Shown here in pieces: positions 1 to 64,000 of a stretch of DNA of 64,000 bases. This DNA is from Coptis chinensis (Eukaryota > Streptophyta > Magnoliopsida > Ranunculales > Ranunculaceae). The notes under the pieces were generated by a model. The model saw only the letters and a program-made list of their open reading frames with translations. It was not told the origin of the DNA and made no database searches. The stretch spans positions 80,311,501 to 80,375,500 of the forward strand of contig CM027385.1 of the NCBI GenBank assembly GCA_015680905.1. The letters run 5' to 3'. The position numbers and the translations under genes are program-made. Numbering within the stretch: position 1 is the stretch's first letter; every line of letters begins with the position of its first letter.

Positions 1-694
1 TAGTTATAGTGTTTAGGAAAAGTTAGAGACTCTCTGAAACTTTAGATGATATTGTTTTCTTATTTATATCTTACTTTTTTATAAGTAGTAATAGAGTTTA
101 GAAAAAACTGGAGTCCCTGCGAGTGTTCCAAAAAATAAATTGGTGAGGGTATAACTATAATATATATCTAAGGAATTGGAATATGTCATAATTATTGTGG
201 TCGTAATTGTGATTTTTTGAATCTTTAATTGAATAAATGTCTAAATCACACAGTGGATAACATTAGGAAAATCGTTTTCGGTGAAAATTATTGTTTTTAG
301 CAATTTAATTTTTTGTCTCCTATTTTTTTTCGTAATTAGCTATATTGTTTAAGAAAAGTTGGAGATTCTGTGAAACTCTAGATGAGATTGTTTTTTCGTA
401 ATTAGCTATAGTGTTTAGGAAAAGTTGGAGAGCGAGTCTATGAAACTCGAGATGGGATTGTTTCCTTATTTATATTTTATTTTTTTATATTTAGTAATAA
501 AGTTTAGGAAAAATTGGAGTCTCTATGAAGGTATAACTATAATATATATCTAAGGATAAAGATAAATATTTGTTTCCTATTTTATCTCCTACTTTTTCTT
601 AATTAGCCATGACACGTGGACACTCTAGAAACGCTTCCTCAATTGAAGAGGGTAGAGCTATAATATATATATAAAGATTATTAATAAGTTGATT
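1..694. repeat. AT-rich dispersed repeat copy, no gene
   Basis: No coding potential was recognised. The stretch consists of diverged short motifs that recur elsewhere in the window: the part near 178-300 resembles 9865-9950 and 11707-11760, and the parts near 60-150 and 480-545 resemble 11865-11945. The local motif around GTAATTAGCTATA is itself repeated near 335 and 395. It looks like an old copy of a repeat family that also makes up the edges of the 6.4-13.4 kb block. Confidence 0.5.
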
Positions 695-867
695 CTTTCT
701 CTTGATTCAAATTTGAAGAAACCAAATGGTTGGATTTGGATGGGAACCCGAGTTTAAGGAAAGAACAATTTGCTAAGTTTGATTGTACTTTCGATGCATG
801 GCCCATAAAGTATTAGGCCTTGGTCCGTAATGAATTGGGCTACTTAAGTTTGAGAGAGCATCATCTT
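695..867 (+). repeat. 173-bp direct repeat, left copy
   Basis: This stretch is repeated at 6255-6427 in the same orientation. I see a single difference over 173 bases (T at the position where the right copy has C, inside AACAATTTGCTAAG). The two copies bracket the truncated RWA gene and the unidentified remnant next to it. Identity this high suggests a recent duplication or insertion event rather than an ancient repeat. Confidence 0.85.
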
Positions 868-1950
868 AAGTTTGAAAATTACCGCTAGACTATTCCCATT
901 TCTTTCTTTATGAAATTCTAAAATAGAATTGCAGGACTGTCCATGTGGGAACTGTTATGCTATGATTTCTATCTAAGGGAAGACAATTTTGAAATGGAGG
1001 TCGTAGCCAGATGTTTGAGAAGGAGCTAGAGGAAGCTAAATAATTAGGACAGTGTGGAGATGATTTGTACATTGAAAGTTAATTGCAGAGTGTCAAGCCA
1101 TTTTAGAGTGTAGCAGCCAACAACAGGGGAACTTGATTTGTATTGAAGCAGTCAAACAAATTCAACAGCAGCAGTACAGGCTTGTGGGCTGGTCAGATTC
1201 CATTGAGACTCTGCCAAATAGAGAGCGTGCTTGGACATATTCAAATGACTATTATCACTCACACATGCTGCAAATAATGGAGCTACCTACAACCTGGTGC
1301 TTTTGAGTTGCATAGTGACAAGCCGCCTTGGATGCTCTGATGGGAGAGCTTTTGTAACATTTGATGTAAGGACGTGCTATTCCCTGTAAATAACACTGTC
1401 TAAATTTTGTTTTGAAATTTTAGCTTGAACTTTAGTATCTAACACTAGCAAGGAACCAGGTCTTCATTTTGGTGATAGTATAATCTGTACACATTTGCAG
1501 GGAATAGGAGCTGCCAACATTTGCTTGTACTTTAAACATTTTACTTTTATATGCGCTCGACTCTCGTGCTCATTGCTTGTAAATTAGCTATACTTCAATA
1601 AGTTTTTTTATGAGACATTTACATCCTGTATAGTAATTTAAAAAAAATATGTATCTCAATCAGCTTTGATTTGCAATTCAATTCCAACTTCGGTGTTGTT
1701 CAAATGTCACTATTTGAAGGCAGATATAATTCTTTCATTTTGTTTTTGTTTTTCTTTTTTTTTTGAGGAAAAGTGAGCAGTTTGTTTCATCAAGAAAACT
1801 TATGAGTTAAACCAAACAGGGAGTTAAACCAAACAGGGTTCTCAAGAATAATTTGCATCTGTTTTGTACTCTAGTTTGTAATCTTCTCCAGTTCTTGCTT
1901 ACTGTAGGGGAGGTGAGGACTGAGGACTGAAAACCTGAGATAAAATATTT
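868..1950 (+). other. Unidentified gene remnant or transcribed tail
   Basis: From about 935 to 1330 the base composition is less AT-rich and resembles decayed exon sequence. One plus-strand frame near 1130-1310 stays open for about 55 residues with a glutamine-rich stretch (IQQQQYRLVGW) and a segment rich in W, Y and H, but in-frame stops break the upstream part. I could not assign it to a family. The rest, 1330-1950, is T-rich and noncoding, resembling a 3' untranslated tail. It is not the missing C-terminal part of RWA on either strand. Confidence 0.3.
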
Positions 1951-2320
1951 TTGGTTAAGAACTCCATTCTATTATATGGAAAGACGTTGGTAGATCAGTC
2001 GATGTGCAGGAGGGAGAGAGGTGAGGTTTTCTCAGCTTCTAATACAGTAGGAGGGAAACTTCTGTCTGAAAACAACATTGATGGTGGAGGGAGAAGGAAA
2101 TCGTTGTATTTAATTTGTTACATTGACTGGTGTAATTTAGTCAGCAGCTATGCCTGCCCTTGCACCATCGTCATATGGTGGCAAAGTAACCTATTTGCCT
2201 TCTAATTGTAATGTATGTAAAAGTAACAACTTGTAAACTTGTTTTTAGAGTCGTTAAATTAGTAATAACTAATAAGTACTGTCAGAGATAAAGTCCTGCT
2301 TATGATCACAAAACCAGAGT

Positions 2321-5300
2321 TCAAAAAATTACATTCGGGTGATAATATGCGTATATCATTCCAATGATCCATATATACCGGTCAAGGCCAGATCTGAACT
2401 GCCATTCATGTAAGAGTGGTAAGTTGGATTTTGACGGATCCGCGTCTTTGTACCCTGACATAGGAAAGGACATGATTGTTGACAGGCTTAAGAATATAAA
2501 ATAAATGATGCGAAAAACTAAATGCAGAATGTTACTAACCTAAAAGGAACGTCAAAGGACTCCAGAAAATGTCAAAGACACCAGGAACTTCCCAAATCAA
2601 GATGACGACAAAAATACATGAGATAATCTTCACAGCCATCACTGATCTTATCTCATTATACTTGTGAAAAATACCAAGTGATCCATAGACCATAAGAGTG
2701 TAAAGCGTGTGCATAGGGCAGATATAGTATAAAACGTAGTCATTATTAAGAACAATGCAGCAAAATGCTACAAAAAAATTAAGCCGCCACATCATCTGCA
2801 TTCGAACAAAACATTTAAGATTAGTTAACACAAAAGACACATACGATAAAAACATAAATTTTTTCTAACTAGAGATGATAAGAAAGTCACCTGAGCAAAG
2901 CGCCCGACACTAAAATCCTTCCTAATGTAATAGTAGGAGAAGTTCCCAAATCCAGTCATCCACACATATGCTGCAATGAAGACACGTATTGCATTGTATA
3001 TCTCCGTTGCAGCAAAATAGTGGTACATCAAAAATAAGACCTGGTGACATAAAAAAAGAATCAAAATTCTGAACACATGGTCGTCTCAAAGACTCTTTTT
3101 CTCATGATCAAAGATGGTGAAATTTTGGTTAAAGTTCATACCTGCATCCATCCTTTCCACTCCTCAGTTTGATGTCGATTAAGGTACAGTATGGCCTTCC
3201 CAGAGAACATAGACTTGTCATGGTGCTTCTTCAGAGAAGTCATGCACGAAACTATGACGAGAAGCATGTAAAGAAATAGGAAGAGGTCGCGATTGTATTT
3301 CTGTGAAAGGAAACCACATAAAAGATGTTTATAATCAAACTAAATCCGAGCCTAAAATACTTAAAGTAATCAGTGTATATAGCACATAAAGCTTTATCTC
3401 ATCCACGTCTTATTACCTCTAAGACAAGCAAAGTTATCATGTTATACTGAAGCACTTAAATAGAAGTTTATTTTGGAACAGGAACAGCAGCAAAATACAA
3501 ACAAATGATAACTTTATAGCAATCTAAGTATTAGCTTAACTCCATACTCTTACCTCTTTCAGTAGGATGTATTGCACATTCATCCATTTAAGCATTTACG
3601 AATTCACCATATTTAAGTACACGGGTTTCCCAAATAAAATATTCAAAAACTCCGAGGGAAATAAAAATATACTAATGAGTTGTGATGATAGAGATTGGTC
3701 GTCTTGAGTAAAGTCATATGTTGAAAATCTGTATTGTCAGCAGTGTTACTTTGTTCGTGTGAAAGTGAAGACATCCTCAAGGGAACTGAATTTTCAAGGA
3801 GAGTCTCCACCCAGCAATACCTTATTCTCTCATAAGTGACAAACAACAGGTATGAACACTTATCTAGTTATCTATACTTCTCTTGAGTTGCCTCAAACTA
3901 AAAGCTGTTAAATAACCGCGACAGTTGTACAATAGGACTATAGGAGATTAGAGTCAGCTATGCTTATTGAAGGTAAGATGGGTCGCACAGTTACAAACAA
4001 AGAGATCTGCAAAATGCAAATAGAATATGACGCAGGACTTCTCAAGATACAAAAACTTTATTCTTGCTTTGGTATCTTTGACAAATGTATATATATATTT
4101 TGTTTTCCTTGTCTTCTTAATATTATATTCGATGTGGATTTACAAAGTGTTCAGGGAAGTTAATGTACATAATTACCACCTGGTCTTCTGATTTCTTAAA
4201 GCATAGCAGTTATTAAATAAGAACTAATACCATATGAAGATAGAACAATTGGTGACACACCTTAGTAGAATCTGAGAATATGTCTGTGCGATCACAGGTG
4301 TAATAGTAAATCAAAATAGCCCCAATTTCGGACCTACATGACATAGCATGCTTGTGTCAGATGGGTAATCCAATTACCAATTCCGCAATTACTGGTTATG
4401 ACTATTATGTACTTAAGAATGACTCACATGGCTCTCAAGGTTACTCGGTTTTCCAGCAAGAATGACTCTTCCATTGTCAAAAATCTAGAAACACCTCCAC
4501 ATGGTTAAGAACATTTTTAGTAAAATTCAGTAGAATTTTGGATAAATTTTGTCTAACGTGTAGCAACCTGATTAAGTTTGCCTTGATTGTTGAACTTTGA
4601 AACCTTGCAGATGCAGATTTTGTAAGGCCTCCTTCCAGCAAAATAGCTCGATCGTCCTCCTTGATTGTCTCATTTCCCAATTCAACCAAATTGACATCTG
4701 AATGGCTGTACCCAGAAAAATAAGGAGAAAAAGATACTGTTATCAAGAAGTAGATGCAAACCATTTTTCTTCACTAAAAACTAATGTCAATAAATTTTTA
4801 TAACATTTCCAAAACAGCTTACACTTTTGAGGGAGATGAAGACCTTTTATATTCCAAAATCTCAGAATATATCCATGCGACAAATACAGGGGCCACTCCA
4901 AGCAAAAAAGAGACCTACATCATAACCAAATTGTAGGTAAGTCAAAAATAAAAAGTAAATTTTCATCTAAATAACCATTACAAAGAGTTGCAATACATAA
5001 CAAAGGGGATGATTATATGAACTCCACCTTATAGTGATTCCAAAGTTACTCCACCCCTAAACGTGGACTTACAAGATGAATTGAGGGTTGATTTTGGTAG
5101 AGGTATACATCTAATAATGAAGAACACTACCACAAAAATTTAGCTCAATTGAATTTGTTTAACCTTGTCAAAAATCGTTAGGAATGTTATGGAATTATCC
5201 AACTGTCCAGATTATTCTAATTTCAATAGCACATCTTCAAATGAGTTCATTTTTTGTGAGGATGATCTCTACTGTGTAGAGAATATCTCATCTCCACAGA

Positions 5301-5712
5301 AATATATACTTTTACTGCACTAACAGATCATTGAGTGGATCAGATGACTGATAGTAAACAAACATGGTTTTGTCTTGACAACATAGTTGGTAGTTCACAG
5401 CGAACTTCACGAATTAAGGGACTCATCCTCTCACAACTACATTTAAACAACTGCATGCGTGATTGAAGCGTAAACACTTAACTAATTCTGCAAATGCCAC
5501 AACCTTGTAAAAATATTTTAATGATCTGGGGCAGATTGAAATCTTCATATATTGGCAACATTGTATAATTAAACAGTAACAAAAAAAAGCAAAAATGAAC
5601 CATTACAATAACTTAATATAGATCCAGCTAAGTACAAAACAAGTCATAGACGTTTAATGAACAAAAAAACCCCATATACCTGCCCAGGCGTTAAAGCCCC
5701 AGAAACCACCAT
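2321..5712 (-). CDS. RWA: RWA-like polysaccharide O-acetylation protein, C-terminally truncated
   Basis: Nine exons join in frame on the minus strand: 5712-5680, 4914-4823, 4705-4568, 4484-4428, 4333-4261, 3300-3142, 3040-2891, 2795-2540 and 2454-2333, giving 360 codons with GT/AG borders throughout. The product starts [17 protein letters not shown]. It holds the RWA/CAS1 multi-pass core, for example [20 protein letters not shown], then [15 protein letters not shown], and ends at [18 protein letters not shown] plus IYAYYHP. RWA proteins act in the Golgi in acetylation of cell-wall polysaccharides and are about 540-570 residues long, so the last third (further membrane spans) is missing. After exon 9 a GTAATT donor is present, but no following exon is found down to position 1. 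Read-through adds three residues and stops at 2321. A 5' leader intron probably ends just upstream of the ATG (AG near 5730). It is either a truncated pseudogene or a captured gene segment; all visible exons are undamaged. Confidence 0.8.
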
Positions 5713-6254
5713 TTTTCTTTATTATTCCTGCAAAATCAAACAGTAATTAATCAAAAGCATAAGAAAAGTAATGAATGAATGAAGAAGAAGAGAAAAGAGT
5801 GATTACTTGTGAATGGGGTTTCTTTGAAATGAAGAACATGAACAATGGTGGGTGTGAATATAAAAAGCCCAAATGGAAAAACAAGTAGAGAGAGATCTGA
5901 AGCAACCGTTTGGGGGTTGCTTTGAAAATAAATAAAATTGTTAGAAGAGACGTCGGTCTCAAACGTTGTTGTAAGTGGTTGTCTAATTTTTATGTTTTTG
6001 CTTTATGGTTGCTGACTTCTGCTGCTACTATTTACTTCCTTGTTGTTTAATAAGATTTCAATTGTCTTTCAACACAAATAACTAATTTATTTACATGTCC
6101 TAGACCTCATTGTTTAGGACAACTTTATTGTTTATAGTGGAATTGAAATATTGTGAGATCGTGTAAAATAGTGCTATGTTATTCATTGTACAATGATTGA
6201 TAAGATTAAGGTTGTAAAAATAGTGTACTTTGATTAGAGTGTAATGAAAGACAC
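5713..6254 (-). promoter_or_regulatory. RWA 5' leader and upstream region
   Basis: Upstream of the RWA start on the minus strand, an acceptor (TTTTGCAG) about 17 bases before the ATG suggests a spliced leader, with a possible leader exon between about 5800 and 5960. The remainder to 6254 is AT-rich and holds no recognisable coding sequence. Any promoter function is inferred from position only. Confidence 0.4.
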
Positions 6255-6427
6255 CTTTCTCTTGATTCAAATTTGAAGAAACCAAATGGTTGGATTTGGA
6301 TGGGAACCCGAGTTTAAGGAAAGAACAATTTGCCAAGTTTGATTGTACTTTCGATGCATGGCCCATAAAGTATTAGGCCTTGGTCCGTAATGAATTGGGC
6401 TACTTAAGTTTGAGAGAGCATCATCTT
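6255..6427 (+). repeat. 173-bp direct repeat, right copy
   Basis: Near-identical partner of 695-867, same orientation, one visible substitution. The left copy continues into the unidentified remnant, while this copy continues into the minisatellite block. The sequence that normally belongs beside the repeat is therefore probably the one shared with the minisatellite block, and the 868-6254 segment looks like the foreign piece. Confidence 0.85.
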
Positions 6428-6472
6428 GTTTTTTGGAATTGCACTTATAGTTTTAAAACTAGCAAACCCATT

Positions 6473-8170
6473 CTATGAGCGGGTGTTGTTATATTAAATT
6501 ATTTTAAAAAATATTAGCAACTATGTAGAGCTATGAGATAGGAAAATTACATTAATCACTTATTCAAATTTCTTGCATCATTCTCTATAAAAAGAAAGTA
6601 TCAAACCTTGATAAAACTCATCGACCTATTTTTATTGTTAGGTTTAATAATAGAAATTTGATTGAAATTTTGTGAGAATGCCTAATGTAGCGAAGATGAT
6701 ATTGAAGCTACTTGAATAGCAAGACATACCCAATTATAATAAAAGAATTATAATAAACACTACTTAGAATGCAAAACTATACTTGTCGAGACATTTTATT
6801 CTCCCTATATATAATATAACTATGTTTCGGGGTTAGTTCAATGCATTTGCATCAAGTTTCCGATTTTACGTTAATTATTATTTGAGGTTAGTTCAATGTA
6901 GTTGCATCTAGTTTTCGATTTTCCATTAATTATTATTTGAGGTTAATTCAATGTAGTTGTATCAAGTTTCTGATTTTCCGTTAATTATTCATTAAGGTTA
7001 ATTCAGTGCAATTGCATATAGTTTTCAATGTTTCGTTAATTACTCTTTGAGATTAGTTCATTCCATTTGCATCCAGGTTCCAATTTCCCGTTAATTACTC
7101 TTTGACGTTAGTTCAATACATCTACATCCAGTTTCTGATTTTTCGTTAATTATTTTTCGAAGTTAGTTCGCATTTAGCTTCCAATTTCCGGTTATTTATG
7201 ATTTGAGGGTAGTTCGATGCAGTTACATCTGGTTTTCGATATCTAGTTAACTATTCTTTAAGGTTATTTCAATGCATTTAAATCCAGTTTCCGATTTTCT
7301 GTTAAATATTCATCAAGGATATTGTATCTAATTTCTGATTTCCCGGCCTATTAGTTAATCTATGATTTTAGTTTAATGCATTTGCATCTAGTTTCCGATT
7401 TTTCGTTAATTATTGTTTGAGGTTAGTTCAATGTAGTTACATCCAATTTCTGATTTTCCGTTAATTGTTCTTTGAGGTTAGTTCAATACATTTGCAGCAA
7501 GTTTTCGATTTCCCATTAATTATTTTTTTAGGTTTGTTCAATGCAGTTGTATTAAATTTATGATTTCAAGTTAATTATTCATTGAGGTTAGTTAAGTGCA
7601 GTTGCATCCATTTTTCGATGTTTTGTTAATTAGTTTTTAGATTAGTTCATTGCATTTGCATCCAGTTTCCGATTTCTCATTAATAACTCTTTGAGGTTAG
7701 TTCAATACATCTGAATCTAGTTTATGATTTATTGTTAACTATTCTTTGAGGTTATTTCAATACATTTGTACCTAGTTTCTGATTTCCCGCCAATTATTCT
7801 ATGAGGTTAGTTTGATCAATAAAGTTGCATTCGGTTTTTGATTTCATGTTAATTATTTTTTGAGGTTAGTTCAATGCATTTGCATCCATTTTCCGATTAT
7901 CCGTTAATTATTATTTGAGGTTTGTTTGATGCATTTTTGCATACCGTTTTCGATTTCCCGTTAAATATTTTTCAAGAATTTGCATCCAATTTCTAATTTC
8001 CAGTTAGTTATTCTCTGACGTTAGTTTAATGTAGTTGCAGTAGTTTTCGATTTATAGTTAATTACTTTTTGAGTTTAGTTTATCGATGCATAAAGTTTCT
8101 GATTTCCTGTTTATTACTCTTTGAGCTCAGTTAAATGTATTTGAATCCAATTTTCAATTTTCTTTTAATT
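6473..8170. repeat. Higher-order repeat unit 1: leader plus 55-bp minisatellite
   Basis: A leader of about 350 bases (6473-6825) is followed by a minisatellite of about 24 diverged units from about 6831 to 8160. The unit is about 55 bases, built on GAGGTTAGTTCAATGCA, TTTGCATCCAGTTTCCGATT and CCCGTTAATTATTCTTT. GGTTAGTTCAATG recurs near 6831, 6885 and so on at this spacing, with point changes and some truncated units. No coding frame persists. Confidence 0.85.
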
Positions 8171-8361
8171 ATCTAATGTGGTGTGTAATACCAACTTTCT
8201 ACTAATCCATATGTGGTGTCCTTAATTGCAAACATGACATAAAAATAAATTATGTTTGATTTACTATATGGGATCATCAAATATTAGATTATCTAGTTCC
8301 TGATTTTCTGTTAATTATTCTTTAAATTATAGCTGACTCACTATGTGGGATCTTCAAAGAT
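8171..8361. other. Spacer between minisatellite units
   Basis: This stretch has no 55-bp periodicity except one unit-like piece near 8295-8325. It holds short repeats around TATGTGGTGTCC and ATGTGGGATC. It separates the two higher-order units and nothing in it suggests a gene. Confidence 0.5.
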
Positions 8362-9600
8362 TATCTATGAACGGGTCCTATCATATTAATTATTCTGAAA
8401 AATATATGCAACTATATATGTAGAACTATTATATACAAATATTGTATTGATCACTCATCCAAATTTCTTATAACATGAAAACCCCACGTACTCTCTATTA
8501 AAAAAAAAAACTCACTATTAACAAAACCCTTCAACTTTATTTTGTTATTTAATAATATAAGTTTTACTGAAGTTTTGTGAGATTGTCTAATAAGACAAAG
8601 TTCATATTGAAGTTAGTTGAATAGCAAGATGTTCCTAATCATAAGAAAAAAGAGAAGATAAACATCATTTTAAATAAAAAACTATACTTATCGAGACATT
8701 CCTACAACATATGACATAACTATATTTTGAGGTTAGTTCAATGCATTTGTATCAAGTTTCTGATTTTATGTTATTTATTTTTTGAGGTTAGTTCAATGCA
8801 GTTGAATCCAGTTTCTGATTTCTTGTTAATTATTATTTGTAGTTAGTTCAATGCATTTGCATCCAATTTCCTGTTAATTGTTATTCGAGGTCAGTTCAAT
8901 ACATTTGCATCCAGTTTCTGATTTTCCGTTAATCATTTTTTGAGATTAGTTTAATACATTTGCATCCAGTTTCCGATTTCTCATTTTTTATTCGATAAGG
9001 TTGCATTTGCTTCTAGTTTCCGATTTCCCATTAATTATTGTTTGAGGTTAGTTTAATGAATTTCATCCAGTTTCTGATTTTCCATTAATTATTTCTTGAG
9101 GTTAGTTCAATGCATTGCATCCAATTTATTTTTTGAAATTAGTTCAGTGTAGTTGCATCTAGTTTCTGATTTCATGTTAATTATTTTTTAAGATTAGTTT
9201 CACGCATTTGCATCCTGTTTCCAATTTATAGTTAATTTTTTTTAGGTTAGTTCAATACAGTTGCATCTTGTTTTCGGTTTTATTTTAATTTAATATCTGA
9301 GGGTTAGTTCAATGCATTTAAATCCAGTTTCCGATTTCCCGACAATTATTTTTTGATGTTAGTTCGATGTATTTGCATCCAAGTTTTGATTTCTCGTTAA
9401 TTATTCTTTGAGGTTAGTTTAATGCAGTTATATCTATATTCTGATTGTCTATTAATTATTTTTAATATTAGTTTAATGCTTGCATGTGCATCTAATTTTC
9501 GATTTTCCGTTAAATATTATTTGATATTAGTTCGATGCATTTGCATCTAGTTTTCTGTTTCCCGTTAATTTTTCTTTGATGTTAGTTTCATGCAATATTA
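8362..9600. repeat. Higher-order repeat unit 2: leader plus 55-bp minisatellite
   Basis: The leader at 8362-8725 is clearly homologous to 6473-6825: both run from an ACGGGT/GCGGGT motif through GAAATTTTGTGAGA-like and GAATAGCAAGA motifs to CTATACTTxTCGAGACATT. The minisatellite then resumes (about 8728-9600, roughly 16 diverged units). Leader plus array is thus a larger repeat present twice in tandem. Confidence 0.8.
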
Positions 9601-10055
9601 TATATATTTTTATAATATTTGTCATTATTGGTTTGCCGTTATTTTTTTTTTATTTTCTATTATATATTTTGTGATGTTATTTTTTGTATAATTTAATTTT
9701 CCACATGTAATTTGTTTTGGTTTGGTATATAATTTATTTAAGCCTAACGTCCACTTTAACTAAATCAATAGTTATTATATAATTTATTTAAGTCAACGTC
9801 CGCTTTAATTGAATATCATTATTCCGCTAAAATTGAAAATTATAAAATTCAGAAATTTAATTAGAATATGTCGTAATTATTGTGGTCGAAATTGTAGTTT
9901 TTGAAATCCTTAACTATGACTAAATGTCTAAATCCCACAATGGATGACACATCAAATTGATCCAACTTTATTTGTTAGGCCCATATATATAGTGCATACA
10001 ATACAATTTTATTTGTTTTGGGCGCATAATCTGCATCAAGCATTTATTTTATGAT
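9601..10055. other. AT-rich spacer with repeat-family fragment
   Basis: No gene seen. Positions about 9865-9950 resemble 178-255 (GAATATGTCxTAATTATTGTGGTCG). A short duplication (ATAATTTATTTAAG followed by a CAACGTCC-like motif) occurs near 9727 and 9777. Confidence 0.5.
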
Positions 10056-11600
10056 TAGTTTTTTTTTTAAGTGGAAATTTTATTAATAATGATAACGAGT
10101 TTTACAAATAATTAGGACAAGCGTGCAACAAGCTGCGCCGTAAGTCCTTTCTGAATGGAAAATCCTATTCTCCTAAAACAAACTCGTTAGAACCAATCAT
10201 CATTACGTTGCGGTCCATAACTTTATGCAATCTCTTAAGGAGCTCAACAAACCGTTGTGCCAAGAAACCAAAAGTGTCAAAATCGAAAGGAATGAAACAA
10301 TGCTTGTTAGCTCTACAAAGCCTCCTCGTGTTTCTCAATTTTCCCTCGCCGTTGCTCTATTAGTCGCTTCTCCCACCTCAAAGACTCCATTCCCAAGCCC
10401 TACCAATGGAGGGCTCCAATTACATCAACACACGATGCCTCCCTCGGACCAATCAGAAATCAATACATCCGTAGGGCAAGTGTCGATCTCCCCTCATTCG
10501 GATCGGTGAAAAATTCACGGGAGCCTCCTTCTTCACAATTGCACTTACTCCAAAATGCATCACATAAAATATCTCTGACATGATCATGTCGGTATTTGAA
10601 ACCTGGAAAATATCTACAATGTGCTGCATGGTCCCCAAAAGCATCTAGTATGCTATTTTTGCAAACAGGGCATATACCACCATCAGAGTACAAAGGAATC
10701 ATGAGACGGTACCGGAGAATAGAACGATACTCTACCGGCGACATACGTTGTCCAAGTCCCTCCATCGGAATAGCAAGTAGGAAATCCTTTGCATGTTCTG
10801 ACTGTAAGTATCCAATGACTGCTTTCTGACGAGCAGATAACACAAACTCCCTCTCAAGACCAGCAACAATCTTACCATAGAACGCTTCCGCCAAAACTTT
10901 TTGTGGTTTTGAGGGGACGGTAGCACTCACAGCCATAGAACTGAGGTCAAAATCGGGTAGACAGAGACTCAATGCACTGCTAGCAATATCAAGAATCTCA
11001 TCCAAAGGTATTGGGTAACAACTCCTAAGAATGTGGTTCTGAAGCTCAAAAGTCTGACAGCGGGAGGCCACAAAAGCAAATGTAGAGACATCAGTGGCAC
11101 AATAAATACCTAAACCACCTAGACGTAATAGGAATGTCGATAAACGCCACTGTAAATCACCGAAGCCAGGACCATCAGAAACCACAATACCCTGGAGAAC
11201 ACTACGGAGATGCCGATCAAGTCTGAGTTGCCTCTCTGAAAAAGGATGGTGGACAAGTACGAATCGCGAAGACCAACTTAGAGATCCCAACACAAGCTCG
11301 TAAGAGCGCTAACTCACACTGTGGATCTTCTAATATAGCCAAATGGTCCATCAGATCGAGTCATAGCCTTGTCAATACGCTTGCGAGCAAGACCCATGAC
11401 AAAAGATGCATCAATGCTAACTGCACCTCCAAGCAACCTGACCCCCTGCTGAGGATGTGACAAATCTGAAGGAAAGATACCAGGAGTAGAGCGACGTGGA
11501 TCTAGTGATGGCCAAAATATCTCAGTTTTTTTTTCCAGGTAGTCACATGTGGTTAACAAATGCATAAAGTAAATGTTCAAGCAACTCAATTTATTTTTTC
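10056..11600 (-). mobile_element. Decayed non-LTR retrotransposon (LINE-like), 3' half
   Basis: The minus strand encodes the end of a plant reverse-transcriptase-type polyprotein. Frames around 11589-11314 (LLGGAVSIDASFV) and 11293-10460 (QWRLSTFLLRLGGLGIY, then AIPMEGLGQRMSPVEYRSIL, then the zinc-binding CPVCKNSILDAFGDHAAHC followed by PGFKYRHDHVRD) resemble the C-terminal reverse transcriptase plus zinc-binding region of elements common in dicots. The frames are broken by at least two frameshifts (near 11300 and 10500), so it is dead. The 3' end carries an untranslated tail and a short A-run (T-run on the plus strand near 10061-10070). The same 3' tail recurs at 43506-43562 and 43738-43825. 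The catalytic RT core is absent (5' truncation). Confidence 0.8.
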
Positions 11601-11951
11601 ATTTGTTTTTTCATAGTTTCATTGTCATTTTCTAAAAAGAAACTTTGTTATGTTGAATTTCACCTGAGATTAGTGTGGAAACTATTCTTTGTCGCGTAAG
11701 GGTTTTAGGAAAATCGATTTTGGTTGAAATTATTGTTTTTAGTAATTTAGTTTTTTGTATCTTTTTTTCCCCCCGTAATTAGCTATATTGTTTAGGAAAA
11801 GTTTGAGACTTTGTGAAAATTTATATGGGATTGGGTCTTTATTTATATTCTACTTTTACGTAATTAGTAAATAGTAATAGAGTTTAGAAAAAACTAGGGT
11901 CTTTGTGAGTACGTGTTCCAAAAAATAGATTGGTGAGGGGTATATCTATAA
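11601..11951. other. Repeat-family spacer
   Basis: Diverged copy of the sequence at about 250-545 and 300-360, recognisable by AAATTATTGTTTTTAG and GTAATTAGCTATATTG. Presumably the LINE and the Helitron array inserted into one old copy of this repeat. No gene seen. Confidence 0.5.
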
Positions 11952-12418
11952 CTAGCTTGTAGGCCCGTGCATACGCACCGGCTCTTTTGAAAACATTTAT
12001 ATTTTTTTTTAGAAAATTGGGACTACTATTTTAGTCGCTAACCCGTTTTAATTTTCCAACAAATTGTTTTAAATTAAGTTTTAATTAAGTTTTAAAAACC
12101 CGTTTTTTCAATTGGGAGAAAAATCATGTTTTAATAGGAGAATAATTTCCGTTCTAATTAGATATGCTAGATTTTTCCTTTTCAATAGGAGATGAATTCC
12201 CATTTTAATAAGAGAATGATTCCCGCTTTAATAAGAAGTACTAGAATTTATTTAAATAGGAGAGAAATTCCTGTTATAATAGGAGAGAAATTCCCGTTGT
12301 AAAAAAGGATTACTGTTTTAATTTTCAAATAGGAGAGAAATTCTCGTTTTAATAGGAGATGATGTGGAATTTTAATAGAGCTCGAAAAATACCGCTTGTG
12401 AGAGCTTTAATATTAAGA
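11952..12418 (-). mobile_element. Short non-autonomous Helitron, copy 1
   Basis: Read on the minus strand the unit begins TCTTAATATTAAAGCTC and ends with a hairpin (CCGGTGC, loop GTAT, GCACGGG; one mismatch), then eight bases and CTAG. TC at the 5' end, a subterminal hairpin and CTRR at the 3' end are the Helitron signature. The base after CTAG is T, as expected for insertion between A and T. The inside is AT-rich with many copies of AATAGGAGA-type motifs and no ORF. Confidence 0.75.
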
Positions 12419-12811
12419 CTAACTTATAGGCCCGTGCATACGCACCGGCTCTTTTGAAAACATTTAGATTTTTTTTTAGAAAATTGGGACTACCGTTTTA
12501 GTCGCTAACCAATTTTAATTTTCTAACAAATTGTTTTAAATAAAGTTTTAATTAAGTTTTAAAAACCCATTTTTTCAATTGGAAGAAAGATCCTGTTTTA
12601 ATAGGAGAATAATTACCGTTTTAATTAGATATGCTATATTTTCCCTTTTCAATAGGAGAGAAATTCCCATTTTAATAGGAGAATGATTCCCGCTTTAATT
12701 AGAAGTGCTAGAATTTGTTTTAATATGAGAAAAATTTCCGTTTTAATAGGAGATGACGTGAAATTTTAATAGAGCTCGAAAAATACTTTTGTGGGAGCTT
12801 TAATATTAAGG
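12419..12811 (-). mobile_element. Short non-autonomous Helitron, copy 2
   Basis: Same element as its neighbours, 393 bases; an internal deletion makes it shorter. The minus-strand 3' end reads TTAG instead of CTAG and abuts the TCTTAATATT start of copy 1 with no base in between. Its own 5' end has CC for TC. It has the same hairpin and internal repeats as the other copies. Confidence 0.7.
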
Positions 12812-13277
12812 CTAGCTTGTAAGCCCGTGCATTCGCACCGGCTATTTTGAAAACATTTAGATTTTTTTTCAGAAAATTGGGACTACCATTTTAGTTGCTA
12901 ACCCATTTTAATTTTATAACAAATTGTTTTAAATTAAGTTTTAATTAAATTTTAAAAACCCATTTTTTCAATTGGGAGAGAGATTCAGTTTTAATAGGAG
13001 AATGATTCCCGTTTTAATTAGATACGCTAGATTTTTCCTTAATTTTTATTAGGGGTGGAATTTCCATTTTAATAGGAGAAGGATTCCTGCTTTAATTAGA
13101 AGTGCTATAATTTGTTTTAATAGGAGAAAAATTCCCGTTATAATAGGAGAGGAATTCCCGTTAGAAAAAAGGATTTCCGTTTTTCAAATATGAGAAAAAT
13201 TCCCATTTTAATAGGAGATAACGTGGAATTTTAATAGAGCTCAAAAAATACCCCTTGTGGGAGCTTTAATATTAAGA
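12812..13277 (-). mobile_element. Short non-autonomous Helitron, copy 3
   Basis: 466 bases, CTAG 3' end on the minus strand joined directly to the start of copy 2. Its 5' end TCTTAATATT is preceded by A. The array as a whole therefore sits between an A and a T of the host sequence (plus strand A at 11951, T at 13278), so only the outer borders look like an insertion and the inner joints look like head-to-tail concatenation. Confidence 0.75.
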
Positions 13278-13440
13278 TATAGATATAGATATAGATATAT
13301 ATCTAAGGATTTGGAATTCATTTTTTTTTTTCGTAATTAGTATTAGAGTTTACAAAAAATTGGAGACTATGTGAAGCCTTGAAAAATAGAGCCAAGAGGT
13401 TATAGCTATAATATATATCTAAAGATGTCGCCATAGGATT
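13278..13440. other. Host repeat flanking the Helitron array
   Basis: A GATATA-rich stretch followed by motifs of the dispersed repeat (TATAGCTATAATATATATCT) seen at about 139-175 and 655-675. No gene. Confidence 0.4.
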
Positions 13441-13697
13441 AAGGGTGGAATTCGACCTAAACAAGCCGAGCTTTACCATGCTCAAGCTCGGCTGGCTAAT
13501 TACACGAGCTTTAAATTGAGCTCAACTCATATAGTTAAACGAGCGAGCTTGAGCCGAGCCTGAGCCGCTCGGTTATTTTACACTATAAATATGCTATTTG
13601 AGCTAAACGAGCCGAGCTTCATCAAGCTCATTTGTTACACGATCTTTAATTTGAGCTCGAGCCGAGCTCTGAGCCCTCGGCTCAAATTCCACCCTTA
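13441..13697. mobile_element. MITE with 9-bp target-site duplication
   Basis: The element starts AAGGGTGGAATT and ends AATTCCACCCTTA (inverted). It is flanked by CATAGGATT on both sides (13432-13440 and 13698-13706). The interior is rich in GAGC/GCTC palindromes, including GAGCCGAGCTT and AAGCTCGGCT. A nine-base TSD suggests the Mutator superfamily; reading it as eight bases would suggest hAT. 257 bases, no ORF. Confidence 0.75.
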
Positions 13698-14625
13698 CAT
13701 AGGATTTTTGTGGTCCATGTAATGTTGAAAATTGAAATTAGTGTAGAAGGGTAAAGAAAACGAGCATCGACCTAAATAAATAGTTAGTTTTGGAGGTGCG
13801 AGGTGCATCAGCATATGCGCGACAATTTTATGAACAATTGTTATATATAGAAAATTTGTGAAAAGTGTAAATTATAATATACATTTTTACAAGTTGAATC
13901 TTAGGGGTTGTTTGTTTTTTCAAGTTTCAGCATTAAAAAGTGCTGAAACTTAAGTTTTCAACATTTAGAGGCGCTCAAAATTGTTTGTTTTTCTTGGTAC
14001 TCTTTAGCGTTCAACGCCAATTGGCTCTTCAGCGTTCCGCGGTCTCTCTCCTCCTGAACACTGAAACAAAAAACACGAAAGACTACATTCCTCTCTTGTC
14101 CCTCATTAGTCGCTCTCCCTTTTCTCCATCAAGTATGTTTAAGAACAACAATCTTCAATTTCTTGTTCAATTTCCAGCGAAAATTGAATGTTTTTTTCTC
14201 AATTATATTAAATTATTCTTTTTGCAGATCCCTACTTCTCATCATCACTTCTATTGTTTTCAAGCAACAATCTTTAGGTTTGTTCTCTCTTTATTGTTAT
14301 ATTTATACTTTTTGTTGATCATTGTATGCCTTCTGAATGGGTGTGAACATTTATTTTTCGAGCCTTTCTATTCGTTATTGTTATTTTTCAAGTCTTTCAA
14401 TTCATTATTTCTTCTTAAACATAAGTCAAGTCCCTATGTTCTCAAGTTGATGTTGAATCATCGGGTTTTGATTAAGTTTATTTGTTAAGTTGGAATTTTT
14501 TTGAAACTGTTTGCATCCACCAATTTTTTTTTACCAGAAAAATAATAATTTTAGTGAAAACTAATATAATAAATGTGGTAAAGGGAATCACCCACTGTCA
14601 TCGAACATATTAGCATTTTATCCAA

Positions 14626-14967
14626 GATTCCCGTTCTTGAAAATCAGCGCTTTTGATCCAAATCCAAAAAACAGACAAACTTATAGGATTCCTCCTTGGG
14701 GCAAATACTTTTATGCATACCTTTTCCGGTTGATCCACACCATACTGTATTCTTGTAAGATGATACACACTAGCTAACAGTCCGTCCGGGGATACATCAT
14801 ATGCACACTGGGAGCGTAGATAATTGTAACCATATACATATAAAATAACAGCAATGGAGTGCCAATCCTCAGGCTTTATTTGTAAAGTTTCTATTCATTG
14901 GTAATCGAAGCCCAAAGATCTATGAACTAGCCTACGCTTGACTAGCTAAGCAGACAAACAACCCCAT
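14626..14967 (-). pseudogene. ndhJ: Plastid ndhJ fragment (NUPT)
   Basis: The minus strand matches the plastid NADH dehydrogenase-like complex subunit J, normally about 158 residues. Recognisable pieces include [58 protein letters not shown] and FAPRRNP, running from the start codon region to the conserved SADFQERES. Several in-frame stops and small indels (in the first 30 codons and after FWIW) show that it has decayed since transfer to the nucleus. The C-terminal third is missing. Confidence 0.85.
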
Positions 14968-15972
14968 TTTGTGGAAGGTTCATATGGATGGATTTTGGTT
15001 TAGGATATTCGGATGTAGCATAAAAAGTTGGTGATTGGAATTCAAAGCTTTGAAATATTCATAACATTTATATATATAAATTGCTTTTGTTTGGCAGTGT
15101 TTTACTAACCTTATTTTTTATTGCTTATGGGACTATAAAATATGTAATGAGAATTATAGATTTTTCCCCAAGTGACTAACTGACTATGTTGTGAGTCTAT
15201 AATGATATTTGTATATTGCTTTGCCTTTGTTTGGTTATCTACTTTTATATGTATATTTTGATTTATGTATATTTGTATAAGTATGTCCTAGGTAGCGATA
15301 TGCACATCATATGTGTCTTTAAGGTATATATACTTTTGTTTGCATACCATTGTTTTGTTTGTGTACAATTCCTTAATTGATTCCTATTGAGTGACTTTAG
15401 GCATAGGTCCTTTTATCCTATTCCTTTTAGTTTTCTTTTTATCCTATGTATGCAATGCTCAGGTTACTTAACTAACTATTGTTTGTTTTGTAGATTGTTT
15501 GTTTTTATAAACAATCAAGTTACTTAATTGCTCTGATATTGGTCGAGACGGTTAAGTAGCTAGGTTAATCAATGAGCTGATAAATATATTGCTTTGATTT
15601 TTAGGTTATGACAGGATTTATGTTTATGGAATGTTGAAAATACAAAGGAGACTCTGTCGAAAATTTTCTATATTGTTTGTTTTTATAAATAATCAAGTTA
15701 CTTAATTGCTCTTGCATTGGTCGAGACGGTTAAGTAGCTAGGTTGACCAATGCGAAATATATTGCTTTGATATTTAAGTTATGACAGAATTTATGTTTAT
15801 GGAATGTTGAAAATACAGAGGAGACTATGTCGAAATTTTTCTAGAAAAGTCACGTATCTTAGGTGTATATTGATAACAGGGGTAAAATTGTCCAAATGAT
15901 TTATATTTAGTATTCAGAGCCAGGTCATTCTGAAATAAAACAAACATGTTTTTCAAAGTTTAGCAATTCAGC
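14968..15972. repeat. Element interior with a tandem duplication
   Basis: No gene seen. Positions about 15503-15668 and 15674-15841 are a tandem duplication of about 168 bases, recognisable by AATCAAGTTACTTAATTGCT and GGTCGAGACGGTTAAGTAGC in both copies. The stretch ends with the 5-bp target TCAGC (15968-15972) of the gypsy insertion. Confidence 0.6.
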
Positions 15973-16029
15973 TGTAATTTTAGTTTTACTAATTAATTGT
16001 GGTATTATTATTTATTTAGTTTTATTTAT

Positions 16030-16101
<72 letters not shown>

Positions 16102-18479
16102 AATTTCAAAAATATAAAAAAAAAATATAAATTTTGGTTTAGCAAAACTAGGAGAGAAACGTGGGGATAGTTATCAAGGATAACTCACGTATCTAACTTT
16201 TTTTTCTCCCACGTTTTCGAAAGAAAAACCCTAAAAACCCTATTGAAAAAGAAGGAGAAAATAAAATAGAAGAAGAAAAGAGAAAAGGGAAACACAAAGT
16301 ATTGGGCCCACCGCACTATTGATATTCCTAGTTGTTTACATCTTGTAGATTTAATAAGGTGAGTTATATTTATTTATTTTTTTGTTTCCATAGAAATAGG
16401 ATATGTTAGTTGTTATGTGTAATCATATGGATTGTATATTGGGAATATAAAGCCATTAATGAACTGTATAGAGTTTTGTGAAGAAGATGAATAGTTAACA
16501 GTAAACATTATTCCAGATAACTTGTCTGCGCAGTCTTTTAATTCTGTTCTGATGGAGATCTTTTCTTACTCGGATGTCTCTCAAATTTAATCCTTAGTTA
16601 CCTGATACATTTAACTCTGACATATATAAATTTTAGACAAATCCAACGGTGGAGTTTTTGTCGAGGCATGCATAAGGGTGACTGGTTGTAGTATATACGC
16701 CAGAAAACTGCACTGCGCAGTCATACGTTTAGGCGTAGATGAAGGATGATCCAGAACTGGATTATCCTCAAATTTGGGATGTATATTTATAACACACAGT
16801 AGTAATACTCACTAATATTGCAGGCCTATCTGACGGTGGGATGTCAATCGAGGCATTGAAATACGAGACTATTGATTTTTGGATAAAGTTGTGAATGGAA
16901 AATGATTAATTTTATTGAATGGATTGTTGTTTATGATCATTGTGCATGATTTTCTCCTGCGTGAAATTAGTATATTTACATCACAAGTGTAACCTTGGTT
17001 TATTTGAATATTAACATAGAATTGATTGAGCTTGTGCAAACTATCGCTCTTGGGAGTGTGTTATAAGAAATATTGCATGGAAAGTATTGTTGATCGTGGA
17101 AATTTATTTTGTTTTGTATAACATATATACTATATGGATGTGAAATTATTAGAAAACCTATGACACTATTAGAATAAGATGGACATTTCCTATACTCATG
17201 ATGATTACGCATTCCATCTCTAGGAGATGTGACGTGAATGCGGGTAGGATACATTTGATGTTTAGACTCATTCCATCCTTGTGAGACGTGACGTAAATGT
17301 GGGTTTGGATATGTTTTATGACGCATTCCATCCTTATGAGATGTAACGTAAATGCGGGATTAAAATTTATAACAAGGTTCCATATTTTAGGGGAGGAACT
17401 AAATGTCATTTGCCTCACTAAAAGATGTGACGTAAACCTTAGATATGTGGATTCATATGATATTTTATAACACATTACATCCTTGTGAGATGTGACATAA
17501 ATGCGGGATTAAATTTATGGCAAGGTTCCATCTTTTAGGGGAGGAACTAAATGTCATTTGCCTTATTAAGAGATGTGACATAAACCTTGGTTATGTAGAT
17601 TTGCATGATATTGGTATTTCACGCGGTTGTTCACACGTGTTCAAGCGTCCATTGTGTTATTGCATTTCTTGTTGTAGCCCCAACAGAAATGTGAGCACAA
17701 AATGGACTTGGGTGTGAATGAGAGTCATGCTTGGGCAAGGCATGTTCCGGCATGAGTTCAAAGTGCAAAAATGGTAAATGGTCCTTTAGGAAATAGAAAA
17801 GATGTCTAAGATAATTTAATAAATCATGGGGGGGTCTTAATTAAAAAGTATATTAATAATTTATATAATACTAGAGACATTATTTTTATGTGTTATTGTT
17901 ATCATTGAATTAACCCTGTTTTGTAGGAGGGTGGGCTACCTAATCCTTATTGCAGGGATGAAGCCCACTCTAGACTGTTAGGCGCTAAGGTACTGTATAT
18001 TTCTTAAAGTTATTATTTAGATAGTTGGTTACAATGTTATATTAAATTTTATGTATTATATTGGTATGTGCTACATGGATTGCACGTTAAGAGAAACTAA
18101 GTTTCTCTTGTCAGTTGGTGACAAGGGATCGATGTCTCTAACGTAGCCGAATGATGTAGACGTGGTATACGTAACTTCATGGTGATAATGTGTATTGTTA
18201 TATGAACTATCATGAGCATTGCATTTAGGACACTCACACCATCATTTTTAATGCTGACCCCAGTTTGCTTTCCATACGGGGGTATGTTTCTTATGGAACC
18301 TAGACTTTTCGCAGGAACCGCAGCAGTAGTAGCTGTTTGAGTTGGAAAACCGTGGAGCTACAGTTGGAGTAGCTGGCTTTGCTTAGGAGCTGTTTTTTTT
18401 TAGAGATTCTACATTTTTTTATTGTATGTTAGATTTTGAGTTAATAACACTACTAAAAAAATGACATATTATGACGCTT

Positions 18480-18860
18480 GTTTTTTGTCTATCTTGACGG
18501 TTTTGCGAAAAACCGTCAAGATAGGTGTTTTAGTAATATTTTTATGACGGCTATTGCAACATTATGTCGTGTATGACACAAGCGTCACGAAATTATAATA
18601 AATTTATGACGGCTATTACAATATTATGTCATGTATGACACAAGCGTCAAAAAAATATAATAAATTTATGACGGTTGTTACAATATTATGTCGTGTATGA
18701 CACAAGCGTCAAGAAAATATAATAAATTTATGACGGCTGTTGCAACATTATGTCGTGTACGACACAAGCGTCAATAAAATATAATAATTTTATGACGGAT
18801 ATTGCAATATTATGTCGTGTATGACACAAATGTCAAGAAAATATGATGACATTTCTTAAA
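18480..18860 (+). repeat. CACTA subterminal repeats
   Basis: About five tandem units of about 60 bases, each with TTATGACGGCTATTGCAA, ATTATGTCGTGTATGACACA and AGCGTCAA. Such arrays are presumed transposase-binding regions in CACTA elements (family knowledge). Confidence 0.8.
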
Positions 18861-19965
18861 ACAGCCAAATTAAAATAGAATAAACCGTCAACCTTCTTAC
18901 AATTTTTTGGGCACTAGCTTTGGTCCATTTTGGATTTCAATTAAACCGTTAACAATTTAACCAAAAGAAATAATACCAAAATCAATATACTCCTCACTAA
19001 TTATTGAACCGTCAATAGACTCCTCAATTATGGAAACAGCTTTATCACGAGTTTTGACCGTGGGGTTAGGGCTTGACAATACCGTGGAACACTCAACACT
19101 TTGCCTTCCCCCAATCTTAAAAAAAAAAAAAAAAAACTGGACAGTTTCTCCTTCCCCAGCCACCACCTAGCTTCGTCTCCCACCGCCACTTACCTTTTTA
19201 TTCTTTTTCCTTCTATCTCTCACCTCAACAAGGTAAGTAAAGTAAAAATTTTATTTAAAGCACCGATTTTTTTTCTAGGGTTTTATTTTAAAATTGGAAG
19301 AAGCACGTTTTCAATTTTAATTCTTAGAATTTACTGAACGGGAGTTCTCTTATCCAAACGTGATTCTCCCTATTACTTTTGTATCTAGTTCACTGGAATT
19401 TCAGATCTACTGTAACACTCTCGAATTGAATTATCCTTTACTCTTTTCTCCTATTTTTTTTGGGCCTTCAGTTGGTTGTATCATATTGTATGTACACAAG
19501 TTCACAAGCGAAACTAGGATTAAAATTTCTGGTGGTGATAAATTAAATTGTGTTCATTTCGTAATGTCAGATAATAAAATGGTAGGAAATTAAGCAATTG
19601 AGAATGTTTTCTTCCAACTTTTACACAACATGGGAAGACCTTCCCGGTTCATGAATCAAGACGACTTCTCTGGCAGTTTTTGTGTCGCACAAGTATTAAA
19701 TATCTATAGTCTTTGATTGTGCGTAACAATGACAATATGATTTCCTTCCTTTGATCTAATTCTAGCTAAAAGAACACTTCAGACTTCTGAAAGTCGCACT
19801 GCTAAAACAAATGTACTACAAATTTACAATGGCTTGAGATTTCCTTCAAACTCAGAGAAAATAGTATAAGCAGTAACACACTAAAATCAGAAGCTATCCA
19901 CCACTGGCCCTTCAACACAGACGCCTAGCTAGCTATTACAATTCTGTACTTATATTTGGTTTAAT
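18861..19965 (+). other. CACTA interior, possible captured leader DNA
   Basis: No domain recognised. A pyrimidine-rich stretch around 19140-19230 followed by AACAAGGTAAGTAAAG looks like a captured 5' leader with a splice donor. The open frames at 19101-19593 have no recognisable similarity. Confidence 0.35.
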
Positions 19966-20388
19966 ATGGAAGAGGAGGAAGCTGGGAGGGTCAAAGATTT
20001 GAACAGGGAAGAGGTTAGATAATGCAACATTACTTTTTCATTTTTATTCAAGTTATTTATATGATCAGATTTTTGCGTTACCTTGAGTTGTACCCCATGC
20101 TTGTACTTATAAACCGTTTCATTGTCAAAGAAGTATTGGATCATATGTTGGATCATGGATTATGAGTTTGTTTGAAGTATGCAATTAATGTGTGATTGAG
20201 TAGTGAGAATATGTACAATTGATAATCTTTTGTATGTGCGGGGCATTTTCATCATTATTGTTTTATGACTTACGTTCCGAGTCGGGAGTAGTCTATGGAG
20301 ACTTGGGCACATCTCCGTTAATGCCTTTCTATAATACATTCCCTTATGGAGTTAAGGATCCAGAGGATATAATTGGAGCTCTTTCTGC
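19966..20388 (+). pseudogene. Captured KUP/HAK potassium transporter fragment
   Basis: Exon-like 19966-20013 encodes MEEEEAGRVKDLNREE with a GTTAGA donor. A second segment, about 20240-20388, encodes a start like [20 protein letters not shown], then [20 protein letters not shown] and DIIGALS. This matches the N-terminus and first membrane span of KT/HAK/KUP K+ transporters ([13 protein letters not shown] is their hallmark). The acceptor before the second exon is not canonical, and the sequence diverges after GALS, so only about 8 percent of a transporter of roughly 780 residues was captured and it cannot function. Confidence 0.85.
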
Positions 20389-20669
20389 CAGCATACACAC
20401 ACACACTAGCACGTATGTCTCACTCCAGAATTAAGATATCAATCATATATTTACTTTAGGTCATTCCCCGTTATTAAGCAGAATGTGTGTATCAACATAG
20501 TGCTCGAGTCAATGCCACCTCATAGAACAAGATGCCAACCAACCTATCTTCCTTTGGTTCCCTTGTAGTAATTGTTTTTTTGGGTTGTAAAGGACCTGCA
20601 TTTTACTTCTCGTAAATAAATAAGTTTTTTCTAAGCCATTCATTAAAACTCATATTATGTAATCTGCAG

Positions 20670-21838
20670 ATCACACTGGTTAATTTGGCTAAGAAAAATG
20701 AAGGCTTTATTGTTCCTGGGTATACACATATGCAAAGGGCCCAACCGATTCTCTTGCCACTAATCTTGTCTTATGTTGAGCAGGTAAGGGGAGGTTTCTT
20801 TGCCGTGCATATATTATATAATGTGTGGGCATCGATATAGTTTGTAATATGTCGTGAAGTTCTTGGCATTTGTTGCCTTTTTTACTAGTTTAAATGATAC
20901 AACACCCCCCACTCAGACTAGAGTTACACACAAACTCTTATTGTAATTGAGCTTAGTATCTTGCCACTTGTTTTCACTTCCATGGCATTGTCAGTGAATG
21001 TTGGTATTGGTGAGTCGAATTTCCTATATATATTGACATATCGTCCTGTTTTGCATAAAAGTTTGGCGTCTTGCTCTATGATTTCAGTCACATGACCATG
21101 GTACAACAGTCAGACTGGAGAACATTCAGACTCTCTTCACAAATGAGTTTAGCATCTTTTCCACTTGTTTTGAAACAAAATGTGAAATGGGTCCACTTGT
21201 ACGTTCAGGACAGGAGCAAAAAAGATAGCTATACATCGCTAGTTGAAACTAAAATCTTGATTCAAGTACCTTGTTTGTTGTATTCTTTTTAAGGTACCAG
21301 TTGACTTTATCGTTGTCTTTATCAATTAACAATTATTTTGTTTGCTTGAGACTTGAAATGCTTACAAGGAACTAATCCACATAGCTTAGCTAGAACGCTA
21401 GTGTAGTAAATAATTTAATCAATAGCTTCAGATGCTTGCCTCACCACAATGTCGTGCATCCTAGTCGATGAGAGTGTTTCTCATTGCTAAAGTTAACAAG
21501 AAAATGAATGCATGGATCTTGCATTCAGATCTGTCTCTGCCCCTTTTCCTACAACATTCAGTTTTGAAAATGCTTGGAAAATGTGGGGTAGTTTACCATG
21601 TTTTTACAGGTGAGTCAAATGTTGTCTTTTCTCGTTCATTTAGCTTCCCGCGTAGTTAACTTTAGCAATATAAATGTTTTGTAGCTTGAGTGTGATGATG
21701 CCGGATGCCTTACTTAATTGCAGAGGACGCTTTGAACTTTTGCCCTCTAGGTGCATGTGCTCTGGCGGTAATTGGTCTTCCCATTGATAGATTTATGACC
21801 TCCAATGCTCTAGGATTTACCGCCCCAATGAGGAACAG
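20670..21838 (+). pseudogene. Captured argininosuccinate lyase exons
   Basis: Exon 20670-20783 (AG before, GTAAGG after) encodes NEGFIVPGYTHMQRAQPILL within 38 residues ending SYVEQ. Exon 21685-21838 (GTAG before, GTATAT after) encodes the following part, [20 protein letters not shown] then [14 protein letters not shown], with a frameshift and stop in its first 15 codons. Both are consecutive parts of argininosuccinate lyase, the last enzyme of arginine synthesis. The stretch between them is intron-like. The signature region (GSSxMPxKxN) and both ends of the about 470-residue core are absent. Confidence 0.85.
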
Positions 21839-22433
21839 GTATATGCTCACATAGTTTTTCTTCTTGCAATATATTGCTGCTTCTATCAGTTGAATCCACA
21901 AAAGCAAATCAGTGATAAAAGATTACATTAATGAAAAAGGAAACTGTAGCTAACAAGTGTGCCAAGTTCTTTACAAGACAGGGGAGCTAGTCCCAGAATC
22001 TGGGGAGTTCGAAGTTCTTTACAAGACAGATGGGAACTGAGAGCTAACAAGTGTGCCAAGTTATACTCTTTCTACTATATTGGCAGGGGCGGTTGCCAAG
22101 TTATTAGTAGCTAGGCAGCTAAAAGGCAAAGTAGTAGTTCAGGTCAGTCGTCGGGGCATGAAGCTACGTGTTCTATTTGGCGGTCGTGGAGACGAGAGGT
22201 CGAGGCAACTTGTTATATAGGTAGCCGTGCGTGTTAATAGATCTTCTTCTATACTAGTAGTAGCGATGAGTGGGTGAATCGGTTTCTTAGGTTATTAGGC
22301 TTAGTTTTTTATAGAAGGATAAGCCGCGGTTATTGCCGTTTGTCCCAACATCCACCCGAGGTAGGCTACTAACTTGCTCGTTAGAAGTAGTTAACGAACG
22401 GAAATAAGGCCATTTGATGTCTATAAGTGAAGA
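21839..22433 (+). other. Organelle-like stretch A in the CACTA element
   Basis: From about 22060 the base composition shifts to higher GC and a style typical of plant mitochondrial intergenic DNA (for example GGCATGAAGCTACGTG, GGTCGTGGAGACGAGAGG). Nearby is a short local duplication of GCTAACAAGTGTGCCAAGTT (about 21951 and 22043). No gene recognised. The mitochondrial origin is an impression from composition, not a match. Confidence 0.3.
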
Positions 22434-23725
22434 TTGGATGGATGCCCGCTCCTTCAATACAAGCAGAGCCAGCCTTGCACTCCTTCAATAATCGACTCAA
22501 GACGCAAGTATTCATGGTGGTGGGACAGCCATATACCAAAAGAATTCAAAATGGCTTCGGAAAATCTTACGGTATTGCTTTCCCATTACCGCTTTGGCTA
22601 CATTTCGTTTGAGAATGTTGCGTGTTCTCGATCCTTGTTCGTTCATATAGATAAAAAAAAAGTGCATTTGTCTGTTTTTCTAATGAGCGAAAAGTCGCGA
22701 GGTTTTTCCTTGCTAAAGGATTATATGATACAAAGGTTTAGCTCAGCAGAGGTTTCAAATGCATTAGTTTGTCTATCTTTATCCATTGTCGGTCCCTTTC
22801 CATTGCTCTCTCATCAATCGAAAACCGGTTGTTGTGTTCTCAAGTCGTTTTATCATGAAATTGGTACCTCTTGGAAATTTGTATTCTTTTGTATCAAGGT
22901 TCAAAACACACTTTGGTTTTATATACTTGCTCGGTTGCACCATAAAGGCATATCGTGAACTAATCCAATCAAAAACTATAATGGGTTAGTAATGTTCACC
23001 GTAATGATATGGATTTCCTACGATCAATGATGCACGTAATGGATTTCGATCAATGATGTTCACCGTAATGATATGGATTCCAAGGTCAAAGCAATGTTCA
23101 AGCTCATTGAAGAAGATGCGCATTCTTTTGCGAAGCGGGGCAGATGTACTACAAGAAACGCCCGAGCTAATGAAACCGGTCAAGAGTTCTACCGAGCTTA
23201 TCGTGCTTTAGCGTAAAGATACGATCACGCCACAGAGCACTCCGTCGAGCCCATCGGACCATGGTAGAAGCGCTTCCCCAACCAAGTCCCCTTTGTATCG
23301 CCTCGATGATTCACCATCCTTCGCGAATCGAGACTAAACCGCGACACTCGAGATGACACACGCGCCCCGTCGCGTGCATCCCTTGACCCTAATGATTTAC
23401 AAAAGAATGCTTTGGGTCCGTCATCGTCCCAGTTTTACCTCGTTAGTAGAAATGGGGCATACTCGATGAATCGATCACTTTATAAGCAAAAAGGGATTGA
23501 AGCGACTCAATGAGTTGTTTGGATCGGAGAAGGAAGGGGTTAGAAAAGGCCTCCATTTTCATGATGATGATGACGAAAATGGACTCGAGAGCCGTAATCT
23601 CAAGGCAAAGGTAGCCGCAGAGTCGGTAAGAGCAAGAAATGCCGAGGCCCGGGTTCGAGACCCCAAAGGATGCCCTTGCAAAATTAGAAGCGAGAAAAGG
23701 AGTGAAGGGCTTAACAAGCTTAACA
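22434..23725 (+). pseudogene. Captured NET1 (NAB/KIP1-like actin-binding) fragment
   Basis: Segment 22491-22571 encodes SRRKYSWWWDSHIPKEF and SENLT, the start of the NAB actin-binding domain, followed by a GTATTG donor. The stretch to 23072 is intron-like. From 23073 the frame resumes as MDSKVKAMFKLIEEDAHSFA, then pieces of the domain end (EFYRAYRALA, RYDHAT, FPNQVPF) interrupted by small deletions and stops, and then NET1 coil sequence (LKRLNELFGSEKEGVRKGLH, LAKLEA) to about 23725. NET1 proteins link actin to membranes and are about 1700 residues; only the N-terminal part was taken. Indels and stops make it a pseudogene. It has not lost its intron, so it was captured as genomic DNA. Confidence 0.85.
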
Positions 23726-24790
23726 GCTTGCTTTTTCTTGATCTTCCCTTCAGGCTTAACAGGTTGCTGTGGGTTAGCCAATTTCACTCTGTCTCTTCAT
23801 CTTCTTTTTCTTTCTTATCCGAAAGGAGGAAAGGCTTCCCGATGGGGATCCCGAAATGTATTTAGCTCTTTCTTTTGATTCCTCTATGCCTAACAAACTA
23901 GAGCAAACCATTTATAGAAGAATAAAAAAAAGCCTTCTTGCTCTTATCTTCCTCCTTCGTGTAGTAAGGGATTGTAATAGGTAGCTAGCTTGAGTCCGAC
24001 ACATTCTCCCTTCTTGCCGATCCCCGATTCGATCCATTGGACTCTTAGCGGGGAGGGAGATGGCCCCTTGGGGTGCGATCTAGTTCTTGTCCATTTTCCT
24101 TGCTTTGCTTCCTTTCCGTCCTTCTTTCCCGGTGAGTGTAATAAGGCCCGTAAGCTTCTTGTTTTCACTTGCTAGTCTTAGATTGAATCATTCTCATTGC
24201 CTCTATCCCTATGAGTGAGTCATCCTTTCTTCTAATGCTTCCATTGGAAATTCTTTACTCTATCTCTTCTAGTATCGGGTCAGATTTCACTAAAAAGAGT
24301 TATCGCCTCCAGGTTAGGTTTTTTTTCCTTCTTACGGTTAGTTCATCTTTGATATGTCCTTGAGTCCAATGAGGCTAAAAGAGTTAGAAGTCTTAGACTC
24401 CAAGAGCAAGTGGTCTAACCCGAACTACTAGTAACGGATTTGCCCTCGCAATACACGAGTAAGGGAATGGAACTCTTGTTTGAGAACTTTAGCTACGGAC
24501 TTAGGTTAGCTAGCTCTCAGCTTCTCCTATGGCTATTTGGATTAAGGAAGTAGGGTAATGCACATACAAAGAGGCCTAATCTAATAATGGTGGTGAGTCG
24601 AATAGCGGCAGCCGCTCCAAGGCTTTTATGCCACCTAAAGGCCTAAGATAGGAGAATGAGGTTCATGTTTAAGTATCCTCCGGGTTTTGCCTATATTCTT
24701 TGCTTTAGCGATTGAGTTCCCTTTTTCGAGTGGTGGTAGCCTATACCTTTTAGTGCTTCGGCTGGTTAGTACATATCGGATATATCCTAC
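23726..24790 (+). other. Organelle-like stretch B in the CACTA element
   Basis: GC-richer than the surroundings, with many short direct motifs in the style of plant mitochondrial spacers (GATGGCCCCTTGGGGTGCGA, GGCAGCCGCTCCAAGG). No gene could be recognised. Short open frames around 23944-24175 exist on both strands but look like chance. Origin unproven. Confidence 0.3.
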
Positions 24791-25329
24791 AGCTGGTGTA
24801 ATGCGTTATTTGGGGCTTAACCAATATGATTCTCTGTTATAGTTGATTGTATCTCTTTCGTTTAGTAGTTATTGACTTAGTGTGCTAACACATTGTTTGT
24901 GTATTTTTTAATAATCGTAAAAAGTTGTTATATGATTATATTTTTAGTTTATTTATTAAACAAACTAACACATTCTTTTCATATTGTTTTTAGGTTAGAA
25001 GTGAGATAACACGGTAGCTCAATTAAGTTTGTTTGAGATGGATCGGTTGATTAGCAATTTGTTGGATGGGTTATGTAAATTACATTGTTGTTGGATTATG
25101 AGACTTGATTTTGAATCAAGTGCTTAAGTTATTTAATTTTTTTTCCGTTGAATAAATCATGTAATATGAACAAGTTCTTGGAATGATTTATGTTAGTAAT
25201 AAAAGTATGATTCTTGTTTCCGTAATGGACTCTAGGCTCAAAAGTGTCCGAATGTATTGGTGGTGTCGGAATGTATGTATTGGTTTATAGGAATTTTCAG
25301 ATTTAAAAAAAAAAAAAAAAAAAAAAAAG
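24791..25329. other. CACTA interior, AT-rich, no gene
   Basis: Noncoding AT-rich sequence that ends in an A-run (about 25306-25328) before the right subterminal repeats. Nothing recognised. Confidence 0.5.
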
Positions 25330-26129
25330 TTATGACGGCTTCCAAAGAACTGTCGTGTGGCATACCAATTCTTGACAGTTTTTAGTGTTAATTTCTTGAC
25401 GCTTTTGTTTATCAGGATGACACTTAAATAAAAACAATTATAAATGAAGGTTTATTTTTTGACACTTTTTCTAATAAATTATGACGGTTAAGTAAAACAT
25501 GTCATGCAAAAGGATCCATTTATGACGTTTATAAATGAGTTTTTATCATATTAAATTCGAGCTTTGATGTCAGCTTCTCTAGAACCGTCATCAAAATTAT
25601 GACGCTTTTGGTTAACTTTTATGACGGGCTCTATAATGACGGTGGTTTTTTTAATGAAAAAATGTCATTAAACCTGTTTCATGACGGCTAAAAGCCGTCA
25701 TCACAAGTCATTTTTTTAGTAGTGTAAGTTGAGACATTCTCGTTTATCTTTATTTCGGTTTGATGTTCCTCGACATATCAGGATGATTGAAATATGGAGG
25801 TTATTTATTTTGGATTTACGCAAGTATTCTTATTCCAAATTTGTTTTTTTGCTATAATTATATGCATGTTTATCAGAAATGTACGATCTCAATTCACGCC
25901 TCGGGATTTGTAGGATATGGATGATGTGGAAATAGAGTAAATATCTATTTATTGTCGATTCAGATTCTACGAGAAATCAGGGTGTGACAATTTGGTATCA
26001 GAGCATTTAGTTACCCTAGACTAGCTGAGTCTAGGTGATCCTCGAAAATATGGAATATGGATAAAAGATAAAGGAGTGCGTGGAAAAGTTTGAGGATATT
26101 AATTTGGGGTTTTCGTTTAATTGTAGATT

Positions 26130-27056
26130 ATGGATGGAACACGAAACGACAGTGGTAATGGACCATCTGGGAATACTCCCAACCAATTGACACAGAACCA
26201 GTTAGCTCAGTTGTTGCAAGCTATGCAGAATAACTAGTCTGTTCGAGGTGATCCATTTGCTAAGCGTAATAAGTAGTTTGGTACTCTTGGTGGGAAACGA
26301 TTTACTGGTACTGGGAACGCGATAGTAGCAGAGGCTTGGATCTAGAGTTATGAGAATGCTTTTGAGCGCATGCAACTTATTGAGGTGCAAAAACAAGAGT
26401 TGGCTGTTCATCAGCTGGATGACACTGCTAGGTTTTGGTGGAGGGCTCTCGTCCCTAATCTAAACACTAGTACCTTGACTTGAGAGGGCTTCAAGACTAG
26501 ATTTGAGAGCAAGTTTAGTCTTGAAGCAGTAAAAGAGAAGTTGGCTCAATAGTTCTCTGAGTTGATTCAAGACGGAAAGTCTGTGACTAGGTATGTGACC
26601 AAGTTTAATGAGTTATCGAGGTTTTCCCCCCATCTTGTGAATACTGATAAGAGGAAAAACCAAAAGTTCATACGTGGATTAGAGAGTTACTTGGCCAGCA
26701 AATTGATTCCTTTTGACGGGGACACATTTGATCGTGTGTTGGATTTGGCATTGAAATATGAGGAGCATAATGCGGCCCTTAGAGAGTCGAGAGGGAAAAG
26801 GACGTTTGGAGAGCTACCAGCTATTAGCCCTCAACATTTTCGATTACGTACATGCCAAATGATACAGCTCAGAGCGGTCAGTTTCAGAGACCACCACCAT
26901 CGAGGTTTCAGGGAGGTGGAATTAATTCTGGATGTTATGAGTGTGGCCAAACTGATCATCACGCACGTGACGTACTGCCCACAGAGGAGGCAGAACCAGG
27001 GTAGACAAGGACATAACCAAGTCAATAGGCCAAATCCGGGAGGACCAACGCCAGTT
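26130..27056 (+). pseudogene. Degenerate Ty3/gypsy gag
   Basis: The frame opening at 26130 (MDGTRNDSGNGP) contains gag-type sequence: AEAW, RMQLIEVQKQELAVHQLDDT, ARFWWRALVPNL, then FKTRFESKFSLEAVKEK, KSVTRYVTKFNELSRFSPH and KNQKFIRGLESYLASKLIPF. Five in-frame stops (26235, 26274, 26343, 26481, 26550), each one transition away from CAG, CGA or TGG, and a later frameshift kill it. A zinc-knuckle remnant CYECGQTDHHARD lies out of frame near 26937-26975, with its last Cys lost. Gag forms the particle of the element. The open part after 26562 keeps the same frame. Confidence 0.85.
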
Positions 27057-27364
27057 TAGATTGCAACTTTATCAGTGAGAGATCATGTAGAAGGTATCGC
27101 TGACATACAACTTTATAGTTTGCATGTTTTGTTTGATATTAGTTAGTTCCTTTTTAGGTGTGTATATACTGGTATACGCATACAATCTATTACGGTGTTG
27201 CATTAGAAAGGAACAATAGATTCTCTGTGTGTAATAGTAATTATTTGTCTCATTGTGCTTTGGCTTTAAAATAATAATAATAATAATAATAATAAATGAT
27301 AATAAAATAAAAAAGTAAAAAATCCTTTGGATCTTGAAACGGGAATCTTTTTAGGTGTGTATAT
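27057..27364 (+). other. gypsy internal tail
   Basis: About 300 bases between gag and the 3' LTR with no pol sequence, an (AAT)n tract at about 27267-27295 and a purine-richer stretch before the LTR. Absence of pol here is what makes the element non-autonomous. Confidence 0.6.
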
Positions 27365-30049
27365 TGTAAAAATCTCGTTTTTATTTTACTAATTAATTGT
27401 GGTATTATTATTTATTTAGTTTTATTTATTGATATAATTTTTTAAAAATTTCAAAAATATAAAAAATAGAAATTTTGGTTTAGCAAAACTAGGAGAGAAA
27501 CGTGGGATAGTTATCAATTATAACTCACGTATCTAACTTTTTTTTCCCCACGTTTTTGAAAGAAAAACCCTAAAAACCCTACTGAAAAAGAAGGAAAAAA
27601 TAAAAGAGAAGAAGAAAAGAGAAAAGACAAACAAAGTATTGGGCCCACCGCACTATTGATATTACTAGTTGTTTACATCTTGTAGATTTAATAAGGTGAG
27701 TTATATTTAAATTTTTTTTGTTTCCATAGAAATAGGATATGTTGTTTGTTATGTGTGATCATATGGATTGTATATTGGGAGTATAAAGCCATTAATGAAC
27801 TGTATAGAGTTTTGTGAATAAGATGAACAATTAACAGTAAACATTATTCCAGAAAACTTGCCTGCGCAGTCTTTTAATTCTGTTCATATGGAGATCTTTC
27901 CTTACTTGGATGTCTCTCAAATTTAATCCTTAGTTACCTCATACATTGAACTCTGACATATATAAAGTTTAGACAAATCCAACGGTGGAGTTTTTGTCGA
28001 GGCACGCATAAGCATGACTGGTCGTAGTATATACTACGCCAGAAAACTGCACTGCGCAATCATACGTTTAGGCGTAGATGAAGGATGACCCAGTATTGGA
28101 TTGTCCTCAAATTTGAGATGTATATTTATAACACACAGTAGTCATACCCACTAATATTGCAGGCCTATCCGACGGTGGGATGTCAATTGAGGCATTGAGA
28201 TGCAAGACTATTGATTTTTGGATAAAGTTGTGAATGGAAAATGGTTAATTTTATTGAATGGATTGTTGTTTATGATCATTGTGCATGATTTTCTCCTGCA
28301 TGAAATTAGTATATTTACATCACAAGTGTAACCTTGGTTTATTTGAATATTAACATAGAATTGATTGAGCTTGTGTAAACTGTCGCTCTTGGGAGTGTGT
28401 TATAAGAAATATTGCATGGAAAGTATTGTTGATCGTGGAAATTTATTTTGTTTTGTATAACATATATACTATATGGATGTGAAATTATTAGAAAACCTAT
28501 GACACTATCAAAATAAGATGGACATTTCCTATACTCATGATGATTACGCATTCCATCTTTAGGAGATATGACGTGAATGCGAGTAGGATACATTTGATGT
28601 TTAGACGCATTCCATCCTTGTGAGATGTGGCGTAAATGCGGGTTTGGATATGTTTTATGATGCATTCCATCATTGTGAGATGTGATGTAAATGCGGGATT
28701 AAAATTTATAACAAGGTTCCATCTTTTAGGGGAGGAACTAAATGTCCTTTGCCTCACTAAGGGATGTGACATAAACCTTGGATATGTGGATTCATATGAT
28801 ATTTTATGACGCATTCCATCCTTGTGAGATGTGACGTAAATGTGAGATTAAATTTATGGCAAGGTTCCATCTTTTAGGGGAAGAACTAAATGTCCTTTGC
28901 CTCACTAAGAGATGTGACATAAACCTTGGTTATGTGGATTTGCATGATATTGGTATTTCACACGGTTGTTCACCGTGTCCAAGCGGCCGTTGTGTTATTG
29001 CATTTCTAGTTGTAGCCCCAACAAAAATATGAGCATGAAATGGACTTAGGTGTGAATGAGAGTCATGCTTGGGCAGGGCATGTTCTGGCACGAGTTCAAA
29101 GTGCGAAAATGGTAAATGGTCCTTTAGGAAATAGGAAGGATGTCTAAGATAATTTAATAAATCGTGGGGGTGTCTTAATTAAAAAGTATATTAATAATTT
29201 ATATAATACTTAAGACATTATTTTTATGTGTTATTATTATCATTGAATTAACCCTGTTTTGTAAGAGGGTGGGCTACCTAATCCTTATTGCAGGGATGAA
29301 GGCCACTTTAGACTGTTAGGCGCTAAGGTACTGTATACTTCTTGAAGTTATTATTTAGATAGTTGGTTACAATGTTATATTAAATTTTATGTATTATATT
29401 GGTATGTGCTACATGGATTGCACGTTAAGAGAAACTAAGTTTCTCTTGTCAGTTAGTGACAAGGGATCGATGTCTCTAACGCAGCCGAATGATGTAGACG
29501 TGGTATACGTAACTTCATGGTGATAATGTGTATTGTTATGAACTATCATGAGCATTGTATTTAGGACACTCACACCAGCATTTTTAATACTGACCCCAGT
29601 TTGCTTTGCATTCGGGGGTATGTTCCTTATAAAACCTAGACTTTTCGCAGGAACCGCAACAGTAGTAGCTGTTTGAGTTGAAAAACCGTGGAGCTACAGT
29701 TGGAATAGCTGGCTTTGCTTAGGAGTTGTTTTTTTTATAAAGATTCTACCTTTTTTTTTTTTGTATGTTGGATTTTGAGTTAATAAGTTGAGACGTTCTC
29801 GTTTATCTTTATTTTGGTTTGATGTTCTTCGACATATCAGGATGATTAAAATATGGAGGTTATTCATTTTAGATTTATGCAAGTATTCTTATTCTAATAT
29901 TTGTTTTTTTGCTGTAATTATATGCCTGTTTATCAGAAATATATGATATCGGTTCACGCCTCGGGATTTGTAGGATTTGGATGACGTAGAAGTAGAGTAA
30001 ATATCTATTTATTGTTGATTTAGATTCTATGAAAAATTGGGGTGTGACA
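27365..30049 (+). repeat. 3' LTR of the gypsy element (intact)
   Basis: 2685 bases, starts TGTAAAAATC, ends GGTGTGACA and is followed by TCAGC. It is collinear with both parts of the 5' LTR and has TTAATAAGTTGAG where the CACTA element sits in the other LTR. Open frames at 28339-28814 (minus) are matched by similar frames at 17000-17475 in the 5' LTR; these come from the tandem LTR motifs and are not genes. Confidence 0.85.
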
Positions 30050-30118
30050 TCAGCATTCAAAGAGTGGGCCATTTAGCATTCAACGTTCAGAGGCTAAAAA
30101 AACACAAACGACCCCTTA

Positions 30119-31749
30119 GTATCAGCACTATTCTACATTTCTGGGTCTGTGTCTGTGTCTTCATATTGTCGTAATCGGCACTATTAAATAACTTCCATAG
30201 AAAAAGTGGTAGAGAATAAATTTCAAACTATTTCCTAGAGTCTACAGAAACCAGCTGACCAGTTCCAACTAGATTATTGAGAAGATTGAATTCCAATTTG
30301 TACTCGTACTGTTTTCAGCTTCAAAAGGGGACTAGTTCGATGAGCGACAACAAAATGCTCAATTATTTTCTTTTAGTGGTTAGTTTAGTTTGTAACTTGA
30401 ATTATAGTATGAGGAGTAGAGAGACTCACCCTTCACCAGTTCACCCTTAACCATAACAAGAAATGTACAAATAGGAAAAATCCCTTACTAAGAAAGTTAG
30501 AATAGAGAAGTAGGTACAGAAAAGAGATGATTGAGTGTGGTGAACAACCACTAAGGCCCTATCATAATGTAATACAAAGAGCTGTATCAATCAAATCTGC
30601 ATTGTCCAAGCAGTTCTTTTGTTGGATTCAATATCATACTGATAACTGATGAGAAGAAAACAAATGCCATACTAAATTCCCTATCACATCAAATGATTTG
30701 TAATCAAAATTAATTGAAAGGCTATGTTTCAGAATTCGTTAAGTAATTGGAATTCCTAAAATTTTGACAACTCAGTGCCCCCTATCAAATATAGACAGTA
30801 CGTAGGAAAAGCATTTATGACATGTGGTTTAGTACCGAACTTGGCCCCTTAAAATGGTCTAAGAGATTCAAACCAGTCAATTAACTTGAAAGAGAATCAA
30901 GTTTAATTCCTAAATTAATGCTGTCACGACTTGGTGAAAATTGGGGAACTTCTAGTATAAAAGGATTAGGCAAGAAAAGAAGAGAAGAAGAGGTAATACT
31001 AGCTTCTAATTATTTTCAGTAATACTAGCTTCTAATTAAACTATTGATGTATTAGTATAACTGATCGAAGTTGCTAACCTATGTATAGAAAAATTTCAAC
31101 ATGATGTGTGTATAACTTGCCTGCGTGTTTCCGTAGTGTGTGAGAGTAGGTTCTATTCACTTTCATATTAACTTGTGCCATGACAAGTTTTGAAGTCAAC
31201 AAAAGGACTATTGAAAGCTCTTGTTGTTTCTGTTGTTGTTTCTGGTGAGGCCCCCCATTCATGATTTCCCCTTTCATCATACTAATATATACATATCTTC
31301 TAACCTTACCCCCAAAAGTGTAGCTTTTCTAATTTTAACATAAACCAGTCATGTGGCTTCCCAACTCCATAATGCAAAATCACCACTTTATATCAACTAA
31401 CATATTAAATGCTTTTGAAGCAAAAGCATGCATTCTTCTTAGCAATATACCTATACATAGTACCTCTATCAAACCCATCACCTCTCATTTGTAGCATCAT
31501 CTCCAACATTAGCAATCCCAAATCAAACTGCCTTTCCTTGAACTGGAACAATTCCACTCGCTTTTTGACAGAAGAATATTAGTAGGTTTTGCAAGATCGA
31601 GAACATTTGCACTCTTAACAAGTCAGAAAGATAATAATATTAATGCTCTATGGCTCTATGTGTAATGCCATACAAGTACTATATTGGCTTCTCGATGAAA
31701 TAAGTGTATACATGTTCAATGAGAAAAGAGTAACAAAACTCTTGAGTTC
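30119..31749. other. Intergenic, no gene seen
   Basis: About 1.6 kb downstream of the WRKY stop (minus orientation). A small local duplication of AATACTAGCTTCTAATTA lies near 31000-31040. Part of 31400-31749 is probably the WRKY 3' untranslated region. No coding sequence recognised. Confidence 0.5.
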
Positions 31750-33649
31750 TCATTGCTGTTGTTGTTGTCTATGTGCGAAAGGAGGAACCATGTCTTGCAA
31801 AAGGCCATAGTCAGGAAGTTGGAGCTGCTGAATAGTAGTTAGGTTATGTGGGTGCATGGTACTTGTGTCACCTTGGTTACTAGTGCGAGGAACCTGCATC
31901 AGTAGCTCTTGATGAAAACTTGGTCCCCCTGGCGGTGAAGTGAACATCGGATTAGCCAGCATTCTAGAAGCATTTCCTCGCAGTGTCGCCGGGCTATGGT
32001 GGTTATGTTGGCCTTCATATGTGGTTATCACAATTGATGGATTCTGAAATGATCTCTCTACACGTTTCTTCACAGTGCACTTCTGGCTAGTGCATCTGTA
32101 ATAGCTTCTGCAATGGCCAAACAAAGGCCTGTTAGACAATGAAATGAACAAAAAAGAAATAAGCAAGAGAGAAATTGTAGGGGTACATTCTTAGTGACTC
32201 AAGTCATCTAACTGAAGTTTCATTACCTTGTTGAAGAATCTATGATATGATGTAATGCAATTCTAGCTAGCATCAGACTATCAGTCATAGTGTTTGCATT
32301 CACATTAAAGCATATATAGAAGTATATACATTCAAATTAATTAGATAAGGATTGAAGTTCATTGATAGATGATCTTACATCCATTTTAGAACCTACAAGC
32401 ACTACATATATATATCATATCCATCTGAAATATTTTACTAATAACCATATCAGTTTCAAACGGTTAGCAAACTGTGGTGGTTTCACTATATGGATCAAAT
32501 CCATCCTTCTTTCGAAGAAAAAGAAGTATATATACAGTTACATAGCTTAAAGATAATCTTGCACCGTTAAAAAGGCAAGAGTGCTCATTAACTCTGTGTA
32601 TGTAGTAAATTAACAAACCTTGGATAAGGGCTATTCTTGACAGCCTTCTGGCCATATTTCCTCCATCTATATCCATCTTCGAGATGATCCACTTCACTCT
32701 CAGTCATGAAGGCGACACGTGGTTCTCTTGGCCTTTTCTCTGGTTTCTTCTTGGGTTTGTTCCTGAAGATCATGAAACCAAATGAGTACCACATAATAAA
32801 AATATATAAACATCCAAAGGCTAGTATCCACTCACAAACTGATCGATAGAACATGATACATACAATTCAAAGTCCCTTGATGGATACATGTGTACATATA
32901 TAGGTCAACATCAATCTTGTTTGATCGATCAATTACAGCCTTGACTGATGTTCAGTTCATTTAGAATATGAACTTCGACTGTCAAGTGTAGATAATCAAT
33001 AAAAAGCAATGGCTAGAATCATTCATTATAAAGGATTGCTAAAGGTCCTTTAACTTGTTAGAGTGTGAAAGCTAGAGTATACTTTTTAAGGTTGAACTTT
33101 TTCATTTTGTGATAAAGAGAACTAAAGAACATAGAAGTTCCTATATGACAAGAAATATGCACTACAACTAATTCACAAAGAACCAAAAACCTACACTTTT
33201 TTAGACATTTCATTTCCATCTTCACAGCCTGCTTTCTGTTGACGGTTTTTCTTACTCTTCCCAGAATCTTCTTCACCAGCTGCCTCAGTGGACGACGAAG
33301 AAATAGAAGAGTTGGGGGTTGCAGAAATGTCACCACTTCCAACTGTTTCTATTGCACCACCAGTATTCTGACCAGTGCCATCAATAGAAGAGAAAACTTC
33401 AGATGATGAACGTGACAGGTCCAAAGCTCTTTCTAGTGCCCCATAGTCCACTGAGCCTTGGAGATAGTCAGTGAAGCTCATGTTCATTGGATCAAAGCCA
33501 TGTTGATATTCATTTGCTGTCACTGATGGTATTTGATGGAAAGGTGAAGGATCAGTTGACATGGGAAAAGTACTAGTTCCAATGATGCCAGATTGATCTT
33601 CATGGTATATGTTAAGGCTGTATAGATCTCTTGCTCTATGATCAGACAT
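31750..33649 (-). CDS. WRKY transcription factor, group IIc
   Basis: Three exons, 33649-33195, 32762-32619 and 32107-31750, join in frame to 318 residues. The start [12 protein letters not shown] was chosen because it matches the N-terminus of WRKY28/71-type proteins; an upstream in-frame ATG at 33853 adds 68 residues that do not look like WRKY sequence. The WRKY domain lies around residues 170-235: [20 protein letters not shown], then CTSQKC and HNH (C-X4-C-X23-H-X-H), which is group IIc. The second intron falls inside the domain after PYPR, the conserved position. Just N-terminal is a basic stretch ([14 protein letters not shown]) and further upstream a serine-rich segment; the C-terminus ends in five glutamines. 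It is expected to bind W-boxes in the nucleus, typically in stress or senescence responses (family knowledge). No damage seen. Confidence 0.93.
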
Positions 33650-34908
33650 GGATCTTTGGGGTAAAAGAGTACACAAATGAGAAAGCTTAGTTGAAGGTTT
33701 TGTTCTTGGTTTTATGATATGAGGAGAGAGAAAGAGACTTTTGAAATTTGGTAACAAGAGAGGATTCAACACATCCAACTTTGAATACTTTTTATGTTCA
33801 TAAGATTGGTCTTGGTCATGGATACACAAAGAATGGTATATTTGAGATGGCATTATAAAATTTTGATGAAAATTACTTTACAAACCACATGGAAAGCTAG
33901 TTCAGGCCCACTGAGCTTCTGAATGTCTGGCCCAAAGTAGGTATTTATTGGACTTATGAGACATGTCTTTGCAGCTGAATGAATCCAATGCTGTTTAACT
34001 TATTTTTAACTTTTTAATTTTTTAGCACTCTCTAATCTCTAATTGGTTATGGTCGTCATTGTGATCTTGTATACTACAACAGTCTGAGCCTTTAATTGCA
34101 TTCATTATTAGACTCTTAATTGGTTGCCAAACCCTTGGAATTATAATCAAATTGGAAGGTGAGCACCAACATTGTCAGATATTGTTGCTTCTACTGATAA
34201 TTCAGGTGTGGATCTGACTTTGAGGATACAATAAGGATTAAGGAAACGATCATGTCATGTGTCATGACTTGATCTAACTAGACACCAAAGTAGTCTTGGA
34301 CCAACCTCATACATATTGGATTATAGCCAATATATTGATCAATTAATTAGCAACTTTTTTGGTAACCGCAATTAGCATCTTTGGATGTTCATAATTTGCA
34401 TGATGTGTAGACAACTAGACATTGCAATATACTTCAAAACCTATACCCACATAGTTATCTTATTAGATTAAGGCATTTATCGATCAGATTGATCACAGTA
34501 CACAATCAGATTCAGAGCTGAAACTAGGTAGCTAATATCTCATCTCCATTTAATTTTAAACGAGAGTAGTGGACTTAACTATACATGGTTTTGTAGCTAT
34601 GTGCAGATTATGTTTAGAAATCAGTGGAATATAAAGATAGCACGTCATTCATAAATTGAGCAAAAAGTAAGTGACTTCTACACACATACATAACAGAGTA
34701 TGCATGTATTATGTCTAAGAATCAAGTATTAACATCTAAATTGTTGGATTTGTGATGGCTCTCAAGAAATGCATACTAACGGTTTTATGTATTAGAAATG
34801 TAGAACCCTTATATCCAACAAAGATGCATTAAGACCTAAATATTTTGTCAGGTCCTATACAACTTAAAATTGAGTGTAGAAACCATAATTTTATGCATTG
34901 ACCAAAAT

Positions 34909-34951
<43 letters not shown>

Positions 34952-35140
34952 AAACAATATGGTTACGTACCTATGTTTTTGTCATTTTAAACGATACACA
35001 AGTAACACAACCCTAATATCTACTTGACAAACTAATCACACTCAAATAAGGACAACCGGTAGCAGACGGTAGTTAGCTTTATTATTGGCCGTCAATATTT
35101 CATTCACACTGTGGTCCTTCTGTGTTTCGAATTACATGTG
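33650..35140 (-). promoter_or_regulatory. WRKY upstream region
   Basis: AT-rich region upstream of the WRKY start, with no other gene visible. It contains an A-run of about 39 bases at 34911-34949. TTGACC (W-box core) occurs near 34897. The promoter proper was not located. Confidence 0.4.
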
Positions 35141-35150
35141 GCACCGGCAT

Positions 35151-35295
35151 TTGACTGTAGCCGACATTTGACTTCCCACGTGGCGACCTGTAACAGTTTG
35201 ACATGTGCTCTCTTTGCTGATTGATGCTGACGTCGCGTATTATCGGGAAAAAAAAATTTGCTGACGTCGCGTATTCTTGCTCCTAGAATCACGTG
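35151..35295. promoter_or_regulatory. Cluster of W-box, ABRE, TGACGTC and G-box motifs
   Basis: Within 145 bases lie two TTGACT W-boxes (35151, 35168), CCACGTGGC (ABRE/G-box, 35176-35184), TGACGTCG twice (35228-35235, 35262-35269) and CACGTG (35290-35295). The two TGACGTCG sites are inside a 16-base direct duplication, GCTGACGTCGCGTATT (35226-35241, 35260-35275). WRKY and bZIP binding is inferred from motif knowledge. The nearest gene is the WRKY, about 1.6 kb away on the minus strand. Confidence 0.5.
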
Positions 35296-35390
35296 ATAAT
35301 GGAATGTCAAAATCGATTTTTTTTTTTTTTTTTTTTAAGCTTGGGAAAAGTGGGAAAACATTCTATGATCAGAAGCTCCTGTGGTAAGAT

Positions 35391-35786
35391 CAAGGCCCAA
35401 AATATCCTAGATATATATCGTTTTTTTGGTACACGATATAGATATATTCGATATATTTCAACTGAATATGGATTTTTTTTTCCTGATATATATCATAATT
35501 TCTGATATAGTGATATATATCGACCGATATATACGATATATCTGATATAAATTATTGATTTTGACCGATATTGTTGACTTTGACAAAATATTATTGACTT
35601 TGACCGATATATTAATGGTATTTCTAATATAATCGATGATATTTCCGATATATCGACATACAAAACAAAAATTTGACTGGTTAACAAAAAAATAGATATA
35701 TTTTTTATATTTTCGATATATCCGATATATATATCGGTTTTTGGGTACATCAAAATATTTCACCGAATTCGATATTTTGGGCCTTG
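35391..35786. mobile_element. CGATATA-rich MITE, copy 1
   Basis: Perfect 16-base inverted ends CAAGGCCCAAAATATC. The interior is almost entirely variants of CCGATATATCG, so it could fold on itself. Flanks are GGTAAGAT on the left and GGTAATTA on the right, a possible decayed target duplication. Open frames here are by-products of the repeat. Confidence 0.75.
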
Positions 35787-35847
35787 GGTAATTAAGCTAA
35801 GCTATTCAGTGTGTGTGTGTCTTTGTATGCGTTCATCTGGTCAGAAA

Positions 35848-36215
35848 CAAGGCCCAGGTATCCGAGATATCGTCGATATATCTCGTTTTTTGGGTATACC
35901 AAGATGGAAATATCCGATATATCTCAACCAAATATTGAATATGTTTTTTTCCCGATATATTCCCAATTTCCGATATAATGATATATATCAACTGATATAT
36001 ACGATATATTCGATATAAAATGTTGACTTTGACCAATAAATTGGTGATATTTATAATGTAATCGACGATATTTCCGATATAATCAACGATATATCCGATA
36101 TATTGACATATAGAACAAAATTTTGATTGGTCAACAAAAAAAAATATATCTCCGATATATCTCAGTTTTTTGGTACATCGATATATTCACTGAATTCGAT
36201 ATTTTGGTCCTTGCT
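35848..36215. mobile_element. CGATATA-rich MITE, copy 2, 10-bp target duplication
   Basis: Same family as 35391-35786, with ends CAAGGCCCAGGTATC and GATATTTTGGTCCTTG. It is flanked by TGGTCAGAAA on both sides (35838-35847 and 36216-36225). A duplication of about ten bases suggests a Mutator-type parent. Confidence 0.75.
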
Positions 36216-36241
36216 TGGTCAGAAACAAAATATCTATAGGA

Positions 36242-36335
36242 TTTTTTTCGTGAGAGGGCCAAGGTTAGACACTATGTAAAAAAAAAAAAAATTATTCGTG
36301 AGAGGGCCAAGGTTAGACACTATGTAAAAAAGATT
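36242..36335 (+). repeat. Tandem duplication, about 46 bp
   Basis: GTGAGAGGGCCAAGGTTAGA followed by CACTATGTAAAAAA occurs twice in a row, separated by an A-run. Confidence 0.75.
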
Positions 36336-36383
36336 TTTTTTTTTTAAATAACAACAAATAAAATAAAAAGGGTGATCTTGGAC

Positions 36384-36500
36384 GCATCCATAAAAACACT
36401 CCCATACCACATAACTAACTAAAGTTTTTGCTATACCCCAACAATTGCCTCAATCCAATAATATCTCTCAAAAATAACTTGGGGTATTTTCAATAGGGAC

Positions 36501-36547
<47 letters not shown>

Positions 36548-36754
36548 ACAACAACAATACACACCCTTTTTTTGGTAATTTTCTTCCCATATTCGTCAAA
36601 ATTTGATTTCGATTTTTTTTCTCTTCATCCTCATTAGGTTTGTATTCATTCCCATTGTTCTGGTATGGTTGATTCAAATTAAATGTGGGTGCTTGCATAT
36701 TTATTAGTGAGAGGAATATTGCTAAATAATAAGTTATTGGAGAATAAATCAATA

Positions 36755-36809
<55 letters not shown>

Positions 36810-36896
36810 AAGAATATTATGTTCTTGTTCTTTTCAATTACAAGTGAAAAACTTAGAGTATCTAGGGTTTAGTATTGGGTCTTTAATAGTCCCAAA

Positions 36897-36980
<84 letters not shown>

Positions 36981-37216
36981 GGAAGAAGAATATTATGTTC
37001 TTGTTCTTTTCAATTACAAGTGAAAAACTTAGAGTATCTAGGGTTTAGTATTGGGTCTTTAATAGTCCCAACGATGTGTATATTTTAATACATGAATTGT
37101 TTTATCTTAGATCGCCTAATAAAAAATAGGTAATTTAGGAACATAAATGTGTCTAAACACAATTTAATTAATTAATTTATTTTAAAATTGGGGTGGGGAG
37201 TGTTTTTATGGGTGTG
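36384..37216. mobile_element. Possible TIR element with (TA)n blocks
   Basis: CGCATCCATAAAAACACTCC at 36384 has an inverted partner GGAGTGTTTTTATGGGTGTG near 37197-37216. Between them are an A-run (36507-36545), (TA)n tracts at about 36757-36807 and 36899-36978, and an 85-base sequence present twice (36807-36891 and 36984-37070, containing GAATATTATGTTCTTGTTC). No target duplication could be fixed, so the mobile-element call is tentative. Confidence 0.45.
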
Positions 37217-40200
37217 TTGCTAATGTTAAAATTGTCAAACGAAATGAAATTTTGTAGAGACGATATTTAATTTATAGTCAATTAGATCATATCTATAAAA
37301 AAAAAAATAAGTTTTAATTCATTTTGTAGGTGATGTTATGGGTTATTTTAGATTTGGTATTTAGTTTAGTATTTATTTTAAAGTCATTTAAGAAGCTTAT
37401 ATATATATAATTTCAGTTTAGTTCAACATTTGCATAAAGAGTATGGAAGCATAATTAGTATGAAAACACCATGCAGTGGCATTTGAAACATAGACATCCA
37501 CCAACCCCACGACATTCGAATCTTATCAAAGTAGTAAACTTCTTTAAGAATATGATTACCAATAAAGTGAATGAAGTACATGAAAAATAAAGTGAATGAA
37601 GTACATGAAAACTACGGGTGGTAATGGTCTAATGGATTAGATATGAATATGTTTCATCATGATTTTTAATTTTGATTTATCTCTAGGGTCATGCATATTT
37701 GTTTTCAAGCTTATTAACTATATTCTATATATTTACGCAAAGGAATAGACTAGCTAGAAATTACAATTACACTCTAATGTGAAAAGATTACTCAAGGTCT
37801 CAAGTTTTCTTATGATATTTCATTTTTTATGGATTTGAGTAGAGGGATTAGAGATAATAGCACATAAAAGAAGTTGAAAATGTGAACAAAGTTTTAGATT
37901 ACAAGGTTTTATCATCTTAATAAATTCTTATGTTTCAGCAAATTACTATATCTCATTAATGTTGTGTACGGCTGTTGCTACAACTTTGTGTGCAGCCATG
38001 AAGCACAATTTGTAGTGCACTTGTCCTCTTATGCAGTAAAAAAATATTATGATCAAAATTTCCACATTTTAATTTACAGAGATATATCTTGCACCCTTTT
38101 CACATACGAAAAGAAAATATATTGAGGGGGATAAAGACGTAAAGTTTGTACATTTTTTGTTCACATCGTTATATGAATTATTTGTGTGTAAATGCAACAG
38201 AAGAATGAGAAGATCAATCATTTACCAAAAAAAAAAAAAATCATATTTTGTTTATTATAGACTTTGACCAAGTCTATATAATTGGGATATGTTTTTAACC
38301 CTTTTGACTTTTCATTCTTAGAAGGAATTTTTGGAAGAGATCGACATCGTCTAATTGAACTTGTGGTGTTGGTGGTCAAAGTTTGACGGTGCACATGATA
38401 ATACCTTGGTTGACCCATTTTCAATTTAGCTTTTAAAAAGACTACTTAACTAATCAGGTATATTGCCCATGAACAATAGTCTTATGGAATATCTGCACAA
38501 AATCACAGACAATAAAATATTGATCGAGTATGAGAACTGTTTAATTTCCGCTGATATGTAATACAGTCATGCTTAAGTCAGAAGAAGAATTTTAAATATT
38601 AATAACAATCCTTGTTAGGCGCTTCGCCATTTTTTTAATTTTTTTTCCTATTAACATTTCCAAATTCAGATATAATTAGGCACTTAATTTGCAAATATTA
38701 TGTATGAGAACTGTAGTGTGAGTTGGATATATATCTTGGAATATTTTGTTAAAATAGAATATATTTTCATCTCCACATTCAGATATAATGAAAAGTTGTA
38801 GTCAGTGAGTTCATAATGTGTAGTAGGAATTTCATATGCTTTTCTTCTTCTAAAGATACAAGAAGGGCCACAAGCTAGTGCTTCTGTACTTTCAATTTAA
38901 CACATCATCATAAGGTCTTTCTGATGGTACTAAAATAAATCTTTCTTTGGCTTGTTTTCAAAGGAAATTAAAATGAATATGTGACCACATGCAACATGAA
39001 TCACTTGAAAGTTGAACATAATTATTGGGCCCGTATGGTGGTAGTAAATATTTGATTGTTGCAACCATAAACTTTTCCAAAATAATTATTATGACTCATT
39101 TGCAAATAGAACTATGGTTTTCCTAGCATATGTAGCTTCATCCGCTAAGGCAGGTTTTTAAAGGGGCCCAAGACTCCCAAGAGTGTGAGACGGGAAATCA
39201 TTTTGAAAATGGGAAAGAAGATATGGTTTGTGTAGAAGTAGAATCTCACAAATGTTGTTGCTTAAGGGGTACGGCTTTTTAATTGAAGGAAGAATAGAAA
39301 ATGAGCATGAAATTGTTGACTTTATGGTGTCCTTTGTATAATAAAAGTATGTTATTTGGCTTTATTTGGGGTCTCAATCCATAAGTTGGAGAGCAGGTTT
39401 TTGTTAGGTCTATCTTCTTATTATAACTTATATTATAAGCGCAAGAGAGAATCTTTGCAAATGTATATCTCATAAATCTGAAAATGCTTTTGTTTGCATG
39501 AGAACCTAGTGTGATGGATCTGACCTTGGCCCCGAACTTGATTTGGATGTGTTCTTGTGAGTGGGACATATAATGTTAGCCACATATACCAAAAGTTTTG
39601 GAACAATAATGTATATATTGTCAGCACTCCGGAAAAAGCTTCTACTGATTCTATCTCAATTAGTTGGGTGTTGGTACTTGATAGGTAGGACGAGTTCTCT
39701 GATTCATGGCGAAAATGGCTAGCTGCACCAGGAGAAGTACAAGAAAAATGACAACTCTTTCATGTTTCATGCATGCTCCATTTGGTTAGGGGGGGTCGAT
39801 ATAGCACAGTATATAATGTAGTATGTACTAAATAACTTATATCGAGACAACTCTTCAGCTGCTTTTAGATGCTTGTACATATCGCACCCCTAACATGCAG
39901 AATGCCTGCTAGTTCTAATGGGACATGCGTATAGTATTCAATAGTTAATTGTCAGTGCCCAATTTTGTTTATTTTTGGTAACTAATGCCCAATTTTGTTA
40001 TTCCTAATTATTGATTAACGTATCAGTTAATCTACCTATTAATTGATAAGGTGTAGTCAAGAAAATCATAGCAAATTACTTAATTATCTACTGTTTGTGA
40101 GTTCTCATAATATCATAACTTTACGTTCTGTGTATTTTGTTTAGAACTATTGTGAGTTAGTGACTAGTGAATAGTGATCGAAGCTTACTCCTTTAGCTAG

Positions 40201-41596
40201 TGTCATCTCAGGCATCTTGACGTCTCAACCATCTCCTTCTAGATAACTGTTATATTCACTTTTGATTAATAATACAAGGTTAAAGTGAATTCTTAGTCAA
40301 AGCAAGCTTTCCACAGGAAACTTTTTAAGTCTAATAAATCAACTTGCAAATTATGAGTCTCAACCTAATCCCACTTCCAATGCGAAACTGGCTCCTGGTG
40401 AGAAGTAGCTAGTATTTTAGACTTCTATCAATGATAATGTAACTAAATCCATCTTGTTGATTTATTTGTTTGTTATATTTCTTCTCAGTCATTTCACCAA
40501 TAGGATATGTCGTAATTTACAGAAAATTAAAGTTGAGATCGAAAAAACTCAATACCAATTGCGTTTAGAAGTTAGAATTGAGTCGTTCTCAATACATATT
40601 CATTGAAATCCAATAGCCATCACCTTGTTGTGTCCATTACTTTCTACAAATGTAAATGGAGTTTTGGCATTCTCTAGTTTGATGCCTAAAAAACAATAAA
40701 AAAGAACAAAAACAAAGAATTGAGGGGAGGAAGGATCATCGATCTGAAATATTTCATTAAATAATTTCATGTTTTGTTTTGTTTTAGATACATTGACTTG
40801 TGAATAGCGGCCCACTGTTGACCCACCTAACCTAGTTTGATTAGATCTAGCTACATTTCCGATCATCTTCAAAATTCAAATAATAATCTTTTATAGTTTT
40901 AACAACTAACATTAAGGAGCAAAGATGCAAAGCTTAAAACCTCCAAAGAAGCAGATTATTGTGTTAGGTGTTGAGGTGATCAAGGGATTGACTTTCCTAT
41001 CATGGGCAGTGAGTCTAGACGTACTCTAGAGAATATGTTATATGTGTCTTACAAGGTGTGGACCAGAATGTTTAATTCTTATTAATTGTATGGCACAAGA
41101 CCATTTGATCTCATCTTCATTTCTAAAATTGCACAAGTTGACCCCTAATGTCATACTCAGTCAAGCTCAGTTTAGCTCATTAACTTTGCAAAATTTCAAA
41201 GGAGAAAGAGAGATAACATTACTTTAAGGACTATAGTTATTTGAATATTCCTCCACCAAATTCCAGTCGAATGAAAATCATAGTTTATATATTTCAGTTA
41301 GTTGGTGTTCGTAACTTTGTGTAAGAGAATGGACTTGACTTTGTTGAAATGTATTAATTTTCATCCTTCTCTTTTCCTCCTTTGGAGAAGCAAGTAGTGC
41401 ACTTGTACTAAGATTTACAGGCAGCCAATTGGACCTAAGAGCGGACCTTGATTGACAAACACATAGGGACAAGAAACCCTTTTACATATTGGGCTTCACC
41501 AGGCCTCTATACAAATTCTAGACTTGGAGAGAAAGAAACCCAATTAGAATTTGCTAAGAGCAGACTTCGATTAATTAACAAACACTTGCACACTAA
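37217..41596. other. 4.4-kb intergenic region, no gene seen
   Basis: AT-rich throughout. Short open frames (for example 38218-38424 minus and 39279-39627 minus) have no recognisable domain or splice context. At 41455-41596 there is a diverged copy of the sequence upstream of the F-box genes (ACATATTGGGCTTxAC, also at 42035 and 47405), so the local duplications began before this point. Confidence 0.5.
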
Positions 41597-42024
41597 GGGT
41601 GTGTTTGTTATGATGGAAAGGAAATAATACTAAAAGGAAAAAAAAAAGAGTGGTCCCACTTTTCCATAGTTTTTAAAGCGTTTGTTTACCCAATGGAAAG
41701 GAAATGGGCTTTTCCATATGGAAACAAATGGAAAAGGTTTTGTGTCTTTAATTAACCCCTCGAATTTTTTGGAAAGGAAAGGAAAGGAAATAGATAAATA
41801 GAACTTACTACTAATACACTCCACTCAACAATACAATTATTCCTTTCCATAGCTTTTTGCAAACAAACATGATTATTCCTTTCCCTAACTTTCCTTTCCC
41901 AGGTTTTACCAAACACATACCATTTAAAATTATTTCATTTCCATTCCATTCTATTCCATTCCATAGTGGACCACCCATTTTATTTCCTTTCCTTTCCATG
42001 AGTTAAAATTTAACAAACACACAC
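41597..42024. mobile_element. Tourist-like MITE (PIF/Harbinger)
   Basis: Ends GGGTGTGTTTGTTA and, inverted, GTGTGTGTTTGTTA (12 of 14 identical), flanked by TAA on both sides. The interior consists of GGAAAGGAAA-type motifs and their complements. The F-box unit B lacks it at the corresponding place (near 47385), which gives the empty site. Confidence 0.75.
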
Positions 42025-42419
42025 TAAAACCCCTTTTACATATTCGGCTTGATAGGCATTTATACAATTTTTGGACTTGGAAACAAGAAACCTTTCTAGA
42101 ATTTGGTTTGGGCTTCGTTTCCAAGATTTCTCTCATTGCCAAATCCCACTTCCCTCTCTCACTTACGCAGTTACCCTCATAGAAAAGAGTAATATCTCAT
42201 TCTTATAGATAGTTCTTCACATAAAAGAAGAAAGTGGCGCATTGTTTTAGTTAATCGCCAGAGATCAGAAATTACTTCAACATTACATTCTTTCTAAAGA
42301 AAGATTGTTTTTCTTCAGTGTTTGCTTTTAGTTTCATTCGTTTTCAAAAGAGTCAGAACTCTTTTCTTGATCTTTTGTAGATTCTCCATCTCTTCTTTCG
42401 TTTCTTGAATTTTTTCTCC

Positions 42420-45400
42420 ATGGATAGAAACAGCAAGGTGCCAAGACTGATGCCTCAGGACACACAGAATGAGTGCCAGATTATTCATGATGGCCCGGGC
42501 ATCCTCAATCTTCATGAATCCTTATTTCATTACATTATTTCTTTCCTTTCTTTGAAAGAAATGACGCGAATGAGCTCTTCTTTGAAGACATGGAGAAACT
42601 TATGCCGCACTACCCCTTACTTGAAACTCAACATAGATGAGCAAGCTGTTGGATTCTTAGATGAGAAACTTATGGGCTTTGTCAACAGGTTGTTTAGTCT
42701 TCGTATAGAAACCTTAAAAAACTTTGTATTAACGTCCAAATCGTATAGAAACCTTAAAAAACTTTGTATTAACGTCCAAATCATCGCATTGTTTCAGCAT
42801 ATCAACTTGAGACTTGGATTCTTAGCGCGATGAAGTTAGAGGTTCAAGAACTTGAGCTGAATATTGGTCTTCAAAACCCCGTGTTGCCCCTCGGCCTCTT
42901 CACCCTTCCATCCCTAAGGATATTAAAGTTGAATATGAATTTCCAATCATCACTCAAACTTCCTTATTGCATGAACCTCGCCATACTTGAAAGCTTGTAT
43001 TTGATATCAATTCTGCTTTCTAATGATCCTTTAAGTGCATGGATTCTAAGTCGATGTCTTTCCCTCAAAACCTTAACTCTGTACTGTTGTTCTCGTATAA
43101 TCAGGCACAGAGCCAAGATTCTAAACCAGGGAGTGCGAGATTATGTTGACACCCCACCCAAAAAAAATAGAAGTATGCAATTTTTTTATTTTTTTTTTGT
43201 CAGAAAGTCTAAATAATAAATATCAACAAAATTATGTATTTATTTCAATTTACAAAACTAGAGCGCGTTGACTACTAAGAATTTAATATTGACTGACAAA
43301 GTTAACTACTTAAATATTTAAGCCATTAATTGAAACTACTATGTCTATATATATCTACATAATCTAGTTCACAAGTCTATAAATTGTTAACTTCCTATAA
43401 TACTAAGTCTATATAACCCTACTATCATGTAAAGAAAACTATAAAAGATTAATATTGAAAGTAAAAAATTGTTTTGTTTTGTTTTGTTATATAATTTGTT
43501 TTTTATATTTTTTAGTGAAAATTTTATTGATAATGATAATGAGTTTTACAAATAATTAGGACAAACACTATATCTATATATATCTACATAATCTAGTCTA
43601 CAACAATTCAACAAATTGTTAACTTCCTATAATAATATAAGTCTATATAACCCTACTATCATGTGGAGAAAACTATAAAAGATTAACATTAAAAGTAAAA
43701 AATTACCTTGTTTTGTTTTGTTATTTGTTATTTGTTTTTTTTAGTGGAAATTTTATTGATAATGATAATGAGTTTTACAAATAATTATGACAAACATGCA
43801 ATAAGCTCCGCCGCAAGTCCTTTATGAATTTGTTTTTTGTTTGGGTTGAGGTCTGACGCTTGTTTAAGAATTGAGAGTGAAATAAATGAGGATGAGCATT
43901 TGGGTTTGTTACGGGTGATTAGAATTATACAAACTGACCGGTTGGGCTTTGGGCCTTTGGCTATTTGCTTTAGTCTCATTAACTCATCAAACATTCAAAG
44001 ACACATTTGTCCCTCTTTAATAGTTTTAGACTCAAAATAAATGATAAACTATAATTTTGTAAAGGCAAAAAGATAAGTAAAAAAAAAATTGGTTTATTAT
44101 AAAGTTTTTTATTAGTTTTTTTTTTGCCGTACTATTTATTATTATTATTATATTCTCACAGTTGTGAAAATTTTGGGGGTACGGTAGTGGAAGTTTACTA
44201 AAAAATTTGGGGGGGGTGGGGGGGGGGGTGGGGTGCAAGTTCTTATAATTTGAAAAATTTTCTAAGCAATTAGTTATACACTTATGTGGTAGTAGAGCTT
44301 TTCTAATCTCAGGAGGTGCGACTGCCACAACACGCACCCCCCTATATCCATCTATGGGTATAATACACTCAATGTCACAAGTTCGTCGCTGGAAACATTA
44401 AAGATTATGAGAATGAATGGGGTTATCAATTGTAGTCTCTCATAATTTCTTGTCACAAACTTAAGACCCTATACCTCAGCAACTTTGCCTCTTCTCCTAC
44501 ATGTATTCTTGAATCATTTAATCTTTCTGCCCCTAATCTCCAATCCTTTGCATGGGGTGGTTGCCTTATACGTCAATATTTCTGTGAGCCCTGCTTTCAT
44601 GTCTTTACAGGATGCAATGATTGCACTTAAATTTCTTCTGAACAATGCCAATGATAAGGATATTCCACATGTTTTTGTGGCTGCGCTTCTTTCTTGTGTA
44701 CATCACGCCAGAGTTTTAAGCTTATGCAGTGTATCTTTGCTGGTATTTTACATAGTTTTATTTCAGTTGTACATATTCATGCTGTTAACTATACTCTTCT
44801 ATGTCTATGAATGTCATGACCGCATTACTTAGCACACCTAATATGGTTGATTTTTTGGGCTGTGCAGTTTCTAGTGGGAATGCTAAGAACAAATATTTCC
44901 TTTTCATTGTGTAATCTAGAGGACGTGAACTTGTATATTAGTTCTTTGTACGGCGTTGAGGCCTACACAATCATGTATTTGCTTTTGCGCAATCCTCATA
45001 TGAAGAGGCTTGTCATTAAGCAAGGGGTACACGTTAATCGTGATGTAGGTATTCCATTAATCCATTTTGTGAAAACTCGCTTGCATGCTCTTAATTCATA
45101 TTGAGCTAATATTATTTTTCCCTTACATTTTTCAGGAGAGGCGTCCTTATGATGAATTTTTAGTCAAAGAAATGGAGGAGATGAGAAAAAAAGAGTTTGT
45201 TCATCATCTGAAGACATTGGAGATGAGATTGATGGGTACTGAGGAGGATAACCTGAAACTCCTGAAGTTTTTCTTCAAGAATGCAAAAGCATTAAAAGAA
45301 ATAGTTATTCAATTCTCACCTTCACTCTCTGGAATGGTGAAAAGGATTGGCCAGAAGCTACGAAGTCTCCAGTGGCCATCATCAGCTTTTGTAGTATTGG

Positions 45401-45498
45401 TCGTACCATGCAAAATAAATGTAATAGTTTCTGTTAATTTTACTTGCTTTGCTTGCCAAGAACTATGTGAACGCATAACATATGTGTTGGTTGTTTGA
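42420..45498 (+). pseudogene. F-box/FBD gene copy A, disrupted
   Basis: Paralogue of the intact gene at 47710. It starts MDRNSKVPRLMPQDTQNE and has the F-box region (LHESLFHYIISFLSLKEMTR, SLKTWRNLC). A 40-base exact tandem duplication at 42701-42740/42741-42780, plus one further extra base, shifts the frame and gives a stop near 42833. The downstream LRR-like part (MKLEVQELELNIGLQN, TLPSLRILKLNMNF) is then cut by a 1.26-kb insertion at 43102-44357. Later exons equivalent to 44872-45045 and 45136-45498 remain open (FBD part ERRPYDEFLVKEMEEMRKKE), but the end is altered relative to copy B. It is very unlikely to give a full F-box protein. Confidence 0.85.
43102..44357. mobile_element. Insertion in F-box copy A
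   Basis: 1256 bases between two copies of GTATAAT (43095-43101, 44358-44364). Copy B has GGGTACAAA and no insertion at this place. Inside is a tandem duplication of about 229 bases (from about 43338 and 43567) in which each copy contains the LINE 3'-tail motif ATAATGAGTTTTACAAATAA, the same tail as at 10075-10120. It starts CAGGCACAGAG. The left and right ends are too diverged to prove inverted repeats; a hAT-like origin is possible. Confidence 0.6.
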
Positions 45499-45970
45499 AT
45501 AGGTGAAAGAGCAAATGATTTTTTGTGAAACATGTTTTAATTTATCAGTAATAATAGAAAAGTGCATTGCCAATGTCCCATATTTTTTAAGAGATATGCT
45601 TGGTTGCGACATTCTTCCTCGACTTTCAGAATCGAACTTAGATTGTCCCTTTTGTGTATAAGTAGTACAACAACCAATAAGCTGAGGGTTCTAGTGCTTG
45701 TGATCTTTATTCTACTTGTTGCACATTGGCTTAAGCTTGCTAGTGTATTCTTATATGTTAAGTTTTTTTAAGCCTCAGTAACTTGAAACACAAACAGCCA
45801 TTCCTCGAAAATACTTGGATTTGTTGGTATGTGGTATATAATGGTTTTCATCGCTAGTCGTTTTCTCAATTCTCACCATAGTTCTTCAGGTCACAGTGTT
45901 GTCGCACAATTTTTATTTTGTCCCTCCCTTATTCTTTAGCAGGGGTTTTTGTCCCTCCTTTATTCTTTAG
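45499..45970. other. Downstream region of F-box copy A
   Basis: Collinear with the sequence after copy B (about 49400-49860). No further gene. It ends with a partly duplicated CCCTCCxTTATTCTTTAG motif at the hAT insertion site. Confidence 0.5.
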
Positions 45971-46643
45971 CAGGGGTGGCTCAAAGTAATGGGGGGCCCT
46001 AAGCAAAGTTTAAATATGGGGCTTTTATATACCAATAAAATTGTTACATCTTATGAATTTATTTACGTTATTTCATATGAATGCAAACCTCAATTTATTT
46101 AACAAAGAATTTAGAATATAACAATTATTGTAAAAATTGATCATGATTTTTTTTTTTGAATAGTCATCTCATAAATTTGAAACTTCAATAGATTTATTTA
46201 ACAAAAAAAATACACTAGAGATAAAAAGATTTCTATACAAAATAAAACAATATATATAGAAAAAATAGGGGATTATAGGGAAAAACCAAAGAAGAATAGA
46301 GGCAAGATTAAAGTGTTGGCTTCAATGTCTCATATTTGATTATTTGTTATAGAGTGATGAAGAACTTTAATAAATTATAGAGGCGTGTATGTTTTTTTTT
46401 TGTTGGAGAAGGCGAAAACGTGACGGAAACGAAAAGGTTTAACGTGATTTTCAAGTTTCCAAATTTTCAAGGTAAACACATCTATCTAATGGATTAAAAT
46501 ATATGTAAAACAATAATGGTTTTTTTTTTTTTTTTTTTTGCTAATAAAACAATAGTAGGTTGTGGGCTAAAATATATTGGGGGCCCTTAGGCTGTGGGGC
46601 CTTAAGCAGCTGCTTCTTATGCTATGGGGTAGAGCCGACCCTG
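45971..46643. mobile_element. Non-autonomous hAT element
   Basis: Starts CAGGGGTGGCTC and ends with the inverse of CAGGGTCGGCTC. It is flanked by TTCTTTAG (45963-45970) and TTCTTCAA (46644-46651), both one base away from TTCTTCAG in the uninserted unit B. Eight-base duplication and CAGGG ends are hAT hallmarks. Near the ends the interior carries GGGGGCCCTAAGC/GGGGCCTTAAGC motifs. No transposase. Confidence 0.75.
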
Positions 46644-46651
46644 TTCTTCAA

Positions 46652-47709
46652 GCACCTTTAGTCCCAGGAGAATGAATTTTGGAATCTTATAAATTATAGT
46701 TCTAAATTATACAAAGCAGTAAAAAGATTTGAAATGTTCAAAAAGTGTCGATTGTAATCATAATATCTAATCTATGTTAAATAGAGTTAATTTATTGATC
46801 CGATGGATCAGGACACCCTTAATTTGTTTACCCCTCTTTGGTTCCACCCTGTTTTTTAGTAGCTGATACTATTTTTGACTACGGCATCGAACGCTGGTCT
46901 AGTGATTTAGGTCATCGTAAGTGATATATAAGTACATAATCGAACAAGTGTGTACGTTATGTATAGCAGTTTATGATATTCTAGTTAAGATTAAGAATCA
47001 CCGATTCATATAATTAAAGTGCACTTGCAACTATAAAACAGTTGTGGACTCCCCTCATTTGACTCTGTATATATGCTAGGGCAGCATAACTAAATATGGT
47101 GTGTGCAGAGGTTGTCAATCATCTTATAAGAGTTACCCAATGATCCTAAGCTAGATCAAAATTTTAAAATCTTAACCTATTTTAGGAGAATACTTTGCAC
47201 ATAGGTGAAAGCAGAACAGCACCACCCAAGGCATTAGGTTGTTTCAATTGGACCTTCAGAGCTACTGCTCCACCCATAGAGTACGTGCGCAAACAAAAAG
47301 CTTGGGAGGCTTTGTTACTTCTTTAAAACTTGTTTATCAGATTATTAATATTTCCATGCTAAAAGACCTTTTGATTAACAAACACTTAAGCACAAAAACC
47401 CTATTACATATTGGGCTTGACAGGCCTTCATACAGTTTTTATAATATTGGAAACAAGAAACCTTTTTAGAATTGGATACACAGACCTACTAATGATAACC
47501 ATTGATTTCTCATTCCCACTTCCACTCTACCTCTCTTTTACGCTTATAGGAAAGAATATTTTCTCATCGGTAAAAGTTTAATATTTTTTTGGTTATTACT
47601 CACTCGTTCATAGATCAAAAAATTTCTTTCACATTCTTTCACTCGTCGGTTTCATTAGTTTTTATAAGACCGAGTTAGAAACCATTCTTATCTCTTGAAT
47701 ATTTGCGCC
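46652..47709. other. Spacer between F-box units, end of unit A
   Basis: 46800-47370 is collinear with 49906-50430 (same motifs GGAGAATACTTTGCACATAG, GCAGAACAGCACCA). From about 47377 the sequence matches the upstream region of copy A, so one tandem unit ends and the next begins near 47377. The promoter and leader of the copy B gene presumably lie in 47377-47709. No other gene. Confidence 0.6.
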
Positions 47710-49398
47710 ATGGATACAAACAGCAAGTTACCAAGACTGATGCCTCAAGACACACAAAATAAATCCCAGATTGTTTATCATAAAACAACCATTGTCGATC
47801 TTCCTGAATCCATAATCCATTACATTGTTTCTTTCCTTTCTTTGAAAGACATTGTGCGAATGAGCACTTCTTTGAGGACATGGAGATACTTATGTTACAC
47901 TATCCCTTACTTGAAACTCAACATAGATGAGGAAGACACCAAAAGTGGTAGAGTTCTGTTAGCCTTTGTGGAAAGATTGTTTAGTCTTCGTCGTGGACTA
48001 ACCTTAAAACGCTTTGCATTAAAGTGTGGACTTCACCTTGTTTCAGCATATCGACTTGAGACATGGATTCTTAACGCGATGAAGTTAAAGGTTGAAGAAC
48101 TTGTGCTGAATATTGGTTTTGTTCAAAACCTTCCCATCGGCATCTTCACTCTTCCATCACTAAGGATATTAAAGTTGAATATGAATTACCGATCATCACT
48201 TAAACTTCCTTGTTGCCTGAACCTGACCAATCTTGAAAGCTTGTCTTTGATAGCAGTTAATCTGCCTAATGATCCTTTAAGCGCATTGGTTCTAGCCCGA
48301 TGTCCTTCTCTGAAAACCTTAACTCTGAACTATTGTTTTGGGTACAAAACACTCAATGTCACAAGTTGGTCACTTGAAACATTAAATATTATGGATACGA
48401 ATATGGATACGAATGCTTTGCAGTTTCTCATTGTTTCTTGTGACAAACTTAAGACCCTATACGTCAGCAACTTTGCCTCTCCACTTATTCTGGAATCATT
48501 TAATCTTTCTGCCCCTAATCTCCAATCCTTTACATGGTTTGGTGGTGTTATACATCAATTTTCTTTGGGCCCTCTCACATCTTTACAGGTGGCAAATATT
48601 ACACTTACATGTCCTAGTAACAATGCGAATCGTAACCATGAGGCTCTACATGTTTTTGGGGCTGCGCTTCTTCCTTGTGTAGATCACGCCAGAGTTTTAA
48701 ACATATGCAGTGCATCTTTGACGGTATTTTACATAGTTTTATTTCATTTGTTCTCATTCATGCTGTTAACTATATTTTTCTGTCTTTGGATGTCATTACC
48801 ACATTACTTAGCACACCTAATATGGTTGATTTTTTGGGCTGTGTAGTTTCTAGTGGAAATACTGAGAACAAATGTTTCCTTTTCATTATGTAATCTAGAG
48901 GACTTGAACTTGTCTATTAGATTTTTGTGCGACGCTGATGTCTACGCAATCATGCTTTTGCTTTTGCGCAATCCTCATATGAAGAGGCTAGTCATCAAGC
49001 AACTGGAACACGTTAATCTGGATGTAGGTATTCTATTAATCCATTTTGTGAAAACTCGCATGCATCTTTTAATTCATATTGAACTAATATTATTGTTTGT
49101 TTACATTTTTCAGGAGAGGCGTCCTTATAACAAAATTATAGTCAAAGAAATGGAGGAGATGCGAAATATAGAGTTTGTTCATCATCTGAAGACATTGGAG
49201 ATGAGCTTGAGCTTGTTGGGTACTGAGGATGATAACCTGAAACTGCTGAAGTTTTTCATCAAGAATGCAAAAGCATTGGAGAAAATAGTAATTCTATTCT
49301 CACCTTCAGTCTCTGAAATGGCAAAAAGGATTGGTCAGAACCTACAAAGTCTCCAGAGGCCATCACCATATGCTGCAATATATGTCTTACCATGCTAA
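47710..49398 (+). CDS. F-box/FBD/LRR protein, copy B (intact)
   Basis: Three exons, 47710-48723, 48847-49023 and 49114-49398, join without frame loss to 491 residues (introns start GTATTT and GTAGGT, end TGTAG and TTTCAG). The start at 47710 lies in GCCATGG and matches copy A (MDTNSKLPRLMPQDTQNK). An F-box is at about residues 30-70 (VDLPESIIHYIVSFLSLKDI, SLRTWRYLC). Leucine-rich repeats follow (IFTLPSLRILKLNMNYRSSL, NLESLSLIAVNLPN), and exons 2-3 give a C-terminal FBD-type region (RRPYNKIIVKEMEEMRNIEF, DDNLKLLKFFIKNAKALEKI). Such proteins are expected substrate receptors of SCF ubiquitin ligases; the substrate is unknown. It is a member of a large, fast-evolving dicot family. Confidence 0.9.
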
Positions 49399-50841
49399 GA
49401 ATCTAAGATACAATAAATAGTTTTTGTTAGTTTTACTTGTTTGCTTGCCAAGAACTATATATATACATGAACACATAAGATATGTGTTGGCTGTTTGAAT
49501 AGGTTAAACACTGCAACCTCTGTTATATGTGTTGGTTGTTTGAATAGGTGAAACATGTCTTTGCCAGTAATAACAAAATAGTGCACTCCCAATATCCCAT
49601 ATTTTTGTAGAGATATGACTGGTTGCAACATTCTTCCTTTGATGTATAGGTAGTACGTACAACAACCAATAAGCTGAGGGTTCTAGTGCTTGTTTTTTTT
49701 TTAAGCCTCAATAACTTGAAATACAGACAGCCAACAAATTTACATCTTTCCTCGAAAATCCTTGGATTTGGTGGTGTATAATGGTTGTCATCTTCGGTCA
49801 TTTTTCTCACCATGCTCTTCAGGTCATGGTGTCGCACATTTTTTTTTGTCCCTCCCTTATTCTTCAGGTATCTTCAGCTTATGCACAAACATGACCACAT
49901 ATAGTTCTGATGGATCAGCACACCCTTAATTTGTTTGCCCTTCTCTCGTTCCACCCCTGTTTTTTAGTAGTTGATACTATTTTTGACTATGGCATTGAAG
50001 CAGGTCTAGTGAGTTAGGCCATCATAAGTTAGAACAGTTCATGATATTCTAGTTAAGATTAAGAATCAGCGATTCATATATTGATATATGACCAAACATG
50101 CACTTGCAACTAGAAAACAGTTGTGTACTACTCTCATTTGACTCTATATGCTAGGGTCAATCAGTTCATTGTGCTATTTATGTCATTACATCGTATAAGG
50201 AGTTACCCAATGATCCTAGCTAGATCAAAAAATTTAACCTATTTTAGGAGAATACTTTGCACATAGGTGAAAGCAGAACAGCACCATCCAAGCCATTAGG
50301 TTGTTTCCAGTGGAACTTCAGAGCTACTGCTCCACCCATAGAGAACGTGTGCAAACAAAAAGCTTGGGAGCCTTTGTTACTACTTTAGAAATTGCTTACC
50401 AGATTTTTAATATTTCCATGCTAAAAGAACTTGTTTCTTTTACATGAGGCACCATTTAGTCTGTAATACAAATCAAATTAAGTAATTTGCATGGTTAGAT
50501 TAATGCTTAACCAAATAATTCGATCACCCAAAATGAACCTGACTAAATACTTTTGGAGCCAAGCATTTTGAGGTGTGGGAAGGGTTGGAGAGAGAAGCAT
50601 TTCTATTTGATATATCATTTCAAACCGTTTTAGAGAAAATGACATTATCATGCAATTATAGTTAAATGTGAAGTTAACCCATGCCTTTCTTGCCTCCACA
50701 CTTGTTAAATGCTTAAACATATCTCCCTCCTTCTGTCATTCATGTCACTCAAGATGAACAAGTATTTCTTCTAAACTTACATCATCGTTCAACACAATCT
50801 ATCATTTCTTATTTTCAATTTCCATTACATCCTTGAGTGAG
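49399..50841. other. Downstream of F-box copy B and upstream of the MYB pseudogene
   Basis: 49906-50430 repeats 46800-47370 (end of the tandem unit). 50440-50841 is the putative MYB promoter and leader. No other gene seen. Short open frames here are not supported. Confidence 0.5.
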
Positions 50842-53545
50842 ATGGGAAGACTACCTTGTTGTGATAAATCAAATGTGAAGAGAGGTTTATGGACAGCAGA
50901 GGAGGATGCGAAGGTACGTGCATATGTTTCAGAGAATTGGCCCGGTAATTGGACTTCTGTTCCAAAGAATGCAGGTTAGAAAATTTCTTGATATGCATGG
51001 TTGGAATTGATTCTAACTATATGTTGACTATGTAGATGAGTAGATCACCTTAACATTCCCCCCACCCCTCTTTTTCAATGAACTTTCGTGGATGTTGGAC
51101 AGGACTTAGAAGATGTGGGAAGAGCTGTAGGCTCAGGTACACTAATTATCTAAGGCCTGATTTCAAGCATGACAACTTTACATCTCAAGAAGAAGAGTTA
51201 ATTATCAGCCTTCATGCTGCCATAGGTAGCAGGTGAGTTTAGTTGCTGAATTTCTTATTTATCAACTTCAGTTATATCCGACATGATGCCGTTAATTAAG
51301 TACTGGTACAACTTTGGATAATGAAGGTATGAAAGACTGGTAAATTTGGACTTTTGATACGTATTATTACTGAATTTTAAGTTTCTCGGTAGGATATTCT
51401 GGTTTCAAATGTGTGTTCTTTTTGTCTGTTTTCATAGATGTTGCTTTAGTCTTTATATCAAACATCATGTGATTTTTAATTTTTTATGTGATAGGTCATC
51501 ATAGCTATATATGTAGTTGCAGATTTATTTGGTCAATCACCATCATTCAATTGTATATAAGACATTATCAGTCAAGAATAATGTATTCAGCAGAGGGCTT
51601 CTTCCGAGAATTAATCATCTTATTTTGCAGTAAAAGTAAGTCAGTTGTCTGCTTATCAAAGAAAAGATGTTCATTCCATTCTTTATAGTCTATGATATTT
51701 ACACTGTATGGCATATAGATTGATAATAAGATATCAACAATAAGCTCAGGGCAGTGACATTCAATTCCACCAGCGTATGTTTCCATGATCGATGTCATCT
51801 TAAAAGCAGAAAAAAAGTTGTATTGGCCATGTAAGAGTAAATCATAACAAACTTAACCTCCAATCACGCCAAGTTACAAGTACACAACTAGACATGCAAC
51901 TGTAGTAATTGTTCGGTCACCTGTAACCAATCCGATGAGGAAAATAATTCTATATATTTCTTGATCTCATGACTATGTGGTGCAGGTGGTCGTCCTTAAT
52001 TAATAGCACAACAACTGCCTGGAAGAACTCATAAGGACGTAAAGAACCATTGGAACACTAAGTTGAGGAAGAAGTTATGTGGAATGGGAATTGATCCAGT
52101 TACTCACAGACCCTGTCAAATGTATGAAGCTCTTGTGAATACAAGTGAGGCTGAATGCTCAAATACTATCAATGGTGAGGTCAGTAGAGAGAAAGAGAAT
52201 GAGTTCTTCAATGACCATATTGTTCTTGCTACAAACCAAGTTGAAGGCACTCATCCTCAAGATTCTGTTGAGGTTACTTCTCAAATTTTGGCAGTAACAC
52301 CTCTGATTAATGGAGATGAATGGAGAACTATTGAGAAGAAAAAGAAAACTAAGAAGCACGTTCAACGATCTCCTGGTAAAATTGATGATCCCACTCTCGC
52401 CATGATGAAGAAAGTTTTCTCTTTGGCTAGGAAAAAGGTTAAGCATCTTGATGGTTATATTAAAGAGATTTGGGATGAGCGAATGGGTCAGACATTTGCT
52501 TGCATCCATTGTGGAACCTTCTTCCGAGAGTTTGATAAGGCCCAAAAGCATGTTTCGAAAGATCACTCAGCCTTGGCCAAACAATTCTCAAAAGGAAAGT
52601 AGGTGGAATGAGGTACTTCTAGTAATGGTGTACTTTGAATAAATTTGGTGTTAGGCTTGAGGCCTTAGAATTTGTGTTTTTGTCGAACTTCCTTCGACTA
52701 TACTCTTAGGGAAGGTATGGATGAGGATGATGCCTCAGGAACTCCATATATAACAAGTTGATTATCAATAAAATAGGTGGTGTCCCAGCTTAACTTTAAA
52801 AAAAAAAAAAAAAAATCCTTGCCGACTATGAAAACATTGGTGGCTTACTGAAACCAGGCACTCGAAGTGATTCCCTAAATCGAGACTTGAAGAATGCATT
52901 GTCGTAAAACCAGAACCATATGATGGCATTTCAAGCATCACAAATCATTCAATGATGCGAATCCGGATGCCACTGGGTGAACCAATCTTCAATAAGCCCT
53001 TCAGCATGAATAGCAACCACTCTCAGGAGCTTTTAGCCCAATTTCAAGCCATAAAACTTTTTACTGAAGCTTCAAGACGCACCAACCAAGAAACTATCCA
53101 ATCCCATTTGTTTAGTGAAGGCTCTTCATCAGCATCCTCATCTTCCTCTAGTGTCCAAGTAAACTCATCACAAGCACTTGGTTCTACCTGCCAAGCTAAA
53201 ATCCCAAACACGCCGTCATCTCCCTTTAGTTGGAGCGAATTTCTTCTTGACGACGCATTTCTTCAGCCTAATCAACAGCAACAGCAAGACATACATGTGG
53301 TGTCATCAACTGGATTAATCCATGGGAACCACATGAATAATGAAACTGCAAGGGACATAGGGTACAGCACCAATGACTATACACCTCATAGCAGTTATGC
53401 AACAACGACTAGTGCTGCCGAGACAAACTACACCTTTGGAGCTACTGCATCATCTAATAATTCATTTGTAGAAGCCATGTTGAATCGAGACAGTGAGATG
53501 TCTTGGGAACTTTTCCCTAGCCTTATAGAGGAACCATTCTACTAA
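50842..53545 (+). pseudogene. R2R3-MYB, MYB35/TDF1-like, disrupted
   Basis: Exons 50842-50974, 51103-51232 and one from 51986 encode [40 protein letters not shown] and, in R3, [20 protein letters not shown] then [13 protein letters not shown]. The C-terminal part (52952-53545) ends FVEAMLNRDSEMSWELF plus PSLIEEPFY. As I remember them, MYB35/TDF1 proteins, which act in the tapetum of anthers, share the GMGIDPVTH motif, an FxWSxFLL motif (here FSWSEFLL) and the FVEA-type end. Damage: seven extra bases at about 51993-51999 in R3 shift the frame, a 0.7-kb retroposed insertion follows HRPC, and one base is missing near 52900 (before VVKPEPYDG in the other frame). As written it cannot give the full protein. 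Confidence 0.82.
52120..52815 (+). mobile_element. Retroposed sequence with C2H2 finger ORF and poly(A)
   Basis: About 0.7 kb inserted into MYB exon 3 between HRPC and ILADYENIGG. It ends in 18 A (52798-52815) preceded by AATAAAATAG, as in a reverse-transcribed mRNA or a LINE end. It carries an open frame to 52602, read in the same frame as the MYB R3 end. That frame encodes about 160 residues with a lysine-rich segment ([18 protein letters not shown]) and one finger [20 protein letters not shown] then DH (C-X2-C-X12-H-X4-H). I do not recognise the source gene. No long target duplication is visible; AAAT at both joints may be all that is left. Confidence 0.65.
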
Positions 53546-53736
53546 TTATAAAGTTCTTTGATATGCGATTACCAAAAAAAAAGTTCTTTGATATGCTTAA
53601 TTAAGTAGCTCGCTAGCTATAGTACGTAGTGTGATATATTAACCATAGATAATATAAAACCTTAAAGCTTTGTACGTTTAAGGTCTTGTACTTGTTGTCT
53701 TAATGACATCATATGTGGATTGTCAGATTGTGGTCT

Positions 53737-54587
53737 TTTTTATTTTATTTTTTTGTGAGCAAAAGGGAGTTTACTCTTAAAAAGAGCCGACTCCCTAAGA
53801 TTACAAAATTACAGACTCCATCACAACTCAACTAAGGACCGTGGTGAAACAGTACAGAGGGGTCATCATTCTCTAAAAGTTAAACTATGGCCTCTGTGCG
53901 ACAAAGTTCCCAGGTCCTATTAACATAGTAAAGTTTATACTCAACTAATTTAGATAATAAAGAGTATATATAATGAGCTATAGACGCTTCTCTCCAAGAA
54001 AGCGTTGTTCCTCTATGCTCCAAAACAGCAACAAGAGTTTGATAGTCTGACAATATTACTATTTTATTGATTTGCAACCATTGTGCTAACTTCAATCCTT
54101 CAAGAATAGTTTTGGCTTCAGCCTCTTCTGCGTCTCCAGCTCTAGCCCTATCCTGCACCAATGCATACACTAACAGAATTCCATAAAGTAAAACCAAGAT
54201 CCGTTTTGGTGTAATTATCCACTTATCCATCTTTACACTATATGATAGCCGGATCTTTAGGAGGAAAATTTGTAATCTCTCTATTTTATGATTTTAGAAC
54301 CACCTCTTTTAATTATTCTAATAAGCTCCCCCTTTTTAAACAATTTATCAAAAACTCTCTCACTTTATTGAAATTAGAATTAGTTTCATATTATTTAAAA
54401 TAATTTAGAAAATCTCATTTACGTCACTCAAATTATATTCAATCCCTCCTAATGTTTTTATATTATTTTTTAGATTATAACTAGAATTCAAAAAATCATA
54501 CTATCAGAGAGATGTTAGAGCGACAAGTTTAAAGATTTGAAATGAAAAAACACAAATGCGTAGCACGGTTCGCATGCTCGTGTCATA
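53737..54587 (-). mobile_element. LINE fragment with RNase H-like domain, 12-bp target duplication
   Basis: Flanked by AGATTGTGGTCT on both sides (53725-53736 and 54588-54599). The minus strand at 54230-53880 encodes the end of a plant LINE polyprotein, with the RNase H-type AEAKTILEGLKLAQWLQINK and IVILSDYQTLVAVLE. The 3' end is A-rich (T-rich on the plus strand, 53737-53758). The 5' part (54240-54587) is AT-rich and noncoding. Short, truncated and dead. Confidence 0.8.
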
Positions 54588-54599
54588 AGATTGTGGTCT

Positions 54600-56425
54600 C
54601 TTAATTTGTAGCCGTAGCGAGTTCAAAACAAAACAATAATAAAGATTTGAGGTCAGGATTTGAGTTTAATCTCTCTGGTTAGAAATACGGTCCATTAAAA
54701 CCCCCTCAAATCGTAACAACTCACAAAATCTCCCTGCTTTTAAGAAAATAGGAAACTGACAAAAATACCCCCCACTTAACAAATCCGTGAACCCGTGAAT
54801 CCTTCTATTTTTTCTCTTCCTTCTCACTTCCTTTTCTCTAACTTTTTAGATCTGAAATATCTTCTCTTGCAAATCTAAATTCACATAGTTTAGGATAATA
54901 AAGTGACTTAATCATCAACAAAAGAGAAATGAAGAACTCTACAATTTCAAAAAAATTGAAAATCCAAAAAAAAAAAAAAAAAAAAAATCAAACTTTCAAG
55001 TTCTAGAAGAGATGGAGATGAAATTGAGAAGATGGTTGCTCCAAAAACTACGCAAACAAACCAAATCTGGTGAGAATCTTCAACCTTTAATCCTATTTTT
55101 AGAAATTTGTATGAAAAAAATGAATTTTTATATGCGAAGTTAGTTTGTAAATACAAATTTACATTTGTTTATTGATTTTACTCTGTATTTTATAGTTTTC
55201 ATAGTTTTGCAATTTCAAGTTTGGGTTTATTCTGAATTTTATGTTTGTGTATGTAGTAGTTTTACCATGTATTTTTATATTTTTTAAGTAGTAGTTTTTA
55301 TCTACATTCTTAAATTTATGTAGTGTTTTTACTTTCTGTTTTTCATGTTTGTGTAATATGTGGTGATAGTTTTACTCTGTATTCTTAAATTTGTATAGTA
55401 GTTTTACTCAGATTCTTAAATGTGCATAGTAGTTTTACTCTGACTTTTAAATTTTATGCGTATTAATTTATTTATGTTATTTTAAACTTTGCATAGATAG
55501 TCTTTGTTATTAATTGGTTTTCTCTCATTGTAAATGAAGGAAAACGAGAATAAGTCGTGATAAGACCTTTTTAGAGCTTCCTCGCATTACCTACGCTTTG
55601 GGGTTGTAGCAGATTTTAAGAAAAGGCTTAGAGCTGAGGACCATATCTCAACAATGAATATGGGATCTAAAAAAGAAGAATGCAAGAAATGATGAGTTGA
55701 TTTTTGTTTAATCAGTTCTTGGTGGATTTGTTATTAGATCTTTGATGTAATGACTACAATTGTTAGAATTCGGATGTAAAAAGGCTGATTTGGCTTAATG
55801 TGTTGTTGGTAAATGATGTAATGGGAACCTGCTTTTATCTTTTCAGTTGGTAAAACAAATTGGGTTTGTTTTGTTTCAAAAATATATTGTGTAAAAATGA
55901 TTTTGCATAGGTTATGATCTGTTTCTCTATGAAAATTTAACTTTTCATAGATCAAATTATTGTGTAAATTTAAATTTACATAGATAAGTTTCAGGTGAAA
56001 ATACATTTTAACAAAGTTGTATAAAATTACATGAGTTCGTTTGTCGATATTAGATTGGTCAATTTCAAAGAAATGTTATGTGAAAACAATTTATCATGCA
56101 TAGTTTCTTATTTGTGTTGCATACTTGCATGTAAACACACTCTTCTAAATAAATTTAAATTTTCATAGATCAAGTTACTATGTAAATTTAAGTTTTCATA
56201 GCTCTAGTGACTATGTAAATTTAAGTTTGCATAGTACAAATGTTTTTTCGTTTATTATGTTTTGTTTCACAAATCTATTATGTAAATTTAAATTTTCATA
56301 TGTAAATTCTAATTTTCTTATATCAAACTACTATGTAAATTCAAATTTTCATATATCAAACTACAATGTAAAATTAAATTTTCATATGTCAAACTACTAT
56401 GTAAATTTAAATTTTCACATGAAAA
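54600..56425. repeat. AT-rich block with short tandem repeats
   Basis: Begins with a region rich in CCATTAAAACCCCC (54692), whose approximate inverse GGGGGGTTTAATGG is at 57720. Tandem motifs: TAGTAGTTTTACTCTGTATT-like units at about 55250-55460, and units of about 31 bases with TACTATGTAAATTTAAATTT and TCATATATCAAAC at about 56150-56420. An open frame at 56227-56514 is a by-product of the repeat. No gene. Confidence 0.55.
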
Positions 56426-57110
56426 TCGAAAATCTCTGCAAGCTGCAGGATGATGCAGCCGATGGGAAGGGCATCTTCATCAAGGAAAAAATAAGGAGAG
56501 TGTGGCGAAAGTGAACTAACCCAACTCCTCATTTATGATTCCAATACTAAACATTACACCAGGAATCACTTCTTGATAGAAAGCAAAGTCTTCACTTGCC
56601 AACACCTTGTTACACAACTTGACATTCTCGAACCGAAAGTAAGTGTTCCGCCAACCATTTCCACATGTTCATGCAAGGTTTCATCATTCATGACACCGGG
56701 TAGACTGGACGCCCTTCTCCTTCATGTCAATAATAGCCTTGCATCCGCGTAATCAAGCCCTCGCTTTTGTGACCACTGCATCCAAAACCATGCATATCAA
56801 CATGATTAATACATAATTTTATTTCATGCGAAGTTGTTTCTTACAATTACATAGAACAAACACGTAATGGAGAGAAATATACTACTAACTTTAAGCAAGT
56901 ATATCCCGCTTCTAAGAGAATCCACGAATATCTTCGCAAACTCGGCCATACACTAATATTTCATAAGCATCACAGGCTTGATCAATCAAGATGTGTTTAA
57001 GCGAAATAGAAAGGTCAAGTATGGATGATAGTTACCTCTTTTAGTCTCCACCGAGTCGGTGTAGGCCATTTGTTGTAAGACACCTCAAAGTGCCCCTCAA
57101 CATCACCACA
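56425..57110 (-). pseudogene. ILR1-like IAA-amino acid hydrolase fragment
   Basis: On the minus strand, pieces of an M20-family amidohydrolase can be read in shifting frames. Near 57000-57110 is NVV plus RGTLRCLTTNGLHRL; near 56530-56750 are NDETLHEHVEMVGG and ASEDFAFYQEVIPGVMFSIG; near 56430-56500 is HSPYFFLDEDALPIG. These are the C-terminal half of ILR1/ILL proteins, which release free auxin from amino acid conjugates. Frameshifts and stops occur between pieces, and the terminal helix after PIG is replaced. Sequence between 56780 and 57000 looks like an intron. Confidence 0.75.
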
Positions 57111-58022
57111 TTTAACATACCCCCGCCAACATAGAATTCCAATAAACCACATTTCTTTCAGGCATCTCATCAATCAACCTCTTTTGCTTCCTTAATACTC
57201 CCAACCAATGCATATCCATTAATCATAGTATTCCAATGCATATATCCGTAAATCTATATTTACATAGGTATGCAGTATTTTCAACATTTAAAGCATGACA
57301 ATATCACCAATTTAAATTTTAATGATATGAATCTAACGAAGAAGAGAATAAGTAAAATTAAAATAAAGAAGAAGATTGAAAAGAGGATAATCAAAAGTTC
57401 AAAGAAGTGTATTGAAAAGAGGTTAAAACAAAAGTTAAAATAAGAAGATTTCTCTCATGCCAAACCTTATTCTTTAATGATGTGAGAATGAAGAGATCAA
57501 ATCGCTAAAAATAAAACTCAACTCCGAAATTGAAATCGGTGTGTTCTTTGTGTCATTGTTGGTTAAAAATGGCGAGAATAAAAACCCCAAAACAGAGTTG
57601 TGTGCTGGAAAAGAAAAAGGGTAAAAAAGGAAATCAATTTTGTTTGGAATTTAAAAATAGACCGAAATTTTATTACTTTAGCAAAAGGAGAGAGTTTATT
57701 TCATAAAAACTTAAAAATAGGGGGGTTTAATGGGTTGGGCCGACATGGGGGAGGTTTTGAGTAATGGGTTAGGAAGGCAGGGGTGTGAGCCACATTTCTT
57801 GGATTTGAGGTCAATACTAGAAAGTAGAAACATCGATTGGTTTTCCAGTCATATTGGGCCTTTCATATTGGACTTGCGTTAATAAAAAAAGCCCACCAAC
57901 GGACACTTTCTCTTTCTCTTTCTCTTTCTAGTTTCTTGCCTTTGCCTTGTTCTTCACTCTCAAAAAACCAGTCCACACGCCAATCGCCATATACACTTAC
58001 CTTCTTTTTACTGTATGCACAA
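57111..58022 (+). other. Spacer and TIM22 5' region
   Basis: 57111-57740 is noncoding and seems to be the right part of the block that starts near 54690. 57840-58022 is the likely TIM22 leader, with a CTTTCT run (TTTCTCTTTCTCTTTCTCTT near 57908-57928) typical of plant 5' leaders. An in-frame open region upstream of the ATG is not claimed as coding. Confidence 0.5.
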
Positions 58023-60563
58023 ATGGCTTCTTCTTCTTCTTCTGTAGAAACAGAAGCACCAACAACAACAACTTCTTCACTGCCTTCAGGTTCAAATGAA
58101 CCAGGGAAGGCTCACATTCAACCAATAGCACCACCAAGACCCGAAGATATATATGCACAAGACTTCAACGAACAAATTTGGTTTCGTAGTTCACTAGCTG
58201 GAGTAATGGGTAATGTAAAGATCCTTTTTTTATATCAAAATTTTCGTTTTTCTTTATCTTATACCCTCTTTAAGAACTGGCATTTTGCATAGTTGTTTAA
58301 GTGTGTTACTTTTTAGTATTACATTCTAATTAAGTTGAACATGTGGAATTATAATGCTTACATGTCTCACTTTTAAGACCTGTTTCATTTTCTCATTTAT
58401 ATTTTTCACATGCTATACCATGAGTCCATGAAGGAATTTGCTTATTTAATTGGTTAAGGTCAATTACAGTTATGTTACTATCAAGGATGCAATGATCAGA
58501 ATAGGCCTGCTGGATTACCTAGCTAGTCTTAGTGGTAATGAGAGTTGTAATACTGTACTTTGGTACTCCTTTAGATTAGAGACTTTTGTTTTATGTAATG
58601 GAAGAGATAGGTGGATCCATATATTTGAGATTATAATATAAAAAAAGAAGTTGAAAATGAGATATTATAATCTACAAAATCATTTTTTTTTTCATGTAAA
58701 GTGTTACTATTTGTTTCCAAACATTGGGGTTTTGAGATATTAGATTGTAACAGTATTGACAATTTGAAATACCTGAAAAGTTTGCAAATATAGCTTAGTT
58801 TTCAAGAAGTTGCATCTTTAGTAACGAGTAAATTGAGCTACTTCGTTCATCTTTTTCTTTGATATCATGTTTTTTGAAAATAAGATTGCAATTTTCGTTG
58901 ATTTGGTATAATTGCAAAAGGTTTATGAATTTTTGTTTCTAACATTTTCTTTTTTTTGCTGTTTGCATGTTTGTGTTTTTTGTAACTTGTAGGAGGTGGG
59001 ATGGGATTGATATTTGGTATCTTTTTGGGATCATTGGATAATCCTATAACGCAAGACCAAATGGGTGCAAAGAAACAGTTTATTTATACGGCGAAGCAAA
59101 TGGGGACGAAGAGTCTTGGTTTTGCCAAGAATTTTGCCTTGATGGGTTTCGTATTCTCAGCTGCTGAAGGTGTTATGGAGAAGGTATGTAGTACTTTAAT
59201 GTCATTAGTCTTCATTTTGTCACGATGTATTGGTTGGATTTAGGACTAAGAGTAAGATTCTTGTCATTAGACACGAGCGAAACACGACATAACAAATTCG
59301 ACTGTGGCTGGATGTGTGACTGGAGGAGTATTGGCAGCAAAGGGTAACTATCATCCCTCTATCATGCTTCAGAAATTTATTCTTTTAAATTTTGATTGCA
59401 CGTTAGTATGAGATTTTTTTGGATTATTGTATTATATGAGATACTGTGTTCTTGCAACCATTAAAACATATCAAAACTTAAAATGATATATATATATATA
59501 TATAGGGATAGACCCACTCCCGAGCCACTCCCAAAATGTACAAAGCCATATCTCATCATACCAATTGAATTAAGGGCTGATATTTTGTAGATATGATCTC
59601 CCCACCATGAATAACATGCCCACAAAATGTCGGCTCATTCAAATATGTTTAACCTAATCAAATATTATTATGGAATTGGAAAATTCTGGACTGTTAGATA
59701 AATGTTCAAAATTGAACACTAGTTTTTGCAAGGTTAGACATATCCAAATAGGATGCAATTTTGTAGGCATGCTATCTATTGTGAGAACATCATATCCACA
59801 AAAAAATCAGGTCTTAATTCAATATTTAAGTCGATGGAGTGGCTCGGGAGTGACTCTATCCCTATATATATATTATGCTTGGTGCTAGGGTTGGCCTATT
59901 GAAGATATTGAAATCTTTCTTCTCCTCATGAGCTCATACTGTAGAGTAGGAGGATGTGGCTTGTCATCACTTGCTTTTGAACGAGGCAAATGATATATGA
60001 GTAATATGTCGTAGGAACTCAGGATAGGCATAAGATTAAAAAAGTGGGACGTAGGAGCTCCCTGTTCTGTTGTCCAAAGTTGGTGGAAACACTAGTTCAA
60101 TCTTTGAAGGTCATTACTAGTAACCTTGTTAGGTTAGTCTAGAGGCTCCTTTACTTCTTGTAAATTGAACTGCTAGCAGTCGCTTAATGAAGCAAGTCAC
60201 ACTTCTGATATGAATTTTAACAATCAAATATTGCAAAAAAAAAAGCCCTTGCTTTGCTGGTGAAGCCAGTAATGGGTTAGATAACAATCTGATCCAAAAA
60301 GGATGCTTCAATTTGTTATTAAGTGTGTTGTCAAGATGGTTTAGAAGTGTAAAAAGAAAGTTGAAAAACAATGAAGAACTTAATTATTATCTTTCATATT
60401 TGTCATTCAAGTTATCTCTTCTTTAATTGTTCTATCCTGTTGAAAGATTTGCCAACTCTAACGTTAAAATGTTTCTTTAGGTGGTCCACAGGCAGCATGC
60501 TTGGGATGCGCCGGTTTTGCTGCATTTTCTTACGTGATTGATAAGTTTATCCAAAGGCATTAG
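58023..60563 (+). CDS. TIM22: Mitochondrial import inner membrane translocase subunit TIM22
   Basis: Four exons, 58023-58209, 58993-59183, 59271-59343 and 60481-60563, join in frame to 177 residues with GT/AG borders. The start MASSSSSVETEAP opens a serine/threonine-rich N-terminus of about 45 residues. The Tim17/22/23 domain follows: FRSSLAGVMGGGMGLIFGIF, DNPITQDQMGAKKQFIYTAK, FAKNFALMGFVFSAAEGVME, RAKHDITNSTVAGCVTGGVL and GPQAACLGCAGFAAFSYVID, ending FIQRH. TIM22 is the channel subunit that inserts carrier proteins into the inner membrane. Four hydrophobic segments with glycine zippers fit the family. Where homologues often have SAAECV, this one has SAAEGV (from memory). Intron 3 contains a MITE. 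No damage seen. Confidence 0.93.
59505..59862. mobile_element. MITE in TIM22 intron 3
   Basis: Ends GGGATAGACCCACTCCCGAG and, inverted, GGGATAGAGTCACTCCCGAG, both continuing CCACTCC. Set in TATATATA on both sides, so the target duplication is TA or longer. 358 bases, no ORF; it lies wholly within the intron. Confidence 0.75.
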
Positions 60564-62565
60564 TTGAAATAGGTACCCTGTTCTAATTTGGACACCGTCT
60601 GCAGGGTAGAAACTCATAATTAACAGTTTTCCAGGATGACGCTAGATTTCTTTCAACCTTCTCGAGTTATATTTATTGTTGTTTTTTGTAGAAAAGCATT
60701 TGAATTGTATTACAAGTATCATCCCATGCTGATACTTCAGCCCATTTTGAACTAGGGAGTTTTAGTTATATGTAGAAACTACACATGCAGTTCTGTTGGG
60801 AAAGAATAAGATGTTGAACGATTCTTTTTGTAATTGAGTGCGGTATATTAGATTTCCAATTTTTGGCTTATTTCAAGTGCAATTTTTGCGTCAGTTGAGG
60901 TGCAGTTGCATAAATCCCCTAAAAACAGGCATCAAGTAAACTCTTCAAGAAATAAGATATAATATAAATGTCAGTATGTAACCTGCTGACCATTCTATGG
61001 AATCAGTGCATGTAGTGTATTTAAGAGCCTATGAACTGAAATATTAATCTTTTGTAGAAATCATGGGAGATCAAAATAATAGATAAAGTCTGTACTGGTC
61101 CAACAGCAGTAGGTAGAGATGAAAGGTGGAAGATTTGAGCATTTAAGTATATTGTTAATCTCGTTTGCAATGCCAACTTCGACTCTTATATGAGAACAAG
61201 CTTTCACTTGTAACTCTTAAACCACTTTCAGTGGCAGGAGATAGGAGCTAATGGGTTGATATAGTGACATGATTCTTGTGCGTTACGCACTCGGGTTGCC
61301 TCCTTTCGCTGTTCTACGTTGGAGAGAGATGTATGTATGAAGTTGAAGATTAGTTGAGTGCTAAGTCACATAATTAATTGTGGTGATTTCAAAAGTTTTC
61401 GGGCGAGTAGGCTAAACTAAAGAGGCATTTAGACTCCCACTTTGGGCTGTCCTAATCTGGCAGCATTTTTAAGCAATTAGTCGATCACCCAGTTTGGTGC
61501 GTCCTAAACTCTTTTCGTGCAACGTTTTTAGGCATTCAGTGGATCACCCACTTTTCTGCACTAAGAAAGGCATAGGTTCCTCCCCCCCCCCCTGCTTCAG
61601 CAAAATTTGCCACTGAAAAACAAGATTAGTGGTACATAAAATGTCAGCATGGTCAGTTTTAACTAATTAGCAGAGCCAAAATTATTGGCGTTTGATGTTT
61701 GATTGATGTTCTGCATTATAATGAGGTGGATTAACTGGAACCAAGCCAGTCATAACACCTGGGCGGGTGGAACAGAAAACTGTGGTCTGATGAAATCATC
61801 TTCGGCCTTTTATTAGCAAATTTGCTGCTGATAGGACCCAAGATTCTAGTTCCTATAAGATAGGGAAACAAATTCGCAATTAAGAATCCTTTAAGTTTTT
61901 AATGAAAAAAACTTACAATGTGAGTCGAGTTTAAACCATCCTCTCGACCAGCCCCAAAGTCCCAAACTAAAGTTTTCTATAGAACATAGCCCTCTCTGAG
62001 CATTTGATGCAACCAATGGAAGTACTACTGGGTCTACTAGTGCTAAGATCAATTTGGACACAAGTGGTCCCTGATTCCTTGCACTTCAGAAGAAAATACT
62101 GGCCCACTAGGAATGTGTCCATTGTTCCAATGTGGTTGTTTATTGATCATGGGACTGCCACAACTCAATTCCTCTTCCCCCCTAACAACTATGACTAGTC
62201 CTTGTTTTCTCCTGACGAAGCACCATAGAAAATTTATTTCAATTCTTCTAATCACAGAAGAAATGCCCAACCAATAAAAACAGAGATAACACAATACAAA
62301 CAGAAGAAAACTTGAGTTGTTTGTGATATATATAGAACGTTTTTCACTACCTAAATGATTTCCCAGCTTAAGAGTTTCCTTTGCAACAAAAACATCATGA
62401 AACAAAAGCATGGATAGTTGCAGAACTAACAACAAAAGCATGGATAGTTGCAGAACTAACATTAACATAAACATAAATCATATACCATTATACTAGTTAT
62501 GTATCCTTCAAAATCAATACAACCATAACATATTTAGCCCAAAGGTGAGTTGTTACAACATAGCA
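60564..62565. other. Downstream of TIM22, no clear gene
   Basis: 60564-60900 is probably the TIM22 3' untranslated region. A possible remnant near 61990-62090 has a short open frame with DATNGSTTGSTSAKINLDTS, but stops follow and no family is recognised. A 30-base exact tandem duplication (AACAAAAGCATGGATAGTTG followed by CAGAACTAAC) lies near 62400-62460. Confidence 0.4.
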
Positions 62566-63140
62566 CTAGTTTGCACTAGGCAATGCAGCCATAAACAAAT
62601 CATAAGAAGACTCCAAATCAAAATGCAGTTGCCTAGCTTGCTGATCTGTCAACTAATCCGCAGCTCCCATTCTCGACAACTTCCCAAACCATTCCTCCAT
62701 CTTATTCCTCCCCTCAAATTCCACAGGCAATATACTCAACTTATTAAGCGAAGTTAAGTAAATCAACCAACACCGGATGAACTTGATCCACCGCAATCAT
62801 TTCCAACTTCAACGTATCCATGGCCATAATAAAATGCTGCACACATTCCGCCACATTAGCAGCAGATGAATTACTACTCGCACTCGCCCTCGCCACTGCC
62901 CTATGTTCAACCGTTGCGGGCACACTCGAAGTCACTAAAAGGTTAAACGCCAATGGGCAATCCATTTTATACGTTTCCATAAACTGCTCAACACTAGGCA
63001 CAGTGTCCTTTAACGAAGATGTTAAGGTTTTGAATTGGGCAATGAGACATTCGGTTTTGTATTCTTTGGTTGAGAATTGAGATGACGTCCCGAACTTATA
63101 ACATTTCTAGCTTTTCAGTTACTCTAATGATCGCATATAA
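62566..63140 (-). pseudogene. VPS28: VPS28 (ESCRT-I subunit) pseudogene
   Basis: The minus strand encodes most of plant VPS28 without introns: LYAIIRVTEKLE, then CLIAQFKTLTSSLKDTVPSV, METYKMDCPLAFNLL, SSVPATVEHRAVA, AECVQHFIMAMDTLKLEMIA, VDQVHPVL, then in the next frame SLNKLSILPVEFEG and DQQARQLHFDLESSYDLFMA. Defects: a stop after LEML near the start, small frameshifts near 63060 and 62760 (one extra base in LLTSLNKL), and TAG for the Glu codon in GAADELT. The N-terminal 20 or so residues are missing. VPS28 works in endosomal sorting; this copy is dead. Lack of introns need not mean retroposition, since some plant VPS28 genes are intronless (from memory). Confidence 0.85.
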
Positions 63141-64000
63141 CCATTATTAATAGCACCCAAAGGTGCAGTATTTGGCCCTTGTTCTTTTTTCAAGTGTTCA
63201 ATGATACTTCATTACTTTGGCTTGAAATCTACAACCAGAAAAAACGAGAGGAGCACAATAGTTGACGAGATCTCTCCCAAGTCCTAACACATTTGAATTA
63301 ATAGCTAGGAAGTCACCCCCACAATCATACCAAGGTAACCAAGCTAGTTCAAAATTCAAATTAAAATGTCTCAAATCTAACTGGAAAACTATCTCCTAAC
63401 CGAACTACAAAATGATGAATGCCTAACAAGGACTAGCGCACCACTGCTTACACAGTCCATACGATTGGCTCAGAGATGAAATCTTTCAAGTAATATATCA
63501 ATTACTGAAAATCTCATTATTCCAACCAACAGATTAATTGACACAATAGATTCCAAAAACAAATATCAGCAATATCAAGGTCAAAAGATTACAGATAATC
63601 TGTTTCTCTGTGATTCCATACTGAGAAGTGAGGGAGAACAATTGCAAATCATTTGAGTTGGTGAAAATTGTAGAAGGATATAGATCCATCACGAACTCAA
63701 AATGCAGTAGACTAGATTAGTTGTTAACAGACACCAAATGTAAAAAAATTCATAGAACCAAGTACCTCTCAATTCCCTGTCCCTTACTCCCTATAAAAGG
63801 GGCCACTGGATGTAGAAACAAGTCAACAACCATTCAGAAAAATGCAATTACACTACGCGCTGAGAATCTAGGAAGCATTAGTAACTTTTTACAAACTTCC
63901 AATTGTTTGCTTGGACCTGCAGATAACTTTGCGAGACAATTGATACTCATTTTCTCCAAGACTGTTGCATTCTGCAGCAAAAATTTGATAATACATAGCT
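63141..64000. other. Window end, no gene seen
   Basis: AT-rich sequence with no recognised coding frame or repeat. Part of it may belong to a gene outside the window. Confidence 0.4.

Follow-up and report, generated by a model that had tools for sequence, protein, structure and literature searches.

The window, a 64,000-nucleotide stretch of the Coptis chinensis genome (contig CM027385.1, positions 80,311,501 to 80,375,500), contained a CACTA element of 7,277 bp (positions 18448-25724); its ends matched, and a TAA target duplication flanked it. It carried pieces of a KUP/HAK potassium transporter gene, an argininosuccinate lyase (ASL) gene and NET1, set among older sequences of its own family (S4 and S6) and short fillers. 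The features were as follows (strand given where assigned):

18445..18447, + strand: left copy of the target site duplication TAA, from comparison with the empty site
18448..18476, + strand: 5' terminal inverted repeat (TIR), from a pattern match
18534..18844, + strand: five subterminal 62-bp direct repeats
19454..19909, + strand: segment with a further match (91%) at C1:16949204-16949652, a site outside the KUP/ASL copies
20119..20385, + strand: KUP/HAK potassium transporter fragment, intron and start of a K_trans exon; the fragment may extend further 5'
20386..20430: 45-bp filler between KUP and ASL, no match in the parent stretches compared
20431..21943, + strand: ASL genomic fragment, intron to intron
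21944..21980: junction filler after ASL, in which 21948-21968 is an exact repeat of 22042-22062
21980..22454: older family sequence S4, of which the final 52 bp (22403-22454) are read as the target duplicated at NET1 capture
22449..22488: templated filler, in which 22449-22470 is NET1 exon-2 sequence (21/22 bases in the window copy)
22489..23701, + strand: NET1 genomic fragment with exon 1, a partly deleted intron and exon 2
23740..24850: older family sequence S6 (40 scored of 105 genome-wide candidates)
25696..25724, - strand: 3' terminal inverted repeat, from a pattern match
25725..25727, + strand: right copy of the target site duplication TAA, from comparison with the empty site
27438..30049, + strand: second LTR of the host retroelement, which retains the empty site near 29780

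With up to three mismatches allowed, the 29-base TIR CACTACTAAAAAAATGAC matched the window at two places, exactly at 18448 (+) and 25724 (-), against a chance expectation of 0.25 matches on average and two matches in none of 100 shuffles. The element was inserted in one LTR of a retroelement, and in the other LTR (∼29780) this site was intact and held only one TAA, indicating that both CACTA ends belong to one insertion and not to two different elements. Its TIR starting with CACTA, its 3-bp target duplication (TAA in the window, ATG in a sister copy on C1) and its five subterminal 62-bp units are those of the CACTA superfamily. Pfam profile searches found no Transposase_21 match in 10 pieces from 20207-24839, nor, with stops read as X, in 18950-20020 (+ strand only), 21944-22488 and 23702-24852 (both strands). 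Across the stretches scanned the element was thus without a transposase of its own. The sequence-only reading of the locus as a non-autonomous Pack-CACTA was supported.

The cargo domains all lay on the + strand: K_trans (E 2.2e-5; at 23.6 bits slightly below the Pfam cut-off of 24.8), Lyase_1 (3.1e-6) and KIP1 (4.5e-10). The best PDB matches were to plant argininosuccinate lyase (E 5.6e-12, 1.6e-14) and to potassium transporter 5 (E 2.2e-8). As in other Pack-CACTA or Pack-TYPE elements, host gene DNA was therefore carried, and the three unrelated genes first recognized from the letters alone were confirmed in the same orientation. Introns were retained in the pieces and ASL aligned through exons and introns, in agreement with capture at the DNA level. 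The accompanying expectation that pieces begin or end within introns held for both limits of ASL, but NET1 runs from exon 1 to exon 2 and the 3' limit of KUP lies inside an exon. The segment at 19454..19909 may represent a fourth captured piece. Weak Pfam matches below the cut-off (PF07456, PF23085, PF13263) were set aside, as was a Peptidase_C48 match (E 0.0075, below cut-off) in a relative.

The parents or closest relatives of KUP, ASL and NET1 were found in the same genome at C9:71.27, C4:8.63 and C2:82.61 Mb, three separate loci on three different chromosome-sized contigs; the pieces were thus not adjacent in one non-transposon locus. The ASL piece was 94% identical to its parent, contiguous at C4, across 1,546 alignment columns of exons and introns. 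Twenty-three substitutions and one 23-bp deletion set the parent apart from all eight full copies compared (two partial copies were omitted), which points to a single ASL capture. For dating, only positions away from CG/CHG were used; there, the KUP piece was 10% diverged from its closest K_trans gene (C9:71273579) vs. 2.5% for ASL and its parent, so that KUP may have come from a paralogue that has been lost or is not listed. The 45-bp filler between them had no match in the parent stretches compared. At the NET1 parent on C2, KIP1 occurred in two stretches and the reading frame of the assembled gene broke near its position 2000; in the window the NET1 frame was broken by one TAA inside KIP1.

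The element is not a single event but belongs to a multiplied family. KUP and ASL were matched at 12 further loci, hence at least 13 with the window, and had multiplied as a unit; NET1 sequence was also matched at seven of the 12 (in one over only 204 bp). Identity to the C1 sister was 95% over the whole length, and that copy has a target duplication of its own, ATG. Genome-wide, the TIR 29-mer had 515 matches (≤3 mismatches; none for the reversed-pattern control), a count that mixes 5' and 3' ends since the 3' end of the window element is only 3 mismatches from the 29-mer. Some relatives carried P450 (three sister copies) or ribosomal L35Ae pieces. The numbers of copies suggest that the captures were stepwise: NET1 came first, and one sub-lineage gained KUP and ASL afterwards.

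A mitochondrial origin was considered for the G+C-richer stretches at 22.0-22.4 and 23.7-24.8 kb, and was not supported, both being dispersed family sequence on chromosome-sized contigs (for S4, 40 of 53 candidates were scored, on such contigs). Neither stretch had an Rfam match at the gathering score or a Pfam match; for S6 (23740..24850) the Pfam search was at E 0.01 on either strand.

The NET1 junctions preserved a record of how this piece arrived. Filler bases 22449-22470 matched NET1 parent positions 2162-2183 at 21/22 bases in the window and 22/22 in the copy at C9:74.38 (the latter counted by reading aligned lines), and in a shuffle test a 25-base stretch scored 21, with 17 as the best of 500 shuffles. 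The 52-bp motif flanked NET1 on both sides in three of four long-intron copies (one left copy retaining 44/52 bases). An uninterrupted NET1 site was predicted from these filled copies before NET1-free loci were searched. Among the 26 rows of the motif search, S4 ran straight on with no NET1 between in 13, the motif stood 15 bp behind a NET1 end in eight, four fitted neither state and one had the left motif alone. The 52-bp duplication together with filler copied from NET1 points to repair of a break with template switching, and away from a fusion of neighbouring elements. The motif was double in only 3 of 20 loci showing it, the right copy being gone in the rest, window included, so the break-repair reading needs a later deletion.

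We consider it probable (roughly 0.85) that the window element is a member of a passenger-bearing, non-autonomous CACTA lineage that gained NET1 by break repair, then KUP and ASL, and then spread. Such a lineage would keep its mobile ends (TIRs, 62-bp subterminal repeats and 3' half) while carrying host gene passengers. A double-strand break inside the element would have been repaired by copying ∼2 kb of NET1 with short template switches, leaving as its scar the observed 52-bp target duplication and NET1-templated filler. KUP and ASL pieces would then have entered the 5' half in a sub-lineage, an order read from copy counts; the ASL junction likewise holds a repeated 21-bp filler. The KUP-ASL-bearing chimera was subsequently copied to at least 13 loci, presumably moved by the transposase of relatives with the same ends.

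Possible sources of this enzyme were found at three loci (150 scored of 2,715 candidates), where Transposase_21 domains lay near family ends or NET1 cargo. The domains at C1:89944785 and C1:76282204 shared their strand with an exact family 5' end, from which they lay 4.4 and 4.6 kb inward; those at C1:89.94 and C5:1.914 stood upstream of an S4-NET1-S6 block, by 8.5 and 8.2 kb and again on the same strand. The domain at C1:76.28 was 22 kb from its NET1 piece, no exact family 5' end stood beside that at C5:1.91 among the matches listed, and two of the three linked domains contained a stop.

Fusion of two neighbouring CACTA insertions, the outer ends of which mobilise the DNA between them, is the published Pack-CACTA model for Arabidopsis (PMC8903248, PMC13317346, in the parts drawn on here) but improbable here. 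A family 5' end at C4:8610018 lies ∼25 kb from the ASL parent, so fusion may have been the route for ASL and KUP. Yet the donors are on three contigs, and NET1 does not show the pattern of cargo gained between two insertions with lost inner ends; it sits within S4-S6 sequence, which runs on unbroken in 13 loci that lack NET1, and the internal 52-bp duplication of long-intron copies and the NET1-templated filler disfavour fusion for this piece. It is less likely still that small RNAs or a chimeric transcript let the chimera act on its parent genes, as the sequence-only reading had proposed. Its copies are several and young, and a soybean CACTA with five gene pieces yields chimeric spliced transcripts from inside a gene (PMC1947982, as far as covered). 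Against this, all three pieces are sense and the window copy of NET1 has a broken frame; with inverted repeats inside the element also short (longest 26 nt among 25 of 36 pairs listed), a small-RNA role would depend on an antisense or read-through transcript. From its sequence, the window copy is best described as a transposon that bears passengers and has no demonstrated host function. Misassembly of the pieces is refuted for the overall structure, despite small indels that cluster at CHG/CG with no detectable tie to copy relatedness and may be consensus error, because identical joins are found again at other loci on the chromosomes, the C1 sister has its own target duplication and the empty site in the window is clean.

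In pairs of CACTA elements, clustered edits reached 3.0 (CAG/CTG), 2.7 (CCG) and 4.2 (CGC) times background and were raised at other CG trinucleotides too; by segment, CAG was raised in 7/7 and CCG showed no rise in the 5' segment. The neighbouring LTR pair had 0/37 clustered CAG/CTG sites (CCG 0.125), and seven repeat pairs within the window gave ratios of 1.0 (CAG), 2.1 (CCG) and 0.8 (CGC). The same excess in a repeat with a NET1-like exon 1 (2.5, 1.9 and 5.1) and in 41 further flank pairs not sorted by family (5.2, 4.4 and 5.0) argues against a family-specific cause. Indel states near CG/CHG sites were not significantly related to copy relatedness in 6/6 segments, in a Mantel test of low power (far-site control significant in only 1/6 segments), while edit load near CHG grew with copy divergence in 2/5. 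Given this clustering, ordinary mutational decay of the cargo exons was rejected as a usable measure. The clusters may be consensus error at methylated sites or real scars, and both readings remain. A more speculative and doubtful proposal is that breaks recur at methylated CHG sites in this lineage, leaving scars that differ per copy, and are sometimes repaired by gene copying.

Pack-CACTAs with several host genes are already known, and the value of the present element lies in its before-and-after view of one capture. In the parts of the literature covered, the soybean element Tgm-Express1 (Zabala and Vodkin, 2007; PMC1947982) is of similar size (5.7 kb) and holds exon and intron sequence from five host genes unrelated to one another; it lies inside one gene with chimeric transcripts shown, whereas the Coptis element is known from sequence, with dispersed copies and one capture seen before and after. 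Arabidopsis and maize Pack-CACTAs (PMC8903248) likewise combine CACTA ends with host coding DNA, but are modelled by neighbour fusion, in contrast to the break repair with template switching at the Coptis NET1 junctions. Gap-filling and FoSTeST models for animal Pack-TIRs (PMC8277862) similarly invoke template-switch capture with microhomology followed by amplification through transposition; one multicopy junction there has a 45-bp de novo insertion, whereas the Coptis filler was traced to the captured gene. Chenopodium CACTA-like elements (PMC8978399) also bear host gene fragments, in the 5' region, but have recognised transposase-associated domains, and the parts covered describe no before-and-after capture site.

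For the capture of unlinked genes by DNA transposons, a 2026 review allows, in the part covered, an alternative, yet undiscovered mechanism (PMC13317346). In this family a single genome shows the states before and after one capture, in 13 uninterrupted loci and eight with NET1 directly before the motif, and the templated filler and target duplication point to its repair route. If breaks do recur at methylated sites, gene capture would be a rare large outcome of routine break repair tied to element methylation or active demethylation. The suggested order of captures (NET1, then ASL/KUP, with P450 in three sisters) means that the process could be traced stepwise.

The element has exact inverted ends, and a search for the end sequence with up to three mismatches returned only two matches in the window, namely these ends.

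18448-25724, CACTA element, exact inverted ends CACTACTAAAAAAATGAC
21980-22454, S4, older family sequence before NET1
22403-22454, 52-bp motif at the end of S4
23740-24850, S6, older family sequence after NET1

Five 62-bp subterminal repeat units follow the 5' end. The element sits inside a decayed retroelement, in one of its two LTRs, which are 93.4% identical. The sequence-only reading of 18448-25724 as one element was borne out, and an origin of the ends from two different elements ruled out, because the other LTR retains the uninterrupted empty site, GAGTTAATAAGTTGAG, and TAA flanks the element on both sides in the filled LTR. The host retroelement (16093-30049) has 2.6-kb LTRs with merely about 1.4 kb between them, and a gag remnant (Retrotrans_gag, 1.3e-5). 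Elsewhere in the window, a 55-bp tandem repeat forms long arrays at 6831-9594, and at 47695-49398 an F-box/LRR frame precedes an FBD-domain frame, the two perhaps belonging to a single F-box gene with a broken frame.

The cargo pieces of a KUP/HAK transporter, argininosuccinate lyase (ASL) and NET1 were found in one orientation and in succession, as had been proposed, all on the + strand and in that order. The KUP/HAK piece matched K_trans slightly below the cut-off (E 2.2e-5) and potassium transporter 5 in the PDB (2.2e-8); the ASL piece comprised two exons matching the plant enzyme in the PDB (5.6e-12 and 1.6e-14); and the NET1 piece matched KIP1 (4.5e-10), the gene name being taken from KIP1-like NET proteins. 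Parents were sought in the 935.6 Mb assembly, in which the window is C9:80311501-80375500. The ASL parent was one contiguous stretch, C4:8634763-8636001, with 94% identity across 1,546 alignment columns, and both limits of the ASL piece fell within introns of this parent, in agreement with the suggested DNA-level capture. The NET1 parent was a gene at C2:82610571-82614224, with KIP1 split over two stretches, a long open frame behind it, and one frame break near position 2000 in this assembly. The closest KUP gene (C9:71273579, 874-aa frame) had K = 0.10 to the cargo; given this distance, the donor itself may have been a paralogue of it. A NET-family gene at C4:8716550 is about 80 kb away from the ASL parent, but the C2 gene fits the NET1 cargo better. 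Among the first 100 ends listed, a family 5' end at C4:8610018 was separated from the ASL parent by about 25 kb; the chance of an end that near was estimated at about 3% with 515 ends evenly spread.

The element is one member of a family: 12 other loci carried KUP and ASL matches. The KUP query hit 17 places, 13 with an ASL match (these 12 and the window) and four K_trans genes. NET1 matches were present in at least seven of the 12, at C6:31.42 over just 204 bp. A sister at C1:62.74 was 95% identical to the window element end to end, with target site duplication ATG; an inverted family 5' end lies 118 bp upstream of this copy (L081 177-577), placing two ends close together. The 29-base end pattern had 515 genome matches (260 + 255 by strand, ≤3 mismatches), a count mixing 5' and 3' ends, the 3' end being three bases off the pattern; the first 100 matches listed were all exact 5' ends, and the reversed-pattern control gave none. 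In three sisters (C9:13.16, C9:48.47 and C9:74.38), also with KUP, ASL and NET1 matches, a common insert of about 1.3 kb replaced 23386-24399; in the one scanned, C9:74.38 (L042 2452-3948), the insert matched cytochrome P450 (E 5.3e-65). A ribosomal L35Ae piece (8.7e-14) adjoined S6 in a relative at C1:56.34 (L027, about 1170-1401).

Segment counts were largest for S6 (105 candidates, 40 of them scored) and S4 (53, 40 scored), smaller for NET1 (51 pieces; 66 candidates, 40 scored) and smallest for KUP and ASL (13 loci). Divergences were calculated as K2P at positions away from the parent's CG/CHG sites, and ages with 1.3e-8 per site per year, a rate we took from rice LTRs. For eight ASL copies, mean K2P was 0.025 to the parent (0.0185 with sites masked in every row; about 1.0 million years) and 0.0094 between copies (0.0043 masked; about 0.4 million years). 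The window and its nearest sister differed by 0.0033 (about 0.1 million years), and the host LTR pair by 0.048 (about 1.9 million years). All eight full ASL copies, two partial ones being excluded, shared 23 substitutions and a 23-bp deletion against the parent, indicating a single capture that was multiplied afterwards. For NET1, segment means were 0.016–0.034 between parent and copies and 0.021–0.042 between copies (19 copies each). A NET1-like exon 1 also occurs in another repeat, of which at least three copies exist (C3:71.3, C7:70.1 and C9:51.6 Mb), their common flanks measuring some 1.2 kb or longer; NET1-type sequence may therefore have been acquired repeatedly.

Four copies (C5:3.67, C1:89.95, C6:53.07 and C2:39.38) kept the parent's longer NET1 intron. 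In three of them the 52-bp motif flanked NET1 on both sides (44/52 bases for the left motif of the C6 copy); the fourth was cut short, without its right side. The remaining 16 loci with the motif, the window among them, had one copy each, so the right motif must have been lost later there. The filler between the left motif and NET1 begins with NET1 exon-2 sequence: 22449-22470 matched parent positions 2162-2183 at 21/22 bases, and a tested 25-base stretch matched at 21/25, the best of 500 shuffles reaching 17. Read off the alignments, the short motif CTCCTTCAATA occurs at the filler start and once more ahead of the exon-1 sequence; the C5 copy also has it, in a form with one change, where NET1 ends on the right. 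In plants, patch-like repair of staggered breaks produces duplications of this sort. The test of such a scar, set beforehand, was that NET1-free elements have a single motif running directly into the flank of the right copy. The right flank of the C5 copy (40 scored of 90 candidates) gave 41 rows, 26 starting at the motif: in 13, S4 ran straight on with no insert; eight lay 15 bp behind a NET1 end; one, the C6:31.42 KUP-ASL locus, not counted among the 13, had the left motif alone; and four showed neither state. The uninterrupted and NET1-filled loci form a before-and-after pair for one capture. A 21-bp stretch at the ASL border (21948-21968), exactly repeating 22042-22062, fits the same kind of repair; for the 45-bp KUP-ASL filler, no template was found in the parent stretches compared. 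In the published model of Pack-CACTA capture, as outlined in PMC8903248 and PMC13317346, neighbouring insertions fuse; a gain of NET1 in this way is unlikely, as fusion predicts neither a target duplication nor templated filler.

Among the copies (18448-25724; L001-L050, L081), small indels and multi-base changes clustered at CAG/CTG, CCG and CGC. The pattern of these CHG/CG-centred indels differed from copy to copy and did not detectably follow copy relatedness; they also clustered in the second repeat with NET1-like exon 1 and were absent at CAG/CTG sites of the neighbouring LTR pair. They could be either consensus errors or real scars, and cargo frameshifts should be given no biological reading before read inspection. 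The cargo is entirely in sense, with a stop in the window's NET1 domain; this sequence analysis gave no sign of a host function, and a small-RNA effect of the cargo is possible.

Of the Transposase_21 matches (150 scored of 2,715 candidates), those at C1:89944785 and C1:76282204 each had an exact family 5' end on their own strand, from which they lay 4.4 and 4.6 kb inward; no such end was found beside C5:1.91 among the first 100 matches listed. Those at C1:89.94 and C5:1.91, both with a stop within the domain, had a same-strand S4-NET1-S6 block 8.5 and 8.2 kb downstream of them, and that at C1:76.28 was 22 kb from the NET1 piece there. In the simplest reading, NET1 would have entered a transposase-bearing element, and the window lineage would later have swapped its 5' half for KUP and ASL.
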